Shown: positions 1 to 64,000 of the stretch, piece after piece
How the letters are laid out: each line of letters starts with the position of its first letter
Position numbering within the stretch: position 1 is the first letter of the stretch
DNA from: Antedon mediterranea
Taxonomy: Eukaryota; Echinodermata; Crinoidea; Comatulida; Antedonidae
Assembly: GCF_964355755.1 (NCBI RefSeq)
Contig: NC_092676.1
Coordinates: 4,942,288 to 5,006,287 of the forward strand
Length of the DNA stretch: 64,000 nt
Direction of reading: 5' to 3'
The notes under the pieces: model-generated
Database searches by the model: none
What the model was told of the DNA's origin: nothing
The model's input: only the letters and a program-made list of their open reading frames with translations
Made by a program: the position numbers and the translations under genes

Positions 1-53
1 GGGCACATCACATTTTTTGTCCCATAAAGTTTGATAGTCTAGACAGAGCTTTA
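1..53. mobile_element. MITE family A, right end (cut by window start)
   Basis: The segment ends in the TTGATAGTNTAGACAGAGCTTTA terminus that recurs in at least eight other places here (near 2210, 2957, 8058, 16128, 36901, 58595, 58841, 62848). Full copies are about 140-165 bp and nearly palindromic, starting AAGCTCTGTCTACACTATCAAACT-like and ending with its complement. There is no coding capacity, so it would be a non-autonomous TIR DNA transposon. Only the right half is in the window. Confidence 0.7.
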
Positions 54-2209
54 GACGCTAAAAACCATAGAGAGGGAAAACATGATTATGGCTATGGATT
101 ATGGTTTTACTGTCTTAATGACTCTCTGTCGGAACAGACAGTAACTTACCGATACTAACAGTGGTCGTTGGCCGATAGCTGTAATCAAATTGATTTTTGA
201 AGTAACGCATAAATATACTGGTTTTACCAACCTTTTCATCTCCTGAAGAATAAATAAATGAATGAATTCAAAAATATGAAAAAATTAATATAATAATATT
301 AATTAAGGGGCAATTGGAAAAATGACAAAGCTATGTGTATCATATAAAGTGGCTGATATCAATTATTGAGATATAAGTAAAATAAGCATTATAAAGCATA
401 AAAACAGCCAGAACAAATATGTAAACTGTATATGATTATGAATACTGATGTTATGAATAAATGATGTTGTATATGACGGTCATTTTTTAATTTATATTTA
501 AAAACTCACCCACTAAAACAATCTTAAATGAAGGCACTTGATTGTTATGGTAACCTGCTAAGACCAGCACTAAAATGAAAATAAAAAACGTTAAATTAAA
601 GTATGTCACTTGCTTATGTTAATTAACCTAGCCCTATCTATAGGCTAGGTCTAGCCTAGGCCCTAGTCAGTTTAGTAGGCTAGGGCCAGCCAGGCCTAGC
701 CTAGTAATGTATTATTTGAATGAAGTTTTTAATATAACAGGCACAAACAACACAGAAAGAAAATAAGGAAAAAAATAGTTTACCGTCTTCGCCTCGGCTA
801 CAACTGACACCCATTGTATAAACTAAATTGCAAAGGATTTGTCGAATTTCTTCAAACGTAGCTAGTCTAGGCCTGCCCCAACCCCTGGCTGCTGACACTC
901 ACACACCAACACACTAGGCCACACGCCTTCTTCGGAGGATCTCTCTCTCCCTCTCCCGGTTTGGCTGGGCCTGGCCTTCTTTGACTTATGTTTATCCCGA
1001 ACACCCTCTGCTCAAAATTCGGGAGGAGGGACAGGGTATGTTACACAGACCTCTTCAGTAAAAGCGTGCGTATACAGTTTTTCTATTTAATTATTTTAGC
1101 AATTTGTGGCCAAAATCTTGAAAACATGATTGTGTTGCTAGCAAACGTTGCTACGCGCGAACCTCATTTTTGTTATTGTGTATGGCGCCCTCTGTCATTT
1201 TACAGACACGAACGAAAAAGTGTGGATCACAGTGTGACGAGGCGGTATAGCCTTCGGCTATATAAAATCTTTGGTGGAAGTACAACTACAAGTGCTGCTT
1301 TTTGGTTGCATACTATTGTAAAATAAAACAGCAGCCAGCAAATGCCGCCCTCTATTACAATAGTTTATCACCCAACATTCACCCCTCTCCTGTGTGAAGT
1401 AAAGAAAACACGACTTGGGGATAATCAGAAGGCAGACCCATCACGTCATAAATGATCTTATGATATTATAATCAAAACGTAGGTTGTTTCCTTATTAAAA
1501 TTACTTTATTCACCTGGTGCAGACTCTATAATATTTGCCAAGTAAAAAAATCAGATTTTAGAGAAAAAACTGAAACAGTATTATCCTTATTATAGTTTTA
1601 TTAGCCTATCAAAATAAATTTGGGTTCATTCTACAAAATTAGAATAGATAAATGGACGTGAAGCATTATAATCAGACATCGACCAATCACAAGCGACAGT
1701 TAGAATAATTTATCGCGTCGTGATTGGTCCTTGGGTTAGAGTGAAAACCATCATCATCACCTGAGTATATTCATCTTTGTCATTTTTTGCGTTCCATACA
1801 CTGACATATAAATCTGTCCCACCAAGACGTTTTCTAATGGAATAATGCGTTTTCAGTTATAACATCGATAACAGGTGTACATTATGAATAATATGCTGTA
1901 ATAATAGCTAACTGAAATGTTAAAGTATCCCCAAGTCCTCTTCTGAACAATAAATGTCAGCGTAAAAGTTTTTGCGCACCTTAAGTTTTTACGATTAGGA
2001 CTATACTGAAAGTAAATCAATAAAATAACTAGGCCTACATGATTGATTGTCTATTTAAGCCTCGCGTGTATCACGCGAGTAATAAGCCTACGTGTGATAC
2101 ACATGCTCACACCCACCACACCCGTAAAACTACCAGAGAAATGATGTTGACATGATAATACCGTTCGTCATAAAAAGGGTTTTTTTTTGTTGTACCACGA
2201 TATTTTCTT
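54..2209. other. Intergenic, no supported gene
   Basis: AT-rich sequence with a CTAGGC-rich patch at 620-710 and a slightly more GC-rich stretch at 780-1330. A 112-codon open frame at 988-1326 has no recognisable domain and no coding character, so I do not call it. A fragment at 1658-1730 resembles the centre of MITE family B (CCAATCACAAGCGACAG core). Confidence 0.6.
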
Positions 2210-2449
2210 AAGCTCTGTCTACATAATCAAACTAACTTTATGTGACAAAAAAATATGTGTCCATACTATGGATATGATGAGTTCATATCTCTACAATATT
2301 TTTGCATATCAGTATCATATTTAGGCATATCACTACCATATTTGGGTACATCACACTTTTTTTTTCACAAACTAGTTTGATAGTACATTCGTCATCCTTT
2401 CTACACTAAGTCAAATCAAACTAGTTTGATAGTGTAGACAGACCTTTAG
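2210..2449. mobile_element. MITE family A, composite copy
   Basis: Starts AAGCTCTGTCTACAT and contains the family's CACTACCATATTTGGG inner segment. It carries two right ends: one at about 2365-2380, and a second ending in TAGACAGACCTTTA. A short unrelated piece (TTCGTCATCCTTTCTAC) lies between the ends and recurs at 2547-2563. This looks like a copy with a local rearrangement or a nested partial copy. Confidence 0.7.
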
Positions 2450-2956
2450 AAACAAATTGTCTTGCGGGTCTCGTGTATAACACAGCTATTTGTACGGATT
2501 CTATTTTTTAACTGAGCTAATCAACCGTCATCTTTATCCATAAATTCGTCATCCTTTCTACTAGTCAAGTAATAAAATACAAAATAGGTTTTATTAAACA
2601 TAAAAGTAACACATTCGCGTACTAATTGATTTATACAACTTATATGCGACACATTGTATCCTGTCTTTAAACCGAAAGTATTTTCCGCGATCAGAATTTC
2701 CGCACTTAGTGTGCTCCGAGTTCGCTAATTACTCAGAAATTATTAATATACCGGAAAGCTACAACTATTTTTATTTATGACATGTTATTAAAAGTTCACC
2801 AGCCGTCATAGTTACATTTTATTGCCAGTGAAAGGCGGGTTTTTCATTTATTTGTTTGAATGCTTTTATATAGGCTATGATCAGATCAAATATTGAGAAT
2901 TTGTTTAGCCCATTATGTTAATACGCCTATATAATATCTATGTTACTACAAGTATA

Positions 2957-3113
2957 AAGCTCTGTCTACGCTATCAAACTAGTTTGACTAAAAAGTTTGA
3001 TGTGCCAAAATATGGTAGTGATATGCTTAAATTTGGAGTGATATGACATCATCATGTCCATGGACACAAAACCATTTTTATCACATAAAGTTTGATAGTG
3101 TAGACAGATGTTA
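2957..3113. mobile_element. MITE family A copy
   Basis: A full-length near-palindromic copy from AAGCTCTGTCTACGC to GTGTAGACAGATGTTA. The internal order (TGGTAGTGATATG before CATCATCATGTCCATGG) is the opposite orientation to the 8058 copy. Noncoding. Confidence 0.8.
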
Positions 3114-3304
3114 AGGCCTTTCGTTAGAGATATGCGAATTTATCCATTGGTTCGTTTGGTGTAAAAATGCGCAACCAAACAGCAATATCTATCTATTTTC
3201 TTTAGCAATTCACGGAGTTCATTGTTTTGGTTTTAATTTTAAAATTACTGTTTACAGTATGTGACGTCTTTTAAATGCGTCACATGGTATTCAATTTCAA
3301 ACAA

Positions 3305-3480
3305 AGAATAACAATTTAACTGAGTGGTGGCGCCAGGATTTTTCCCGATCGAGGGCGGGCCGAAGTTCCCGACACGGGGGGTGGGGGAGTGAGCATGCGC
3401 GCGAACCTAGCATCCATTGGCTGGGGCCGTCTAGGGGGCCGGGCGGAGCCAGCCGCGGCACAGAGGCCTTGGGCCACCAG
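3305..3480. other. GC-rich patch of unknown nature
   Basis: About 170 bp that is clearly more GC-rich than its surroundings, with runs such as CGGGGGGTGGGGG and GGGGGCCGGGCGGAG. It is probably a degenerate repeat or transposon fragment. I see no exon, tRNA or terminal-repeat structure in it. Confidence 0.35.
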
Positions 3481-3753
3481 TGGGTGCAAATACCCGGTGG
3501 TCATGTTCTAGGTTTGAAAAATATTGCACACGGCGCGCGGCTGGTCGAAATCATACGAGACATTCGACAAGGAACCCGTCCTTATTGTATTGTTAGTTTG
3601 AATAATACGATAAAGGAAATCGTAGGCCTACCTTCATTATGTATTATTTCGCGCCTGCCTCTAAATGTCTTCCCGGTTTGGCAATTGATTTCCTTCCGCT
3701 TGAGTCTCCTAATATCTTATCTCATTGTCTCGTGCGTTTCTTAGAAGTTGCGC

Positions 3754-4240
3754 TTATCGAACCATTTTTTAATTTACCTTCTACGGAAGCAGATCTTTTT
3801 AAAGACATTATTGCCAAAACAATTCGGTTATAGTACGGTGTACTTACTTTTGATTTTAAAGTATATTACAGAATGGGGTACCGTATAATAACCAATCAAA
3901 AGTGACGAAGTACCCGTTTGTATTCTTATCGAACCATTTTTTCCGTCTTTAGAGGAAGAATGGTTTTTAAAGACATTTTGCCAAAACAATTTGATTATAA
4001 CGTACGCGTACTCACTTTCGATTTTAAAGTATATTACAGAATGGGGTACCGTATAATAGCCAATCAAAAGTGACGAAGTATCCGTTCTTATCGAACCATT
4101 TTCTTTTGTTTAAGTATATTAGAGGAAGATTGTTTTTTTAAAGAAATATATTATTGACATTATTTTGTTATATACGGTACTTACGGAATCGAATGTAATA
4201 TTACAGAAAGGGTATATAATAGTAGGCCTATAACAAGTGT
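3754..4240. repeat. Three degenerate tandem copies of a ~160-175 bp unit
   Basis: Copies start at about 3754, 3927 and 4088, each with CTTATCGAACCATTTT. The first two carry TTTTAAAGACATT, GCCAAAACAATT, TTTTAAAGTATATTACAGAATGGGGTACCG and CCAATCAAAAGTGACGAAGTA in the same order; the third is partial. The periods are about 173 and 161 bp. Short open frames inside are by-products of the repeat. Confidence 0.75.
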
Positions 4241-5910
4241 CAGAGTATCCGTTCGTAGGTAGTGATTACGTATATTACGCGTATATGGCGCGTATGATTT
4301 CGAAGCCGTGTCCTAGTGGGAACAGAGATTTGAATACATACTCATGTAGGCCTAGGCCCAGCCGTTCAGATGGATGGCAACCGGGACGGGGGAGATTTAA
4401 ACGGAGGCCAATTCCTGTTTTGCGTTTGTTCGATCTGGCCTAGGCCTAGAGTGACCAGTTTTATTGTGTTAATTGTGATCTTATATTGGGACAGGGGTGG
4501 TTGTACTTACCTCTAGGCTATACTGTATAAATACAGTAGGCCACGAGTATAGGCCTAATCCAAATTCGATATAAAACACACGTTTATTTAATAACAATAA
4601 TATGTTTAATGTTCATTCACATGTATTTCATTGTTATATAAAATATTTCAGGGATCTTACAGAGAAAAGTTTATTTTCCCTTTGAAAAAAGAAAATCATA
4701 AAATACAGTTTCATACAAGTTGAATAAAAAAAAAATAATATAAAACGAAAAATAGATAATTCGATCAACACACATTGATCTAATTATATTATTATATATA
4801 AGCTTTTTTTTGTATCTCCATTGAGATCCAGCCACTGATACTCACAGCATTGTCATTTATTCAGTAATTTGCCTTTGGATTTATACACATAATATATTAT
4901 CTATGTGCCATTTTAAGTGTTATTATTGAATAATAATATTTATACATAATAATATTGTCGATTTGGTACTTGTTGTTTTTACTTCCCGATACCTGTTCTA
5001 GAAGACGGGTTGACAAACTATAATTTCCTTTTAATAATAGTAATTTATGTAAAATGGTGTTTCCGCGTGGAATTATTAAAAACTGTTAATCCTGTTTTTT
5101 GGGGTTTCAGTGGCCTAAAGATTGACACAAAACATTGCCATATAATAACAATCCTTTCACTGATTATAACATAAGGCGTAGTTGTTCATAGAAAGTATGA
5201 TTCTGGTGTCAAGGATCGAAAATGTCATTTCCAAATGTCATAAACAAAATTATTACGTCATTATCTATGCCCAGTGTGTACGTGATGGACTTTGATTATA
5301 AGAATAAGGGAAAATCCCAATCATTAAAATGTTAATTCTTCGAAAAAAAATGTAAATCAAAAATAATATGACGTCGACTATGATTAATAAGTTTCCTTTT
5401 TCAAAAATAAAATTACGTAATTATGGGATTTTTTCGAAATATTAATCATTGTGATTTACAGTGATTTTTACAAACAAAAACATTATAAAATATATACAGT
5501 GATTATTTACAGTAATGATAATAATACAAATTAATTGTTTATATTGACTATTATTGGAAACAGAAGTTGCCAATACTAAAATACTGAATAATTTTATATT
5601 GATCTTCATTAATCTATAATGCATATTATACAAAGTTATATACCAATTGTTATAATCATTTACTACATTCGTTTACTGATGATGCTGAAAAATTACTTAT
5701 TCATTTTAAATTATAATGTATATCGAACATAATATTAATATTGTCTGCTTCAATATTTAACCCGACAATGCCGTTTTTTAAGCTTTGCTAAATGATTCTG
5801 TATTCGTGATTTCCATCTGATAATGGGATATCTCTGATAATAAAATTATTCCTAAACTGAAATTAACCTTCTTTGTCACAATTAAGGATTTTTATTAATT
5901 AATCTCCTTA
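4241..5910. other. Intergenic AT-rich stretch, nothing supported
   Basis: AT-rich DNA with scattered TAGGCCTA words and poly-A/T runs. I see no conserved exon, RNA gene or terminal repeats. Confidence 0.5.
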
Positions 5911-6960
5911 ACATATGTGGCTTTTGTTATTTGTTTGCTGTTTGTTTATTTGTTTGATTGCTGTTTGTTTGTCTATTTGTTGTTTGTTTATCTATTTGTT
6001 GTTTGTTTATTTGTTTGTTTGCCATTTGTTTATTTGTTTGTTTGTCTATTTGTTGATTGTCTATTTGTTGTTTGTTTGCTATTTGTTTGTCTATTATTTG
6101 TTTGTTTATTTGTTTGTTTGTCTATTTGTTGTTTGTTTATTTGCTGTTTGTTTGCTATTTGTTTGTCTATTATTTGTTTGTTTATTTGTTTGTTTGTCTA
6201 TTTGTTGTTTGTTTATTTGCTGTTTGTTTGTTGTTTGTTTGTCTATTATTTGTTTGTTTATTTGTTTGTTTGTCTATTTGTTGTTTTTTTTCTGTTTGTT
6301 TGTCTATTTGTTGTTTGTTTATTTGTTTGATTGTTGTTTGTTTGTCTATTTGTTGTTTGTTTGCAGTTTGTTTGTTTGTTGTTTGTTTGTCTATTTGTTG
6401 TTTGTTTACTTTTTTTGTATGTTTGTTGTTTGTTTTCTGTTTTGTTTTTGGCTATTTGTTTGCTGTTTGTTTATGGTTGTTTGTGTGTTTGCTGTTTGTT
6501 TGGCTGCTTGTTTGTTTGTTTGTCTGTTTGGTGTATGGCTGTTTGTTTTGCAGTTTGTTTGCTGTTTGTCTATTTGTTGTTTGTTGTTTGTTTTCTGTTT
6601 TGTTTATGGCTATTTATTTGCTGTTTGTTTATGGTTGTTTGTGTGTTTGCTGTTTTATTTGTCTATTTGTTCGCTGCTTGTTTGCTGTTTGTTTGTATGT
6701 TTGTTTGTTATATGTTTGTTGTTTTGTTTATTTGTTTGTTTGTATGTTTGTTTGTTGTTTGTTTGTCTGTTTGTTTATGGTTGTTTGTTTATTTGTTTGT
6801 CTGCTGTTTGTCTATTTGTTTGTTTATATGTTTGTTTGTTATTTGTTTGCTGTTGTGTTAATGGCTGTATTTTTTATTTGCTATTAGGTTTATGGCTGTT
6901 TATTTGCTTCTTGTTTTAAGGCTGTTTTTAGTTTCGTTTTGTTTATTGGTTTGTTCTTTG
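5911..6960. repeat. TTTG-rich low-complexity array (~1.05 kb)
   Basis: Degenerate mixture of TTTG, ATTTG, CTATTTG and CTGTTTG units over about 1 kb. TTTG-type units contain no stop codon in any + frame, so long overlapping open frames appear (one of 334 codons, Cys/Leu/Phe/Val only). Their composition and simultaneous openness in several frames mark them as artefacts. Confidence 0.9.
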
Positions 6961-8057
6961 TTTTAAATGAAGTCAAACTCATATGTCAATAAATATGATA
7001 CCTTTGTTTTGTATCATTTTATTATTTGTATTATCTTTAATTTCAAAATTCAATTGAAAAGTTTATCCACACCTATTTTCAATTTCATCGGATTTACACG
7101 GAAAAGAGAAATATTATCGCATTTTTTCAATAATAGACGGAAATTGTTGAATTTGTTATTAAGGAAATGTTGTATAAAAACCTTGCAAAAATGCACGAAA
7201 TTATGAATTTTACTTAATAAATCGCCACGCCATGTTCAAGGAAGTGTGAGGAGTGTTTGAGGAAATTCATCGCATTTCATAATTTTTTTTATATAAGTAT
7301 AAAGAAAATGAAAGAAAATATAAAATTTAAGTTATTGCGCAATTACAATATTGTAACAAACAATATGAATTGACTTCAAAATGATTTTCAAAAAAAAAAG
7401 GAAAAAAAAAACCTTTAAAATGAAATAAAGATAAACGTCACAAATGGCGGTTCGATGTGTTTGAAAATTAATATCTGCAGAAGAGGTTGGGACTCGTCCA
7501 GAAAAATACATTTCATATTTATCAATGAAAAAACAATTTTTTTTAAACAATTTTATTTCTACTACTTTGAATGTATTCTTGGGTGAATTCTTAAAACTAT
7601 TGGTAATCATTTTTGTTTCTCTTTTTTTTAAAGCTCTCTCTGTCTCTTTCTTCCTGACCACCACCTTCCGCGCGACTTCTCCACTCCCCCCCCCCCCTCT
7701 CCGGAAAAATCATGATAGGTTACATTATAATATCATGGGGGGGGGGGGAAATTACTGGTTTTACTGGTGTATTTTTTCCATGATTGTATATCAAATTACA
7801 CACCTGAGCGTATGTCTATCTTTGTCATGATTGGTTGATTAATGATCACATGTCGTGCATTATAATACAATTTTAACTCACTCAGCTTCAAAAAGAGATT
7901 CCAGTTATTTGTCATAATAGCTTATGTCAGGGATTTAAACTCATTTTTGTATAATTTATTTATTTTTTCTGTATTGACAGACTGGGAATATCAGTATCCA
8001 ACACAAACTGTCTAACACGAGTCACACGATATCAATAATAGACAATATTTTTGCTAC
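6961..8057. other. Intergenic, no supported gene
   Basis: AT-rich with homopolymer runs (A/T tracts, C9 near 7687 and G10 near 7737). No exon or repeat family recognised. Confidence 0.5.
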
Positions 8058-8214
8058 TAAAGCTCTGTCTACACTATCAAACTTTATGTGATGTGTCCAT
8101 GGACACGATGATGTCATATCACTACCATATTTGGGCATATCACTACTATATTTAAGCACATCACACTTTTTGTCAAACTACTTTGATAGTGTAGACGAGC
8201 TTTAGGATTCTAAA
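8058..8214. mobile_element. MITE family A copy
   Basis: From TAAAGCTCTGTCTACACTATC to GTGTAGACGAGCTTTA. The inner segment has CCATGGACACGATGATG and the CACTACCATATTTGGGC motif. The termini are inverted repeats. Confidence 0.85.
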
Positions 8215-8744
8215 AACAAATTCTGACAATAATGAAGAATTTTTTAATGAACATAAAAAGATATTATTATTAAAATGGTGTCATACATAGCGCGCAGTAA
8301 TCGGTTCCAGTTGTTTGTGTTATGAGTCTATTGAAAGTGTTAGTCGACCCCAATATGGACATCCCACCAAAAGATAATATAAGACCACTCTTCCTTTTTT
8401 CATAAAAATACCATTCCGGACGCCATTAAAAATAATACTTACTCATGTGACGTTTTATTATCACCTTTTAACGCTTGAACATGTACCAATGAAACAATTC
8501 AAGTAAGTGTTTCTATCTATAGAGATACTATTAACAATAGCGAAGTGAGGCGATCAGAATCGGTCGTAGACCTAGCTATTAAACACAAATATTATTAGTA
8601 GAAGAACACCATAAATCATGGCCAATTTGTTAAAATATTACAACAGCCTTCCTCTATTAGTTGAATAAAATGAATACTTTCTTGGTAAAAGTCTTAAATT
8701 ATATTTCACAAACAGAGATCGTGCATAGATAATAGTGTTTACTA

Positions 8745-9990
8745 TCATAGTGTTACTGTGGTGTTATATAAGGTATAGTATTACTTATATTAGTGTTACT
8801 GTGGTGTTATATAAGGTATAGTATTATTTATATTAGTGTTACAGTTATATCTCAGAAGAGCGTTAGTGTAGTACTACACAGGTATTCGTATTACTATCCT
8901 GTGTTAATGCTGTTATATATTTAGGTATTAGTGTTACTGTTATATATGTAGGTATTAGTGTTACTGTTATATATCTATGTATTAGTGTTTCTGTTATATA
9001 GGCCTATATGTATTAGTGTTACTGTTATATATCTATGTATTAGTGTTACTGGTATATATCTAGGTATTAGTGTTTCTCTTATTATATATATAGGCCTATA
9101 AGTATTAGTGTTACTGTTATATATCTAGGTATTAGTGTTACTGTTATATACTGTATCTAGGTATTAGTGTTACTGTTATATATCTAGGTATTAGTGTTAC
9201 TGTTATATATCTAGGTATTAGTGTTACTGTTATATATCTAGGTATTAGTGTTACTGTTATATATCTAGGTATTAGTGTTACTGTTATATATCTAGGTATT
9301 AGTGTTACTGTTATACGTATTAGTGTTCTGTTATTATTATTTATGTATTAGTGTTACTGTTATATATCTAGGTATTAGTGTTACTGTTATATATCTAGGT
9401 ATTAGTGTTACTGTTACATATCTAGGTATTAGTGTTACTGTTATATATCTAGGTATTAGTGTTACTGTTATATATCTAGGTATTAGTGTTACTGTTATAA
9501 GTATTAGTGTTCTGTTATTATTATTTATGTATTAGTGTTACTGTTATATATCTAGGTATTAGTGTTACTGTTATATATCTAGGTATTAGTGTTACTGTTA
9601 CATATCTAGGTATTAGTGTTACTGTTATATATCTAGGTATTAGTGTTACTGGTATATATCTAGGTATTAGTGTTACTGTTATAAGTATTAGTGTTCTGTT
9701 ATTATTATTTATGTATTAGTGTTACTGTTATATATCTAGGTATTAGTGTTACTGTTATATATCTAGGTATTAGTGTTACTGTTACATATCTAGGTATTAG
9801 TGTTACTGTTATATATCTAGGTATTAGTGTTACTGGTATATATCTAGGTATTAGTGTTACTGTTATAAGTATTAGTGTTCTGTTATTATTATTTATGTAT
9901 TAGTGTGACTGTTATAGGTATTAGTGTTCTGTTATATATCTAGGTATTAGTGTTATTAATGTTATAAAAAAAAAATAAAAAAAGTTATTA
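8745..9990. repeat. 27-bp minisatellite with ~184-bp higher-order period
   Basis: The basic unit is about 27 bp (TATTAGTGTTACTG + TTATATATCTAGG). It is irregular in 8745-9110 and regular from about 9110. In 9310-9900 a variant block (TATTAGTGTTCTGTTATTATT) recurs about every 184 bp (near 9312, 9496, 9680, 9864), with five to six 27-bp units between. Because 27 is a multiple of 3, one frame stays open and reads a 9-residue repeat; this is a repeat artefact, not a gene. Confidence 0.92.
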
Positions 9991-11420
9991 ATATTAATGC
10001 TGGCTCCCTTTGACAACAGCTGTGTGAATTCAGCGCTCTATTAGTTCATATAATATTTGATGGTATTTCTAAGAACCTCCCAATTGCTGCCAACCATTAA
10101 CGGACACCAATTGAACGGAAAGGATTTCGTCATGCAAGGAAGGTGAAACGTTTCAGCGAAATGTTTTCTTGTAAGTCGTTAATATACGCGCACACACAAT
10201 CATTACCACCACATTCATATCTAAGATTTTGACGAGAACAGACTAGAACATACAATACATCATAAAAGAATAATAAGTGATTTTGCAGTTTGGAACGATA
10301 TGCGTCTGTATATTCCTAGGAAGCCCACGAAATTACACTCACCTCCCGTCTTGCATGGAACGGTAAGAAAAATAGTATTCGACATTTTATTAATTTAATT
10401 TTGAAAAAAAAAATTTAAATATAATTTCTTTTTATATAATTAATATTAATATTAACTATTGGTAAGATGGTTTTACTTCGCTTCCAATATTTTTTCCTTA
10501 TCTAAAAATTAATTAATTATCTTTCAATATCAATTACTATTAGAAGAAGCATTTTGTCTAATTGTAATTAGTAGGCCTATTATAAAAATTATTAATTAAT
10601 TTATTATTAATATCAAACTTTATTATGCGCATTCAGTTAAATTCTTTATTTATCTACTTATCTTTTTATTTTCTCACTTCTGGTTTAATTTTTCTTTTCA
10701 TCTTTAAACTTATGAAAAGCATAATTATAATATTTGCCTATACATTTTGGAAATACGTCGAACGTTTTGCAATTTAGTTAATACCGGTATCTTTACTGTA
10801 GATTCAACATTATTGTACATTATTTATTGATCAACGGTGCCAATTAATCCGTTTTATTTAAATATTTGTTCAGTTGATTTATAATAAAATAGTAATACTG
10901 CAAAAACTGTTATATTTAAAATTGAGGTTTAAAAATTGATGAATATTTCAGTTAAGCGCTTTTTGGTTGTTTGTGTTAGTTTCGTTTGGATTCGTATTGT
11001 TTTTTTCCTTTTAAATTTAAATTTAAATTTAAATTTTAAATTTAAATTTAAATTTGCCTTTGTATAGGAACATTATGAAGTATGTATATATGTAGAAAAA
11101 AAATGTATGTATTGTAAGACATTAAGATGTATTGTCCCTAATTAATCTTTAATTTTCATGTTTTGGGGGGACAACACATCTTTAAAAGTTGAAATTACCT
11201 CACAACAAATTAAAAGTGTTACTGTTATATTAATTAGCTTAAACAAGGTAGGCTTACCTTGAACTTGACAATATAAAGATGCGGCTCGTTTAATACAAAA
11301 CTTTCGTCGAAATCTAGTGTACTGTACTATTTTAAGACCTTTCGCCAAGGCTTATGGCTTACTGTATTAATCACCTTAAACTAGTCTGACAGTGAAAGAT
11401 GGACCCGGTATTATAACCTT
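9991..11420. other. Intergenic AT-rich stretch with short ATTTAAA repeat
   Basis: No gene recognised. 11010-11056 is a short tandem of TTTAAAT units. 11120-11185 resembles a short piece of repeat family D (AAGATGTATTGTCCC). Confidence 0.5.
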
Positions 11421-11444
11421 CATTGGCTTCTTCATTATCTAAAC

Positions 11445-11745
11445 ACTATCCATTTTGTTGTATATTAAAACATCGTGTGTTTTTCCCTCAAATAGATTTA
11501 ATTCCTTAGATTTAAACCACGAATTATGACAATTATTATGTAAATATCTTTAGTTAGACATGTGTTTTTTTTGTTTTTTCTATTTTAAGTTCCACTGATA
11601 CACAGCGCCATTTTGTTGTATTATATTAAAACATCGTGTGTTTTTCCCTCAAATAGAATTTAATTCCTTTGATTTAAACCACAAAAAAAAACCCCACAGA
11701 AAATGATTATGTAAATATCTTTAGTTAGGCCCATGTTTTAGTTTT
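11445..11745. repeat. Direct duplication of a ~120-bp segment
   Basis: 11448-11565 and 11613-11735 share CCATTTTGTTGTAT, AAAACATCGTGTGTTTTTCC, AATTCCTT, GATTTAAACCAC and ATTATGTAAATATCTTTAG in the same order. The two copies are diverged by indels and an A-tract. Confidence 0.8.
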
Positions 11746-11747
11746 GT

Positions 11748-12046
11748 TAAAGATGTATTTTCCCCCAAAACATTTTAAAAAAAAATGAAGAAGTTTAAAT
11801 AGGCCATTTTGCAGTTTTTATAAAGGTATTTACGTCTTAAAAAAAAAATTTAATTTATTATTAATCTATTTCACTTATAAAAAGACAAAAAAAACTAACA
11901 ATTTTAACCAAAAACGATTGTCTGACAGACAAAAGTATATTTTGCTTTAAATTAGGCCTATATAATTTATTTCCGGTAAATATTTTAATTTTTTGATTTT
12001 AAATTTGAAAAAAAAAAAATTTTTTAGGGGAACAATATATCTTTAA
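11748..12046. mobile_element. MITE family D copy
   Basis: Termini AAAGATGTATTTTCCCCC and GGGGAACAATATATCTTTAA are imperfect inverted repeats around a ~300-bp AT-rich noncoding body with a GTCTGACAGACAA centre. A second copy is at 41098-41390 and a reversed partial one at 41757-41985. Confidence 0.6.
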
Positions 12047-14860
12047 CTTTTTCATTTTGAGTTCAACTGATACACCACGCCGGCCTAAAAAACAATCTAT
12101 TTTGTAATACAGGAGGCATTGTTTTTATTATTGAGTATGTAGGCCTATGTAGCTATTGAACATTACAGTAAACAATAATATACATCACGTATTACTATTT
12201 TTAAAGTACATAGTTTAAGCCGGAGACGAACAATTTATAACAACAGTTGGTGATTAGGCTAATCGATATAGCGGAAGAAAAGTTACCGTTACAAATTAAT
12301 AATACAAAATCGATAATGAATCTTGTTTGCGAAGAGGAGGAAAAGACTTAATTTTAACCTCTTGTGCGTACAAGTCCAATAAGACATATCGACTTTACGT
12401 TGTAGGTAATCGAAGAGCGGTGTATATTCGCCCTTCGACGGTCTTATTATGAAGTTGAATCGCTCCGTTTTCGATGACAACTTTACTTATCTTTACAAGG
12501 ACAGTCCTTTCTCTCTTTTGGCTTAGCTACAACCATGAATTTGTCCAGCCATGGCCACTCTCATTAATTATTTGCGAAGGACATTAGAAATTTAAAAATG
12601 TTTGGTGATTAGAATATGAATACGTTTGAACTTGAATTGAAAGCGTCGACACCTGGGTACAGTTAGTGATTTTGAGAAGGTAGGTTAGTTAGTAGAAAGG
12701 AAAAGTCGACCGAAGGAGCGGGTAAACGGATTTCGGATACGTTAGCAACTTTTTATTAGAAAACAACGTAGGTACTGCTTTTTTTTTATACTCACAAACC
12801 TAATTGATGGTTTTGGGGTAAGCATTCTACTCACAACGAGTGCATGTTTTATTCTTTGTTGTAAAACCAATTACGAAACGTTGCAATATATTACCCGCGC
12901 GTGCAAAAAATTAATATGCATATCAATGTTTGTACGCGCGCGTTCACTTTGCAGTGCCACGATACTATGATCTTTACTTTATTTAACATGAAACGCACAG
13001 TAGTGAATTTGCTATCTAATTGTATGATGTGATTTATTATTTTTTTATGCTGATTTTAACGATTTTTTTTTCGCGTTATGATCAGTTTTACGAATAAGAG
13101 TATTATTAAATTAATCAATAATTTAGTGAACACACAATGATAAGTGTCTTAACACATTGTTTCAGTTTAAACAAATTATGTTGGCTAGCGTAATGATGTA
13201 GTGTTATGATTGTTTTCAAGAAAAGAGTATATCAATTTTGTATGAATTTGTATATTGTCGCAAACAAGGTATAGGCCTATATAAATATACCAACAAATGA
13301 AGTGCCGGATACGTTTTACTCCTTTCCTTTATTCCTTTGTTTACTCTGAAGTATATTAAGTAAAATTAGTTTCTAATTTTGAATAACAATAACAACAATG
13401 CTCTTAATGAAAGGGATTTACAGAATCCCATAAGGTTACAATCATTGGAAGGCCCTTTCCCTTTAGTAGAAGGATTGCCATTAAGGTTATGCAGATGAAT
13501 TACATAGTAGAGTTTTGTTGTTTAAATAATTTAAACCGACTGTTCTGAGAAATGTAATCGCCCGGATAATTCATTACCGGTTGCTATACCAGTCCTAAAA
13601 CTCCAGGCTCACCAATCATTAAACTAAAGGCGAATATTATTTATCCAGTATGCCTACAATTTCTTAAAGCGATCATGTATCATAAATTGTACGCACTAAA
13701 ACAAAATCGGGACGTTGGTTGTAACTAACAATTAACTACAAGAAATAGTGAAATTGTGATCCATATAAAATAATAAAAAGTAAATTCGTAATTGCATATC
13801 ATTATTATATATATATACTTTGCGGTAACTTTTAATAATTTCTTGTCATAAAAACTATAACCATTTTTTAATAAATGCTTTAAAACATTGATGGATTTAA
13901 TTTCAGGTATTCGTGCAAAAGTACGTGTATTAAAACTATCTCTAAAATAGTTTTCAGATTTTATTCGTATCTTTGTGTTCTTAATTAAGATGAACTTAGT
14001 TGCCACGGAGACTGATAATTAGCAACAAAGCACTTGTAATTAAGTCCAGTTTGCAGACCTTGAATACACACCTAAGAAACTAAAAAACAAACACGATATA
14101 ACATGAACTTGATGTGGGGAAGGACAAGAACACTCAGCCGGCTATTCACATTCAAACAAACGATATAATTATGTTGAAAATTACACCGGTTCAAATGACC
14201 TCGTAGCAGCGCCTTACTTAGGCCAGGGAAATGTAAATAGGCCTACAATTTCAAAGCTCGTCATCAGTTACACTATTACGAAAGTGCAACGAAGCGTGAC
14301 GCGCGCGCGTACTAAACTTAACTAATTTTGTACGCGCCGCCGAGTGACGATGGCAATGACGAATTGTTATAAAACACATCTCCAGGTGCGTTATTTTAAT
14401 TGGAAACTAAATGCAACATGTTGACAATACTTTATATTAATTGTATATCGCAGCAAATAGGCCCAGAGAAGCCATTGTTTAAAAACTAGTATCTGAAAGT
14501 AAGAACCTTGATCGTGTTTGTAGTACGCATGGCCTGTATATTTAACAATAGGCAGTCTGGACAAAGAGAATAATGTTCATTTGTTTCAACAGCATCTTCA
14601 AGACTTTAATCAATACTAGAATATCCATGGTCATTTTTCATGGCTACACACACACAAGAAGGTGGTATTGTTTCCATCGCTCTGTGTGCACAGACAAAAT
14701 AAAGGCTCGCAGTTTGCTAACCATTATTTTGAAGCAAGGATTGTGCGTTCAATAACAGTTTAAAACTAGCCAGTACTCTAGTAACCATTATTCAATACTT
14801 ATTCACACTAGTTTCACGAAAAGAAAAAGAATTTTCTAAACGATTTTCCATTATTTAAAC
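12047..14860. other. Intergenic, no supported gene
   Basis: AT-rich with GC-alternating islets (CGCGCG near 12897-12945 and 14300-14335). Short open frames (for example 12289-12480 and 13725-14006 on the minus strand) show no recognisable domain. Confidence 0.45.
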
Positions 14861-14880
14861 TTCCGTTTCGTGAAACGGAA
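14861..14880. repeat. Perfect short hairpin next to a minisatellite
   Basis: TTCCGTTTCGTGAAACGGAA gives a 9-bp perfect stem with a 2-nt centre. It lies about 25 bp before the 32-bp tandem array. Confidence 0.7.
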
Positions 14881-14903
14881 TATACCGCGCCGTCGCGTTT
14901 ACC

Positions 14904-15415
14904 ATGTTACGATTGTCCCGTTTTAGTTTACAATAATGGAACGCTTGTCCCGTTTTAGTTTACAATAATGGAACGCTTGTCCCGTTTTAGTTTACAATAA
15001 TGTAACGTTTGTCCCGTTTTAGTTTACAACAATGTAACGCTTGTCCCGTTTTAGTTTACAATAATGGAACGCTTGTCCCGTTTTAGTTTACAATAATGTA
15101 ACGTTTGTCCCGTTTTAGTTTACAACAATGTAACGCTTGTCCCGTTTTAGTTTACAATAATGGAACGCTTGTCCCGTTTTAGTTTACAATAATGTAACGT
15201 TTGTCCCGTTTTAGTTTACAATAATGTAACGCTTGTCCCGTTTTAGTTTACAATAATGTAACGCTTGTCCCGTTTTAGTTTACAATAATGGAACGCTTGT
15301 CCCGTTTTAGTTTACAATAATGTAACGTTTGTCCCGTTTAGTTTACAACAATGTAACGCTTGTCCCGTTTTAGTTTACAATAATGTAACGCTTGTCCCGT
15401 TTTAGATAAATTATA
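14904..15415. repeat. 32-bp tandem repeat, about 16 copies
   Basis: Unit of 32 bp containing CGCTTGTCCCGTTTTAG followed by TTTACAATAATG. Variation is limited to a few positions (CGCTTG/CGTTTG, AATGG/AATGT, ATAATG/ACAATG), plus one 31-bp copy near 15331. Copies with identical variants alternate, suggesting expansion in blocks. There are no unique spacers. Confidence 0.93.
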
Positions 15416-16127
15416 AACAAGCGATCTGTTTACATAACAAGATATTAAAATAAAAAAACAATACAACCGTTGGCAAGTATTTATCTCTACTGCGCATGAC
15501 TTTTCAAACAATTAGCCAATCAGCAACGAGACCGGATATGTCCCAGTAATGTGTGTTTATCCATCTGCGAATGCATATGTCTGTTAATAGATGCTTTCTT
15601 TGTGAACCTTGACCTTCGAAATAGTAATCACATGCTTAAATTTGTGCTTTTATTAAAATCTGTGATTTTGTGTGTTTTCCTTTCACTATTTCCCTGTAGT
15701 TTGCCAAGGATGCTAGAAAAATGGAAGAAGGCCGAGCACACCAAGAGCTCTTGGCAAAGACCTTGCCGTTGAGTGCATGCTTATAGGCCTAATTCATATC
15801 TCACCGCATTAACTTTGTTATTACTCACATCAAAGGAAGACTTTTAGGCCGTAAACAAATAATAGGCTAGGCCTAGGCCAAACTCACAATGCTGCAATTT
15901 GCGGAAAGTAAAACGATTGAGAGTGATGGTGCGCTTATTCGAGTAGGCCTACAAGCAAGCATACTATGTATGCCAATGTGTTATTGTGGTGGCTCACGTG
16001 TATCTTTTATTTATTTTTCTTTTATTGATAAAAACAAAAATAAATGAAATAAACATATAGGATCAAATCGAACAAAGGACCTCGAATTGTATATGGATAG
16101 ATAAGAAAAGAGTTAAGAGCAAGCTGA
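15416..16127. other. Intergenic, no supported gene
   Basis: A 73-codon open frame at 15551-15772 has a hydrophobic start but no recognised family and no splice or homology support. Otherwise AT-rich with TAGGCCTA words. Confidence 0.45.
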
Positions 16128-16269
16128 GGCTCTGTCTACACTATCAAATTAGTTTGAAAAAAAAGTGTGATATACCCAAATATGGTAGTGATATGACATA
16201 ATTATGTCCATGTATGAGCACATCACATTTTTTGTCGCATAGAATTTGTAGAGTGTAGACAGAGCTTTA
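16128..16269. mobile_element. MITE family A copy
   Basis: From GGCTCTGTCTACACTATCAAA to GTGTAGACAGAGCTTTA, with internal TGGTAGTGATATG. Slightly shortened relative to other copies. Confidence 0.85.
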
Positions 16270-17294
16270 AACACAGGTTCATGTAAAAATCGATAAACCT
16301 GTTATTATAGACCTATTTACAGTTACTGTAGGCCCACTTAACCGCCATTAACCTATCAAAGGTCCTGGGTAACGAAACACATATCAGTCGTTTGTGTAAT
16401 TTTGAATTTACCAGAGATTAAATTATTAATAGGTTACTTTAGGTAGGTCTATGATAGTGAACATTCATTATCATTATTTAGGTCAAGTGTTAATAAGAAT
16501 CTGAAAATATAAGGGACTTTCCCCCTTTAACAAACAAATAACAAAAATAGGACCATCATTGCAAACAGTAATCTTATTCTTATCTTCTTCTACGACCGGG
16601 AGTAAAATGTACTAGGGCCTATACCAGGTAAGAGTTCGTTAGACATCGTTAACAGGCGCTATACCTATCAAACATTTCATGTTCACTCAACAGAAGTGTG
16701 CGTGAAACGCTAAGAAATTTGACAGTATACTGTGGGAATGTCCGTGCGTTGCGTCCTAGTGTGAACCAAACTTTAGGTTGCGCGTACCCCTCTCTCGATT
16801 GCATCCGAGTGTAAACCAAGATGTATTTAATGGCACAGTGAATTACGCAATCGATGTTAATCACTTTCTTTTTCCAACAGTAAAACCTCTTACAGAACAG
16901 AACACATATAATTTAAATTAAACTATACTATCAATATTGTTAAACATTGTTTGAAGGTTGAATCTGCGTAACTGATATAGGCTATGATTTTATATCTCAA
17001 TAAAACCAGTTTGAAAAACACTTTCCGCATCAGCAAGTTTCCAAACTCATCATTGTGACGTCACGTATCGAACAATAATGTTAGGCCAACGGCAAGTGTA
17101 TACAGGTTTGTTATACCTACATTGTTATGAGATAATATACCTAAATATAATAGGCCTATAGGTCTAAGCAAACAAAAAAGAGATACGATAAACTCTACTT
17201 TTATCTAATAGACAATAGATAATGCATGGCATTGAACTATCGAGTATAGACACCTTTGAGTCCCAACAGTGTCCCCTTAATAGGGGTGTCTCCT

Positions 17295-17479
17295 AAAGCG
17301 TGGTTCCCACTAGCGACGCAACGCAAGGACGTAACGCAACGCAAGTGAATTGACCAATCACAAGCGATGGCTTATTCGCTTGTGATTGCTAACTGTCTAT
17401 AACTTCGCTTGTCATTGGTCAACGCGCTTGCGTTGCGTTTACGTCCTTGTGTTACGTTCTAGTTGGAACCAAGCTTTAG
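17295..17479. mobile_element. MITE family B copy (~185 bp)
   Basis: Termini TAAAGCGTGGTTCCCACTAG and CTAGTTGGAACCAAGCTTTA are inverted repeats. The interior is itself an imperfect palindrome (GCAACGCAAGGACGTAACGC and GCGTTTACGTCCTTG arms; CCAATCACAAGCGATGG centre). The same family occurs near 21902, 23584, 39823-40384 and 40800. Confidence 0.85.
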
Positions 17480-19020
17480 AAGGGGTTAGCCGTAGTGTTA
17501 CAACATTTATTCACGGGAAGGGGGTATCCTCTAAAGGGAGGTATCCCCTTAAGGGGGTGTCTTAGAAGGGGGGTTCTACTGTATCATAAAAAGGGATCAT
17601 TGGTACAAAGTAACCTTATATTTTATCTCGGCTGAACCCTTTCACTGATTTAATTAATCTGTAAATTGATAACTATGGGCCTGTAAGTAAAAGGACTTTA
17701 CACCGATGAGCTTTTGTTGGTGCAGAAAGCGAAGTTGATGTTTAACTTTTGGCAAACATTGAAACAGTTTTATTAAGATTAGTAGGATTTTTAGTGTAAA
17801 TATTTTAATTGCGAAGATTTCGATGACTGTAAGAAATCAGCTCCGAAAGAAAACGAATCAGTTATGATAAAAGACGGTAGGATTATATCAACTTTCGGAC
17901 CTTTTTCGTCTTTTAGTCGCTCAGCCTACAAAAAGGTAATTAAAAGTTCATCCATTTCAATATTTAACCTAGGCCTAAATGCAATTATTTCCGGTGTGTT
18001 CATTTATTTGTTAGGCCAATATCAACGGAAATTGGTAGGCCTATACCATGGAATGTATAATTTTCTTTGTGATATACCTTCACTTTATACAAATTTCTTT
18101 TTAAATGTAGTAGCGCACATTTTCATGATGACATTCATAAAACAAACTAAATAACAACACCAGATAATAGTACAGTAATTATAATGCACTTTTTTAAAGC
18201 GCCATACTAGCAGACGCGTCTATTTAAAAAAGAGAAAGCGAAAATAACTATTGTGATTTTAATATTTTACGGTTCTATGATAACCTGAATAGAATCACAG
18301 AGGGTAACCAAGTTTATTATTAATCCTATTGTGACTGGTTTTACTACCAATTGTATAAGGCCTATTTGATATCTAAAAGTATTGTCTGCTAGATTTTCGG
18401 AGAATTCACAGGTATACATTATATTGGTCTATCGGCGTGTAGGCCTATAATATGATTGAGGCTGTTTGGTGGAAAGCATGAATACGAACAACGGTAAATT
18501 AATACACTTTTTGTAAAACTAAACCTTAACATTATTATTATAGTAATTTTAGGTAGGTAGACGTAGGCCTATAGCCATCGCGTTTTAAAAGCTGATGGAA
18601 AGTGTACAACATTGAATAATTATTAATAAAGGCTAATTTACACAGACAAGCGGTAACGGTAAAGGGCGTAGATTGCTCCACGTAGAATCTGCATTATACT
18701 ATTAGTATATAGGCCTATCTATCCTGGAACCCGCCTAACACGACGCCCGACCGCTCCGCGTTAACTAAGCGGCGCTTGAGATTTTCGCGACGGCACTGTA
18801 TTTCCAAATTGTGACAATATTTCTTCATTATCATAGGCAAATTGCATGTGTATCACATGTGACGTGTTTTGACGATTGTATCATGGAAAGGTCTATCTAC
18901 TATTTACTCAAAAGATTCACGTAAAATGCATGTGTTTCCGCATCATTACATTTGATTCATGCAATATTTTAAATGTATAGGCCTTTTACAATTAATATTT
19001 AACATGAAGACGCGGGTGTG
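17480..19020. other. Intergenic, no supported gene
   Basis: 17500-17590 has short runs (GGGGTATCCTCTAAAGGG, CCCCTTAAGGGGGTGTC) resembling fragments near 38539 and 62720, so probably another degenerate repeat family. A 96-codon open frame at 17864-18154 has no recognised domain and is not called. Confidence 0.45.
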
Positions 19021-19234
19021 TGGATGGTGGTCAAAATAAAACTGTAATTGTAAGGGTTATCGGTTGCCAAAAACAACGGTGGTGAGATGAAGGGGGTAAA
19101 AACTGAATTGATAGCAAAATAAAATTCAATAGCTCAAGATTGGAAGGAAGGCAGGCAAGAAGGGGACTCTGTTTCTGCTGCATAACGCAAATTAACCGTT
19201 TATTTTAAACAAGGCCAACAACCATAAGTCGCGT

Positions 19235-19320
19235 GCTAAAACGCATAGTGATACCGGACAGACAGACAGACCGACCGACCGACATAGTGAACTATAGAGT
19301 CGCGTCCACGCGACTAAAAA
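19235..19320. repeat. GACA/GACC simple repeat plus hairpin (possible transposon end)
   Basis: (GACA)n/(GACC)n is followed by AGTCGCGTCCACGCGACT, an 8-bp perfect stem, and then AAAA. Simple repeat plus terminal hairpin looks like the end of an interspersed element whose other end I cannot define. Confidence 0.4.
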
Positions 19321-19777
19321 GATATATAAATAAGCCCTAGTTCTTTTCCTCGAAAAAAGTTTGTCGAACTTTTAAATAATAAAACTTTATTTGTTAAAAT
19401 TGCACATTAAAATAAAATAGACATTGTAAATATTTACGTTTTGACATTCAATAGGTAGCCAGCAACCAAAAAAAAAGTTTTATGTAATGAGTTTATATAA
19501 CTAATTTATATAATACTCCCACTGTATGGTGCCAGTAATAACTTATAATGTTATAAAAGTATTGATGTTTAATCTCTCATAGCCTACCATCACAACCAGA
19601 ACGTGCAAGTGTTCGTTACAGCACGCCAGTTCATTTTAAACTTAGACCATATATAATATTAGAATAGTATATGAAAGACATTATAAGGAACTCCATTCAA
19701 ATTGAATAGGTTGGACACGGACAGTACTAGACTACAGGTAAGGTGCAAGTTAGTGCAATATTCATGATTTTGAGGGC

Positions 19778-19946
19778 TGGAAACAACCGGTAACACCCGG
19801 AAACATCCGGAACCATCCGATAACACCCGGAAACAACCGATAACACTTAGAAACATTCGGTAACTCCTGGAAACGTCAGGTAACACTCGGAAACAACATG
19901 TTACACTAGGCAGCATCCGGTAACACCCCGAAACAACCGGAAACAA
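19778..19946. repeat. ~20-bp degenerate tandem repeat
   Basis: Repeats of AAACAACCGGTAACACCCGG with variation, about eight copies. A minus-strand open frame across it (19659-19946) translates the repeat and is not a gene. Confidence 0.8.
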
Positions 19947-21705
19947 CGAAAAAGGAGCCTGTAGTACATTTTTTTATAAACAATAGCCTACATTTCTTGA
20001 CCATTTGCTCGCCGCCGTATTTTGCTTCAAACGCATCAATTAATGTTTTTATTACTATTACTTATTACTAGGCTAGTTGATCAACTTGAAACACTTTGCA
20101 CCTAACTGTAAAAATAATGATACCAATTATTTCCTCCTTAATTATTGTTTTAGGCTATTTTAATTATTATGATTAATTTATTCTATAGGTTAACTCAATT
20201 TATTTAATGTCTGTATTGTAACATATAATATCTGAAACCTCAATACTTGCTTTGCACTTTTAAGCGAAACGAAAATGTCCATGTTTTGTTTATTCAAACC
20301 TATTTTTCGCTTTTTAAATCAATGTTCTGTTTTAATCTTAAATACCTTTATATTTTATTATGCATTAAAAAACCAAACTTAACTTTTGTTAACAGTAAAT
20401 TTTAATCTTGTTAAATCTTATATGAATTTCAAAACCTTAGGCCTAAATAAATTTTATTATTTTTAAATTAGTGTTTTTTTTTTATAGCTTATAGAGATTT
20501 CAAATTGTACCTCTAGGCCTATATACTTTACATTTTAATATGCATTAAAAAAATCAGAAATTTCTACTTCCACCTTTTCGGTTAGTAAATTTAGGCCTAA
20601 TCTTTTTAATCATGCTTCGATTTAAAAAAAAAATTGATTTATTTTAAATTGTAATTATAAATCAATATTGTTTATATTTTAAAATACACTCACCCTCTGA
20701 AAATATGGTTAAATGAACAGATAAAATGGTTATTAAAAATATACACTGTAAAAAAGGCTAAAATATGTATGTAGGCTTAATAAAAAAAAGAAGAAGCTAA
20801 AAATAAGAATGCAACAAATCGTTTATTCTAAATAAAATGAAGATGTTGTTGTTTTAACTACATGTTTGTGAATTTGCTTTTAATTTTACTGGAAACAACA
20901 AGTTTTACTCGTAACAACAATACGAGTGGTTATCGTCGTACTATAACAACCTTTACAAAACACACCCACGGACTTGGAATGTCGGTTCAGTTGAAATTGT
21001 GGCCTCTGTTAGGCCTAGACTGAACAATAGGCTTTTATAATTCATTTTAAAACGACAGCATATAATAATTTATTCACGTTGTAACGACACTCCCACGTGT
21101 GTTGAGGCTAACTTATTTAAGCCCAATCTAATTTTGCAGTAACAATTCATTTTTAATAACACTACAAAAGTAGGCCTATTGGTTTAAAGGAGCTCCGGGT
21201 ATAAACTGTATGTTTTTTTTATTTTTAAATAACATTGAAACATTAATAAACCCGCTTATTTTTCGTCAGTGGTAAAAGCAGAATTAGCACCGTGAAATAA
21301 TAAAAAGTGGTGTGTCACAGGACCTTTTCATAATGTTATACCAGAGGTATTATACCATGGGAAGAGTGAACACTCTCCCCATGGTTATACTTTAATACTT
21401 ACTTACAATCATTAAATATATACAATACAATCACTATTGAGCAACATTAATAGAAATAGGACCTATAACTGTGTAATACTGATTTTTTATTATTTACCCT
21501 ATACTGTTTTATTTTAAAAAAAATGTCTAGTAACACCCTATTATTACGACGATCACTCCGCTTCGGAATATAATTGATACACGAAAAAGGAAGTTAGTGC
21601 ATTACACAGCCTATTATAATGATTTTAATAACTCAAAATATTCATCTTTTTGTACTGTAGACTCTACATACTCCCATAGTAGACCGACCGAAAAGTAAAG
21701 TCAAT
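19947..21705. other. Upstream flank of the PRDM1 gene, nothing specific seen
   Basis: AT-rich, with no recognisable exon. The promoter and 5' UTR of PRDM1 should lie in or beyond this stretch, but I cannot place a start site from sequence alone. Confidence 0.4.
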
Positions 21706-24700
21706 ATGGGAGCAGATGAAAGTGAGCGAAGCCGTCTGGCAGAAGAAGACTACCAGAAGTTATGCGTGTACATGGTTAAAGATAGGACTACTGAACACGC
21801 AAATGGTCAAGATTTATCGATCTCTTCACTCCCTCCAAATCTTGTTTTCAAACATGTTGATACAGAATACGAGGTAGGATTACACTTTATTGATTGTTGC
21901 TAAAGCTTGGTTTACACTAGGGAACACGAAAGGATGAAGTGAAACACAAGTAGTTTGACCAATCACAACGCAATCATCCGAACTGCTCCTTTGTAATTTG
22001 TCAGCCTACTTGCGTTGCGCTTACCGGTACGTCCTTGCTTCGTCGAGTCTATAGGCTAAATAAATGACAACCAATATCATGAAATTAACGCGCGCGTACA
22101 CTAACACCTACGATCATCGTAGTTTGAACGCGCGCGTACACTAACAGCTATGATCATCGTAGTTTGAACGCGCGCGTACGCTAGCAGCTATGATCATCGT
22201 ACGCGCGCGTAATACATAGCTTAATTGACTGCTACACGTGTAAACTATGATGGAATCGTACAAGCGCTTCACAAAAGAAAGTAAAATCAGCAACATCCAA
22301 TACAATAGCGAACGTACGACCAGGGTTGAAAGTGATTGAATCATGCTTGAAAAACTTAGGCCTACGGATTATTTAACAATACGGCTTTAAGTTCATGCAC
22401 TATCAATTATTTATCGGTATAGAAATGGTTACGGTTGTACCAACAACAATAACGAATTGATCTGATTCGACAGTCTGATAAACGAATTGTAATGGTAAAA
22501 GGTCTAGCGAGTTGCTATCCTTGGTTTCCATTTTGAAAGTGTATTCTATACCACACCAAATCAGTACTAGCGCGAGGCTGTCAATGTTTGACAATTCAAC
22601 AGTCACATTATCCAAGTATTACATCCCTTTTCTAAGTATCTAACGCAATCTTAACTTCCTTTATCGTCACTGAATACTATGAGTAGTAGACATATTTTAT
22701 ACGAATAACACAATAATACAAGGCCTTTAAATAAATTCAAAGACAAATTACGGTAGGCCTACGTGGAAAACCATATACAAGTAGCAGTGTTAATGATATG
22801 TTAATAAGCGAAATAAAATTAAAATGTTGTAAATCTTCTGGACTATAGTGGCCTATACAGTTCTACCAATATCTAACCAAGATGTTCGTCTAGTCTATGT
22901 TGTTATTCCACCAGTCAGCGTTTCGATTGTTATGCGATTTCAACTAATCAAGTATAAATAGGCATATGTAACGCCATAATATGTACGTCGCCGTCTAAAA
23001 CATAGACTATATCTAATCCATCTTTCGTTCACAGACAATCGGCGTGTTCAGTAAAGATTATATCCCAATGGGGACACGGTTTGGTCCACTTACCGGTCAG
23101 ATCTACCGACCAGAGGAGGTTCCAAATGATGCCGAGATTGCCTATTTTTGGAGGGTAAGTTTAGTAATGAATAACAATGTACATAGGGCACGTTTTTGTT
23201 CATTCACCACACATAAAAGTATTATGAAGAAAAACCTCAACCGCCGACGACACAGAATAAAATCCTTTAATTGAGCCTTCCAGTATGGGCGCCATAAGCA
23301 GCAAAAGTGTACAAATACGTTTTACAATTACAAAATATGCAATTTACAAATACCAAAATTTTCCGCCATCCCTGTTATACTTTTATGTAGAAAGATAGAA
23401 AATAAAATAAACTAAAACATGCATTTTACAAGTACACATTTTAAAATGTACAAACATTTTTTGCAATTACACACAAATATTTTAATACACATTTGTTGCT
23501 TATTGCGCACCATATTCCAGTGAGTTTCCTCTATTTAAATCGATAAACTTCATAAAATATAAAAACACTTCGTTTCTGTCTAATTGGTGGTTCCAACTAG
23601 AACGCAACGCAAGGAAGTATAAATAAGCGCAATGCAAGCGAATTGATTGAGGACGTGAAGAGTTCGAATAATCCTTCGCTCGTGATTGGTCAAATTACTT
23701 GTGCTTACGTCCTTGCGTTGCGTCCTAGGGAACCAAACAGGCTTAAAGCTTTGTTTTTAATAAATAAAAGTGTAGCGGTATAGTTTAACTGAATATCATA
23801 TTTCACGCGTAAGTCTATATCTTACGCGTACATAATGACATCATACACGTTCAGGGAAGTAAAAGAAATTGCCGAATGCTTTTACATAGATTCACTGCAC
23901 CTATAATTATCTCGAATCTGCAGACAATTTTGTTCTTGTTTTAGTAAACAACCGCCAACGGAAAGATGTGGCATTATGCGTTCTCAGAAGACTTTATTAT
24001 TCAATATTGTGGTTGTTATAATATACTTTGAACAGTTTCCTTATTGGTATCCTATTCCCAGGGTATCATTTCCCGAAAGCCTTACCTGATATTTTCACTT
24101 CTTAAAATTACGTGTACGATCAACCTACTTCCGCTAATTAAAGTATTCAGAAATCAGTGGATTATTCCGACTACTTTTACCCTGTTCCGTTCAATTTGAA
24201 AATACCCTAATCAAACGTATAAACAGCGGCGTAACGGTAATGAGCGCTCACTGGCAAAACCCATAGGCACCGGATCTATGGGCTGAGCAGTGTCCAAAGA
24301 AAAAACAGGCATTAAAATATATTGAAATGGCTAAAAAACACATTAGGCCTCCAGCGTTTGAGGGCAACTTTGGGTTCCTAAGCCTCGGGCCTCTGCGTTA
24401 CGCAAATACGGTAAGGGATAATTCAATACAATTAAATATTCCACCATTATCTTCAGAATGATGTGTTGGCCTAAGCTTAACATTGCTAAAATAGGCATAT
24501 TTTAAATAAAATTCTAAAAATAGCCCAGTCTAAAACTTAAACACGATGAAATTGGTTTTATACTTTTATACAAATTTTAATATTGAGAAAATGTAAATAT
24601 CTTTGTAATTCAGCTAAGGCTGCGATGATGATATTGAAATAAATGAAATGAAAAAAAAAATAAATAAATGTATAGCTATATCCACGGCCACCGTTTGGAA

Positions 24701-27118
24701 CATTTTATTTACTGATGTTTTCTAACAGTTTGTTAGTATGTATGAAAAGAAATACTGTACTGTATTGTTTATATCCGAATACTGTATAAACGTATTATGA
24801 AAATTATTGAGGAATAAAAATTCTCTAAATCTCTCCCAGTTACTTGCCTCTGCCTGTGTCTACATCCATGACCTCCATCGCATTTTTTACCCCAGTGGCG
24901 TAACGGCTCTGAGCGCTCACTTGCTAAAGCCATGGGCCCACAGCTACCGGGGTCCATGAGCATTGGAGGAAAAACAGGAATTAAAATTCAGCGTTGGAGA
25001 GCCACTTGATTCCTAAACCAGAGGCCTCATGCCTCTGCGTTACGCCACTGCATATGCCTCTCTATTTTTACCTGCTGGTTTCCTTACAACATAACCAAGT
25101 CATTTCCATCTCCTTGTTTAGCGGATGATGTCATTATAATGAGGTTTTTGTGAAGCTCTGTTATTTAGTTGCGCCATCTGATCTTCAGAATTGTTCTTCT
25201 TATATCAATTAACTAATTTATGCAAAATCATCTCCTTATTTTTCAGGTATACAACGGAACAACGTTGGTCCATTTTATAGACGGGTTCGATACAGCAAAG
25301 AGTAACTGGATGCGCCACGTCCAGCCAGCTCCAGGCATGACCCACCTGCAGAACGTTGTCGCTTGCCAACATGGAACTGAAATCTTCTTCTACACCACTC
25401 GTTGTATTTTAGAAGGAGAGCAACTTTTCGTCTGGTATTGTCGAGAATTCAGCGAACGATTGAAATGGAAAATTCAGAGCCCTCTGAACTCTAATGGTAG
25501 GCACATTAATACTATTTATATGAGTGTATACGATTGGTTTTTTTCGTATCATCACGTGTCGTGCATTATTTTGAAGGTTTATTGCACGCTCATGTTTTGA
25601 GAAATACATTTACGCGGGAGGCTGGTGAATAATGCGCGACCGAAATCATCTGTGGGGTGCACCCACAGATTGTAGCATCTAAAACTAAAAAACAATCAAG
25701 TGTAGGCATATGTTAAAACTAATATTTAACCTCACTTATTTGTATTCTCTTGAACAGGTAATAACACGAGTTTTGTAGGTAAACCGCTACAAGTTGGAAT
25801 TGGCAAGAACAACGATTTCGTCGAAGCACTTGATCTTCGTAACCATGTTGAACGTCAGCCTAAACGACCGAACTTTGACACGGCAATATACAATCACTTT
25901 AACACTATGAGCCTTACAGATAAATTCACCGGCTTTACGTATGGCCGCGGCGATTTTACGCAACGCAAGTCCTTCACTACACAAAGAACTTCGCGTGTTT
26001 CTTCTCTACCACCGGTTAACATCAAACGCGAACCACTATCACCAATTGCAAAGGCGCGAAGCGTCAGTCCAACGTTTTCCGCAGACTATGTACACCAAAT
26101 GCACTTTAATAGCAGAACGAACTTTACTTCACATCACATCAGACAACCAATACCGTACGTCTTACCACACTTCCCATCTGCTTATATGCAAGAGCAATCA
26201 AAGATGTATTTCAACAAAACGCCAGAAATGAGTAGAAACAATCAAAATCTTTACATAGATATCCCAAAAATGATTCCCACTCCTCCAGAGGTCACTCCAG
26301 TCCATCAGGGTATTTCAAATAACAAAAGTCCAACTGATTTTCCCGCCAGTCCAGATAAAAATCTAAAAAAGAGATCGAAATGTGTAAATCCATTTTATGG
26401 GCACAAGTCGCTACCGTATCCTTTAAGGAAAGAACAGGGCAAGATTGTATACGAATGCAACGTTTGTACAAAAGTGTTTGGCCAACTTTCCAATCTTAAA
26501 GTTCACTTAAGAGTACATAGTGGTGAGCGACCATTCACATGTGATGTTTGCAGAAAGGGTTTTACACAGTATGCTCACCTGCAGAAGCACAATCTTGTCC
26601 ACACCGGGGAAAAGCCATTCACTTGTGATCACTGCGGAAAGAGATTCAGCAGTACAAGTAACTTAAAAACACACATGCGTTTACACAGTGGAGAGAAACC
26701 GTTCAACTGTTCAAAATGCAACTTAAAATTTACACAGAGAGTGCATCTACATCTACACGATCGGCAGCATGAAGGAAATGGCCATAACACCGATGTACAC
26801 CGTAAAAAGTTTATAGACAGTGACTGTACCATATTGGACCAGAGTCCTGATTACAACCCCGTGAGTCAGTTAACAGATTTAGACGATTCAACCAATCTTG
26901 ATGACGCGCAGTCTATCACAGAAAGATATTGCTCAGATTCAAAACAATCAATGTACGCGGAAAAATCACGTGATTCAAGTATCGATAGCTTTACGGATCT
27001 TGAAGGGTCAAATAACTCACCTACCCAAGACATTCACGTAAAAGAGTTTATCATGTTTGAAGAGAAAGAACACGAAGGTCATGCTTTGCCAAAACCTACC
27101 ATTCCAACTGAAACGTAG
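21706..27118 (+). CDS. PRDM1: PRDM1 / Blimp-1 transcriptional repressor, 4 coding exons, 632 aa
   Basis: PR/SET-domain C2H2 zinc-finger factor; the family represses transcription in the nucleus and directs cell fate. Coding exons 21706-21873, 23035-23154, 25247-25496 and 25758-27118, all with GT/AG borders and compatible phases, total 1899 nt (632 aa plus stop; human PRDM1 is about 825 aa). The first ATG follows an in-frame TAG just upstream. The PR domain spans about residues 43-163, with [25 protein letters not shown] and [12 protein letters not shown] low-complexity linker follows, then [14 protein letters not shown] directly before four C2H2 fingers (about 411-520) with [15 protein letters not shown] and [15 protein letters not shown], close to PRDM1 fingers 1-4. 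The fifth finger of vertebrate PRDM1 is not visible. Introns carry MITEs. A further 5' noncoding exon cannot be excluded. The identity is secure from the PR domain plus the diagnostic fingers. Confidence 0.95.
21902..22050. mobile_element. MITE family B, diverged copy in PRDM1 intron 1
   Basis: Begins AAAGCTTGGTTTACACTAGG and keeps GACCAATCACAACGC and CTTGCGTTGCGCTTACC. The right terminus is degraded (TCGTCGAGTCTAT). Confidence 0.65.
22088..22212. repeat. 40-bp tandem repeat with CGCGCGTAC and ATGATCAT, ~3 copies
   Basis: Copies begin with ACGCGCGCGTAC at 22088, 22128 and 22168, with a truncated fourth at about 22199. Each has a CGATCATCG- or TGATCATCG-type palindrome in the middle. It lies in PRDM1 intron 1, about 215 bp after exon 1. 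Confidence 0.85.
23584..23756. mobile_element. MITE family B copy in PRDM1 intron 2
   Basis: Inverted termini TGGTGGTTCCAACTAGAACG and CGTCCTAGGGAACCA, with GCAACGCAAGG, CGTGATTGGTCAA and CGTCCTTGCGTTGCG inside. Confidence 0.75.
24225..24405. mobile_element. MITE-like family C copy in PRDM1 intron 2
   Basis: Starts GGCGTAACGGTAATGAGCGCTCAC and ends CTCTGCGTTACGC, giving inverted GCGTAACG/CGTTACGC termini. It shares AAAAACAGGCATTAAAAT with copies at 24892-25051 and 44640-44812. Noncoding. Confidence 0.7.
24892..25051. mobile_element. MITE-like family C copy in PRDM1 intron 2
   Basis: Inverted termini CAGTGGCGTAACGG and CTGCGTTACGCCACTG. The interior (GAGCGCTCACTTGC, AAAAACAGGAATTAAAAT, GAGGCCTCATGCCTC) matches the copy 670 bp upstream. 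Confidence 0.8.
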
Positions 27119-28520
27119 CTTATTACTTCCCAATTTATCCTTTTTTTTAATAATTAAGATTGTATATATTATGTACAGATTAAGGTATAATGTAAATATT
27201 GAAAACGTTGTTGTAGAGAATATAAAAGTATAATTCCAGAGTATAATTAGACAAGTATTAGAAAATGGTTTGACCAATATTGAAGCATTTGCAAACATTC
27301 TATCTGCAGAAATGTGTACACCGGAGCGACCCTTTAACTCACTGGCAACTACAAGGTGATACCCAATTTTAATGACAACTTGGTATATTTAAACAATAGA
27401 AAACCAACATTGTCATTCTTAAAAAGACCCTCTAAGTTGGTACAAAATAATGGATTACAACAACTTTGTGTGTATTCTTTATAATGAGCACTATTATTGT
27501 TTCTTTCCATTCTTTTACTTCTTGTAGAATTTATCTACTTTTGAGAGAATCGTATCAACTAATAGAATGCATTGATATGTGCATTATCTATGCAGTGTGC
27601 ACTATCTGTTTCTAACTATTGATAGTTTTAAGTGCTTTTTGTAGAATTTTTTTCTTCCTGTAATTTTTGTAATTTGAAAGAAAAAGGAAATTGAATTATT
27701 TATTTGATTTAATTACATTCAAATATTCACACATATCTATACATCTAATGTATATTTAAATTGTACACGCATTGCTTAAACAACACATAACTTAAAAGAA
27801 TGGTTCGATTGTGGTTAGTTCGTCTAGCACTCCCACTTTGTAGAAAGGGTTTCCGCCAATTAAAGACTCTCCCACTTTAAAGTCTACTTTTACGTGACCC
27901 AGATCAACACCAAGTTTTCCTAAAGTAAAATGAGTCTAAACATTGTGGTCTTTAATAGGCAGGCATGTGATTCCTTTCGTAGACTTTCCACTATCTTTTT
28001 TCTTTTTTGTATGCATAAGTATGGCACGGAATGTGTGCCAAAGTATTTGTAATTTAATAAATTCAATTCGCCGTTAAGAACCTACAACCGGTCACTTATT
28101 CGTATTTATAATACCAGCATTAATTTTGAAATAATGAATAAGCCGTCATATTTTCAGTGTTTCCTTATTTCATTCTGTATTTAGTAAGAAATTGTATTTA
28201 TATGTGTTAATGAAGGAAATAAATGTTATTTTGAATGATTTATTGATGAGCTATTTATAAGTTAATAATATTTAATGGTATCGCTTCATTTTCGATGTGT
28301 TTATTTACATCAACACCATGGGGGAATAAGAAAGGAATTAGATTTATGTTATGCTAGGTAATAATGCTTATTGATAATTTCTAAATTAAATAAACCTTTG
28401 TTGGCAAGTAATCAAGATATAAATAAAGGAATGCTGAAGTGAAATTTCGTTTGTTTATTTTAAATGATTTTTTATATCATCTATTTTGGTTTGATTTAAA
28501 ATAAATCAACCGATCGATGA
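27119..28520 (+). other. Probable PRDM1 3' UTR and downstream flank
   Basis: AT-rich and noncoding after the PRDM1 stop. An AATAAA hexamer occurs at 28218-28223 and others nearby (28386-28430), so the transcript could end around 28.2-28.5 kb. The exact end cannot be decided from sequence. Confidence 0.4.
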
Positions 28521-29487
28521 CCTGGGCGCATTATTTTTTTTCCTATGATGTTAAGGCAGAAATCATGAATAATTCAATACCTTAATTATTTTCTATTATA
28601 AAGAATTGCAAGACAGCTTATCTACTTCCTAAATTTACTAAACCTAACCCTCTAAATAATCTCTCTCAACTATTAAAAAAAAAGTTGTTCTTGAAAGACC
28701 TCCAGTGTAATGTTAAAGCCTTTAACCCAAATATTTCGGTTGGAAAACGCTGTTTACACAAATTATTTAATCTCTCTGCATCAGAGCCATATATAGAGAG
28801 AGTTACGACTTTGCGTTCACGGATTTTAGAAAGTCACGTGGTGTGCACGCCGGCCATGTTTGTGTCCAACTATGCCTATGTAGCGTATGGAGTCGATTCA
28901 TTTGCTCAAAAAATGTATAACATTCACAAGGCTTTAAATATCGAATTTAATATCAAAACAATCAATTTGTTTAAAGGTTTTTGTTAAGATAATAACGAAA
29001 TCATAAAGTTACAGCGAACATGATTTTAAACAACAAAATGTAAAAACAATGCATTACTAATAGAGAATCACTGTACAAACTAAACGCGCACGCGTAGAGC
29101 GTGCATGGAGCGCACAACCAGAGCCGTTCCGAAATTGCTATTTTTGTTGTTTTAAATCATGTTCGCAGTAACTTTATAATTTTTTTATTATTTTAACAAA
29201 AACCTTTAATCAAATTGATTGTTTTGATATTAAATTCGATAATTAAAGCCTTTTGAACGTTATACATTTTCAAAACAAAAGACTCAACTCCATACGCTAC
29301 ATAGGAATAGTTGGACACAAACACGGCTTCTAATCCATTCAATGCCGTAACTCTCTCTATATATGGCTCTGTCTCTGCATGCCTATATAGCGCCCTCTAT
29401 AATGTCCCATATTATGTAATTATTCTAAGAAATTATTATTCATGATTTCTGCCTTAATTGCTGAGAAAAAGAATAATGCGCCCTGGG
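28521..29487. mobile_element. Large foldback (inverted-repeat) element, ~970 bp
   Basis: The left arm starts at CCTGGGCGCATTATT (28521) and the right arm ends at AATAATGCGCCCTGGG (29487). The arms share, in inverted order, GGCAGAAATCATGAAT, CCATATATAGAGAGAGTTAC, TATGTAGCGTATGGAGT, TTTAATATCAAAACAATCAA and GCGAACATGATTT. The centre is GC-rich (about 29080-29125). The left arm has about 160 extra bp (28608-28770). A 100-codon open frame (28685-28987) lies in the left arm; its 3' half is echoed in the right arm. I recognise no protein family. Confidence 0.8.
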
Positions 29488-29936
29488 CTATTTGTTAAAA
29501 TAGAGGAAAGCGTGTTTGTTACCTTGAGGTAAAAGGTCGGAGGTCGGGGGTTGGGGGTTGGGATGGTTCTGCATGGAAATGCCTTAGTTCGTACATAAAG
29601 CGTGCAGTCAATTTCTAGCTCAATTGTGCACTAACACTTAGGCCTATACAAAATATGACAAAATCATTCAGGCATGTTATCTTGTGTATCTTTTTTTTTA
29701 AAAAAACCCAGAAAGACACAATAATAATACTAGGTTATTGAGAAACCAAACTAAACATGCGTCTAAAATACAATCTAAAAAATTCTTACAAAACGAAGTA
29801 TAAAACTATTATAGTTAAAAATATCTCAAACAGCGCCTCCTATAGAATGTGTGCGTATTAATATAATCATCTTGCGTAATCGAATTGTCGAGTTATACTG
29901 ATCGCACAAACCAATATGACCTAGAGCATGTATACA
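29488..29936. other. Spacer between foldback element and tandem array
   Basis: AT-rich with a short GGTCGGGGGTTGGGGGTTGGG patch near 29540. No gene seen. Confidence 0.4.
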
Positions 29937-30186
29937 TTATTAGTTATCCGCTTGGTATACCAAGCGGATAACTCCTTGTTATTGTATGAGATCAACAGTT
30001 TTTTTCTGTATTATTAGTTATCCGCTTAGTAGCGGATAACTCCTTGTAATCGTCCTGTTTCATCATATTTTTTTTTTTTTTGGTTATCCGCACTTGGCGG
30101 ATAACCTCTTGTTATTGTCAGGATCTTTTTTTTTTTTTTTTTGGTTATCCGCACTTGGCGGATAACCCCTTGTTATTGTCAGGATC
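29937..30186. repeat. Four tandem palindromic 5' modules of the rolling-circle-type array
   Basis: Four copies (about 29937, 30010, 30080, 30142) each contain a hairpin built on TTATCCGC and GCGGATAAC (for example GGTTATCCGCACTTGGCGGATAACC), followed by CCTTGTTATTGTC-like sequence and poly-T. The GCGGATAACC half recurs subterminally at the 3' end of the large units at 31321 and 32484 (shortened in the other two), forming an asymmetric inverted repeat between the two ends of the array. Confidence 0.75.
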
Positions 30187-31362
30187 TTTTTTTTATTTTT
30201 CTTTTTCTCTTTTTTTTTCTATTTTCTTCTTTCTTTCCACAAATTTTGTTGCTAGTGTATCTCTAAATCTTCTTAACATAACATTGTATAACTTTATCAG
30301 AAGATTGACCTCTATCTGAAGATGTCGTAATAAGGTTTTCAGTCGTGTCCGAGTTGCGCAGCGTAAGTTACGCGCGATTTTATGAATTTCAATGATTGAT
30401 CATAGAATAAAACCTAAAAGTTTGTTTGTATTGAAACTTGGTGAAAATTTAAGTCATATAATGCGCAAACTTTCTATGGATTAAAAATTGCATGCTTCAC
30501 AAAAAGTTACGCGCGCACGCGCGTTTGAAATTTCAAAATGCGAAAAATCAATTTCTAATCAACTTTCTACGCGTTTCATGTCATTTTGAGCATTTCAAAA
30601 ATTCCAACGCGTGCGCAATTTTTTTACGCGCGCGTGCGCACGTAGCGCAAAAACATCATTTTTTTGCTTGATTTTTGTTTTTCCTGTCTTTTTTAGTAAA
30701 TTTACCAACTTTCAAACAATTTCAACTTAAAATCACGTCATACGAGCACGTAGAATTAAACAATTTACGCGCATTTTTTATGAAAAAGTTCAAAAATTTG
30801 TCAAAATTATGCCTTTTTTTAAACAGTCATAGATTCTAAACTACGTGGTGAACTTTTTTAAAATTACATATTCTGAATGTAGATGAGTTGTAGATATCGA
30901 ATCATGCATCGATTTGGCTAACCGGACATTGTGACGTCATCGTATGGCCACACGAATATCAAAGATAGGATTTTTGTCTCTTTCGTCATTGCTCATCACA
31001 TTTAATAGAGCGCATCTCCACTTATCCGTATTCCATTTTCCCCCATTTTTATATATTGTCTAGGTCAATCAATTATCTTTCGATTGATTTACCATTTTTA
31101 AAATTGTTATGACGTCATCATGTCCAAAAGCGTCAATAACTTTGGTCACTTATTTTCACCTATTCTACACTGTATGTAGTACGTATACAGTATAATAGTG
31201 TATACCGTATATACTTAAACGTGACACAAAATAGAGGGCGCACTAACATTTTTTTCAGTGGCATAATCGTTTTTCTGCACGCAATATTCTAACGTATGAC
31301 GTGCACGTGGCTTTTGCGCTGCGGATAACCTAACTCGTCCGTAGTGACGAGTTCAAATCTAG
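30187..31362 (+). mobile_element. Helitron-like non-autonomous unit 1 (~1.17 kb)
   Basis: Noncoding unit starting near TCTTCTTTCTTTCC. It contains GTAAGTTACGCGCGATTTTATG, GCGCACGCGCG, CGTCATACGAGCACGTAGAATT and two TGACGTCA octamers. The 3' end has GCGGATAACC, then an 8-bp perfect hairpin (AACTCGTC / GACGAGTT, 31332-31353), then CTAG at 31359-31362 followed by T. A hairpin a few bases before CTRR-T is the known 3' terminus of Helitrons; here it is repeated in four units. No Rep/helicase coding is present, so it would be non-autonomous. The exact 5' end is uncertain. Confidence 0.65.
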
Positions 31363-32525
31363 TTTTTTTTTTTTTTTTTTCTTTCTTATTCTTCTTTCTT
31401 TCCCAGAATTTTGTTGCGCGTATATCTCTAAATCTTCTCAACATAACATTTTGTAACTTTATCAGAAGATTGATCTCTATCTGAATATGTCGTAATAAGG
31501 TTTTCGGTACCGTTTGAGTTGCGCAGCGTAAGTTACGCGCGATTTTATGAATTTCGCGTATTTAATTTAGATCGAAAACTATTAAACCATTTAAATTGAA
31601 ACTTGGCAAAAGTTTAATTTATATCATGCGCTAACTTTCTATGGAGAGAAAATGGCATGTTTCACAGAAAGTTACGCGCGCACGCGCGTTTAAAATTTCA
31701 AAATGGGAAAAATCAATTTCTAATCAACTTTCTACGCGTTTCATGTCATTTTGAGCATTTCAAAAATTCCCACGCGTGCGCAATTTTTTTACGCGCACGT
31801 GCGCACGTAGCGCAAAAACATCATTTTTTTGCTTGATTTTTGTTTTTACTGTCTTTTTTAGAAAATTTACCAACTTTCAAACAATTTCGACTTAAAATCA
31901 CGTCATACGAGCACGTAGAATTAAACAATTTACGCGCATTTTTGATGAAAAAGTTCAAAAATTTGTCAAAATTATGCCTTTTTTTAAACAATCATAGATT
32001 CTAAACTACGTAGTGAACTTTTTTATAATTACATATTCTGTTAGTAGATTAGTTGCAGATATCAAATCATGCATCAATATGGCTAACCGGACATTGTGAC
32101 GTCATCGTATGACCACTCGAATATAAAATAAATGATTTTTGTCTCTTTCCTCGTAGCTTGTCACATTTAATATAGCGCATCTCCACTTATTTGTATTCCA
32201 TTTCCCCCCATTTTTTTATGTTGTCTAGCTCTATCAATTATCTTTCGGACGATTCACCATTTTCAAAATTGTGATGACGTCATCATGTTCAAAAGCGTCA
32301 ATAACTTTGGTCACTTATTTTCACCTATTCTGCACTGTATGTAGTACGTATACAGTATATAGTGTATACCGTATATACTCAGACGTGACGAAAAATAGAG
32401 AGCGCACTGAAATTGTTTCAATGACTTAATCGTTTTTCTGCGCGCAATATTTTAACGTATGACGTGCGCGTGGCCTTTGCGCTGCGGATAACCTAACTCG
32501 TCCGTAGTGACGAGTTCAAATCTAG
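31363..32525 (+). mobile_element. Helitron-like non-autonomous unit 2 (~1.16 kb)
   Basis: Direct repeat of unit 1, collinear throughout (same TACGCGCGATTTTATGAATTTC, CATGTCATTTTGAGCATTTC and ATGTAGTACGTATACAGTAT segments). It ends in the same hairpin (32495-32516) and CTAG (32522-32525). It lacks the palindromic 5' module and joins directly to unit 1 after a T-rich run. Confidence 0.65.
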
Positions 32526-34049
32526 TTCTGTATTATACTTCTTTCCTTCTGTCATTTTTGTGCGTCGCGTTTCTCTAAAACGTGTAAACAGAACATATCG
32601 TAACTTTGTCAACATATCGACATTTACGTGAACTTGTGCACCTCCTATTTTTGAATGACGTCAGAGTTGCGCAACGTGACTTACGCGCGATTTTATGAAT
32701 TTCAATGATTGATCATAGACTAAAAACCAAACATAATTTTGTTTTGACACTTTGTGAAAATTTAAGTCACATCAAGCGCAAACTTTCTATGGATTAAAAA
32801 TAGCATGTTTCACAAAAAGTTACGCGCGCACGCGCGTTTAAAATTTTAGAGTGCGAAAACTCAACTTCTAATCAACTTTCTATGCGTTTCATGTCATTTT
32901 GAGCATGTCAAAAATTCCCACGCGCGCGAAACTTTTTACGCACGCGGTTCACACGTAGCGTTAAAAACATATTTTTTTCGCGTGATTTATGTTTTTTCAG
33001 CCTTTTATAGTAATGTTACCAACTTTTAAACAATTTCGACTTAAAATTACGTCATACGAGCACGTCGAATTAAATAATTTGCACGCGTTTCTGGTGAAAA
33101 AGTTCAAAAATTCGTCAAAATTATGCCTATTTTTAAACAGTCATAGATTCTAAACTACATGGAGAACTTTTTTTTAATTACATATTCTGGAAGTTGATGA
33201 GTTGTAGATATCGAATCATGCATTAATATGGCTAACCGGACATTGTGCCATCATCGTATGGCCACGCGAATATAAAATATAGGATTTTTGTCTCTTTCGT
33301 CATAGCTCATCACATTTAATAGAGCGCATCTCCACTTATTCGTTGTCCATTTTCAGCCCGATTTTAATATATTCTAGGACAATCAACTATCTTTTGCATG
33401 AATTAAAATTTTTTTAATTTTTTTAACGTCATCATGCCTAAAAATTTAAATTACATTGGTCATTAATTTCATCTTTACAGTAAATTTTAATCTGTTATAG
33501 CTCGTAAGAATAAAATGTGATAATCACGATTAAAACGTTTTCAGGAAGCTATTGTATTGTAGATACAAAATCATGTGAAAATTTTGCCAATCGAATGTTG
33601 TGACGTCATCATATGGCCAGTTAAATACAAAAAGTCGTATTTTCATCTTTTGCGTTATATTTCATTACATTTAAAAGAGCGCGCATCAATATTTCACGTA
33701 TTCAAATTTCTTCTACACGTTAATATGTTGTTGCTGAGATAATTTCATTCTGAAATTTCTACTTTTGCATTTCATTTAAAAACCGTCAAGATGTCAAAAA
33801 TTACAATAAAATACGGGTCCCGTAATTTCACCTATTTTACACTGTTTGTGATATGTATACAGATTGTACTGTGTATACTATGTATATGACACAAAATAAC
33901 AGAATTCAGAAATAACAACATATCATATTCTTCAGTTCAGGTCATAATGCCTTAATATTTTTCTGTGTGCAATATTCTAACGTATGACGTGCATGTGGCG
34001 TTTGTCGAGCGGATAACTAACTCGTCAAAGTGACGAGTTTCATGTCTAG
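32526..34049 (+). mobile_element. Helitron-like non-autonomous unit 3 (~1.52 kb, long form)
   Basis: Same order of segments as units 1-2 but about 360 bp longer. The extra block contains TAATCACGATTAAAACGTTTTC and a second GTGACGTCATCATATGGCCAG. The terminal hairpin is AACTCGTCA / TGACGAGTT (34019-34039), followed by CTAG at 34046-34049. Confidence 0.65.
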
Positions 34050-35571
34050 TTCTTCTTTCCATCCTTCCTTTTTGTGGATCGCGTTTCTCTAAAATGTGTA
34101 AACATAACATTTCATAACTTTGACAACATATGGGTATTTACGTGAAGTTGTGCACCTCCTATTTTTGAATGACGTCATAGTTGCGCAACGTAACTTACGC
34201 GCAATTTTATGAATTTCAATGATTGATCATAGATTAAAAACTAAAAGTCATTTAGTATTGACACTTTGACAAAATTTAAGTCATATCAGGGGCAAACTTT
34301 CTAAGGATTAAAAATGGCATGTTTCACAAGAAGTTACGCGCGCACGCGCATTTAAAATTTCAAAATGCGCAAAATTAATTTCTAATCAACTTTTTATGCG
34401 TTTCTTGTCATTTTGAGCATGTCAAAAATTCCCACGGGCGCGCAATTTTTTACGCACGCGGTGCGCACGTAGCGTTAAAAACATATTTTTTTCCCTTGAA
34501 TCATATTTTTCAAGCCTTTCCTAGTAATTTTGAAAACAATTTAGACCTTTTCAAATTTAAATAACGCCATACGAACACGTTGAATTAAACATTTCATGCG
34601 CGTTTTTTATGAAAAAGCTTAAAAAATCGTCAAAATTATGTCTTTTTTTAAACAGTCATAGTTTCTAAAGTAAACCGTGAACCGTTTATTTTTATTACAA
34701 AATCTAGAAGTTGATGAGTTGTAGATATCGGATCATGCATCGATAAGGCTAAAAAAACATTGTGACGTCATCGTATGGCCACACGAATGTAAAATATAGG
34801 ATTTTTGTCTCTTTCGTTATTGCTCATCACATTCAATGGAGCGCATCACGCTTATCTGTATTCCTTTTTCTCCTACATTTATATATTGTGTAGGTCAATC
34901 AACTTTCTTTAGCATGAGATAAAAATATTTTAATTTTTATGACGTCATCATGCCAAAAAATTTTAATTACGTGGGTCATTAATTTCATCTTTACAGTAAA
35001 TTTTAATCTGTAATAGCTCGTAAGAATAAAATGTGATAATCACGATTAAAACGTTTTATGGAAGCTATTGGATTGTAGATACGAATTCATGTAAACATTT
35101 TGCCAATCGGATGTTGTGACGTCATCATATGGCCAGTTGAATAAAAAAAGTCGTATTTTCATATTTTGCGTAATAGTTCATCACATTTAAAAGGGTGCGC
35201 ATCTATATTTTACGTATTCAAATTTCTTCTACACGTTAATATGTTGTTCCTGAGATAATTTCCTTCTGAAATTGCTATCTAAGTGTTTCATTTTGATACC
35301 GTCGCCATGTTAAAAATTGGAATAAATGGCGGGTCCCGTAATTTCACCTATTCTACACTGCATGTAATATGTATACAGATTATACTGTTTGCATGTATAC
35401 TATATGACACAAAATTGAAAGAATTCAGCACTAACAGCATATCATATTCTTCAGTTCTTGTCATAATGCCATAATCTTTACCTGTGTGCAATATTCCAAC
35501 GTAAGACGTGCACGTGGCGTTTGTCGTGGTGCGGATAACTAACTCGTCAAAGTGACGAGTTTCATGTCTAG
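34050..35571 (+). mobile_element. Helitron-like non-autonomous unit 4 (~1.52 kb, long form)
   Basis: Closest to unit 3, including the extra block. The hairpin is AACTCGTCA / TGACGAGTT (35541-35561), and CTAG (35568-35571) closes the array. After it the sequence changes to unrelated DNA. Confidence 0.65.
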
Positions 35572-35602
35572 TTCTGATTTAGTCTATAAACGATGGCCAA
35601 CG

Positions 35603-35769
35603 GAGACATTTATATATATATATATATATGCACTGATGAAGGGCTAGTGTTGCCCGAAAGCTCTGCTAACTTTTCTGGCTGTTTACAAAAAGCGAAAAGC
35701 TATATCAAAACGATAAAATAAACAGCCAGAAAAGTTAGCAGAGCTTTCTGGCAACCCTAGCCCTTCATC

Positions 35770-35801
<32 letters not shown>

Positions 35802-35807
35802 TGTCTC
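35603..35807. mobile_element. Palindromic element with hammerhead-like cores in both arms
   Basis: Arms 35603-35685 and 35719-35807 are inverted copies (GAGACATTTATATA, TA repeat, GCACTGATGAAGGGCTAG, GAAAGCTCTGCTAAC, TTTTCTGGCTGTTTA). The + arm holds CTGATGA (35633-35639), a GGGC/GCCC stem, GAAA (35656-35659) and a GC-TCT-GC mini stem III followed by TA. This matches the conserved hammerhead ribozyme core with the very short stem III known from Penelope-like retroelements. The minus arm (35734-35771) has one changed stem II base. I see no convincing stem I, so activity is doubtful. Confidence 0.5.
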
Positions 35808-35874
35808 ATTGTGTAATGTGGTCCAAACGACCAGTTTTGTTTCTTGTCTTATGTGCGGAAACATTACTAAATAT
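35808..35874. repeat. Inverted repeat, left arm
   Basis: A 67-bp segment (ATTGTGTAATGTGGTCC ... GCGGAAACATTACTAAATAT) that recurs nearly unchanged in reverse orientation at 36417-36483. It directly abuts the hammerhead-like palindrome and is probably part of the same element. Confidence 0.8.
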
Positions 35875-36069
35875 ATATAAAAGCAAGGGAGTAGGCTGGG
35901 AAGAGCTGGGAGATGCGTGAGGTGCGGACGACGAGGGCGAGCACGCATAATAGACGCACTCTATGAATAAAGTGAAATACTATTTCTACGCTAAAGTTCA
36001 TTAGGAATGCATGAGATGCCCTCTAATGAACAAAGTCTGCCATTAAGACTTATGTTTTTACTACTAACC

Positions 36070-39000
36070 CTACGCATAGAAACCCATTAGAAACACTCCG
36101 ACACCCATCACAATGACAGCGTTTACTAGAGAAAACTTTTTCCAAAAAGGATCCTCCTCGATGGATGTCAACAAGGCTTCGTCCTTTTGGGTCGAGTCTT
36201 TGGACGAGTCCGAAAATCCACAAAACCAACGCCATGTTCTGGTCAGAAATTGTACTTCTGAATCTTCTGCTTCTGCGTGAAAATGAGAATACACGTGATA
36301 TATTATTGATTCTTATATTTACTTATTGAATGGCAAGAGAAAACCATTCTTATCCATGGAAGAGTGAAATTAATCCGAGAAAACAAAGATTGATTTGCTC
36401 AGAATACATTTTAAAAATATTTAGTAATGTTTCCGCACATAAGACAAGAAACAAAACTGGTCGTTTGGATCACATTACACAATCAGCCGGTTTTCGCGAA
36501 TGATGGAAATTACCATCGCTGTTGAGGAGACGCTGAGAAACTGTATTTTAGAAAAGTAGGAGAATGGCGGCAAAAGAACCCTCGTGATACACAAGGAGCA
36601 AGCAGGATTGACAAATTCAAGGGACGAAAGCTTAAATTAAAATTACTTGGAATTACTATACTGTAAAATACCTTCTCCTGATTTTTCTTGATTGTTTTCT
36701 TCGAGAGCCGGAGTTTCCATTTCTACCTCGTCCTGGTTATTCAACCGGTCGTCGGACCTTTTATAACGAGTTGCCCAAGTCTTTCCAATCACCTAAGAGA
36801 TAACGAATTTTTTTAACGAGGATGACCATTTTACAAACTAATTAATGTTTAAACTTCATAAATTGAAAAAAATGTTTTTTTTATATGTTGACACTTTCTA
36901 AAACCCTGTATACACTATTAAACATTATGTGACAAAAATGTGATGTGCCCATATATGGACATGATGATGTTATATCACCACCATATTTAAGCATATTATC
37001 ACTACCATATTTTCGTCAAACTAGTTTGATAGTGCAGATAGAGCTTAACAGGAAGATTATAAAATGACGGAAATGTACTACAACATCCGTTAAAGAAAAA
37101 AAGAACACCATACGAAAGTTTGTTTTACGGAAAGTTGAAAGTACGGTCAGAGATAAAAACACCAATGTATTTTGTATATAACTCGTAACGAGAAGATAGA
37201 CAACTTGTTACAGCAGCAGGTTAGGCCTGTACGCTGAGTCGTAAATTTGGTGTTTTTTTCTGGACGTCTTGGGCAGAACTCATGAAAAATTCATGAGATT
37301 AATCATTGCATAAATTAGGACAGGGGCGCATGCGATATTTCTTTTCGTACATAAGCTGGGGACCCTTCATGAAACGTCACAAAATAAACATGAATATTCA
37401 ATAGTCATTATGGTGTGACGTAAGAATAATTTATCTAACTACAATTCACTAATGCAATCTCTATCCGTCGAGCCGTCTGTGTAGTCGAGTGGATAAGACT
37501 ATAGACTTTACATGTCTATGTATGGGGTTCGAATCCCATGAGCAACTTCTTTTTACTATATAGTGAGAGAGAGAGATTATTTAGATGGTTAGGTTTAGTC
37601 ATATTCAGGAAGTAGTTTGGCTATCTTTCACAAAAGGTGTCCCCAACTTATGTACGAAAAATAAAATCGCGGGCCGGGCCGCATTACAAGCATGGACACG
37701 CAACACATCGACATCTTTAAAGTGTTTTGTTTAAACTGCCTAGTTAATACTTACTATTGATTTAAGTCGGCTATCTTGTAACTTACGTAATCTGTGTTTA
37801 TTTTTTAGTCTTAAGGCTAACTCAGACAGCGTAGTACGCGACTAGGCCCGACGAGCCCGTCTTGTCTGGACTTGACTCGTACGTGCTGTTGAATCCAGAC
37901 GAGACGGGTCATCGTGAGATAGCGTCGGGGGTAGTTTTTAAGTCGTCGGGAGAACTTTAAACATGTTTATTTTTTTCTCGACGAGACGACTCGTTTGCTG
38001 GGTGATGACCAATCACAAGCGTTTAAATTATGACGGCAGGTCACAAGGGGAAAAGTTTTGATCGAGCGCGAACAAAGAAGTAGCTATGTAATTGTTCTAA
38101 AAGAAAAAAACTTACGTAAGTTTCAGGCAGAGGTTTAGTCAATAAACTAATGACAATGGTACAGATGATAGACACGGCTCCTACGAGGCAGTTGTAGTAG
38201 AGGTAATGTATCTGGTAAACGATCGTTGGTCGGATGTCGACCTCTCCACATAGAGGCACTGGGTACACAATGTCCAGAACCATTCGTGTCACACCCATTG
38301 CGATTCCGATGACCAAACCCCAGAAAGCTCCCTAGAAATAAATTATTATCTTCCTCACTCATTTCATTATTGCATTATTTATTCGGTCTATTTCAGTATA
38401 TACATAACAACAAAAAACTTAAATTGGGGAGACCAGGGTCAACCTAAGTGAACTTAATCACTGTAGCTGAGCCGGTTGACCCAACCCCAACGTCAGTAAG
38501 ATATTGTCACCGTCATTAACATCGTTAAATTTTACAGTAGACCACCTCTTATTCAGGACCAAATTAAGAGGGTCCCCTGAAGAGGTATCTGTAGTGTTAA
38601 AACATACATGTATTATTGTCCCGCGTTCGTTTCACGGGAAGTGACTAAGGCTATAAATAAGGTATTTTTAATAGGTTTAGGAAAAATGCAAAATACATTT
38701 TTATGACTGTAACTTTCTGCAATTGATAGTTTTATTGTTATGTGAAACGTGTTGGCCTTCCAAAAAATTGCAATTTTTTTGTGACCTAGGTCAACGGTCA
38801 ATTCAGTGACCCCAAAAAGTTAACTGGCGTCCTGGGACAGTAAATTTCCCCTTACGGGATATGGGCCACGTCTTCAAAGGGTAGGGGTGTCCCAACGGAG
38901 AAATAATACACGAGCATTGTTAGTTTAGGTTCTAGTCGAAGTTTTGACTTAATATTAGTAAAAAGACAAATATTTTGGCACATATGGCGTTTCATACTTG

Positions 39001-42000
39001 AGCTTGTAAACTGTAGTTTTCAGCAGACAAACATCGAAAAGAAAGCCGACTGGTGGACTAACATATTAAAGGAACAATAACAAACTTGGGGCTAGAGCAT
39101 TGTGTATATAACTTATAATAATCACCATTTCCGAATGCTGTATTTTTAAAAGTGAAAGCCAACAAGAACCCCTACGGGTGCTAAGGTTCACATGCATGAT
39201 TGTTAATTAAGCAAAATAATAAATCCGTAAACACACAAAAAAGCTAATGCGCACTCCTCTACCAAAGATGAATGCTTTAAAGTGGCATTGAATGCCTTAA
39301 TTTGCAGCAAACGTTATTCAGAGATTAAAATGAAACATACATACTTTCTCGTTCGTACGATGCCATAACACACCCATGACGAACGCTGTGAATATGGGGG
39401 GAGCAAAGTAAGACTGCAACGACTGGATGTAAACGAACAGCTGTCCACCTTGGTAGGCCTGTACAACTGGTATCCATAGAATACTAATCGCCAGCAAAAA
39501 TACGATGAAGAGCCTGTGGAAAATGTAGAATATTATAGTGCATATCAAGGTAATCTAATCGCCAGCAAAAATACGATGAAGAGCCTGTGGAAAATGTAGA
39601 ATATTATAGTGCATATCAAGGTAATCTAATCGCCAGCAAAAATACGATGAAGAGCCTGTGGAAAATGTAGACTATTATAGTGCATATCAAGGTAATCTAA
39701 CAACAGGACGATGAGGTCGCCTAGACAAGATAGGGACTCGTACCAGTCATTTGATCTTATTACCATGCCAACAGTACTGTATGTACATATATAGGCTTTT
39801 CTCCGCGGCGTGCGAGGTGTCTGTGCTAAAGCGTGTTTCCCACTAGAACGCAACGCAGCGACGTATTGACGCAAAGTGATGTATTGCGTAAAGGTTGGTT
39901 CTAAAGCTTGGTTCCCACTATAACGTAACGCAAGGACGTAAACGCAACGCAAGTGTTTTAACGAATGACAAGCGAAGTTATAGACAGTTAGCAATCACAA
40001 GCTAATAAGCCATCGCTTGTGATTGGTCATGTGTTGCGTCGCTAGTGGGAACCACGCTTAAATAGCGACGCAACGTAACGCAATCTACGCAACGTAAGAA
40101 AATGCCCTTCCAAAAACCTACCATCTTTGCAGCACTATTTCGTTGTCGGCTCCCACTTGTGATTACGCAATACAGCACTTTGCGTCGATACGTTGCTGCG
40201 TTGCGTTCTAGTGGGAACCACGCTTCTTAAATCACAAGTGGGAACCGACGACGTAATAGTGCTGCAAACATCGTAGGTTTGATTTCACGCAGGCGGGGGC
40301 AAACGCAATAATTGGAAGAGCATTTTCTTATGTTGCGTAGATTGCGTTACGTTGCGTCGCTAGAGGGAACCAAGCTTAAATTTCACTCTTGGTTGCGTTA
40401 TATCGCATTGTCGCACGTCATTACCACGACGATTTTACTATCCGAAATTTTCCAAAGAAAGCTTACCGTCCTGTTATCATGAGTTCCGTGTTACTGGCAT
40501 TTGGCCTTAAACGTCTCCAGATATCCATAGTAAAAATAGTGCTACCACTGTTAAAAATTGACGTCAGCGAGCTCATCAACGCTGCCATCATCACTGCCAC
40601 CATCAGACCTCTCGCACCTAAAAATAACTGCTTTTATCAAATACCGTAACGCACTTCTTGAAATGTCAACGCGTTGACAACAGCAATGTAGGATTTTTAC
40701 TAAATACTGTAGCATCAACTGTATATTCACAATAGTAGATGCTACACCAGATAGCGTGAATATAACTTCTTTCTTCCGTAAGCCCGGCCTCGACCGGAAT
40801 AAAGCTTGGTTCCCACTAGGACGCAACGCAAGTACGTAAATGCAACGCAAGCATGTTGACCAATGACAAGCGACAGTTCGAATAATCTATCGCTTGTGAT
40901 TGGTCACTTACGTTGCTTCTACGTCCTTGCGTTGCGTCCTAGTGGGAATCAAGCTTAGATGGTATCGTCTGACGACGATGGAACGTAACGCTACATTCAC
41001 ACTCGGTGCCGTTTTGGAAAAGTCATAATATAAAGAACTGATCGGCGCGCCGTCTTCTCGTGTTATATATTATGTAAGCTTGAATTTGACAAATCTCAAA
41101 GATGTATTGTATTTTATTAACAAAATTAATCACTTCCGTAGAAAAAAAAACCGAACAAAAAATGTTTTCAGCTATAAAATGACAAAATAAACATTTAAAA
41201 TCAACCAAAAAAAACATTGGCTGGCAGTCAATTTGACTATTTTTTGCTTTAAATTACAGTTTTTTTAGGAAAATATTTTTTTTTCGGTCCAATTTTTGGC
41301 CAAAGTGAATAAATATTATGCGACATTATAATTGCATATTCAACAAAAAAATGTAAAATTTTTTTTTTTAGGGGACAATACCCCTTTAATTCAATCCAGA
41401 AATAGGCCTAAGCACAAACCAAGGCAATCAAACATAGACATCTACGCTTGATTGATCTACCGTTGATCATTATTTTTATTCTCTGAGCCTATACTTACCG
41501 GTTGGCATTATTTCTAACACAAGTTTAGGATAAGCACTATTGGAACAGCTAACGGGATTTCCACAGGCAGCCATGCAATTATCCGGATCAACACAAGCTA
41601 TTTCATCTTTGAAACATAAACAAATGAAAACACAGTGTGAACGTATGCTTGCTTCTCAACAGACACGTATAACGTAACGTATAAGTGATTCGACCAATCA
41701 CAAGCGACGGATTATTCGAACTGTCGCTTGTCATTGGTATTATTTTCCAACACATAACAAGTTTATTTTACTAATAAACAAGAAATTTTTCTTAAAAAAA
41801 ACGCTGCTCGCTTATTGAAAAATATTTTTTATTTCAAATGTTTTTAAATGTGTCATTTTATTGTCACATAATAGATTTTACCTGAAAAAATGTAATTTAA
41901 AGCAACAAATACTTAAATTGTCTGTCAGACAATGGTTTTTGGGTTTCTTTTCATTTTTTATATGTGAATAAATATTACTTTTTTGTTACAGAAGTGAATA

Positions 42001-45000
42001 CTCAATTTCTGTCACTTTAGTTAATTTTATTGCTAAGGTCAAATCTGGGGGTCACTTCATCCCCCTAGATATTTCAATTGTGAATTGAATTGTATCCTAT
42101 TACAAACACAAACTTTAATGGACTGTTTCGATAATAATTCAATGAATATCTGACACTGACAGTGAATATAGGGATTTGTAATTTTAGCATGACATGTCCT
42201 AATAGACTCTTTCCCAGACGTTTTTTGGGTCTACTGAAGCAGCTGGAATCAATAAATCATAGTGGAGTTTCCATTTTCACAAAACTGTCTGTCCTTAGAA
42301 CTATAACTGCTGCTTGCTTTAGCTTCTGATTGAGTAGTCCTAATGGGACGTAGCGGGCTAGAGCAGCAGCGTGAAAAAGTAATCAATAACCTGATAAGAT
42401 TTGCCTTTTTCGCATATAAATAGAGAACTATAATTATTTTACTGTTACTATACTACTACTTAAATGTTATAATATTTACTATTTTCTATTACTGCACTTG
42501 GGCCAGTGGCCTACATACTATTAAATAAATGAATGAATGAATGAATTGGTGCGTTGATATGTAAACACAGTACTACGCGGAGGCTATACATGAAATGTTG
42601 CAATCCGTCCAATTATTATATATACACAAATGTGCAATAATAAATACCCTTTCACTCATCTTACCTGGAAACAAGACACGGCTAATCATTCCGGGTATAA
42701 CAATCATAAACATTGGTAGTATCTTCAGATAACTAGCCAGCACACTGCCTCCTTTAGCATGTGTTACGTTTTTAGCGGACAGAGCGCGCTGGACTATCAC
42801 CTGTATTGAAAAAATACTATTAGATTGTATGCCGGGAATTGGAGATGGGTCCCTGTGCTTCGGCGGGCATGCCAACAAACGACTTCTGTAGGCCAACATA
42901 ATTCCAGCCTACATAATTCCAGTTTTAAGTGTCTACTGTACCTGATCTGTGCACCAGTACCAAACACCAATAAACATGATTCCAACAATCGTGCCAGGCC
43001 ACGGTTGATCGGATTCGGTTGGATGACGTAACAAATGAAAGGCGTCTTCTCGAGGCATTCCGCACTCGAGCAACGTATCGTTGTACAGCGAGGCATTAGA
43101 CACAGCTTCGGGGTACCGTATTTGTAGCTCTTGATAGCCACCGACTTCGTTGTAACCTATGTCAAATAAAAAAAAAACCACAAGGTAGGCCTACTAAAAT
43201 GAATCTGTGTTAGAACATAGAGATATTACTCTATGGTTAGAAACTTGCTTTTATTGGCGTTCGATTACGGGGCGCCGTGTGCCACACTAAATTCACTACC
43301 CATTCTGTCTGACAAACAATTTGACTTTTACAAACGATGGTTTGTCTTTTACAAACCCTGGTTTGTAGAACACAATAGATAATATGTCAAACGGCGCCCC
43401 GTATTTAATAATGTAGATTGTTATATTTAATAACAACTTGCTTATAAATATTACTGTTTTAGTGAATATTGACAAAGTTTGGTTCCACGCAAGGACGCAA
43501 CGCAAGCGCACCGCAAATCATTTTGGATCGCAAATAGTGATGGATTATTCACCAACATTTTCAACTAGTTGTTGCGACTCGTCGTCTAAATAGACATGGG
43601 TGTGAAGTGTGAATAGACACTTACTGAGAATCATAAGCACGATACCACCAATGACCATGATGAACGATTGGAGGGTATCCGTGTAAATAACAGCAGCCAA
43701 TCCACCTGCAAAATGTAAACATAAAACTTTCATATTGGTATTCGACTTGTCCCTCGCAAATACGCAATGAGACACTTCTTATTATGTTTTTCAACTGTAC
43801 TGAATGTATGCAGAAGAACAAGTGAATTTGGATACGGGCGCAAACTTTTTGCGATATGTTTAAGGTCGCGAAATGCACCCCGTATTTTGTTTTGTTCATT
43901 GAGTAGCCTAACATTTTGATTTTCTTTCGCATAATCGTTTATTAAATAATAATGCTTATGGCAATGTGAGATATTTGTTGTTTACATCCGTTTGTTTCTT
44001 TTCCTATAATCTTTATCAATGATGTAATTGTAATGATAATATATAATAATACCGCATTGATTCCAAAAAGACTATTTTAGGCCACTTGGTTAAAGGGCCT
44101 TTCACACCTGCTCCGGCACGGTTCCGGTCCGGCGACGGCAAATCCAATCGAATGTCAATGTTTCGTTTTTACGCGGCTACGCGCATATCGATTTGGTGCT
44201 TGGCCGCGTGGAGCGTCGTGAAAACAAAACATTTGCGTTCGATTCGCCGGACCGTACGGAACCGTGCCGGAACAGGTGTGAAAGGCCCTTTATAAGGGTA
44301 TAATTACCGGTATACTGGAATGTTGTGACCACAATATGGCATATATTAGTTAGGTTATTCTCGGAAATGAAACACGCTCAATAGGATTATTATTATTTCT
44401 TGGCCAGGATTGAATAATTATAAAATCACTCAATAAACCACAGTTTTCGTTTTGCTTTTCGTTCATTTGTGGTGTCGAATAACGCGAAAATAATGCGAAT
44501 ATCCTGTCCTTAAATAAATACTGTTTTACTGATTACGTCACAGGTAAATATATGCCTAGAGATTGAGAGTGGGTGATGCAAGGCGCGTTCAAAAGTAAAC
44601 AGGCGAAAATTTGAAAATGTTTAAAGAATGTTCACGTAGGCCCCGCCCCACACTGCATTCCGGAGCTTATGGGGGCCCCTGAGCAGTGCCGAGAGGAAAA
44701 ACAGGCATCAAAATAATGTCAAAAAGGCTAAAAAGGCCCGAGGCCTCCAGGATTGGAGGGCCACAGAGAGTTCCAAAACCAGGGGTCTCAGGCATCTGTG
44801 TTACGCCACTGCTGTTTTAGGACTTACATTTTCCAGACATTGCGTACCGCCGCACGGGAACTAAACGACGAGTGTTTCCATTTTTCCGTAAACTAAAAGC
44901 TATGAAACGTCATGTGTGCCAAAATGCTTGCACATTCACGACTTACCGGTAATAGCATAAATTGATGTTATTCCTAGGAGTATACCAATGGAGACATAGA

Positions 45001-48000
45001 CATTCCATTCAAACGCTTCTTGGATGAAAACAGCTCCAGCAAATATATCCACCTAAAATGAAATTAATAATACATTATTAAATTAAATGCAAAAGAAAAT
45101 TTAGTTGGTGAAGAGCGTTAAATAACCGTGACTAATTCTCTGTAATGCGCATGCGCGAACAACTTCATGTACATACATGTTCTATCACAATCAACAACCC
45201 TTCCTCGTCTCCATCCCAGCCCCCGCCCCCTCCCACCCTAAACTACACGCACTCCTCGCAGTATACTTTTCATTAGTATTTATACATTAGTAATGAAACT
45301 TCCCTTTTGTATTTGAGATCCATACATCCATAAATCTTTAGTAAACTTACCGATATTTTTGTAAATATGTAAAGAAATAAAGCAATTATTGACATGGTGA
45401 TCCGAAGTCGTTGACCGCCATAACGTTTCTTCAAATATTCTGGCATCGTGTACACACCGGAAGAGACGTAGACTGGCACGAATATCCAACCAAGCGGAAT
45501 TATTGCAAATATGGACTGAAAAAAAAATTGTACAAAAATGTTTTAATCCTTAGATTTCTCGATAGTGATATTCAAAGCTAAGGATAGGCATGTCGATCAG
45601 GGGTAATGATTATGGATCCAAACCCGACTAAAAAAATTAAACGGGTCAGGACAACTACCCCTCGGACAACTAGACTACCCTCTGACAACTACCCCTTGGA
45701 CAACTACCCTCTGACAACTACCCCTCGGACAACTACCTCTCGGACAACAACCTCTCGGACAACTACCCCTCGGACAACACCCCTCGGACAACTACCCTCT
45801 GACAACTACCCCTCGGACAACTACCCCTCGGACAACTACCCCTCGGACAACTACCTCTCGGACAACTACCTCTCGGAAAACTACCCCCAGACAACTACCC
45901 TTCGGACAACTACCTCTCGGATAACTACCCTTCGGACAACTACCCTTCGGACAACTACCTCTCGGACAACTACCCTCGTACAACTACCCCCGGACAACTA
46001 CCACCGGACAACTACCTCTCGAACAACTACCTCTCGAACAACTACCCCTCGAACAACTACCCAAGGACAACCTCTCGGACAACTACCCCTAGAACTACCC
46101 CCGGACAACTACCCTTAGACAACTACCCCCGGACAACTACCTCTCGGAAAACTACCCCTCGAACAACTACCCAAGGACAACCTCTCGGACAACTACCCCT
46201 AGAACTACCCCTGGACAACTACCATTAGAACTATCCCATGGTATTTCATATTAAAAGATTGCTTAAGTATGTATCTTTTACTACAAAATCATAGTTTTCA
46301 CTGTGATTTTGTTTTTTAAATAGGCCTCTTTTAAATTTGCTAATCATCTACGTACATTCACATTTTTTGATTAATTGGAATAATTTCGAATTACATGATA
46401 TTTAAAGCAAGCAGAAATAAAGTTCAGGATGTAAACCTACACCATAGGAAAAGCATACAACGTTTGAAAAAAAGTTATACCATAATTTCGTAAGCTCCAA
46501 CTGCAATACCCGAAGCAGCACCTGTACCAGCCAGCCCTATGAAATGCCCGGTTCCGATGTTACTAGCAAACAGTGATGCTCCGACAGGCCACCATAACAT
46601 ACTTCGTCCGGCCAAAAAGTAGCCTTTGGCATGACTACGGTTTGTTCGGTACATTGACTGTAAAAGAAATTTGCAATGTCGTAATTTCAGGAAAAAAAAG
46701 GATAATGATTATTATTGCTTTTTTAAATTTCGCCCCTCAGCAGAAAGTCAAACTATTAATATTATGATGATGTTGTTTTATTTTATCAAAGAAACAAACA
46801 AAAAACTACGATGAATATCCAATCCTTACCTTTCGAAGATTACTACTTTTTTTCTTTTATGGTTCATCACCACCTTTATTCATTCAATGTTTCATTACAT
46901 AATTTCTAACATTTTCTACCTTTTTAAATTATTTTCTGTTTTTTTCTTATTGATATACTTTTAACCTTTAGTATCATACCATTCATATAAAGTATTTACT
47001 TCTTAACGTTCTTTTTTTGTTAAATCCTCTATTTACAATAACCAATTGTATATTAATTAAAATACAAGTCACTATTTTCTCTCTTTTATACACAAGGGAG
47101 CAGTTAAAATAATAGATTTGACCCTAAAGGTGACTGGAAACAGGCACTTTCCATCAATCAATACAGTGTCCCTTTGGAAGACGGAAGAAAAAACCAGATC
47201 GTGGGACTCGAGCTTTAGGTGTACACTGATAGTATTACCCTGCACACACATCCACATAGTGTACACACATGTAAACGTACACATTCATTTATAGGCCTAA
47301 TTATTATTTTCACCATAAATTGTTTTAACGTATTTATTAATTTATTTATAATTATTATAAACACTTTTAAGATTACTACATTATCGTTTGAATACATCAT
47401 ATTCATCGGATAATAATAATAATATATTCGAATCATAGGATAATAATAATAATATTCATAGGATAAATATTAGCCTCTTTTTCAATAGGCCAACTCATAT
47501 TATATTAAAGTCATTGTTAGCTAGCTCATCAATAATATTTACTAACCGTATACGGCCTCCTATACGTGTTTGTTGCAAACAGGTAGTAAAGAAGATGCTA
47601 AAGTGCAATTTTATTTGTATTTCCAAAAGTGAAAATAAATATACAGTAACGCTGTATATTGTGTATATGTGCAGGTTTTCATAATAAATAGGTTATCTTC
47701 TACCTCTATGACGGTCTGATTTTTTACCATTGACCGGCTCTCAAAACAAAATTAATGTGTTTTGAGAGCTAGTTGAAGTGTTATTTATATATAATCATAA
47801 TAATTTTAACTGAAGAAAACTTTAAAATCAGCGATTTCTCACTGTACTATACGGCCAATTGAAAACTATAGACGTGTAGCATTCTGTGTTCCTGTAGTTT
47901 TATCTCTATATACTCGTTATTTATTTGACCTCTGTCTCTACCACGGTCCACGGCATCTTGAACAATTGTGAACATTCAAGGCCAAGTAGTGCTCAGAAAA

Positions 48001-48106
48001 AAACATTGATTGAACAATAACTTACCCAGAACCCCACACCTATAACAAAGAAAAAATATAAAATAATGACAACGATGTCAGCGGCAGTCATTCCTTCGTA
48101 GCCCAT
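36070..48106 (-). CDS. SLC5A1-like: SGLT-type sodium/solute cotransporter (SLC5 family), 13 coding exons, 642 aa
   Basis: Plasma-membrane Na+-coupled symporter of the SSS family; substrate probably a sugar or polyol. Exons in gene order: 48106-48026, 46657-46481, 45515-45351, 45052-44947, 43705-43625, 43156-42942, 42800-42665, 41606-41499, 40617-40467, 39513-39345, 38331-38116, 36792-36672, 36272-36070. All have GT/AG borders and phases agree; total 1929 nt. The ATG follows an in-frame TAG. Family motifs: [101 protein letters not shown] and a terminal membrane segment ending GFYA-stop. Length is near human SGLT1 (664). The N-terminus is about 25 residues shorter. Which SLC5A paralogue it is cannot be settled here. 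Confidence 0.95.
36417..36483. repeat. Inverted repeat, right arm, in the last SLC5A intron
   Basis: Reverse complement of 35808-35874 with about two differences. The two arms bracket the terminal SLC5A exon (36070-36272). Confidence 0.8.
36901..37048. mobile_element. MITE family A copy in SLC5A intron
   Basis: From AAACCCTGTATACACTATTAAAC to GTGCAGATAGAGCTTA; the inner part is GATGTGCCCATATATGGAC and CACTACCATATTT. Confidence 0.8.
37475..37546 (+). tRNA. tRNA-like pseudogene or SINE head (anticodon loop TAC)
   Basis: Box A TAGTCGAGTGG (37482-37492) and a perfect box B GGTTCGAATCC (37526-37536) sit at tRNA spacing. A 5-6 bp anticodon stem (TAGAC/GTCTA) closes a 7-nt loop TTTACAT, anticodon TAC (Val). 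The acceptor strands do not pair and the T stem needs a bulge. I therefore read it as a decayed tRNA or tRNA-derived SINE head rather than a working gene. Confidence 0.45.
37812..38030. mobile_element. Degenerate TIR-element fragment in SLC5A intron
   Basis: Contains CGACGAGCCCGTCTTGTCTGGAC and GTCCAGACGAGACGGG-like inverted pieces and the GACCAATCACAAGCG segment found in family B. Ends are unclear; probably a related or truncated element. Confidence 0.4.
38332..39344. other. SLC5A intron between exons 10 and 11
   Basis: Mostly unique AT-rich sequence. 38539-38660 and 38840-38905 carry pieces (ACCACCTCTTATTCAGGACC, CCCCTTACGGG) resembling fragments near 17500 and 62720. Confidence 0.4.
39485..39697. 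repeat. 71-bp tandem triplication spanning a splice acceptor
   Basis: Three near-identical 71-bp units start at about 39485, 39556 and 39627. On the minus strand the unit contains intron sequence, the 3' splice site (TTTTCCACAG) and the first ~28 nt of SLC5A exon 10. The true exon uses the unit nearest 39513. The other two are decoy acceptors whose use would read into TGA shortly after GCGATTAG. Confidence 0.9.
39823..40384. mobile_element. Nested cluster of MITE family B copies
   Basis: At least four TGGTTCCCACTA-type ends (39829, 39906, and inverted GTGGGAACCACGCTTA near 40045 and 40210), plus a closing AGAGGGAACCAAGCTTA at 40378, occur in about 550 bp. The inner copy 39900-40062 splits an outer copy. 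The pair ACGTAAGAAAATGC (about 40090) and GCATTTTCTTATGTTGCG (about 40320) marks another inverted pair. Confidence 0.75.
40800..40957. mobile_element. MITE family B copy in SLC5A intron
   Basis: A well-preserved copy: TAAAGCTTGGTTCCCACTAG and CTAGTGGGAATCAAGCTTA termini, with CCAATGACAAGCGACAG and ATCGCTTGTGATTGG forming the inner stem. Confidence 0.9.
41098..41390. mobile_element. MITE family D copy in SLC5A intron
   Basis: AAAGATGTATTGTATTTT at one end, TTTAGGGGACAATACCCCTTTAAT at the other. It shares a GGCAGTCAATTTGACTATTTTTTGCTTTAAATT centre type with 11748-12046. Confidence 0.6.
41645..41740. mobile_element. MITE family B, internal fragment
   Basis: CGACCAATCACAAGCGACGG and CGAACTGTCGCTTGTCATTGG form the family's inner stem. 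The outer ends are missing. Confidence 0.6.
41757..41985. mobile_element. MITE family D, reversed partial copy
   Basis: Carries the reverse complement of the family D body, including TAAATTGTCTGTCAGACAATGG and AATTTAAAGCAA-type sequence, just downstream of the + copy at 41098. Confidence 0.5.
42200..42400. repeat. Interspersed repeat, copy 1 (SLC5A intron)
   Basis: Shares TCCCAGACGTTTTTTGGGTC, GAGTTTCCA, TTCACAAAACTGTC and GGGCTAGAGCAGC-type segments in the same order with 52846-53005. Size and lack of obvious TIRs suggest a SINE-like element, but I see no clear tRNA boxes. Confidence 0.6.
43266..43403. mobile_element. Small TIR element (138 bp) in SLC5A intron
   Basis: Perfect 13-bp inverted termini TACGGGGCGCCGT / ACGGCGCCCCGTA. 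The interior contains TTTACAAACGATGGTTTGTC and TTTACAAACCCTGGTTTGTAG. A diverged shorter relative sits at 43833-43884 (TACGGGCGCA ... TGCACCCCGTA). Confidence 0.8.
43476..43552. mobile_element. MITE family B, left fragment
   Basis: AAAGTTTGGTTCCACGCAAGGACGCAACGC plus a GATGGATTATTC piece; the right half is missing. It ends about 70 bp from SLC5A exon 5. Confidence 0.55.
44091..44293. mobile_element. TIR element with ~17-bp termini (203 bp) in SLC5A intron
   Basis: TAAAGGGCCTTTCACACCTG at the left and CAGGTGTGAAAGGCCCTTTATA at the right are near-perfect inverted repeats. Subterminal CCGGCACGGTTCCG / CGGAACCGTGCCGG also pairs. Locally GC-rich and noncoding. Confidence 0.85.
44640..44812. mobile_element. 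MITE-like family C copy in SLC5A intron
   Basis: Ends GTGTTACGCCACTGC; the interior GAGGAAAAACAGGCATCAAAAT and CCCGAGGCCTCCAGGATTGGAGG matches the copies in PRDM1 intron 2. The left end is degraded. Confidence 0.65.
45640..46235. repeat. 15-bp minisatellite in SLC5A intron 2
   Basis: About 38 copies of GGACAACTACCCCTC/TCTCGGACAACTACC variants. The 15-bp period keeps frames open (170 codons on +, 63 on -), giving simple Thr/Arg/Pro/Ser or Gly/Ser/Cys repeats. It lies inside an intron of a gene on the opposite strand and is not a coding region. Confidence 0.93.
46658..48025. other. SLC5A intron 1
   Basis: AT-rich, with a TAATAA microsatellite at 47405-47460. No other gene or element recognised. 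Confidence 0.45.
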
Positions 48107-48689
48107 ATTGTAAAATGATGTAGGCCTAGTCTAACAATTCTTATGTTGCAAGTTGAAGTATGTCAGCTAGTGCAGCTAGCTCAGAATCAGATCAAAATGT
48201 AGCTCACAGATCATACAATCTGACAGGTGACAAGCTCCGTTGGCCCTGGGGACCTGGCCTTGTGTAATTTATTGGTGTTAGACCTAAGCATACCATTGCC
48301 TGATTGGTGCTTAAGTGTGGGTGTGAATATAACATATCTTTTAAATTATTCGTTTTAAAGACCATCAAAATATTATTAATATGTCCTTTATCGGGTCGGT
48401 GGTACAAAGTTCTGTTTGTTCATGACTGTTGTGAGTGAAGTTCCTGTGTTTTGATTTCAAAGTATAATAATATATCGTATTGTATACTCATATATTAATG
48501 ATGATATGATATTTTCCATTTCTATTGTAATTATGTTATTTGCATTGCTGTTTCGGCGCCACGTCTATCTATTTGTTTTGTGTCAATTTATATAGCGCCA
48601 TAGCATTCATAATAATAAACAAGAAATATTTCTTACAAAAAACGCCGCGTAACAGTCTTCATTAATCTAATATAATAGGTATCTTTATT

Positions 48690-48925
48690 AATAGAGATAT
48701 CTCTATTAAAAACTAAGATATCTTAGTTTTAAATAGAGATATCTTAGTTTTTAATAGAGATATCTTAGTTTTTAATAGAGATATCTATATTAATAGAGAT
48801 ATCTTTATTAATAGAGATATCTCTATTAATAGAGATATCTCTATTTAAAACTAAGATATCTCTATTTAAAACTAAGATATCTCTATTAATAGAGATATCT
48901 CTATTAATAGAGATATCTTAGTTTT
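48690..48925. repeat. Palindromic GATATC satellite, array 1
   Basis: Tandem mix of two ~16-18 bp modules, AATAGAGATATCTCTATT (self-complementary) and AAACTAAGATATCTTAGTTT (self-complementary), with every half able to pair with its neighbours. GATATC recurs about every 16-18 bp. Confidence 0.92.
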
Positions 48926-50077
48926 GTTTCCGGTTCAGTGTTTTATGGGTAATACGATTTTCCATCTGTGACTGAGGTAAGGTCAAGTTCCTATATTGTT
49001 AACATGTAATATAGAGGCTATAATGAAATAAAATGGAACAGAGGCAGAAACAGAATGTTTCAGAAAAAATGATGAGGCTTATAATGAGCACATAAACACT
49101 TTCCATAAAGATAAAAACCATTGTATTTGATCACTATTTTATTATGGATGATAGAAGTTTCTATGTACAATTTTGAATAAGTTTTCGTGAAATAGCTTGG
49201 TGGATAATGCCGATCATTTTGAATGATAAGACAAAATTGAAATACCTCTAGTTTTCTAGAAATTTCACTCTTATTTATCTGGTTCGCGGTCAATGCCTAT
49301 AGAAAATTGTTTATAAAATACGTGTTATTCCAGGTACAGTCAGTGGGGAGGAGTAGAAGATGTAGATGAAGAATTGTTATCTCCATGTTTGTAAAACGAA
49401 AAATAAATTTAAACCTGAACACGTCGATACTCATTGCAATGAAACCGACTGTCGTCCTTTTGAGCTGTCTTATTTTATACAATATACTATTAATCGGAAA
49501 GGGAAAACATACTATTTCGGAGAGAGCGCACCACATATTTATTAATTATTTATTTCGTTTTCTTTCAGTAGGGTAGCCCTCTTAGAAATAATATAAAAAC
49601 TGCTCTTCCGATCCCGAGGGGTCCTACGACATGCACATTTCGTTTTCTTATAGTAGTGTAGCCCTCTCAATCAGTAATAATATAACAAAGTTTATGATGT
49701 CGATGCGTGTCCCTTTTCACTTCTTTGCTCGTTTTTTAACCTTCAAATGCTCGGTATAACTATAAGAAGAGTTCACATCCCTTAGATCTGCCTTTTAATG
49801 ATATGTTAAATGCATGCAACGTTTAGTACTTTTGTACAGTATTACAGCTCGAAACTCCACGAAATTAATACAGTACAATATCGGCTCTCAACAATTTAAT
49901 TCTTGTATTTTTCAGTTTTTGTAGCACTGTAGCTTATACCTGTTTGACCTAGAAATCAACAACTATAAACACCTTGGTGGGATGTCCCTAATGGGTCATT
50001 AATCTTCCATTCTCAATGACACACTTCCACCACATTCACAACTATACCATTCCCTACATACTTTGCAACAGGAAACA
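48926..50077. other. Unique stretch between two palindromic arrays
   Basis: About 1.15 kb of AT-rich sequence with no recognised gene. A short duplicated piece (TTCGTTTTCTTNNAGTAGNGTAGCCCTCT) occurs at 49554-49585 and 49640-49670. Confidence 0.4.
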
Positions 50078-50650
50078 AAACTAAGATATCTCTATTAATA
50101 GAGATATCTCTATTAATAGAGATATCTCTATTAATAGAGATATCTCTATTAATAGAGATATCTCTATTAATAGAGATATCTTAGTTTGTAATAGAGATAT
50201 CTTAGTTTTTAATAGAGATATCTCTATTAATAGAGATATCTCTATTAACTAAGATATCTCTATTAAAAACTAAGATATCTCTATTTAAAACTAAGATATC
50301 TTAGTTTTTAATAGAGATATCTCTATTAATAGAGATATCCTTATTAATAGAGATATCTCTATTTAAAACTAAGATATCTTAGTTTTTAATAGAGATATCT
50401 TAGTTTTTAATAGAGATATCTTAGTTTTAAATAGAGATATCTCTGTTAATAGAGATATCTCTATTTAAAACTAAGATATCTTAGTTTTTAATAGAGATAT
50501 CTTAGTTTTTAATAGAGATATCTTAGTTTTAAATAGAGATATCTCTGTTAATAGAGATATCTCTATTAATAGAGATATCTCTATTTAAAACTAAGATATC
50601 TCTATTTAAAACTAAGATATCTCTATTAAAAACTAAGATATCTCTATTGC
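50078..50650. repeat. Palindromic GATATC satellite, array 2
   Basis: Same two modules as 48690-48925, about 33 GATATC cores over 570 bp. Sub-blocks such as TTAGTTTTAAATAGAGATATCTCTGTTAATAGAG are duplicated, indicating block-wise expansion. Confidence 0.92.
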
Positions 50651-51374
50651 TTGAATAAATGACAGCTTGGCGCGCCATAGTTAGCCGATATCTTGAGCAT
50701 TTGACTCATGTGTCAACCTGTAACACAAATCATTCTTCAAAATCTAAAGAAAGGACCTCACACATCTTTTTTGTGAGTGATACACTATGGATATGCCCAC
50801 GGAAATAATATGTGGACATTGCAAACAATCATAGGCCTACAGTAACAAACATACCATGGCTAATAAGCATAACATTCAGACTTGTTTGTTTTCTAGTGGA
50901 TTTTTATTTACTTTAGCATGTAGAATAAAACTAGTAACTGTGGCTATATTAATAATTATACTGATTATCCTTGATGTTATCGCGTCTAATAATAAAATAT
51001 TTTGTTGTTGATAAGCCCAATTTTTCAGCCTTGATTTTAGGCTACATTTTGAACGGAAGTATTTATTTGTTGATAAGCCCAATTTTGCAGTCTTAATATG
51101 ACCCTTCCACAGTGCATTTTACATGATATTGACCGAGGGTTTTTACGCCTATAGCCACTGATCAATACCATAATTAATGTACTTTTTTAAATGAATATTG
51201 AAATGTTTCAACATACCCAATTCAAAAAAACGGTCCGTTTTCGAGTTCAATCTTTTGATTATTAGAGAGGTTGGAGTTTCATTTTGAACGAAAGTATTTA
51301 TTTGATTGATAAGCCAAATTTCTAGTCTAATGATTTGAGATTCAACGGGTTTTGCTTTCAATTGTATAATAATA

Positions 51375-51512
<138 letters not shown>

Positions 51513-51744
51513 TAATATTAAGTATAATTATGAATTCACCAACACTTTCAGGCCCAATAACAATGATCCCGGGCCCGAGTTTTTGTAGACCGGACTTCCA
51601 TGCACAGCCACATGTTAAGGAATATGAATCTCTTTATGATTTTAATATGGTTCGAAATGATATTACACAACAACGATTAGACAGCAACTGTGCAAGAGTC
51701 CAACTAATAAAATCGGAATGATCAATTAATTGAACATTTACAGC

Positions 51745-52116
51745 ATAAGGCCCATACACTAGGACGATAACGATTGACAATAAATAGACAAATGTGCATT
51801 TTTAATACATAAACCAAAAGAAATATAAGCAATTCCTTTGATGAAAATTATATTTTCACACGTCCAATCAAATGACGTCATGATTAGTAAGACCAATAAT
51901 ATCGTGACAATACAGCGATTTTATTGTTTTTATTTATCATGACGTCATTTGATTGGAATTTGAAAAACATTATTTTTATCAAAGACAGCATAAATGATTA
52001 TCCTATACTATAGGTCTAGAACGAAAACCTTTCTAATTTCTTTTGGTTTATGTAAAAAAATGCATGCTATATATTTATCGTCCGTCGTTATCGTCATAGT
52101 GTAATTGGGCCTTTAT
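51745..52116. mobile_element. TIR element, ~370 bp
   Basis: Left TAAGGCCCATACACTAGGACGATAACG and right CGTTATCGTCATAGTGTAATTGGGCCTTTAT are imperfect inverted termini. Inner pairs CCAATCAAATGACGTCATGA / TCATGACGTCATTTGATTGG form a further stem. Noncoding. Confidence 0.8.
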
Positions 52117-52845
52117 ACAAAAAAAATAAATTGATTACGAAGTTACATGTCATTTTCACCTATCACCAAAAAACTAACCTTTTCAACACTAATTAATTGT
52201 TACGAAGCCAATTTATATTATATATTTCATTAAAACTGAACTTTACGGTAAATGAAGAGTAAGTATCAGTTAATATGAATAATATAACTAGTAGGTCTAT
52301 GAACTTGCGTCCAGACACAGAACTGTGACATTACTATCATAAATGTTGAAACCACTTATAAACCTTTTTTTAAAGAAAATATAATTGTGTTAGGAGAAGG
52401 CTAATAAACAAATAGATAATGTACAAACCTTTTTCTGGATTAATTAATGGAGCAGGCGTTCCTAATAATCTGCTGCTGCTACCTAGACTGATTGTTCACC
52501 TTCTGACGATAATTGATTGGACCCCCCACGGCATCTGATAACCAAAAAAAAAAAATTTACCAGGACTGTTTCAATGATTTAATATCTGACGGCGTATTAT
52601 TATAACATTGGCCTAGATTGACAGTCAAAAGAAAGTCATTGTAAATACCTCCCTTTATGTTGACAGAGCCAAAATAAAGTTTTGACCATTATCGAATGAT
52701 TATTTGACAGTGACTTATTATAATACCGGCCTGGTTGACAGCAAAAACGAAGTTATTATTTATTGAACAAGATTTTACAGATTTCTGTCTACATCTCAAT
52801 AATACTGTATTATCAGCAAAGGCTTTCATATAGACTCTCTTCTCC

Positions 52846-53010
52846 CAGACGTTTTTTGGGTCCAGCAGCTACCTATAAATTATAGTCGAGTTTCCAAATT
52901 CACAAAACTGTCAGCCTTAGATACTAAAGCTACCGCTATGAAACAGCTTATTAATGAATGTGTCCTCCTGGGACATAGCTGGCTAGAGCCGCGGCGCGAA
53001 AAGGTGTTCT
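52846..53010. repeat. Interspersed repeat, copy 2
   Basis: Matches 42200-42400: TCCCAGACGTTTTTTGGGTC at the start, TTCACAAAACTGTC in the middle, CTGGGACATAGCTGGCTAGAG near the end. Confidence 0.65.
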
Positions 53011-53464
53011 ACTAATCTATAGGCTACATTTAAAAGTCAACATCAGTGTTCCTGCAACGAGGTGATTTATAACATTTTTAAAACGTTGTATGGCATCGGG
53101 TACGAATTAACAATATCGCATAATGCGCGATATCAAAGAATGAAATGCACTATTTGCGTACCATATAATTTTGTAATCAAACGTATGCAATGCACTATTT
53201 GCGTACCATATAATCGTTTAATTCAACGTGTGTAATGCACTAATTGCGCACCATATCATTTTTTTAAATTACAAAACCAAAACAAAGTGAATATCGCGGC
53301 TACTTTGAAATGGATTTTGAAATGACTCATTTCTAATTTTCAATTAATAGCTAAGAATACGGATTGAGATTGTAAATTGCTGTATTTCTGCAGTTAAAAT
53401 GAAGGTATTTGACATTAACACGATTTAATAGCGATATTTGAATGTTCTTTTAGTAGAAAACATA

Positions 53465-54210
53465 GGTTAGGCGCTAGGCCTAGCCTAGCTAGGCCGGATG
53501 CTAGTCAAGTCGCCCCATCGCAAAGTCGCCCCATACAAAGTCGCCCCAAAACAAAGTCGCCCCGACACAGTCGCCCCATCGCAAAGTCGCCCCAACGCAA
53601 AGTCGCCCCAACGCAAAGTCGCCCCATCGCAAAGTCGCCCCATCACAAAACGCCCTATCGCGGCTCATACCTATGAGCTGGTATCCACGCGTAGGTTGAA
53701 GAAAGATTCGTAATTGTGGCTCTGGTAACTAATTTTAAAATCATATTAAATTAACATTTTCGAAACTATAAATCAGGGATAATCTTTTTGGAACTTTCAA
53801 ACAAGGGACTATTTTTTTAATGATTTTTAAAAAGCACATCACTCCATTAAAACCTGTAAAATAAAAATTAAAACACAAATTATGTATATAATAGGATAAA
53901 CATTATAATGTATACGACATTTAGCGCGACCAAAGTAACAACGCGATCAATGTCAAACGCAACCGATATGATTAAAACCGTGGGCGACTTTGCGATGGGG
54001 CGACTTTGCGTTGCGGCGACTTTGCGATGGAGCGAATTTGCGATGGGGCGACTTTGTAATGGGGGGACTTTGCGATGGGGCGACTGTGCCGGGGCGACTT
54101 TGTTTTGGGGCGACTTTGCGATGGGGCGACTTTGTATTGGGCGACTTTGTATGGGGCGACTTTGCGATGGGGCGACTTGACTGGATCCCGCTAGGCCTAG
54201 CTAGAGAACT
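53465..54210. mobile_element. Element with terminal inverted 16-bp minisatellite arrays
   Basis: 53508-53650 holds about nine copies of a 16-bp unit (GTCGCCCCATCGCAAA); 53976-54175 holds about 13 in the opposite orientation. The outer flanks CTAGGCCTAGCCTAGCTAGG and CCTAGCTAG... also pair. The middle (53670-53970) is AT-rich and unrelated. Tandem repeats as terminal inverted repeats are a known TIR-element architecture. Confidence 0.75.
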
Positions 54211-54226
54211 AGCTAGGCTAGAGGCT

Positions 54227-56243
54227 GGGTCTGTCACGATAAATATGGTCCGGGGCCAAAATCGGTCCGGCCGGACCAGTTTTGGCTCTAAAATTGTGGC
54301 CAAAAGCAGATATATATTAGTAAGTTATCTTGTCGGATAAATACTATAAATAAATGTATTTTATCTAAAAACATGACTTAGGTGTTCACTCATATTTCGG
54401 CCTGCCACACACTCACATGAACGGGTATGAGACGCTGATATTGCCAGCTAGATTTTATTTATGATTGAGGCCTTTTTCATTCCTCAGCCTAATTAATATT
54501 GGATAATTGTTTTATAATAATTGTATTGAATTGATATATTGATTGATTAATCATAAATAATTAATAAATTAAATTGTTTTTAACATCATGGGGAAACGAA
54601 GATGTTAAAAAAGAACAAAATGGATTAAAAACAGGTAGAGATACATATTATATTGTATACAAAAAGCCTAACAATTAGTACTAATTGTTGATGAGTTACT
54701 ACTAATAATGATAATAAAAAAAACAGGCTTAATTTATAATATTAAAATAACAAATAAAACCCCGTAGTGTTTGTCAGCAGCGTTTGATACAGTTGATCAC
54801 CAAAGACTGATAACCCGTCTGAGAAATCGCATTGGCATAAATGGTGTTGCTCTTAACTGGTTCCAGTCATATCTTACAGGAAGCTAGTCTGTATCAATGA
54901 TGCATTCTCAGATGAAGCTTGCCTGGAATATGGTGTACCACAGGGGTCAGTAATTGGGCCTGGCCAGTTTTCCATTTATAAGCTTCCCCTTGGTGACATT
55001 ATTCGCAAACACAGTCTACATTTCCATTTCTATGCAGATGATACACAGATTTATGTGTCAGTAAATCCAGTGCAAAGGGATGTTGCTGCAGCAATCAGTA
55101 AGATGGAAGCCTGTATAGAAGATGTTCGCAATTGGATGACAACAAATTACCTAAAGTTGAATGATGGAAAGACAGAGTTTATTATCGTCGGGTCTAAATG
55201 TAACATCTCCAAAATCAACATCACACATATCAGAATCGGAAACTCTAACATCGCTCCCTCATCGGTGGTCCGGAATCTGGGAATCATGCTGGATAGTAAT
55301 CTCACTATGGAAGCACAAATAACAACTGTATCCAAAGCAGCATGCATATCGATTAGGAACCTTGGTCGTATTCGCGGTAATCTTAACGAGAAAACAGCTG
55401 AATTGATTGTACACTCATTTGTCACTTCTAAAATTGACATTGGTAATGCCTTGTTGTTTGGCATACCAAAATCTCAAATACAACGTTTGCAGCGCTTGCA
55501 AAATATGGCAGCTAGAATTGTAACTTATACAAAATCAAACGCTCACATAACTCCTGTCCTGATGGATTTGCATTGGTTGCCTGTTCAACAACGTATTAAG
55601 TACAAACTTGCGTTGTTTGTATTCAAGATCCTAAATGACAGTGCTCCTGCTTATTTATCTGACCTTGTGGATCGTTACGAATCATCCCGCAGAGGCCTAC
55701 GATCATTGTCACAAAACCTTCTTCAAGAGCGTAGAGCGAAAAATCAGTGGGGTCAGAGATCTTTTTACGTTGCGGCCGCAAGTGTATGGAACAGCTTACC
55801 AGCAACAGTTAAATGCTCAACTAGTCTAAACAGTTTCAAGACCAACCTAAAGACGTCGCTATTCGCTGATGTCCTTGCACGTTGTTAATGCACAAAGCGC
55901 CATGAGCGCCACATGGGTGGAGGATACCGGCGCTATATAAGTTTTCATTTATTATTATTATTAATATAATGACTAATCCTGGCCTTTTTTTAATGATATT
56001 GATATATACATTATGACTCATTTTGCGCACCATATATTTGTAAGACCGGACCATATTTGGCGGCCAAAAACAGTCCTACTGCCCGGACCGATTTTATCCA
56101 GGCCGGACCAGTTTTGGCGGCCAAAATTGTTCCGGCCGGACAGGTTTTGGCAGCCATAAATGGTCCCCCGGACTGATTTTGGCAGCCAAAACTGGTCCGC
56201 CGGACCGATTTTGGCCCGGACTGATTTTGGTGTGACAGGTCCC
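54227..56243. mobile_element. TIR element with CCGGACC repeats, split by a LINE
   Basis: Left end GGGTCTGTCAC (54227), right end GTGACAGGTCCC (56243). Inner flanks on both sides carry repeats of CCGGACCAGTTTTGGC and GCCAAAACTGG type (54250-54308; 56045-56230). The LINE remnant at 54770-55968 lies between, so the LINE most likely inserted into the TIR element. Confidence 0.6.
54770..55968 (+). pseudogene. CR1-superfamily LINE reverse transcriptase, 5'-truncated remnant
   Basis: Starts inside the RT domain at [10 protein letters not shown] (about 54775), with [16 protein letters not shown], then a frameshift/stop near 54883. It resumes with YGVPQGSVIGP and FYADDTQIY, the RT catalytic box. A 277-codon open frame (55055-55888) carries NWMTTNYLKLN, VRNLGIMLDS and HWLPVQQRIKYKLALFVFKIL, typical of the C-terminal half of CR1/L2/Rex-type RTs. 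The 3' tail is GGCGCTATATAAGTTTTC plus (TTA)n. 5' truncation and a frameshift mean it is dead. Confidence 0.85.
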
Positions 56244-56712
56244 TAATTTAATGGGAACTGGAATCGTCGGGTTTAGTTTTAGGCCATTTTATGCGGTTAA
56301 TGCGATGCTTGGCCGGAACAAACCGTAGACCTAATAATATTAAATACTGTACTCTGTCTGTAGTTAGTAGTCTACCTCTAGGTAACCAGCTTTATAAAAA
56401 TATTTAATTCGAAAATCGAACTTTAATTTAATAATAGGCCTAGATGCAAAATTTAGGCCTAGCCTAGCCTATATAGGCCTAAGCCTACTAATTTCAGGCA
56501 TAAATAAAGTATTTTTGTGGTTCTTCAAATAATTTTAAATCTTTTATTAATAATTATTATATTAAATTCCTTTTTTTATTAATTTTATTATGACATTTAT
56601 TTCTATCATATACTATTATTATACTCTTACTATATTATTCCCTCTACTAGGCCTACCTTAGTACTAGGGCTGTAATAATAACTTTAATAACCATGTTTCT
56701 TTTGTTTCACAG

Positions 56713-59700
56713 GCTCCCATAATTGAGGATTTCACAATCCTTAAGCCAATAAGCAAAGGAGCATTCGGGTAAGATATAATGCACTTGTCAATTGTACGAC
56801 CCCCGGGAGAGGTGCGTCATTTGTCCGATGTGCGTCATACTTTTGAATACCATGACGCACCTGTGCGTCAAAAAGGTGACTTACCTTTAGGTGACCATGA
56901 CGCACCCATTTTGACGCACTGTGACCATGTTGTTTATGATATGGTGGGTGGTAAAGTGACGGACATTGACACACCTTGTTCATTGATGTGACGTACCATC
57001 TAGGTTTTTTGACGCACCCCTGTGTCAGTAATTATTTGTAAATGACGCACCCATGATGCACCTCTCCCGGGGGTCGTATAGTGGGTCATACAATTGACAA
57101 GTGCATAATAATGATAATAAATCAGGGAAAATTTTCATTTAAAAATTTTGTTTAGCAATATTGCTAATAAAACTGATTTTTAAGTCGAGAAACATAGTTT
57201 TGTATTGTATTTTTTGCTACACAATTTTCAAAATGTGTAGCAATGAGGTTGTTTTGTATAGCTTTTTGCTACGCTACACTGGCGAAAATGTTCTCTGTAA
57301 ATTGATATTATTGGCTACCGAATTAATTTGTAATTAAATCGATAAAACATACTTCTATTTGAGCTTTAAATTACTTTCTGGACACTATTCTGTGAGAACA
57401 GTATAGTTTTCCATGCACAGCATGGCTTTGTCATTGATCGAAGATGTCTTCCATTTTGTGAAAAACGCGTATTGAACAGACTCCCCAGTTAAGTATAAAT
57501 AACGAAATAAAGAAATAAATAAATAAACTTTAGTTTAATATAGTATTTTAAATAATTTTTGTTCTTATTGCAACAGCAAAGTGTTTTTAGGCAAACACAA
57601 AGATAAAGACCAATTGTACGCAATCAAAGTGATGCATAAACAAGAGATGATCCTAAAAAATATGGTAGGGCAAGCAAAAGCTGAGAGAGACGCCATGGCG
57701 TTATCTAAAAGCCCATTCGTTGTCCACATCTACTACTCCATACAGACAGACAAAAACATCTACCTGGTTAGTATTCATGTTGTTCATTAATAACCTAAAG
57801 CTGGGCTACCTTGTCAACTCAAATGAAAGAATAGTTGCGATAAGAGTGCTTATGTTGAACAATGTAACAGAACTGAAAGGAACCAGTGTGCGAGCGCTTA
57901 TGTCAGTTGAGTTCCGTGTCAACATAAGGCGGGATTTCCCTTAATAATAATAATATCCTGGATTTATATAGCGCCTAACGTTGTAAAACCTCTAAGCGCT
58001 GAACATTATTACCCCAGTCAAACACATGGAAACATACTCCCATAATGCAGCGAGTAATCATCATCGCAAAGTTGTGTCTTGATCTAACCGGGTTCCCATT
58101 TATACACCTTGGTGGAGAGAGGCAAACGTAAGTAAAGTATCTTGCCTAAGGATACAAGCAAAGCGCGAGTATTGGATTTGAACACATTGCGCCACACGCC
58201 CTTAATTGAATAAAATGTGGTATAGGAGAGGTTTAAGTCGTTTCCCTTTAAGCTTAAGTGTGATTATTGGTGAATGCGGTCACTGGTGTTCAATTAAATG
58301 TATCCAATTACAGATAAGAGGTCCTAATTTAAAATTTAAATGAAATATCGGGATACGTGTGCTCTTTTGAAGGTGATGGAATACATGATTGGGGGCGATG
58401 TCAAGTCTTTGATCCACATGTGCGGCTACTTTGATGAAGAAATGGCAGTCATGTACACTGCCGAGGTTTGTCTGGCACTAGAGTATCTACATAAAAGAGG
58501 AATCATTCATAGGTATTTATTTCAATCTAGCTTTGTTCTATTAGAACTTTTTTTCCTGAATTAGCATTGACTAATATTAATAATAATAATTTATTAAGCT
58601 ATGTCTACACTGTCAAACTTTATGTGACAAAAAAATGTGATGTGCCCATATATGGACATGATGATGTAAAATCACTACCATATTTAGGCAAATCACTACC
58701 ATATTTGGACACATCACACTTTTTTGTCAAACTAGTTTGATAGTGTAGACATAGCTTTTGTAACGGTAGTCTTGTCGAGGACCAACCCAATAATGATGGC
58801 ACAAATTTATTCAATGTACAAAATATAATATTTATTCAGTAATGCTCTGTCTACCCTATCAAACTAGTTTGACAAAAAAGTGTGATGTGCCCAAATATAG
58901 TAGTGATATGCTTAAATATGGTAGTGATATGACATCATCATGTCCATATATGGGCACGTCACATTTTTTTGTCACATAAAGTTTGATAGTGTAGACAAGG
59001 CTTAAGATTATAAAACAATGTGAAAATGTAGTGATTCCATGATGTTATAGTCTCAAGAATCAATACCCAAACTAACTAACTTAACTACAAAACATATTAA
59101 GGGGACAGGATGGATGTCTAATTAAATGGTACCACATACTGATTAACTTTCCTTGGAAGACCCACCTCAGGAATGTAGTGTTCCAAGTTAAGTAGGCATC
59201 GGGGAGAGTAAGGGGTGAATAGCCTGTGTGTGACTAAATAGGGTTTGGTCCCACCAGGTTACAACTTTATAATTTGTTTTTCAGAGACATAAAACCGGAT
59301 AACATGTTAATAAGCGCAACTGGTCACATAAAACTCACCGATTTTGGTTTATCCACTATAAACCTCCAAAGAAGTAAGTCAATGTAATTGTGTTATAAAA
59401 TTTGTATGCAAAGAAGACAGCATTTAATAACTAATAATAGTATGCCATACTTTTTTTCCATCTGGTGATTTTAAAAATGTCTCTAAAAAAGTTGTAGTAA
59501 GAAATGCGCTATTTTGACGGCTAGACAAGGAACATTCAATCCAGCCGAAAAACATTTCACTACAATACTCAGCCTTCTGTTATCATATTAGTTTTTCTTC
59601 TTCACAGACCTTCCAGATGTTTTGTATCTGTTATCCTAATACTTTGTCTTCTTCACAGACCTTTCAGCATCTGACCTCCAAACACCTGGTGCCATGAACA

Positions 59701-62115
59701 CTAAGCCACCAACTCATTTTTATAGGACCCCAGGTCAAATTATGTCACTGACAACTAATTTAGCATTTGTAAGTAAAGAGGTTAAGTACAGCAGAAATAT
59801 ATCTTTTAACACTAAATCCTACCCAAGATGACAGTTGTGGGAGTCATGAAGGTGTCCCTAATAGCCTACTGGGGGGAAACTAATTTAAAATTTAATTCAA
59901 TTATTTATTTAATGTGTCTTTTTTCGCTGTTTATTCCTTATTTTTCTTTTTTACAGCAATCGCCAATCTTATCAGATGTAACGAACAAGAAAGACAATTC
60001 TGAAACACCAGCAGTTGCTAAAGCATCCACCGGTGGTCACCAGTTGACATGCACTCCGTTAACTAGCAGTATGAAATCAGGTGTCCGAAATATAAACAAT
60101 AAAACAGTACCATCACTGTCAGTAGAAGGGACAAATAGGCTTGCTGTAGAAACGACAAATAGCCCTGCAGTAGAAAAGACAAATAGTCCTACAGTAGAAA
60201 GGACAAATAGCCCTACAGTAGAAAGGACAAATAGTCTTGCAATAGAAAGGACTAATAGCCAAAGTGATCTAGCTAATTTGGAAATACCTGCCAAATCGGC
60301 TAGAGGCATCTCACCCGAAATTACTAACGATTACCTGAAGATCAGTCGGCAGATTCAGTCGACTCCTCTGTCAGGAACACATGGTATCAAAAGAAAACGA
60401 ATTCCAGCCAATTCAGATTCTTCTTCTGTTGACGGAATAGAATCCATCGAACCGTCAAAGAGCTCTGGATTAACGCAGATCCTTAATGTCGTTAACATTC
60501 ACGGTACACCTGTATGTCCACGTTTCCGGTTACAGAAACTCCCGAAGATCCGGCGACTGGATAGTGACAATTGCGAAGCATTCAATTCAAGTTTTGAATT
60601 TGAGGAAACCTCACCAGCTAATACATCAGACCTTAGTGACATGGATGGCAACTCGTTTCAAGAGGCATGCAGTGAAAAGAATGGCTGTTCTGAGGTTGAC
60701 AGAGGGGAGACATCGAAGGTGGATGTCAAACAAGTGTCTTCATGTTCAGAACTCACAGATGATGTACTTAGGAAAGACGGTACTTTATATTGTTTAAGTG
60801 ACGTTTCCGGAGTTCTAAGTCCAAATCCAGTGACTGTCGGTTTCTGTAGGAATGTACGAGTGCACGAAATATCAAGAGCAAGCAGCGACATCTCCATGAA
60901 CCTGTTTCACTCTTTTGACGACAGTCCAGAATCTAGTCTGGATAAACAGAGTAGACTGCCACAGTTGGAATCCACTCCGTCTTTGCCATCAAAAAAGGGT
61001 GCCAGGTGCCAACAAAGAGATGGCGGAGTACAGTCACCATTAAAGATTGATTCATGTGAATGGCAGTCCAAATCAAACATGACGATTGAATCTTCTATGG
61101 ACTCAAGTTATGCTTTTAAAACACCTGCACAGAACCGGCTCTCAAAAACACCATATAAGGTAAAGTGATGTCCAGCATTTTCAATGATGAGACAAGAGAT
61201 TAACAAATTTCGTTCTGTTTTTTATCGGAATTCAAGAACTCTTTTCAGAAATATCTAATTGTTTTTCAGACACCATCAATTCCAAAAACCTCATCATGGA
61301 CTCCAAAAACTCCCTACAGGACACCCAAAAGTTGCAGAAAAGGTGTCAGTGTCGAAAAACGTATTCTTGGAACGCCAGATTATCTTGCTCCCGAGATTCT
61401 AAATCGGCAAAACCATGGTTAGTCGGGATCATGTTTAAATTAGTCTACTGCAGTAACTACATTTCTACTGCAGTTACTTCAGTAACTTTCATATGGTTTT
61501 AGTTTGTTTTAATGTAAAAGTTTATAATGAAGTAGTTATTGCAAAAGATTGCTAAATAAAAATTTGCATGAAAAAGTTAAATAGTTTATCAAAATGTAAT
61601 TACTGCAGTAACTGAAGTAAAATCATTTTGACGTGTTTCTCCAATCAGATGTGCCATTTTGAAGCCCCGCCTCTTGTCACACATTACTACACTTACATAC
61701 ACCAAACAATTGCATTGCTATTCTCAAAATACTCATCATCAGCCGTTATCAGTCCACTGCTGGACGAAAGCCTCAGCATGTTTCTGCCATAGTGAACGAT
61801 CTCTAGCTGCTCCCTGCCACTGCACTGTACCCCAATACTTGTCTATTTCATCTCGCCATCTCACTCTTTGTCTTCCTCTATTTCTGCTCCCATCCCTCAA
61901 AACACTACAAAATAGCAAATTACTTAGCCAATTGCTATTCTGAAAATACAAAGTTACTAAATTTAACTAAAGTTAATATACTTTGCTAACATTTTTCTCA
62001 GGTGCGGAGGTAGATTGGTGGGCCCTTGGTGTGTGCCTCTTTGAGTTCCTCACAGGCGTTCCACCGTTCAATGACCAAACACCCCAGCTCATTTTTAAGA
62101 ACATCCTTAATAGAG
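56713..62115 (+). CDS. MASTL: MASTL / Greatwall kinase, partial (8 exons; first exon not found, 3' end beyond window)
   Basis: AGC-type Ser/Thr kinase that phosphorylates ENSA/ARPP19 to inhibit PP2A-B55 at mitotic entry. Exons 56713-56768, 57577-57766, 58373-58512, 59285-59373, 59659-59768, 59957-61159, 61270-61417, 62002-62115; GT/AG and phases all agree, 2050 nt (683 codons). Seen in order: GAFGKV loop, LYAIKV (catalytic Lys), [49 protein letters not shown], a ~400-codon non-conserved middle region in one exon, [41 protein letters not shown]. The split kinase domain with a long insert between DFG and APE is unique to this family. The first exon begins after AG in phase 0 and its start codon lies upstream. 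The last ~130 residues should lie past 64000. Confidence 0.95.
56780..57105. mobile_element. TIR element in MASTL intron, 11 bp past a 5' splice site
   Basis: Termini TGCACTTGTCAATTGTACGACC and TACAATTGACAAGTGCA. The right side has an extra GTCGTATAGTGGGTCA step, and CCCGGGAGAGGTGCGTCA / ATGCACCTCTCCCGGGGG extends the inverted repeat. The interior is repeats of ATGACGCACC in both orientations. Noncoding. Confidence 0.85.
57942..58205 (-). mobile_element. SINE-like element in MASTL intron, minus strand
   Basis: On the minus strand it starts at GGGCGTGTGGCGCAATGTG with a box-B-like GTTCAAATCC, continues with TAGGCAAGATACTTTAC and CTCTCTCCACCAAGGTGTA, and ends in AGGCGCTATATAAATCC plus (ATT)n. 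The 3' tail resembles that of the LINE at 55929-55968. The tRNA-like head is too short for a complete promoter, so this copy is truncated or the head is degenerate. Confidence 0.65.
58595..58759. mobile_element. MITE family A copy in MASTL intron
   Basis: From TAAGCTATGTCTACACTGTC to GTGTAGACATAGCTTT. The orientation is opposite to the copy 80 bp downstream, making a head-to-head pair in one intron. Confidence 0.88.
58841..59004. mobile_element. MITE family A copy in MASTL intron
   Basis: From AATGCTCTGTCTACCCTATC to GTGTAGACAAGGCTTA, with internal TGGTAGTGATATGACATC. Confidence 0.88.
59592..59667 (+). repeat. Duplicated splice-acceptor segment before MASTL exon 5
   Basis: CTTCTTCACAGACCTT occurs at about 59598-59613 and again at 59648-59663. 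The second is the acceptor used in the gene model. The first would insert DVLYLLS-type residues and hit TAA about 30 nt later. Confidence 0.75.
60120..60262 (+). repeat. 24-bp coding minisatellite in MASTL exon 6
   Basis: About six tandem units encode an 8-residue motif of type VERTNSPT (variants [31 protein letters not shown]). The period is a multiple of 3, so the frame is preserved. Several units contain an S-P dipeptide. Confidence 0.9.
61728..61900 (-). pseudogene. RTE-like LINE 3' end fragment in MASTL intron
   Basis: Minus-strand reading gives [17 protein letters not shown] and [22 protein letters not shown]-stop, the characteristic C-terminus of RTE-type endonuclease/reverse transcriptases. 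It is followed by CTGATGATGAG, a typical RTE tail. The rest of the element is absent. Confidence 0.75.
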
Positions 62116-62349
62116 GTAAGTACTTAATACACACAAATTCAAAAAATGTAATGAGGTATGGAAATTTACATTTTGCATACAGCAAAACCGCTATTAAAGC
62201 CAATTTATTCCATAGATGATTGGTAATGGTAATAAAAATATATAATCTATGTTATTCCTTATGACTATTTACACACAACATGGACCAGACCGGCAGTTTT
62301 TGCTCAGGATTTTTTTATTTTTTTATTTTATTCAATTTCCAGGTAACAT

Positions 62350-62680
62350 ACAAAAATCGCCTTCAACACACAATTTAGAAACCGTTTTAATGACTTGTTA
62401 ATAGCTATATTATGTTGTTTTTGATGTGGATCCCAAACAGGAGCACCATATTCAATATTCAGGTCGACATAGTGCATTAAAAAGTCGTAGTAAAATTTCG
62501 GTGTCATTGAAACCTACAAACCGTTTGATAAACCCAGGCATTCTCATAGATTTCATCGATACATCATTAACGTGAGCAGACCATGTTAAATCACGTGAGA
62601 AGTTTACCAAGATATTTATGTGAATTAACAGCTTCAAGGGGATAGATAAAGGTTCTACGTGGGACAACTATGAGGTGTTC
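62350..62680 (-). pseudogene. Non-LTR retrotransposon RT fragment in MASTL intron
   Basis: Minus-strand reading gives DLTWSAHVNDVSMKSMRMPGF, IKRFVGFNDTEILLRLFNAL and then, after a frameshift near 62452, EYGAPVWDPHQKQH. This is the conserved region after the RT domain of Jockey/CR1-like LINEs. Short and broken. Confidence 0.7.
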
Positions 62681-62847
62681 CGCTTACCGTTACCGCTTGT
62701 GTAATTTGGCCTTTGACCCAACAAAGTGTCCCTTAATATAGGTGTCCTCGTTAAGGATTGAATGTAGTGTTAAAAAATATATTTCTTCACTGGATGGAAG
62801 TCTCCTGAATAGGGGCGTCTAAAAGGAGGGAAGAGCAAAAAAGAAAC

Positions 62848-63010
62848 TTAAGCTCTGTGTACACTATCAAACTCTATGTGACAAAAAAATGTGATGTGCC
62901 CTTATATGGACATGATGATGTTATATCACTACCATATTTGGGCACATCCCTACCATATTTGGGCACATCAAACTTTTGTTGTCAAATTAAGTTTGGTAGT
63001 GTAGACAGAT
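62848..63010. mobile_element. MITE family A copy
   Basis: From TTAAGCTCTGTGTACACTATC to GTGTAGACAGATA, with the CACTACCATATTTGGGCACATC module partly duplicated. Confidence 0.85.
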
Positions 63011-63635
63011 ACAGTAAAATAATATCAATGATAGTAACTGTATCTATATATAAATTTACGTAAGGGCAAAATTCGGTAAATCGCGCCTTACTTCTAGAAT
63101 TTTTACTCGATGGTATATAAAGTTGGTTCGTACTTTCGGTACTGATTTTAACCGCCTGATGTAACCCTGTTTACTAATTAAATTGAGTTAGATAATTAGT
63201 TATTGACGATTAAAACGAATTTAGGTTCAACGATTTGCCCCAAATAGGGGTGTTTTCCGATCGTGGTATACACTGTCTAATGGATGTCCAACTTGAAAAA
63301 TACCCGCACACAATAATACGAGGACGCTTCGCATTTTCCTATCTCCTCCTACGATAATTGTTTTTAATAGCTGAAAACCGGTTGAACTGCTCGAGTACAG
63401 CATCATAATGTTGAAGACAGGCCGATTTTCTTTAAAAAATACTATTTTGATAGATTTAATTTACGTTTTTACAAATGTATTGATTTGCGTTGAATGGAAC
63501 ATTCCAATCTCTCAGTCTGCCAGTTTGGTTTAACACAAGTAGGTAAATTTATGAGCCCTTGGAGAATAAACTTGCAATACTTTGACAATACTACGAAAGC
63601 CCATTAATGCCATTTTAAGTATATGTTTTTCGAAC
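63011..63635. other. MASTL intron or downstream sequence, no exon seen
   Basis: I searched for the next MASTL exon (expected to start mid-codon with a D-I-P-W-P-like motif) and found none before the window end. Confidence 0.45.
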
Positions 63636-63639
63636 GTAA

Positions 63640-64000
63640 TCCGTTATAACGAATTAGTAATTCGTTTGAACAGATTAATAATTCGTTTGAACGGATTAAT
63701 AATCTGTTAATTACTAATTTGTTTAAATGGATTACTAATTTGTTCAAACGGATTACTAATCCGTTCAAACGAATTACTAATTTGTTTAAACGGATTACCA
63801 ATTCGTTCAAACGAATTACTAATTTGTTTAAACGGATTAGTAATCCGTTCAAACGAATTACTAATTCATTCAAACGAATTAGTAATCCGTTTAAACGAAT
63901 TAATAATTTGTTTAAACAAATTAATAATTTGTTTAATTTGTTTAAACGGATTATTAATCTGTTTGAACAAATTAGTAATTCGTTTGAACGAATTAGTAAT
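63640..64000. repeat. Palindromic 21-bp satellite running off the window
   Basis: Repeats of AATTCGTTTGAACGAATTAGT with interchangeable halves (CGTTTGAACG, GTTTAAAC, AATTAGTAATT, AATTACTAATT). Each unit holds two overlapping palindromes. The array continues past 64000. The minus-strand open frame here (63604-63873) is the repeat translated. Confidence 0.9.

Follow-up and report, generated by a model that had tools for sequence, protein, structure and literature searches.

Probable serial self-insertion of Helentron-type elements in the crinoid Antedon mediterranea

Helentron-type elements and tandem Helitrons

Helentron/HINE (DINE-1-like) elements are described in PMC4067079 as carrying a palindromic subTIR 2–4 nt from the 5′ end, an inverted copy of it near the 3′ end and a 3′ palindrome 8–35 bp from the end, with T-rich targets and a partner Rep/helicase that has a C-terminal endonuclease. 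The Antedon mediterranea family presented here has all these features in common with that description. Its ends, 5′TT...CTAG3′, are of the kind termed Helitron-like in the same account, where Helentrons insert at TT. The proto-Helentron-Pi of Phytophthora infestans, as characterized there, resembles the Antedon family in its 5′TT, 3′CTAG and Helentron-like Rep/helicase, and it inserts between A and T, while 7 of the 8 non-self left flanks found here end in A if TT is counted within the element; this likeness concerns the termini, the insertion site and the kind of Rep/helicase. The proto-Helentron is portrayed in that source without an endonuclease domain, whereas the 18-kb element found here has an Exo_endo_phos match. 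Cg_HINE of the Pacific oyster is reported with a subTIR, a complementary IR, a microsatellite, a 3′ palindrome and T-rich targets, as here; the tandem repeats in that report are internal to each element, whereas here whole elements are stacked (PMC7492417).

In bats and silkworm, terminator bypass has been invoked to account for tandem Helitrons (PMC4067079), and tandem arrays of plants and bats are cited as support for rolling-circle replication (PMC5876387). The multiple 5′ termini of FoHeli in Fusarium are ascribed to self-insertion, as in the nest described below, and three tandem copies in Metarhizium are left between 5′-end insertion and rolling-circle replication (both in the account of PMC5148889). 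Compared with those cases, the nest in A. mediterranea is four deep, its origin is settled by a copy without interruption, and on C11 about 130 kb of array is filled with related junctions. Two abutting maize Helitrons of different sequence are ascribed to consecutive insertion, a situation like that of the joined copies found here; the maize case, as presented, is one pair of canonical Helitrons, whereas 20 and 45 pairs were compared in this work (PMC2267711).

Architecture of the locus

The analysed window comprises 64,000 nucleotides of contig NC_092676.1 (RefSeq GCF_964355755.1). Its positions 29940–35571 very probably hold four same-orientation copies of one non-autonomous Helentron-type (HINE) family, serially self-inserted as A(B(C(D))) (Table 1). 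The initial annotation had recognized four units here, each ending in a hairpin followed after 5–6 bases by CTAG and then T, and all four such ends were located (AACTCGTC...GACGAGTT; mean of 0.00 in 100 shuffles). The head-to-tail order assigned to the units did not survive: no head follows the preceding CTAG in units 2–4, and the four palindromic 5′ heads (29942–29973, 30016–30041, 30082–30106 and 30143–30167) are stacked before all four bodies. The GTTATCCGC/GCGGATAAC inverted repeat is asymmetric, as had been proposed (2 nt versus 32–33 nt from the ends), which led us to reject a cut-and-paste TIR transposon; the proposed single pair is in fact four heads in a row plus one 3′ subterminal copy ahead of each tail. 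Without their inserts, the elements measure 1596 (A), 1590 (B), 1224 (C) and 1222 bp (D), and pairwise alignment of the four units gave 81.5–91% identity. The right flank of element A opens with TTCTGATT.

Table 1. Parts assigned to the four elements, in window positions
Feature	Position	Strand
Element A (outermost), 5′ part: TT, palindromic subTIR AGTTATCCGC..GCGGATAACT and T-rich tract; split by B	29940..30013	+
Element B, 5′ part (AGTTATCCGC..GCGGATAACT); split by C within T tract	30014..30079	+
Element C, 5′ part (GGTTATCCGC..GCGGATAACC); split by D within T tract	30080..30140	+
Element D (innermost), complete, 1222 bp; 3′ hairpin 31332–31353, CTAG 31359–31362	30141..31362	+
Element C, remaining body and 3′ end (hairpin 32495–32516, CTAG)	31363..32525	+
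Element B, remaining body and 3′ end (hairpin 34019–34039, CTAG)	32526..34049	+
Element A, remaining body and 3′ end (hairpin 35541–35561, CTAG)	34050..35571	+

Heads and tails run in the balanced order HHHHTTTT, and because of this order we read the locus as four serially self-inserted copies and not as a read-through array. The latter had been suggested by the initial annotation: replication would have missed the 3′ terminator and run on, and the resulting concatemer would have a single 5′ end but several 3′ ends. Such a history agrees with the same polarity of all units and the single outer flank on each side, and tandem Helitrons are explained in this way in the account of PMC4067079. However, it needs a separate origin for the four heads stacked at one end, the units diverge by 9–18% and are of unequal size (1.2 or 1.5 kb, heads not counted), and the DNA after each CTAG resumes the element broken at the matching head. 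Uninterrupted copies exist, and the one in locus L012 contradicts this model. Read-through at this locus is highly improbable. The nest mimics a head-to-tail array because a T-run target on one strand makes the inserts point the same way.

The order of the parts, their boundaries and the alignments to uninterrupted copies form the directly observed part of the case for nesting. For element B, the alignment with an uninterrupted copy of its type in L012 extends across the C-in-B junction, covering 1425 columns at 97.9% identity (97.8% when the exact B bases are compared with the same copy). Bases 1–1413 of A align with an uninterrupted L012 copy, itself cut by the locus end, as a single stretch of 1429 columns at 84.1%. 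When D is removed, bases 1–1224 of C match bases 1–1219 of the solitary copy L041 at 91.0%, in a single stretch across the junction, and bases 1–1222 of D match the same copy (1–1219) at 90.6%. Heads 1 and 2 contain ..AACT, like the 3′ copies of units 4 and 3 (GCGGATAACT), and heads 3 and 4 contain ..AACC, like those of units 2 and 1, a pairing that is weak alone, as 4 of the 24 possible pairings would satisfy it. No duplication was seen at the A–B junction or in the L012 comparison, and no TSD in the comparisons with uninterrupted copies, although the T-runs vary in length, so that the exact junction base within them is ambiguous and could be masked.

An origin of the units by unequal crossing-over or by segmental duplication of a single element, with heads arising by slippage, is equally improbable. 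A local block duplication does exist in the C11 array, where the spacing pattern at 13533299–13538210 matches that at 13547051–13551962. Yet duplication predicts neither the mirror order of head and tail types, nor junctions matching uninterrupted copies, nor inserts of one-element length such as D; a parenthesis parse found 25 nested inserts, and 16 of the 22 listed measure 1203–1228 bp.

In the serial self-insertion that we favour, B would have entered A, C would have entered B and D would have entered C, each in the resident's T-rich tract 61–74 bp inside the 5′ end. Transposition would depend on the Rep (HUH, two tyrosines)-helicase-endonuclease protein of an autonomous 18-kb relative and may proceed through a single-stranded or circular intermediate. 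Rfam models gave no match in the window at gathering level; low-threshold matches around 35610–35794, which are long hairpins hit by microRNA models far below gathering scores, were set aside. A scan of viral contigs for a 3′-end pattern gave no match.

Termini, targets and a coding relative

Elements of the family start with TT(A/G)GTTATCCGC, finish with hairpin-CTAG and sit before T. In the stretches examined, T follows CTAG in 148 of 148 tails, a count that tests the T alone, as tails were defined as hairpin plus CTAG; TT precedes all 101 heads passing a filter for the palindrome followed by CTTGTTATTG or CTTGTAATCG. The base ahead of this TT, which bears on the A|T target of canonical Helitrons (Helitron1), is G in 66 heads, T in 26 and A in 9, most of them self-insertions. 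Genome copies were expected by the initial annotation to end at CTAG|T, and the 40 scored copies match an 81-base query up to base 77–81, with the CTAG end at base 76; these are the best 40 of 1444 candidates, drawn by 3′-end similarity and largely lying in arrays. The flank maps inside the element for 54 of 174 sampled tails, and in 51 of these 54 to element positions 40–89, the T tract, in a sample of 3′-end-selected copies, mostly array members, and not a random one of the genome. Of 65 flanks, none matched the minus strand of the element.

With TT counted as part of the element, the subTIR palindrome starts 2 nt from the 5′ end. The fold of head 4 has an energy of −10.6 kcal/mol (z −9.1). 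The 3′ inverted copy begins 41–42 nt and ends 32–33 nt before the 3′ end, so that its fit to the Helentron value of about 38–60 bp varies with the end of the copy from which one counts. The 3′ palindrome has a stem of 8–9 bp and ends 9–10 nt before the CTAG end; z values for its folding were −2.6, a stability reached by 4 of 200 shuffles, and −4.1. For canonical Helitrons (Helitron1), the 5′ TC is replaced here by TT at every filtered head; CTAG agrees with the 3′ CTRR, and the hairpin, placed 10–12 nt upstream in canonical elements, misses that distance by 1 nt in the C/D type. Membership of the Helentron type, the assignment made at the outset, is supported by this terminal anatomy together with the T-rich/TT target, the T after every examined CTAG and a coding relative with the same termini.

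That relative is an 18,254-bp element inside the C11 array (C11:13478875–13497128), the kind of Rep-helicase element with the same 3′ end that the initial annotation had proposed to look for. Its termini are those of the small elements; its first 0.92 kb is 89–91% identical to D/C and its last 138 bp about 90%. A single uninterrupted frame of 3050 codons lies on the strand opposite to the termini, with domain matches to PF14214 (Rep-like; 3.9e-37), PIF1 helicase (7.9e-30) and Exo_endo_phos (4.9e-9). It contains PHVH and YVIGY, which we take to be the Rep (HUH, two tyrosines) motifs. Judged by these predicted domains, the element is a putative autonomous relative (Rep, helicase and C-terminal endonuclease) of the small ones. 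The combination of proto-Helentron-like ends with an endonuclease match bears on the origin of the endonuclease-bearing lineage.

Arrays elsewhere in the genome

Large repeat arrays at other places in the genome seem to be built by the same kind of self-insertion. Tails outnumber heads in the array blocks (C11, 90 versus 71; C8a, 9 versus 2; C8b, 7 versus 5; C7, 19 versus 14), and therefore simple balanced nesting cannot cover every array junction. The parenthesis parse left 19 headless tails in C11; the corresponding numbers are 5 for C8b, where 3 heads also stayed unclosed, and 6 for C7, where 1 head did. Headless J3 copies, which start with TATTTATTTC, number 13, 0, 1 and 4 in C11, C8a, C8b and C7, and with block edges they explain only part of the tail excess.

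Exact tail-to-head junctions (CTAG|TTGG) are common: of the 81 junctions at which a head follows a tail, 74 are exact. Such exactness would result if multimeric circles or rolling-circle concatemers had integrated, and joined-end amplicons are reported for the related FoHeli1 in the account of PMC5148889; for these arrays, as distinct from the window locus, this origin is unlikely. Adjacent units have a median identity of 0.891 versus 0.893 for units from different loci, and in none of 20 pairs is the neighbour also the most similar copy, although the median nearest relative is 98.8% identical. A second comparison of 45 pairs agrees (median distance 0.107 versus 0.102 for all pairs), and 3 of the 74 exact junctions join different types. 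A variant of the concatemer explanation is that old concatemers may have been blurred by divergence and conversion. The dissimilarity of neighbours favours self-targeted insertion over rolling-circle concatemers as the probable source of the arrays. Neighbours at T-tract junctions show a slightly higher similarity than random copies do (median distance 0.093, against 0.102 for random copies; P ~0.006), and for this reason a minor local component is possible there.

On the reading by self-targeting, the long exact tail|head arrays would grow mainly by new copies landing exactly at a resident terminus. We tentatively suggest that the family uses its own termini as integration sites: Rep would nick the resident after CTAG (or before TTGG), an unrelated copy would be joined there, and satellite-like arrays of >100 kb would build up by independent arrivals. 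In the stretches examined, all 27 J3 starts lie directly after the CTAG of another copy, and J3 copies bear no relation to the copy upstream (Mantel r −0.05, p 0.50, n 23). This lack of a link between upstream and downstream bodies led us to reject the idea that the constant J3 junction marks a two-body composite whose terminator is bypassed and whose bodies move together. The weight of the Mantel tests is limited because within one body the first quarter is also unlinked to the later ones (r 0.09, −0.21 and −0.40), and some mosaicism or alignment trouble exists within bodies. If terminus targeting is true, J3 copies fully depend on it, and the 3′ end of one copy serves as the 5′ end of the next.

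In A. mediterranea the two readings of tandem Helitrons can be separated: the uninterrupted copy does so at the window locus, and the dissimilarity between neighbouring units does so in the large arrays. Self-targeting, if it holds, would allow a rolling-circle transposon to give rise to satellite-like DNA without any concatemer.

Nested elements in the window

The window carries four copies of a 3' signature, GCGGATAAC(C/T)..AACTCGTC(n)GACGAGTT followed by 5-6 nt and CTAG before a T (the tail, a hairpin with a mean of 0.00 in shuffled sequence), and four palindromic heads, GTTATCCGC(n)GCGGATAAC, spaced 61-74 bp apart and all upstream of the first body, in the order HHHHTTTT. Head and tail variants are paired in mirror order, ..AACT in the outer two and ..AACC in the inner two elements. 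The DNA after a CTAG is the continuation of the element that the paired head had interrupted: head block 1 has ..TTTTTTTCTGTATTA at its end and continues after the tail of the third collinear unit (U3) as TTCTTCTTTCC, and head block 2 breaks off within a T-run, with TTCTGTATTATACTTCTTTCC following the U2 tail. In L012, an uninterrupted copy on contig C6 of the same type as B, the T-run and TTCTGTATTATACTTC are contiguous. Across the junction it aligns to B over 1425 columns, with 2 gap openings and 97.9% identity (joined B with two extra bases of C; 97.8% for exact B). Truncated at the locus end, L012 spans 1418 of the 1590 bases of B. Once the inserts are taken out, the element lengths are 1222 (D), 1224 (C), 1590 (B) and 1596 bp (A). 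The solitary copy L041 aligns end to end with D (90.6%) and C (91.0%), and L012 with bases 1-1413 of A (84.1%), each in one alignment across the junction.

Judged from its sequence, the window locus is a serial self-insertion, a nest four elements deep (A outermost, D innermost) whose outermost member is the oldest. The initial annotation had described four collinear units that might record terminator read-through. The locus, its tails and one head-tail pair were correctly seen, but the stacking of four heads before the first body was missed, and read-through is unsupported given this stacking, the resumption of interrupted elements after CTAG and the uninterrupted L012 copy.

An inverted repeat adjoins the nest, with CTGATGA-stem-GAAA within its arm, similar to the type of hammerhead ribozyme core known from Penelope-like elements; an Rfam search for hammerheads (E up to 1, window 35560-36520) returned 0 matches. 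Elsewhere, exons that encode C2H2 zinc fingers after a PR/SET domain (PRDM2_PR, 2.3e-23) look like a PRDM-type gene.

Positions of the features discussed (window coordinates unless a contig or locus is named)
Feature	Position	Strand	Remark
Window	C7:4942288-5006287	forward	354-Mb assembly, 18 contigs
Heads, starts	29943, 30017, 30083, 30144		
Tails, ends	31362, 32525, 34049, 35571		
Inverted repeat	35608-35796		78 nt, arms 96% complementary, 33 nt apart
PR/SET and zinc-finger exons	25217-27118		
Reverse transcriptase-matching fragment	54857-55888		RVT_1, 1.2e-10
Long minisatellite arrays	5923-6859, 8910-9955, 45649-46223, 50077-50648, 63637-64000		
C11 array	C11:13.44-13.58 Mb	minus	71 heads, 90 tails
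Coding relative	C11:13478875-13497128	minus	18,254 bp
Stop-free frame	C11:13485105-13494254	opposite to coding relative	3050 codons
First half of frame	L025:5105-10000		Herpes_teg_N, OTU, DUF6570
Related subfamily (L027-L028)	C11:13504707-13510839	minus	same array; heads (GGTTATCCGCAACGAAGTTGCAGGATAACC) and tails about 1.6 kb apart
Second coding copy (L035)	C8:800003-803931		
L007, L008	C9:17775819, C9:17259700		about 0.5 Mb apart

Boundaries and insertion targets

When the genome was searched with 81 bp of a 3' end, 1444 candidates came up at first look; the best 40 were scored, and 40/40 matched. Across the window, the four array blocks and a further nine loci, a T follows the tail (hairpin plus CTAG) in 148/148 cases, and TT precedes every one of the 101 filtered heads. 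In 7 of 8 left flanks without own sequence, assessed by eye, this TT is preceded by an A, and a length-exact comparison of the A-B junction, likewise by eye, is consistent with TT as the element start.

Flanks of at least 60 bp were classified for 174 tails (4 from the window, 126 from array blocks and 44 from 24 dispersed loci), a non-random sample selected by 3'-end similarity and including recent duplicates. Tails were followed by an exact head (74/174), a T-run then a head (7/174), the T tract within the family's own 5' end (52/174), the start of a headless copy class, J3 (28/174), own body (2/174) or no own sequence (11/174). Positions 40-89 account for 51 of the 54 flanks mapping inside the element, the very start for one and own body for two; no opposite-strand match was found among 65 flanks. 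The two body flanks, L007 and L008, lie at about position 200, beside a T10 run of the solitary copy. These loci are 99.97% identical over 3078 bp: either the stretch was duplicated recently or the assembly contains it twice.

Copies starting with TATTTATTTCTTTC (J3; up to 5 substitutions in 30 tolerated) begin directly after another copy's CTAG in 27/27 found in the DNA examined. Distances between upstream bodies and between J3 copies are unrelated (r -0.05, p 0.50, n=23), also when the upstream bodies are divided into sections (r between -0.10 and 0.19, lowest p 0.097, n=18), linkage within one body being itself patchy. We hold with moderate confidence that J3 copies would target a resident 3' end.

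Arrays and neighbour similarity

The C11 array contains 0 plus-strand tails, and its commonest junction, CTAG directly followed by TTGGTTATCC (49/90 tails), is the expected product of a rolling-circle concatemer or joined-end circle. A less likely origin of the arrays is from old concatemers whose units have lost their likeness through divergence or conversion; tandem arrays are cited as rolling-circle support in PMC5876387. However, adjacent units are no more alike than others (20 adjacent pairs, 69 complete units): their median identity is 0.891, and the corresponding values are 0.894 within a block for units that are not adjacent and 0.893 between loci. The closest relative, at a median of 98.8% identity, is the neighbour in 0/20 pairs. 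Among 134 bodies retained of 149 (15 more distant ones excluded), median distance is 0.107 for exact-junction neighbours (45), 0.103 for J3 neighbours (17) and 0.102 for all pairs; for the 32 pairs of T-tract neighbours it is slightly lower, at 0.093 (P about 0.006). Of the 134 bodies, 64 have their nearest relative within the same block, and the nearest on another contig is at a median distance of 0.037. Different types are joined at 3/74 exact junctions. Most neighbours therefore look like independent arrivals; local block duplication is present in the C11 array too.

In earlier work, multiple 5' termini are attributed to self-insertion, one Metarhizium triple being left undecided (PMC5148889), one abutting maize pair to consecutive insertion (PMC2267711), and a preference of Helitrons for inserting near other Helitrons is cited (PMC12477314). 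Among the titles and abstract openings of PMC papers that were listed, none announces a neighbour-similarity test of Helentron arrays, which is no proof of absence.

A coding relative and the family assignment

Within the C11 array lies an 18,254-bp element bounded by a head and a tail. Identity to D and C is 89-91% over its first 0.92 kb and about 90% over its last 138 bp, including the tail, and exact GTTATCCGC and GCGGATAAC occur at its ends only. The frame on its opposite strand matches DUF6570 (1.7e-20), Herpes_teg_N (3.2e-8), OTU (8.8e-8), Helitron_like_N (3.9e-37), PIF1 (7.9e-30) and Exo_endo_phos (4.9e-9). It contains PHVH, YVIGY and GGAGTGKS, which correspond to the HUH, two-tyrosine and Walker A motifs, respectively. 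L035 has two overlapping frames and reaches the block edge. With its Helitron_like_N and PIF1 matches, the larger element is a predicted autonomous relative of the kind that the initial annotation had sought by its 3' end, and the Helentron/HINE call is right at that level. Reverse-running ORFs are known for some Helentrons and Helitron2, according to PMC5148889.

The HINE anatomy in PMC4067079 is largely matched by the Antedon family. The same paper gives proto-Helentrons 5'TT, 3'CTAG and insertion between A and T, without an endonuclease; such ends are common to both, whereas the endonuclease match is found in the Antedon coding relative only. Because this relative combines the ends of C and D with an endonuclease match, C and D look as if they had arisen by internal deletion from a Helentron that carries an endonuclease.
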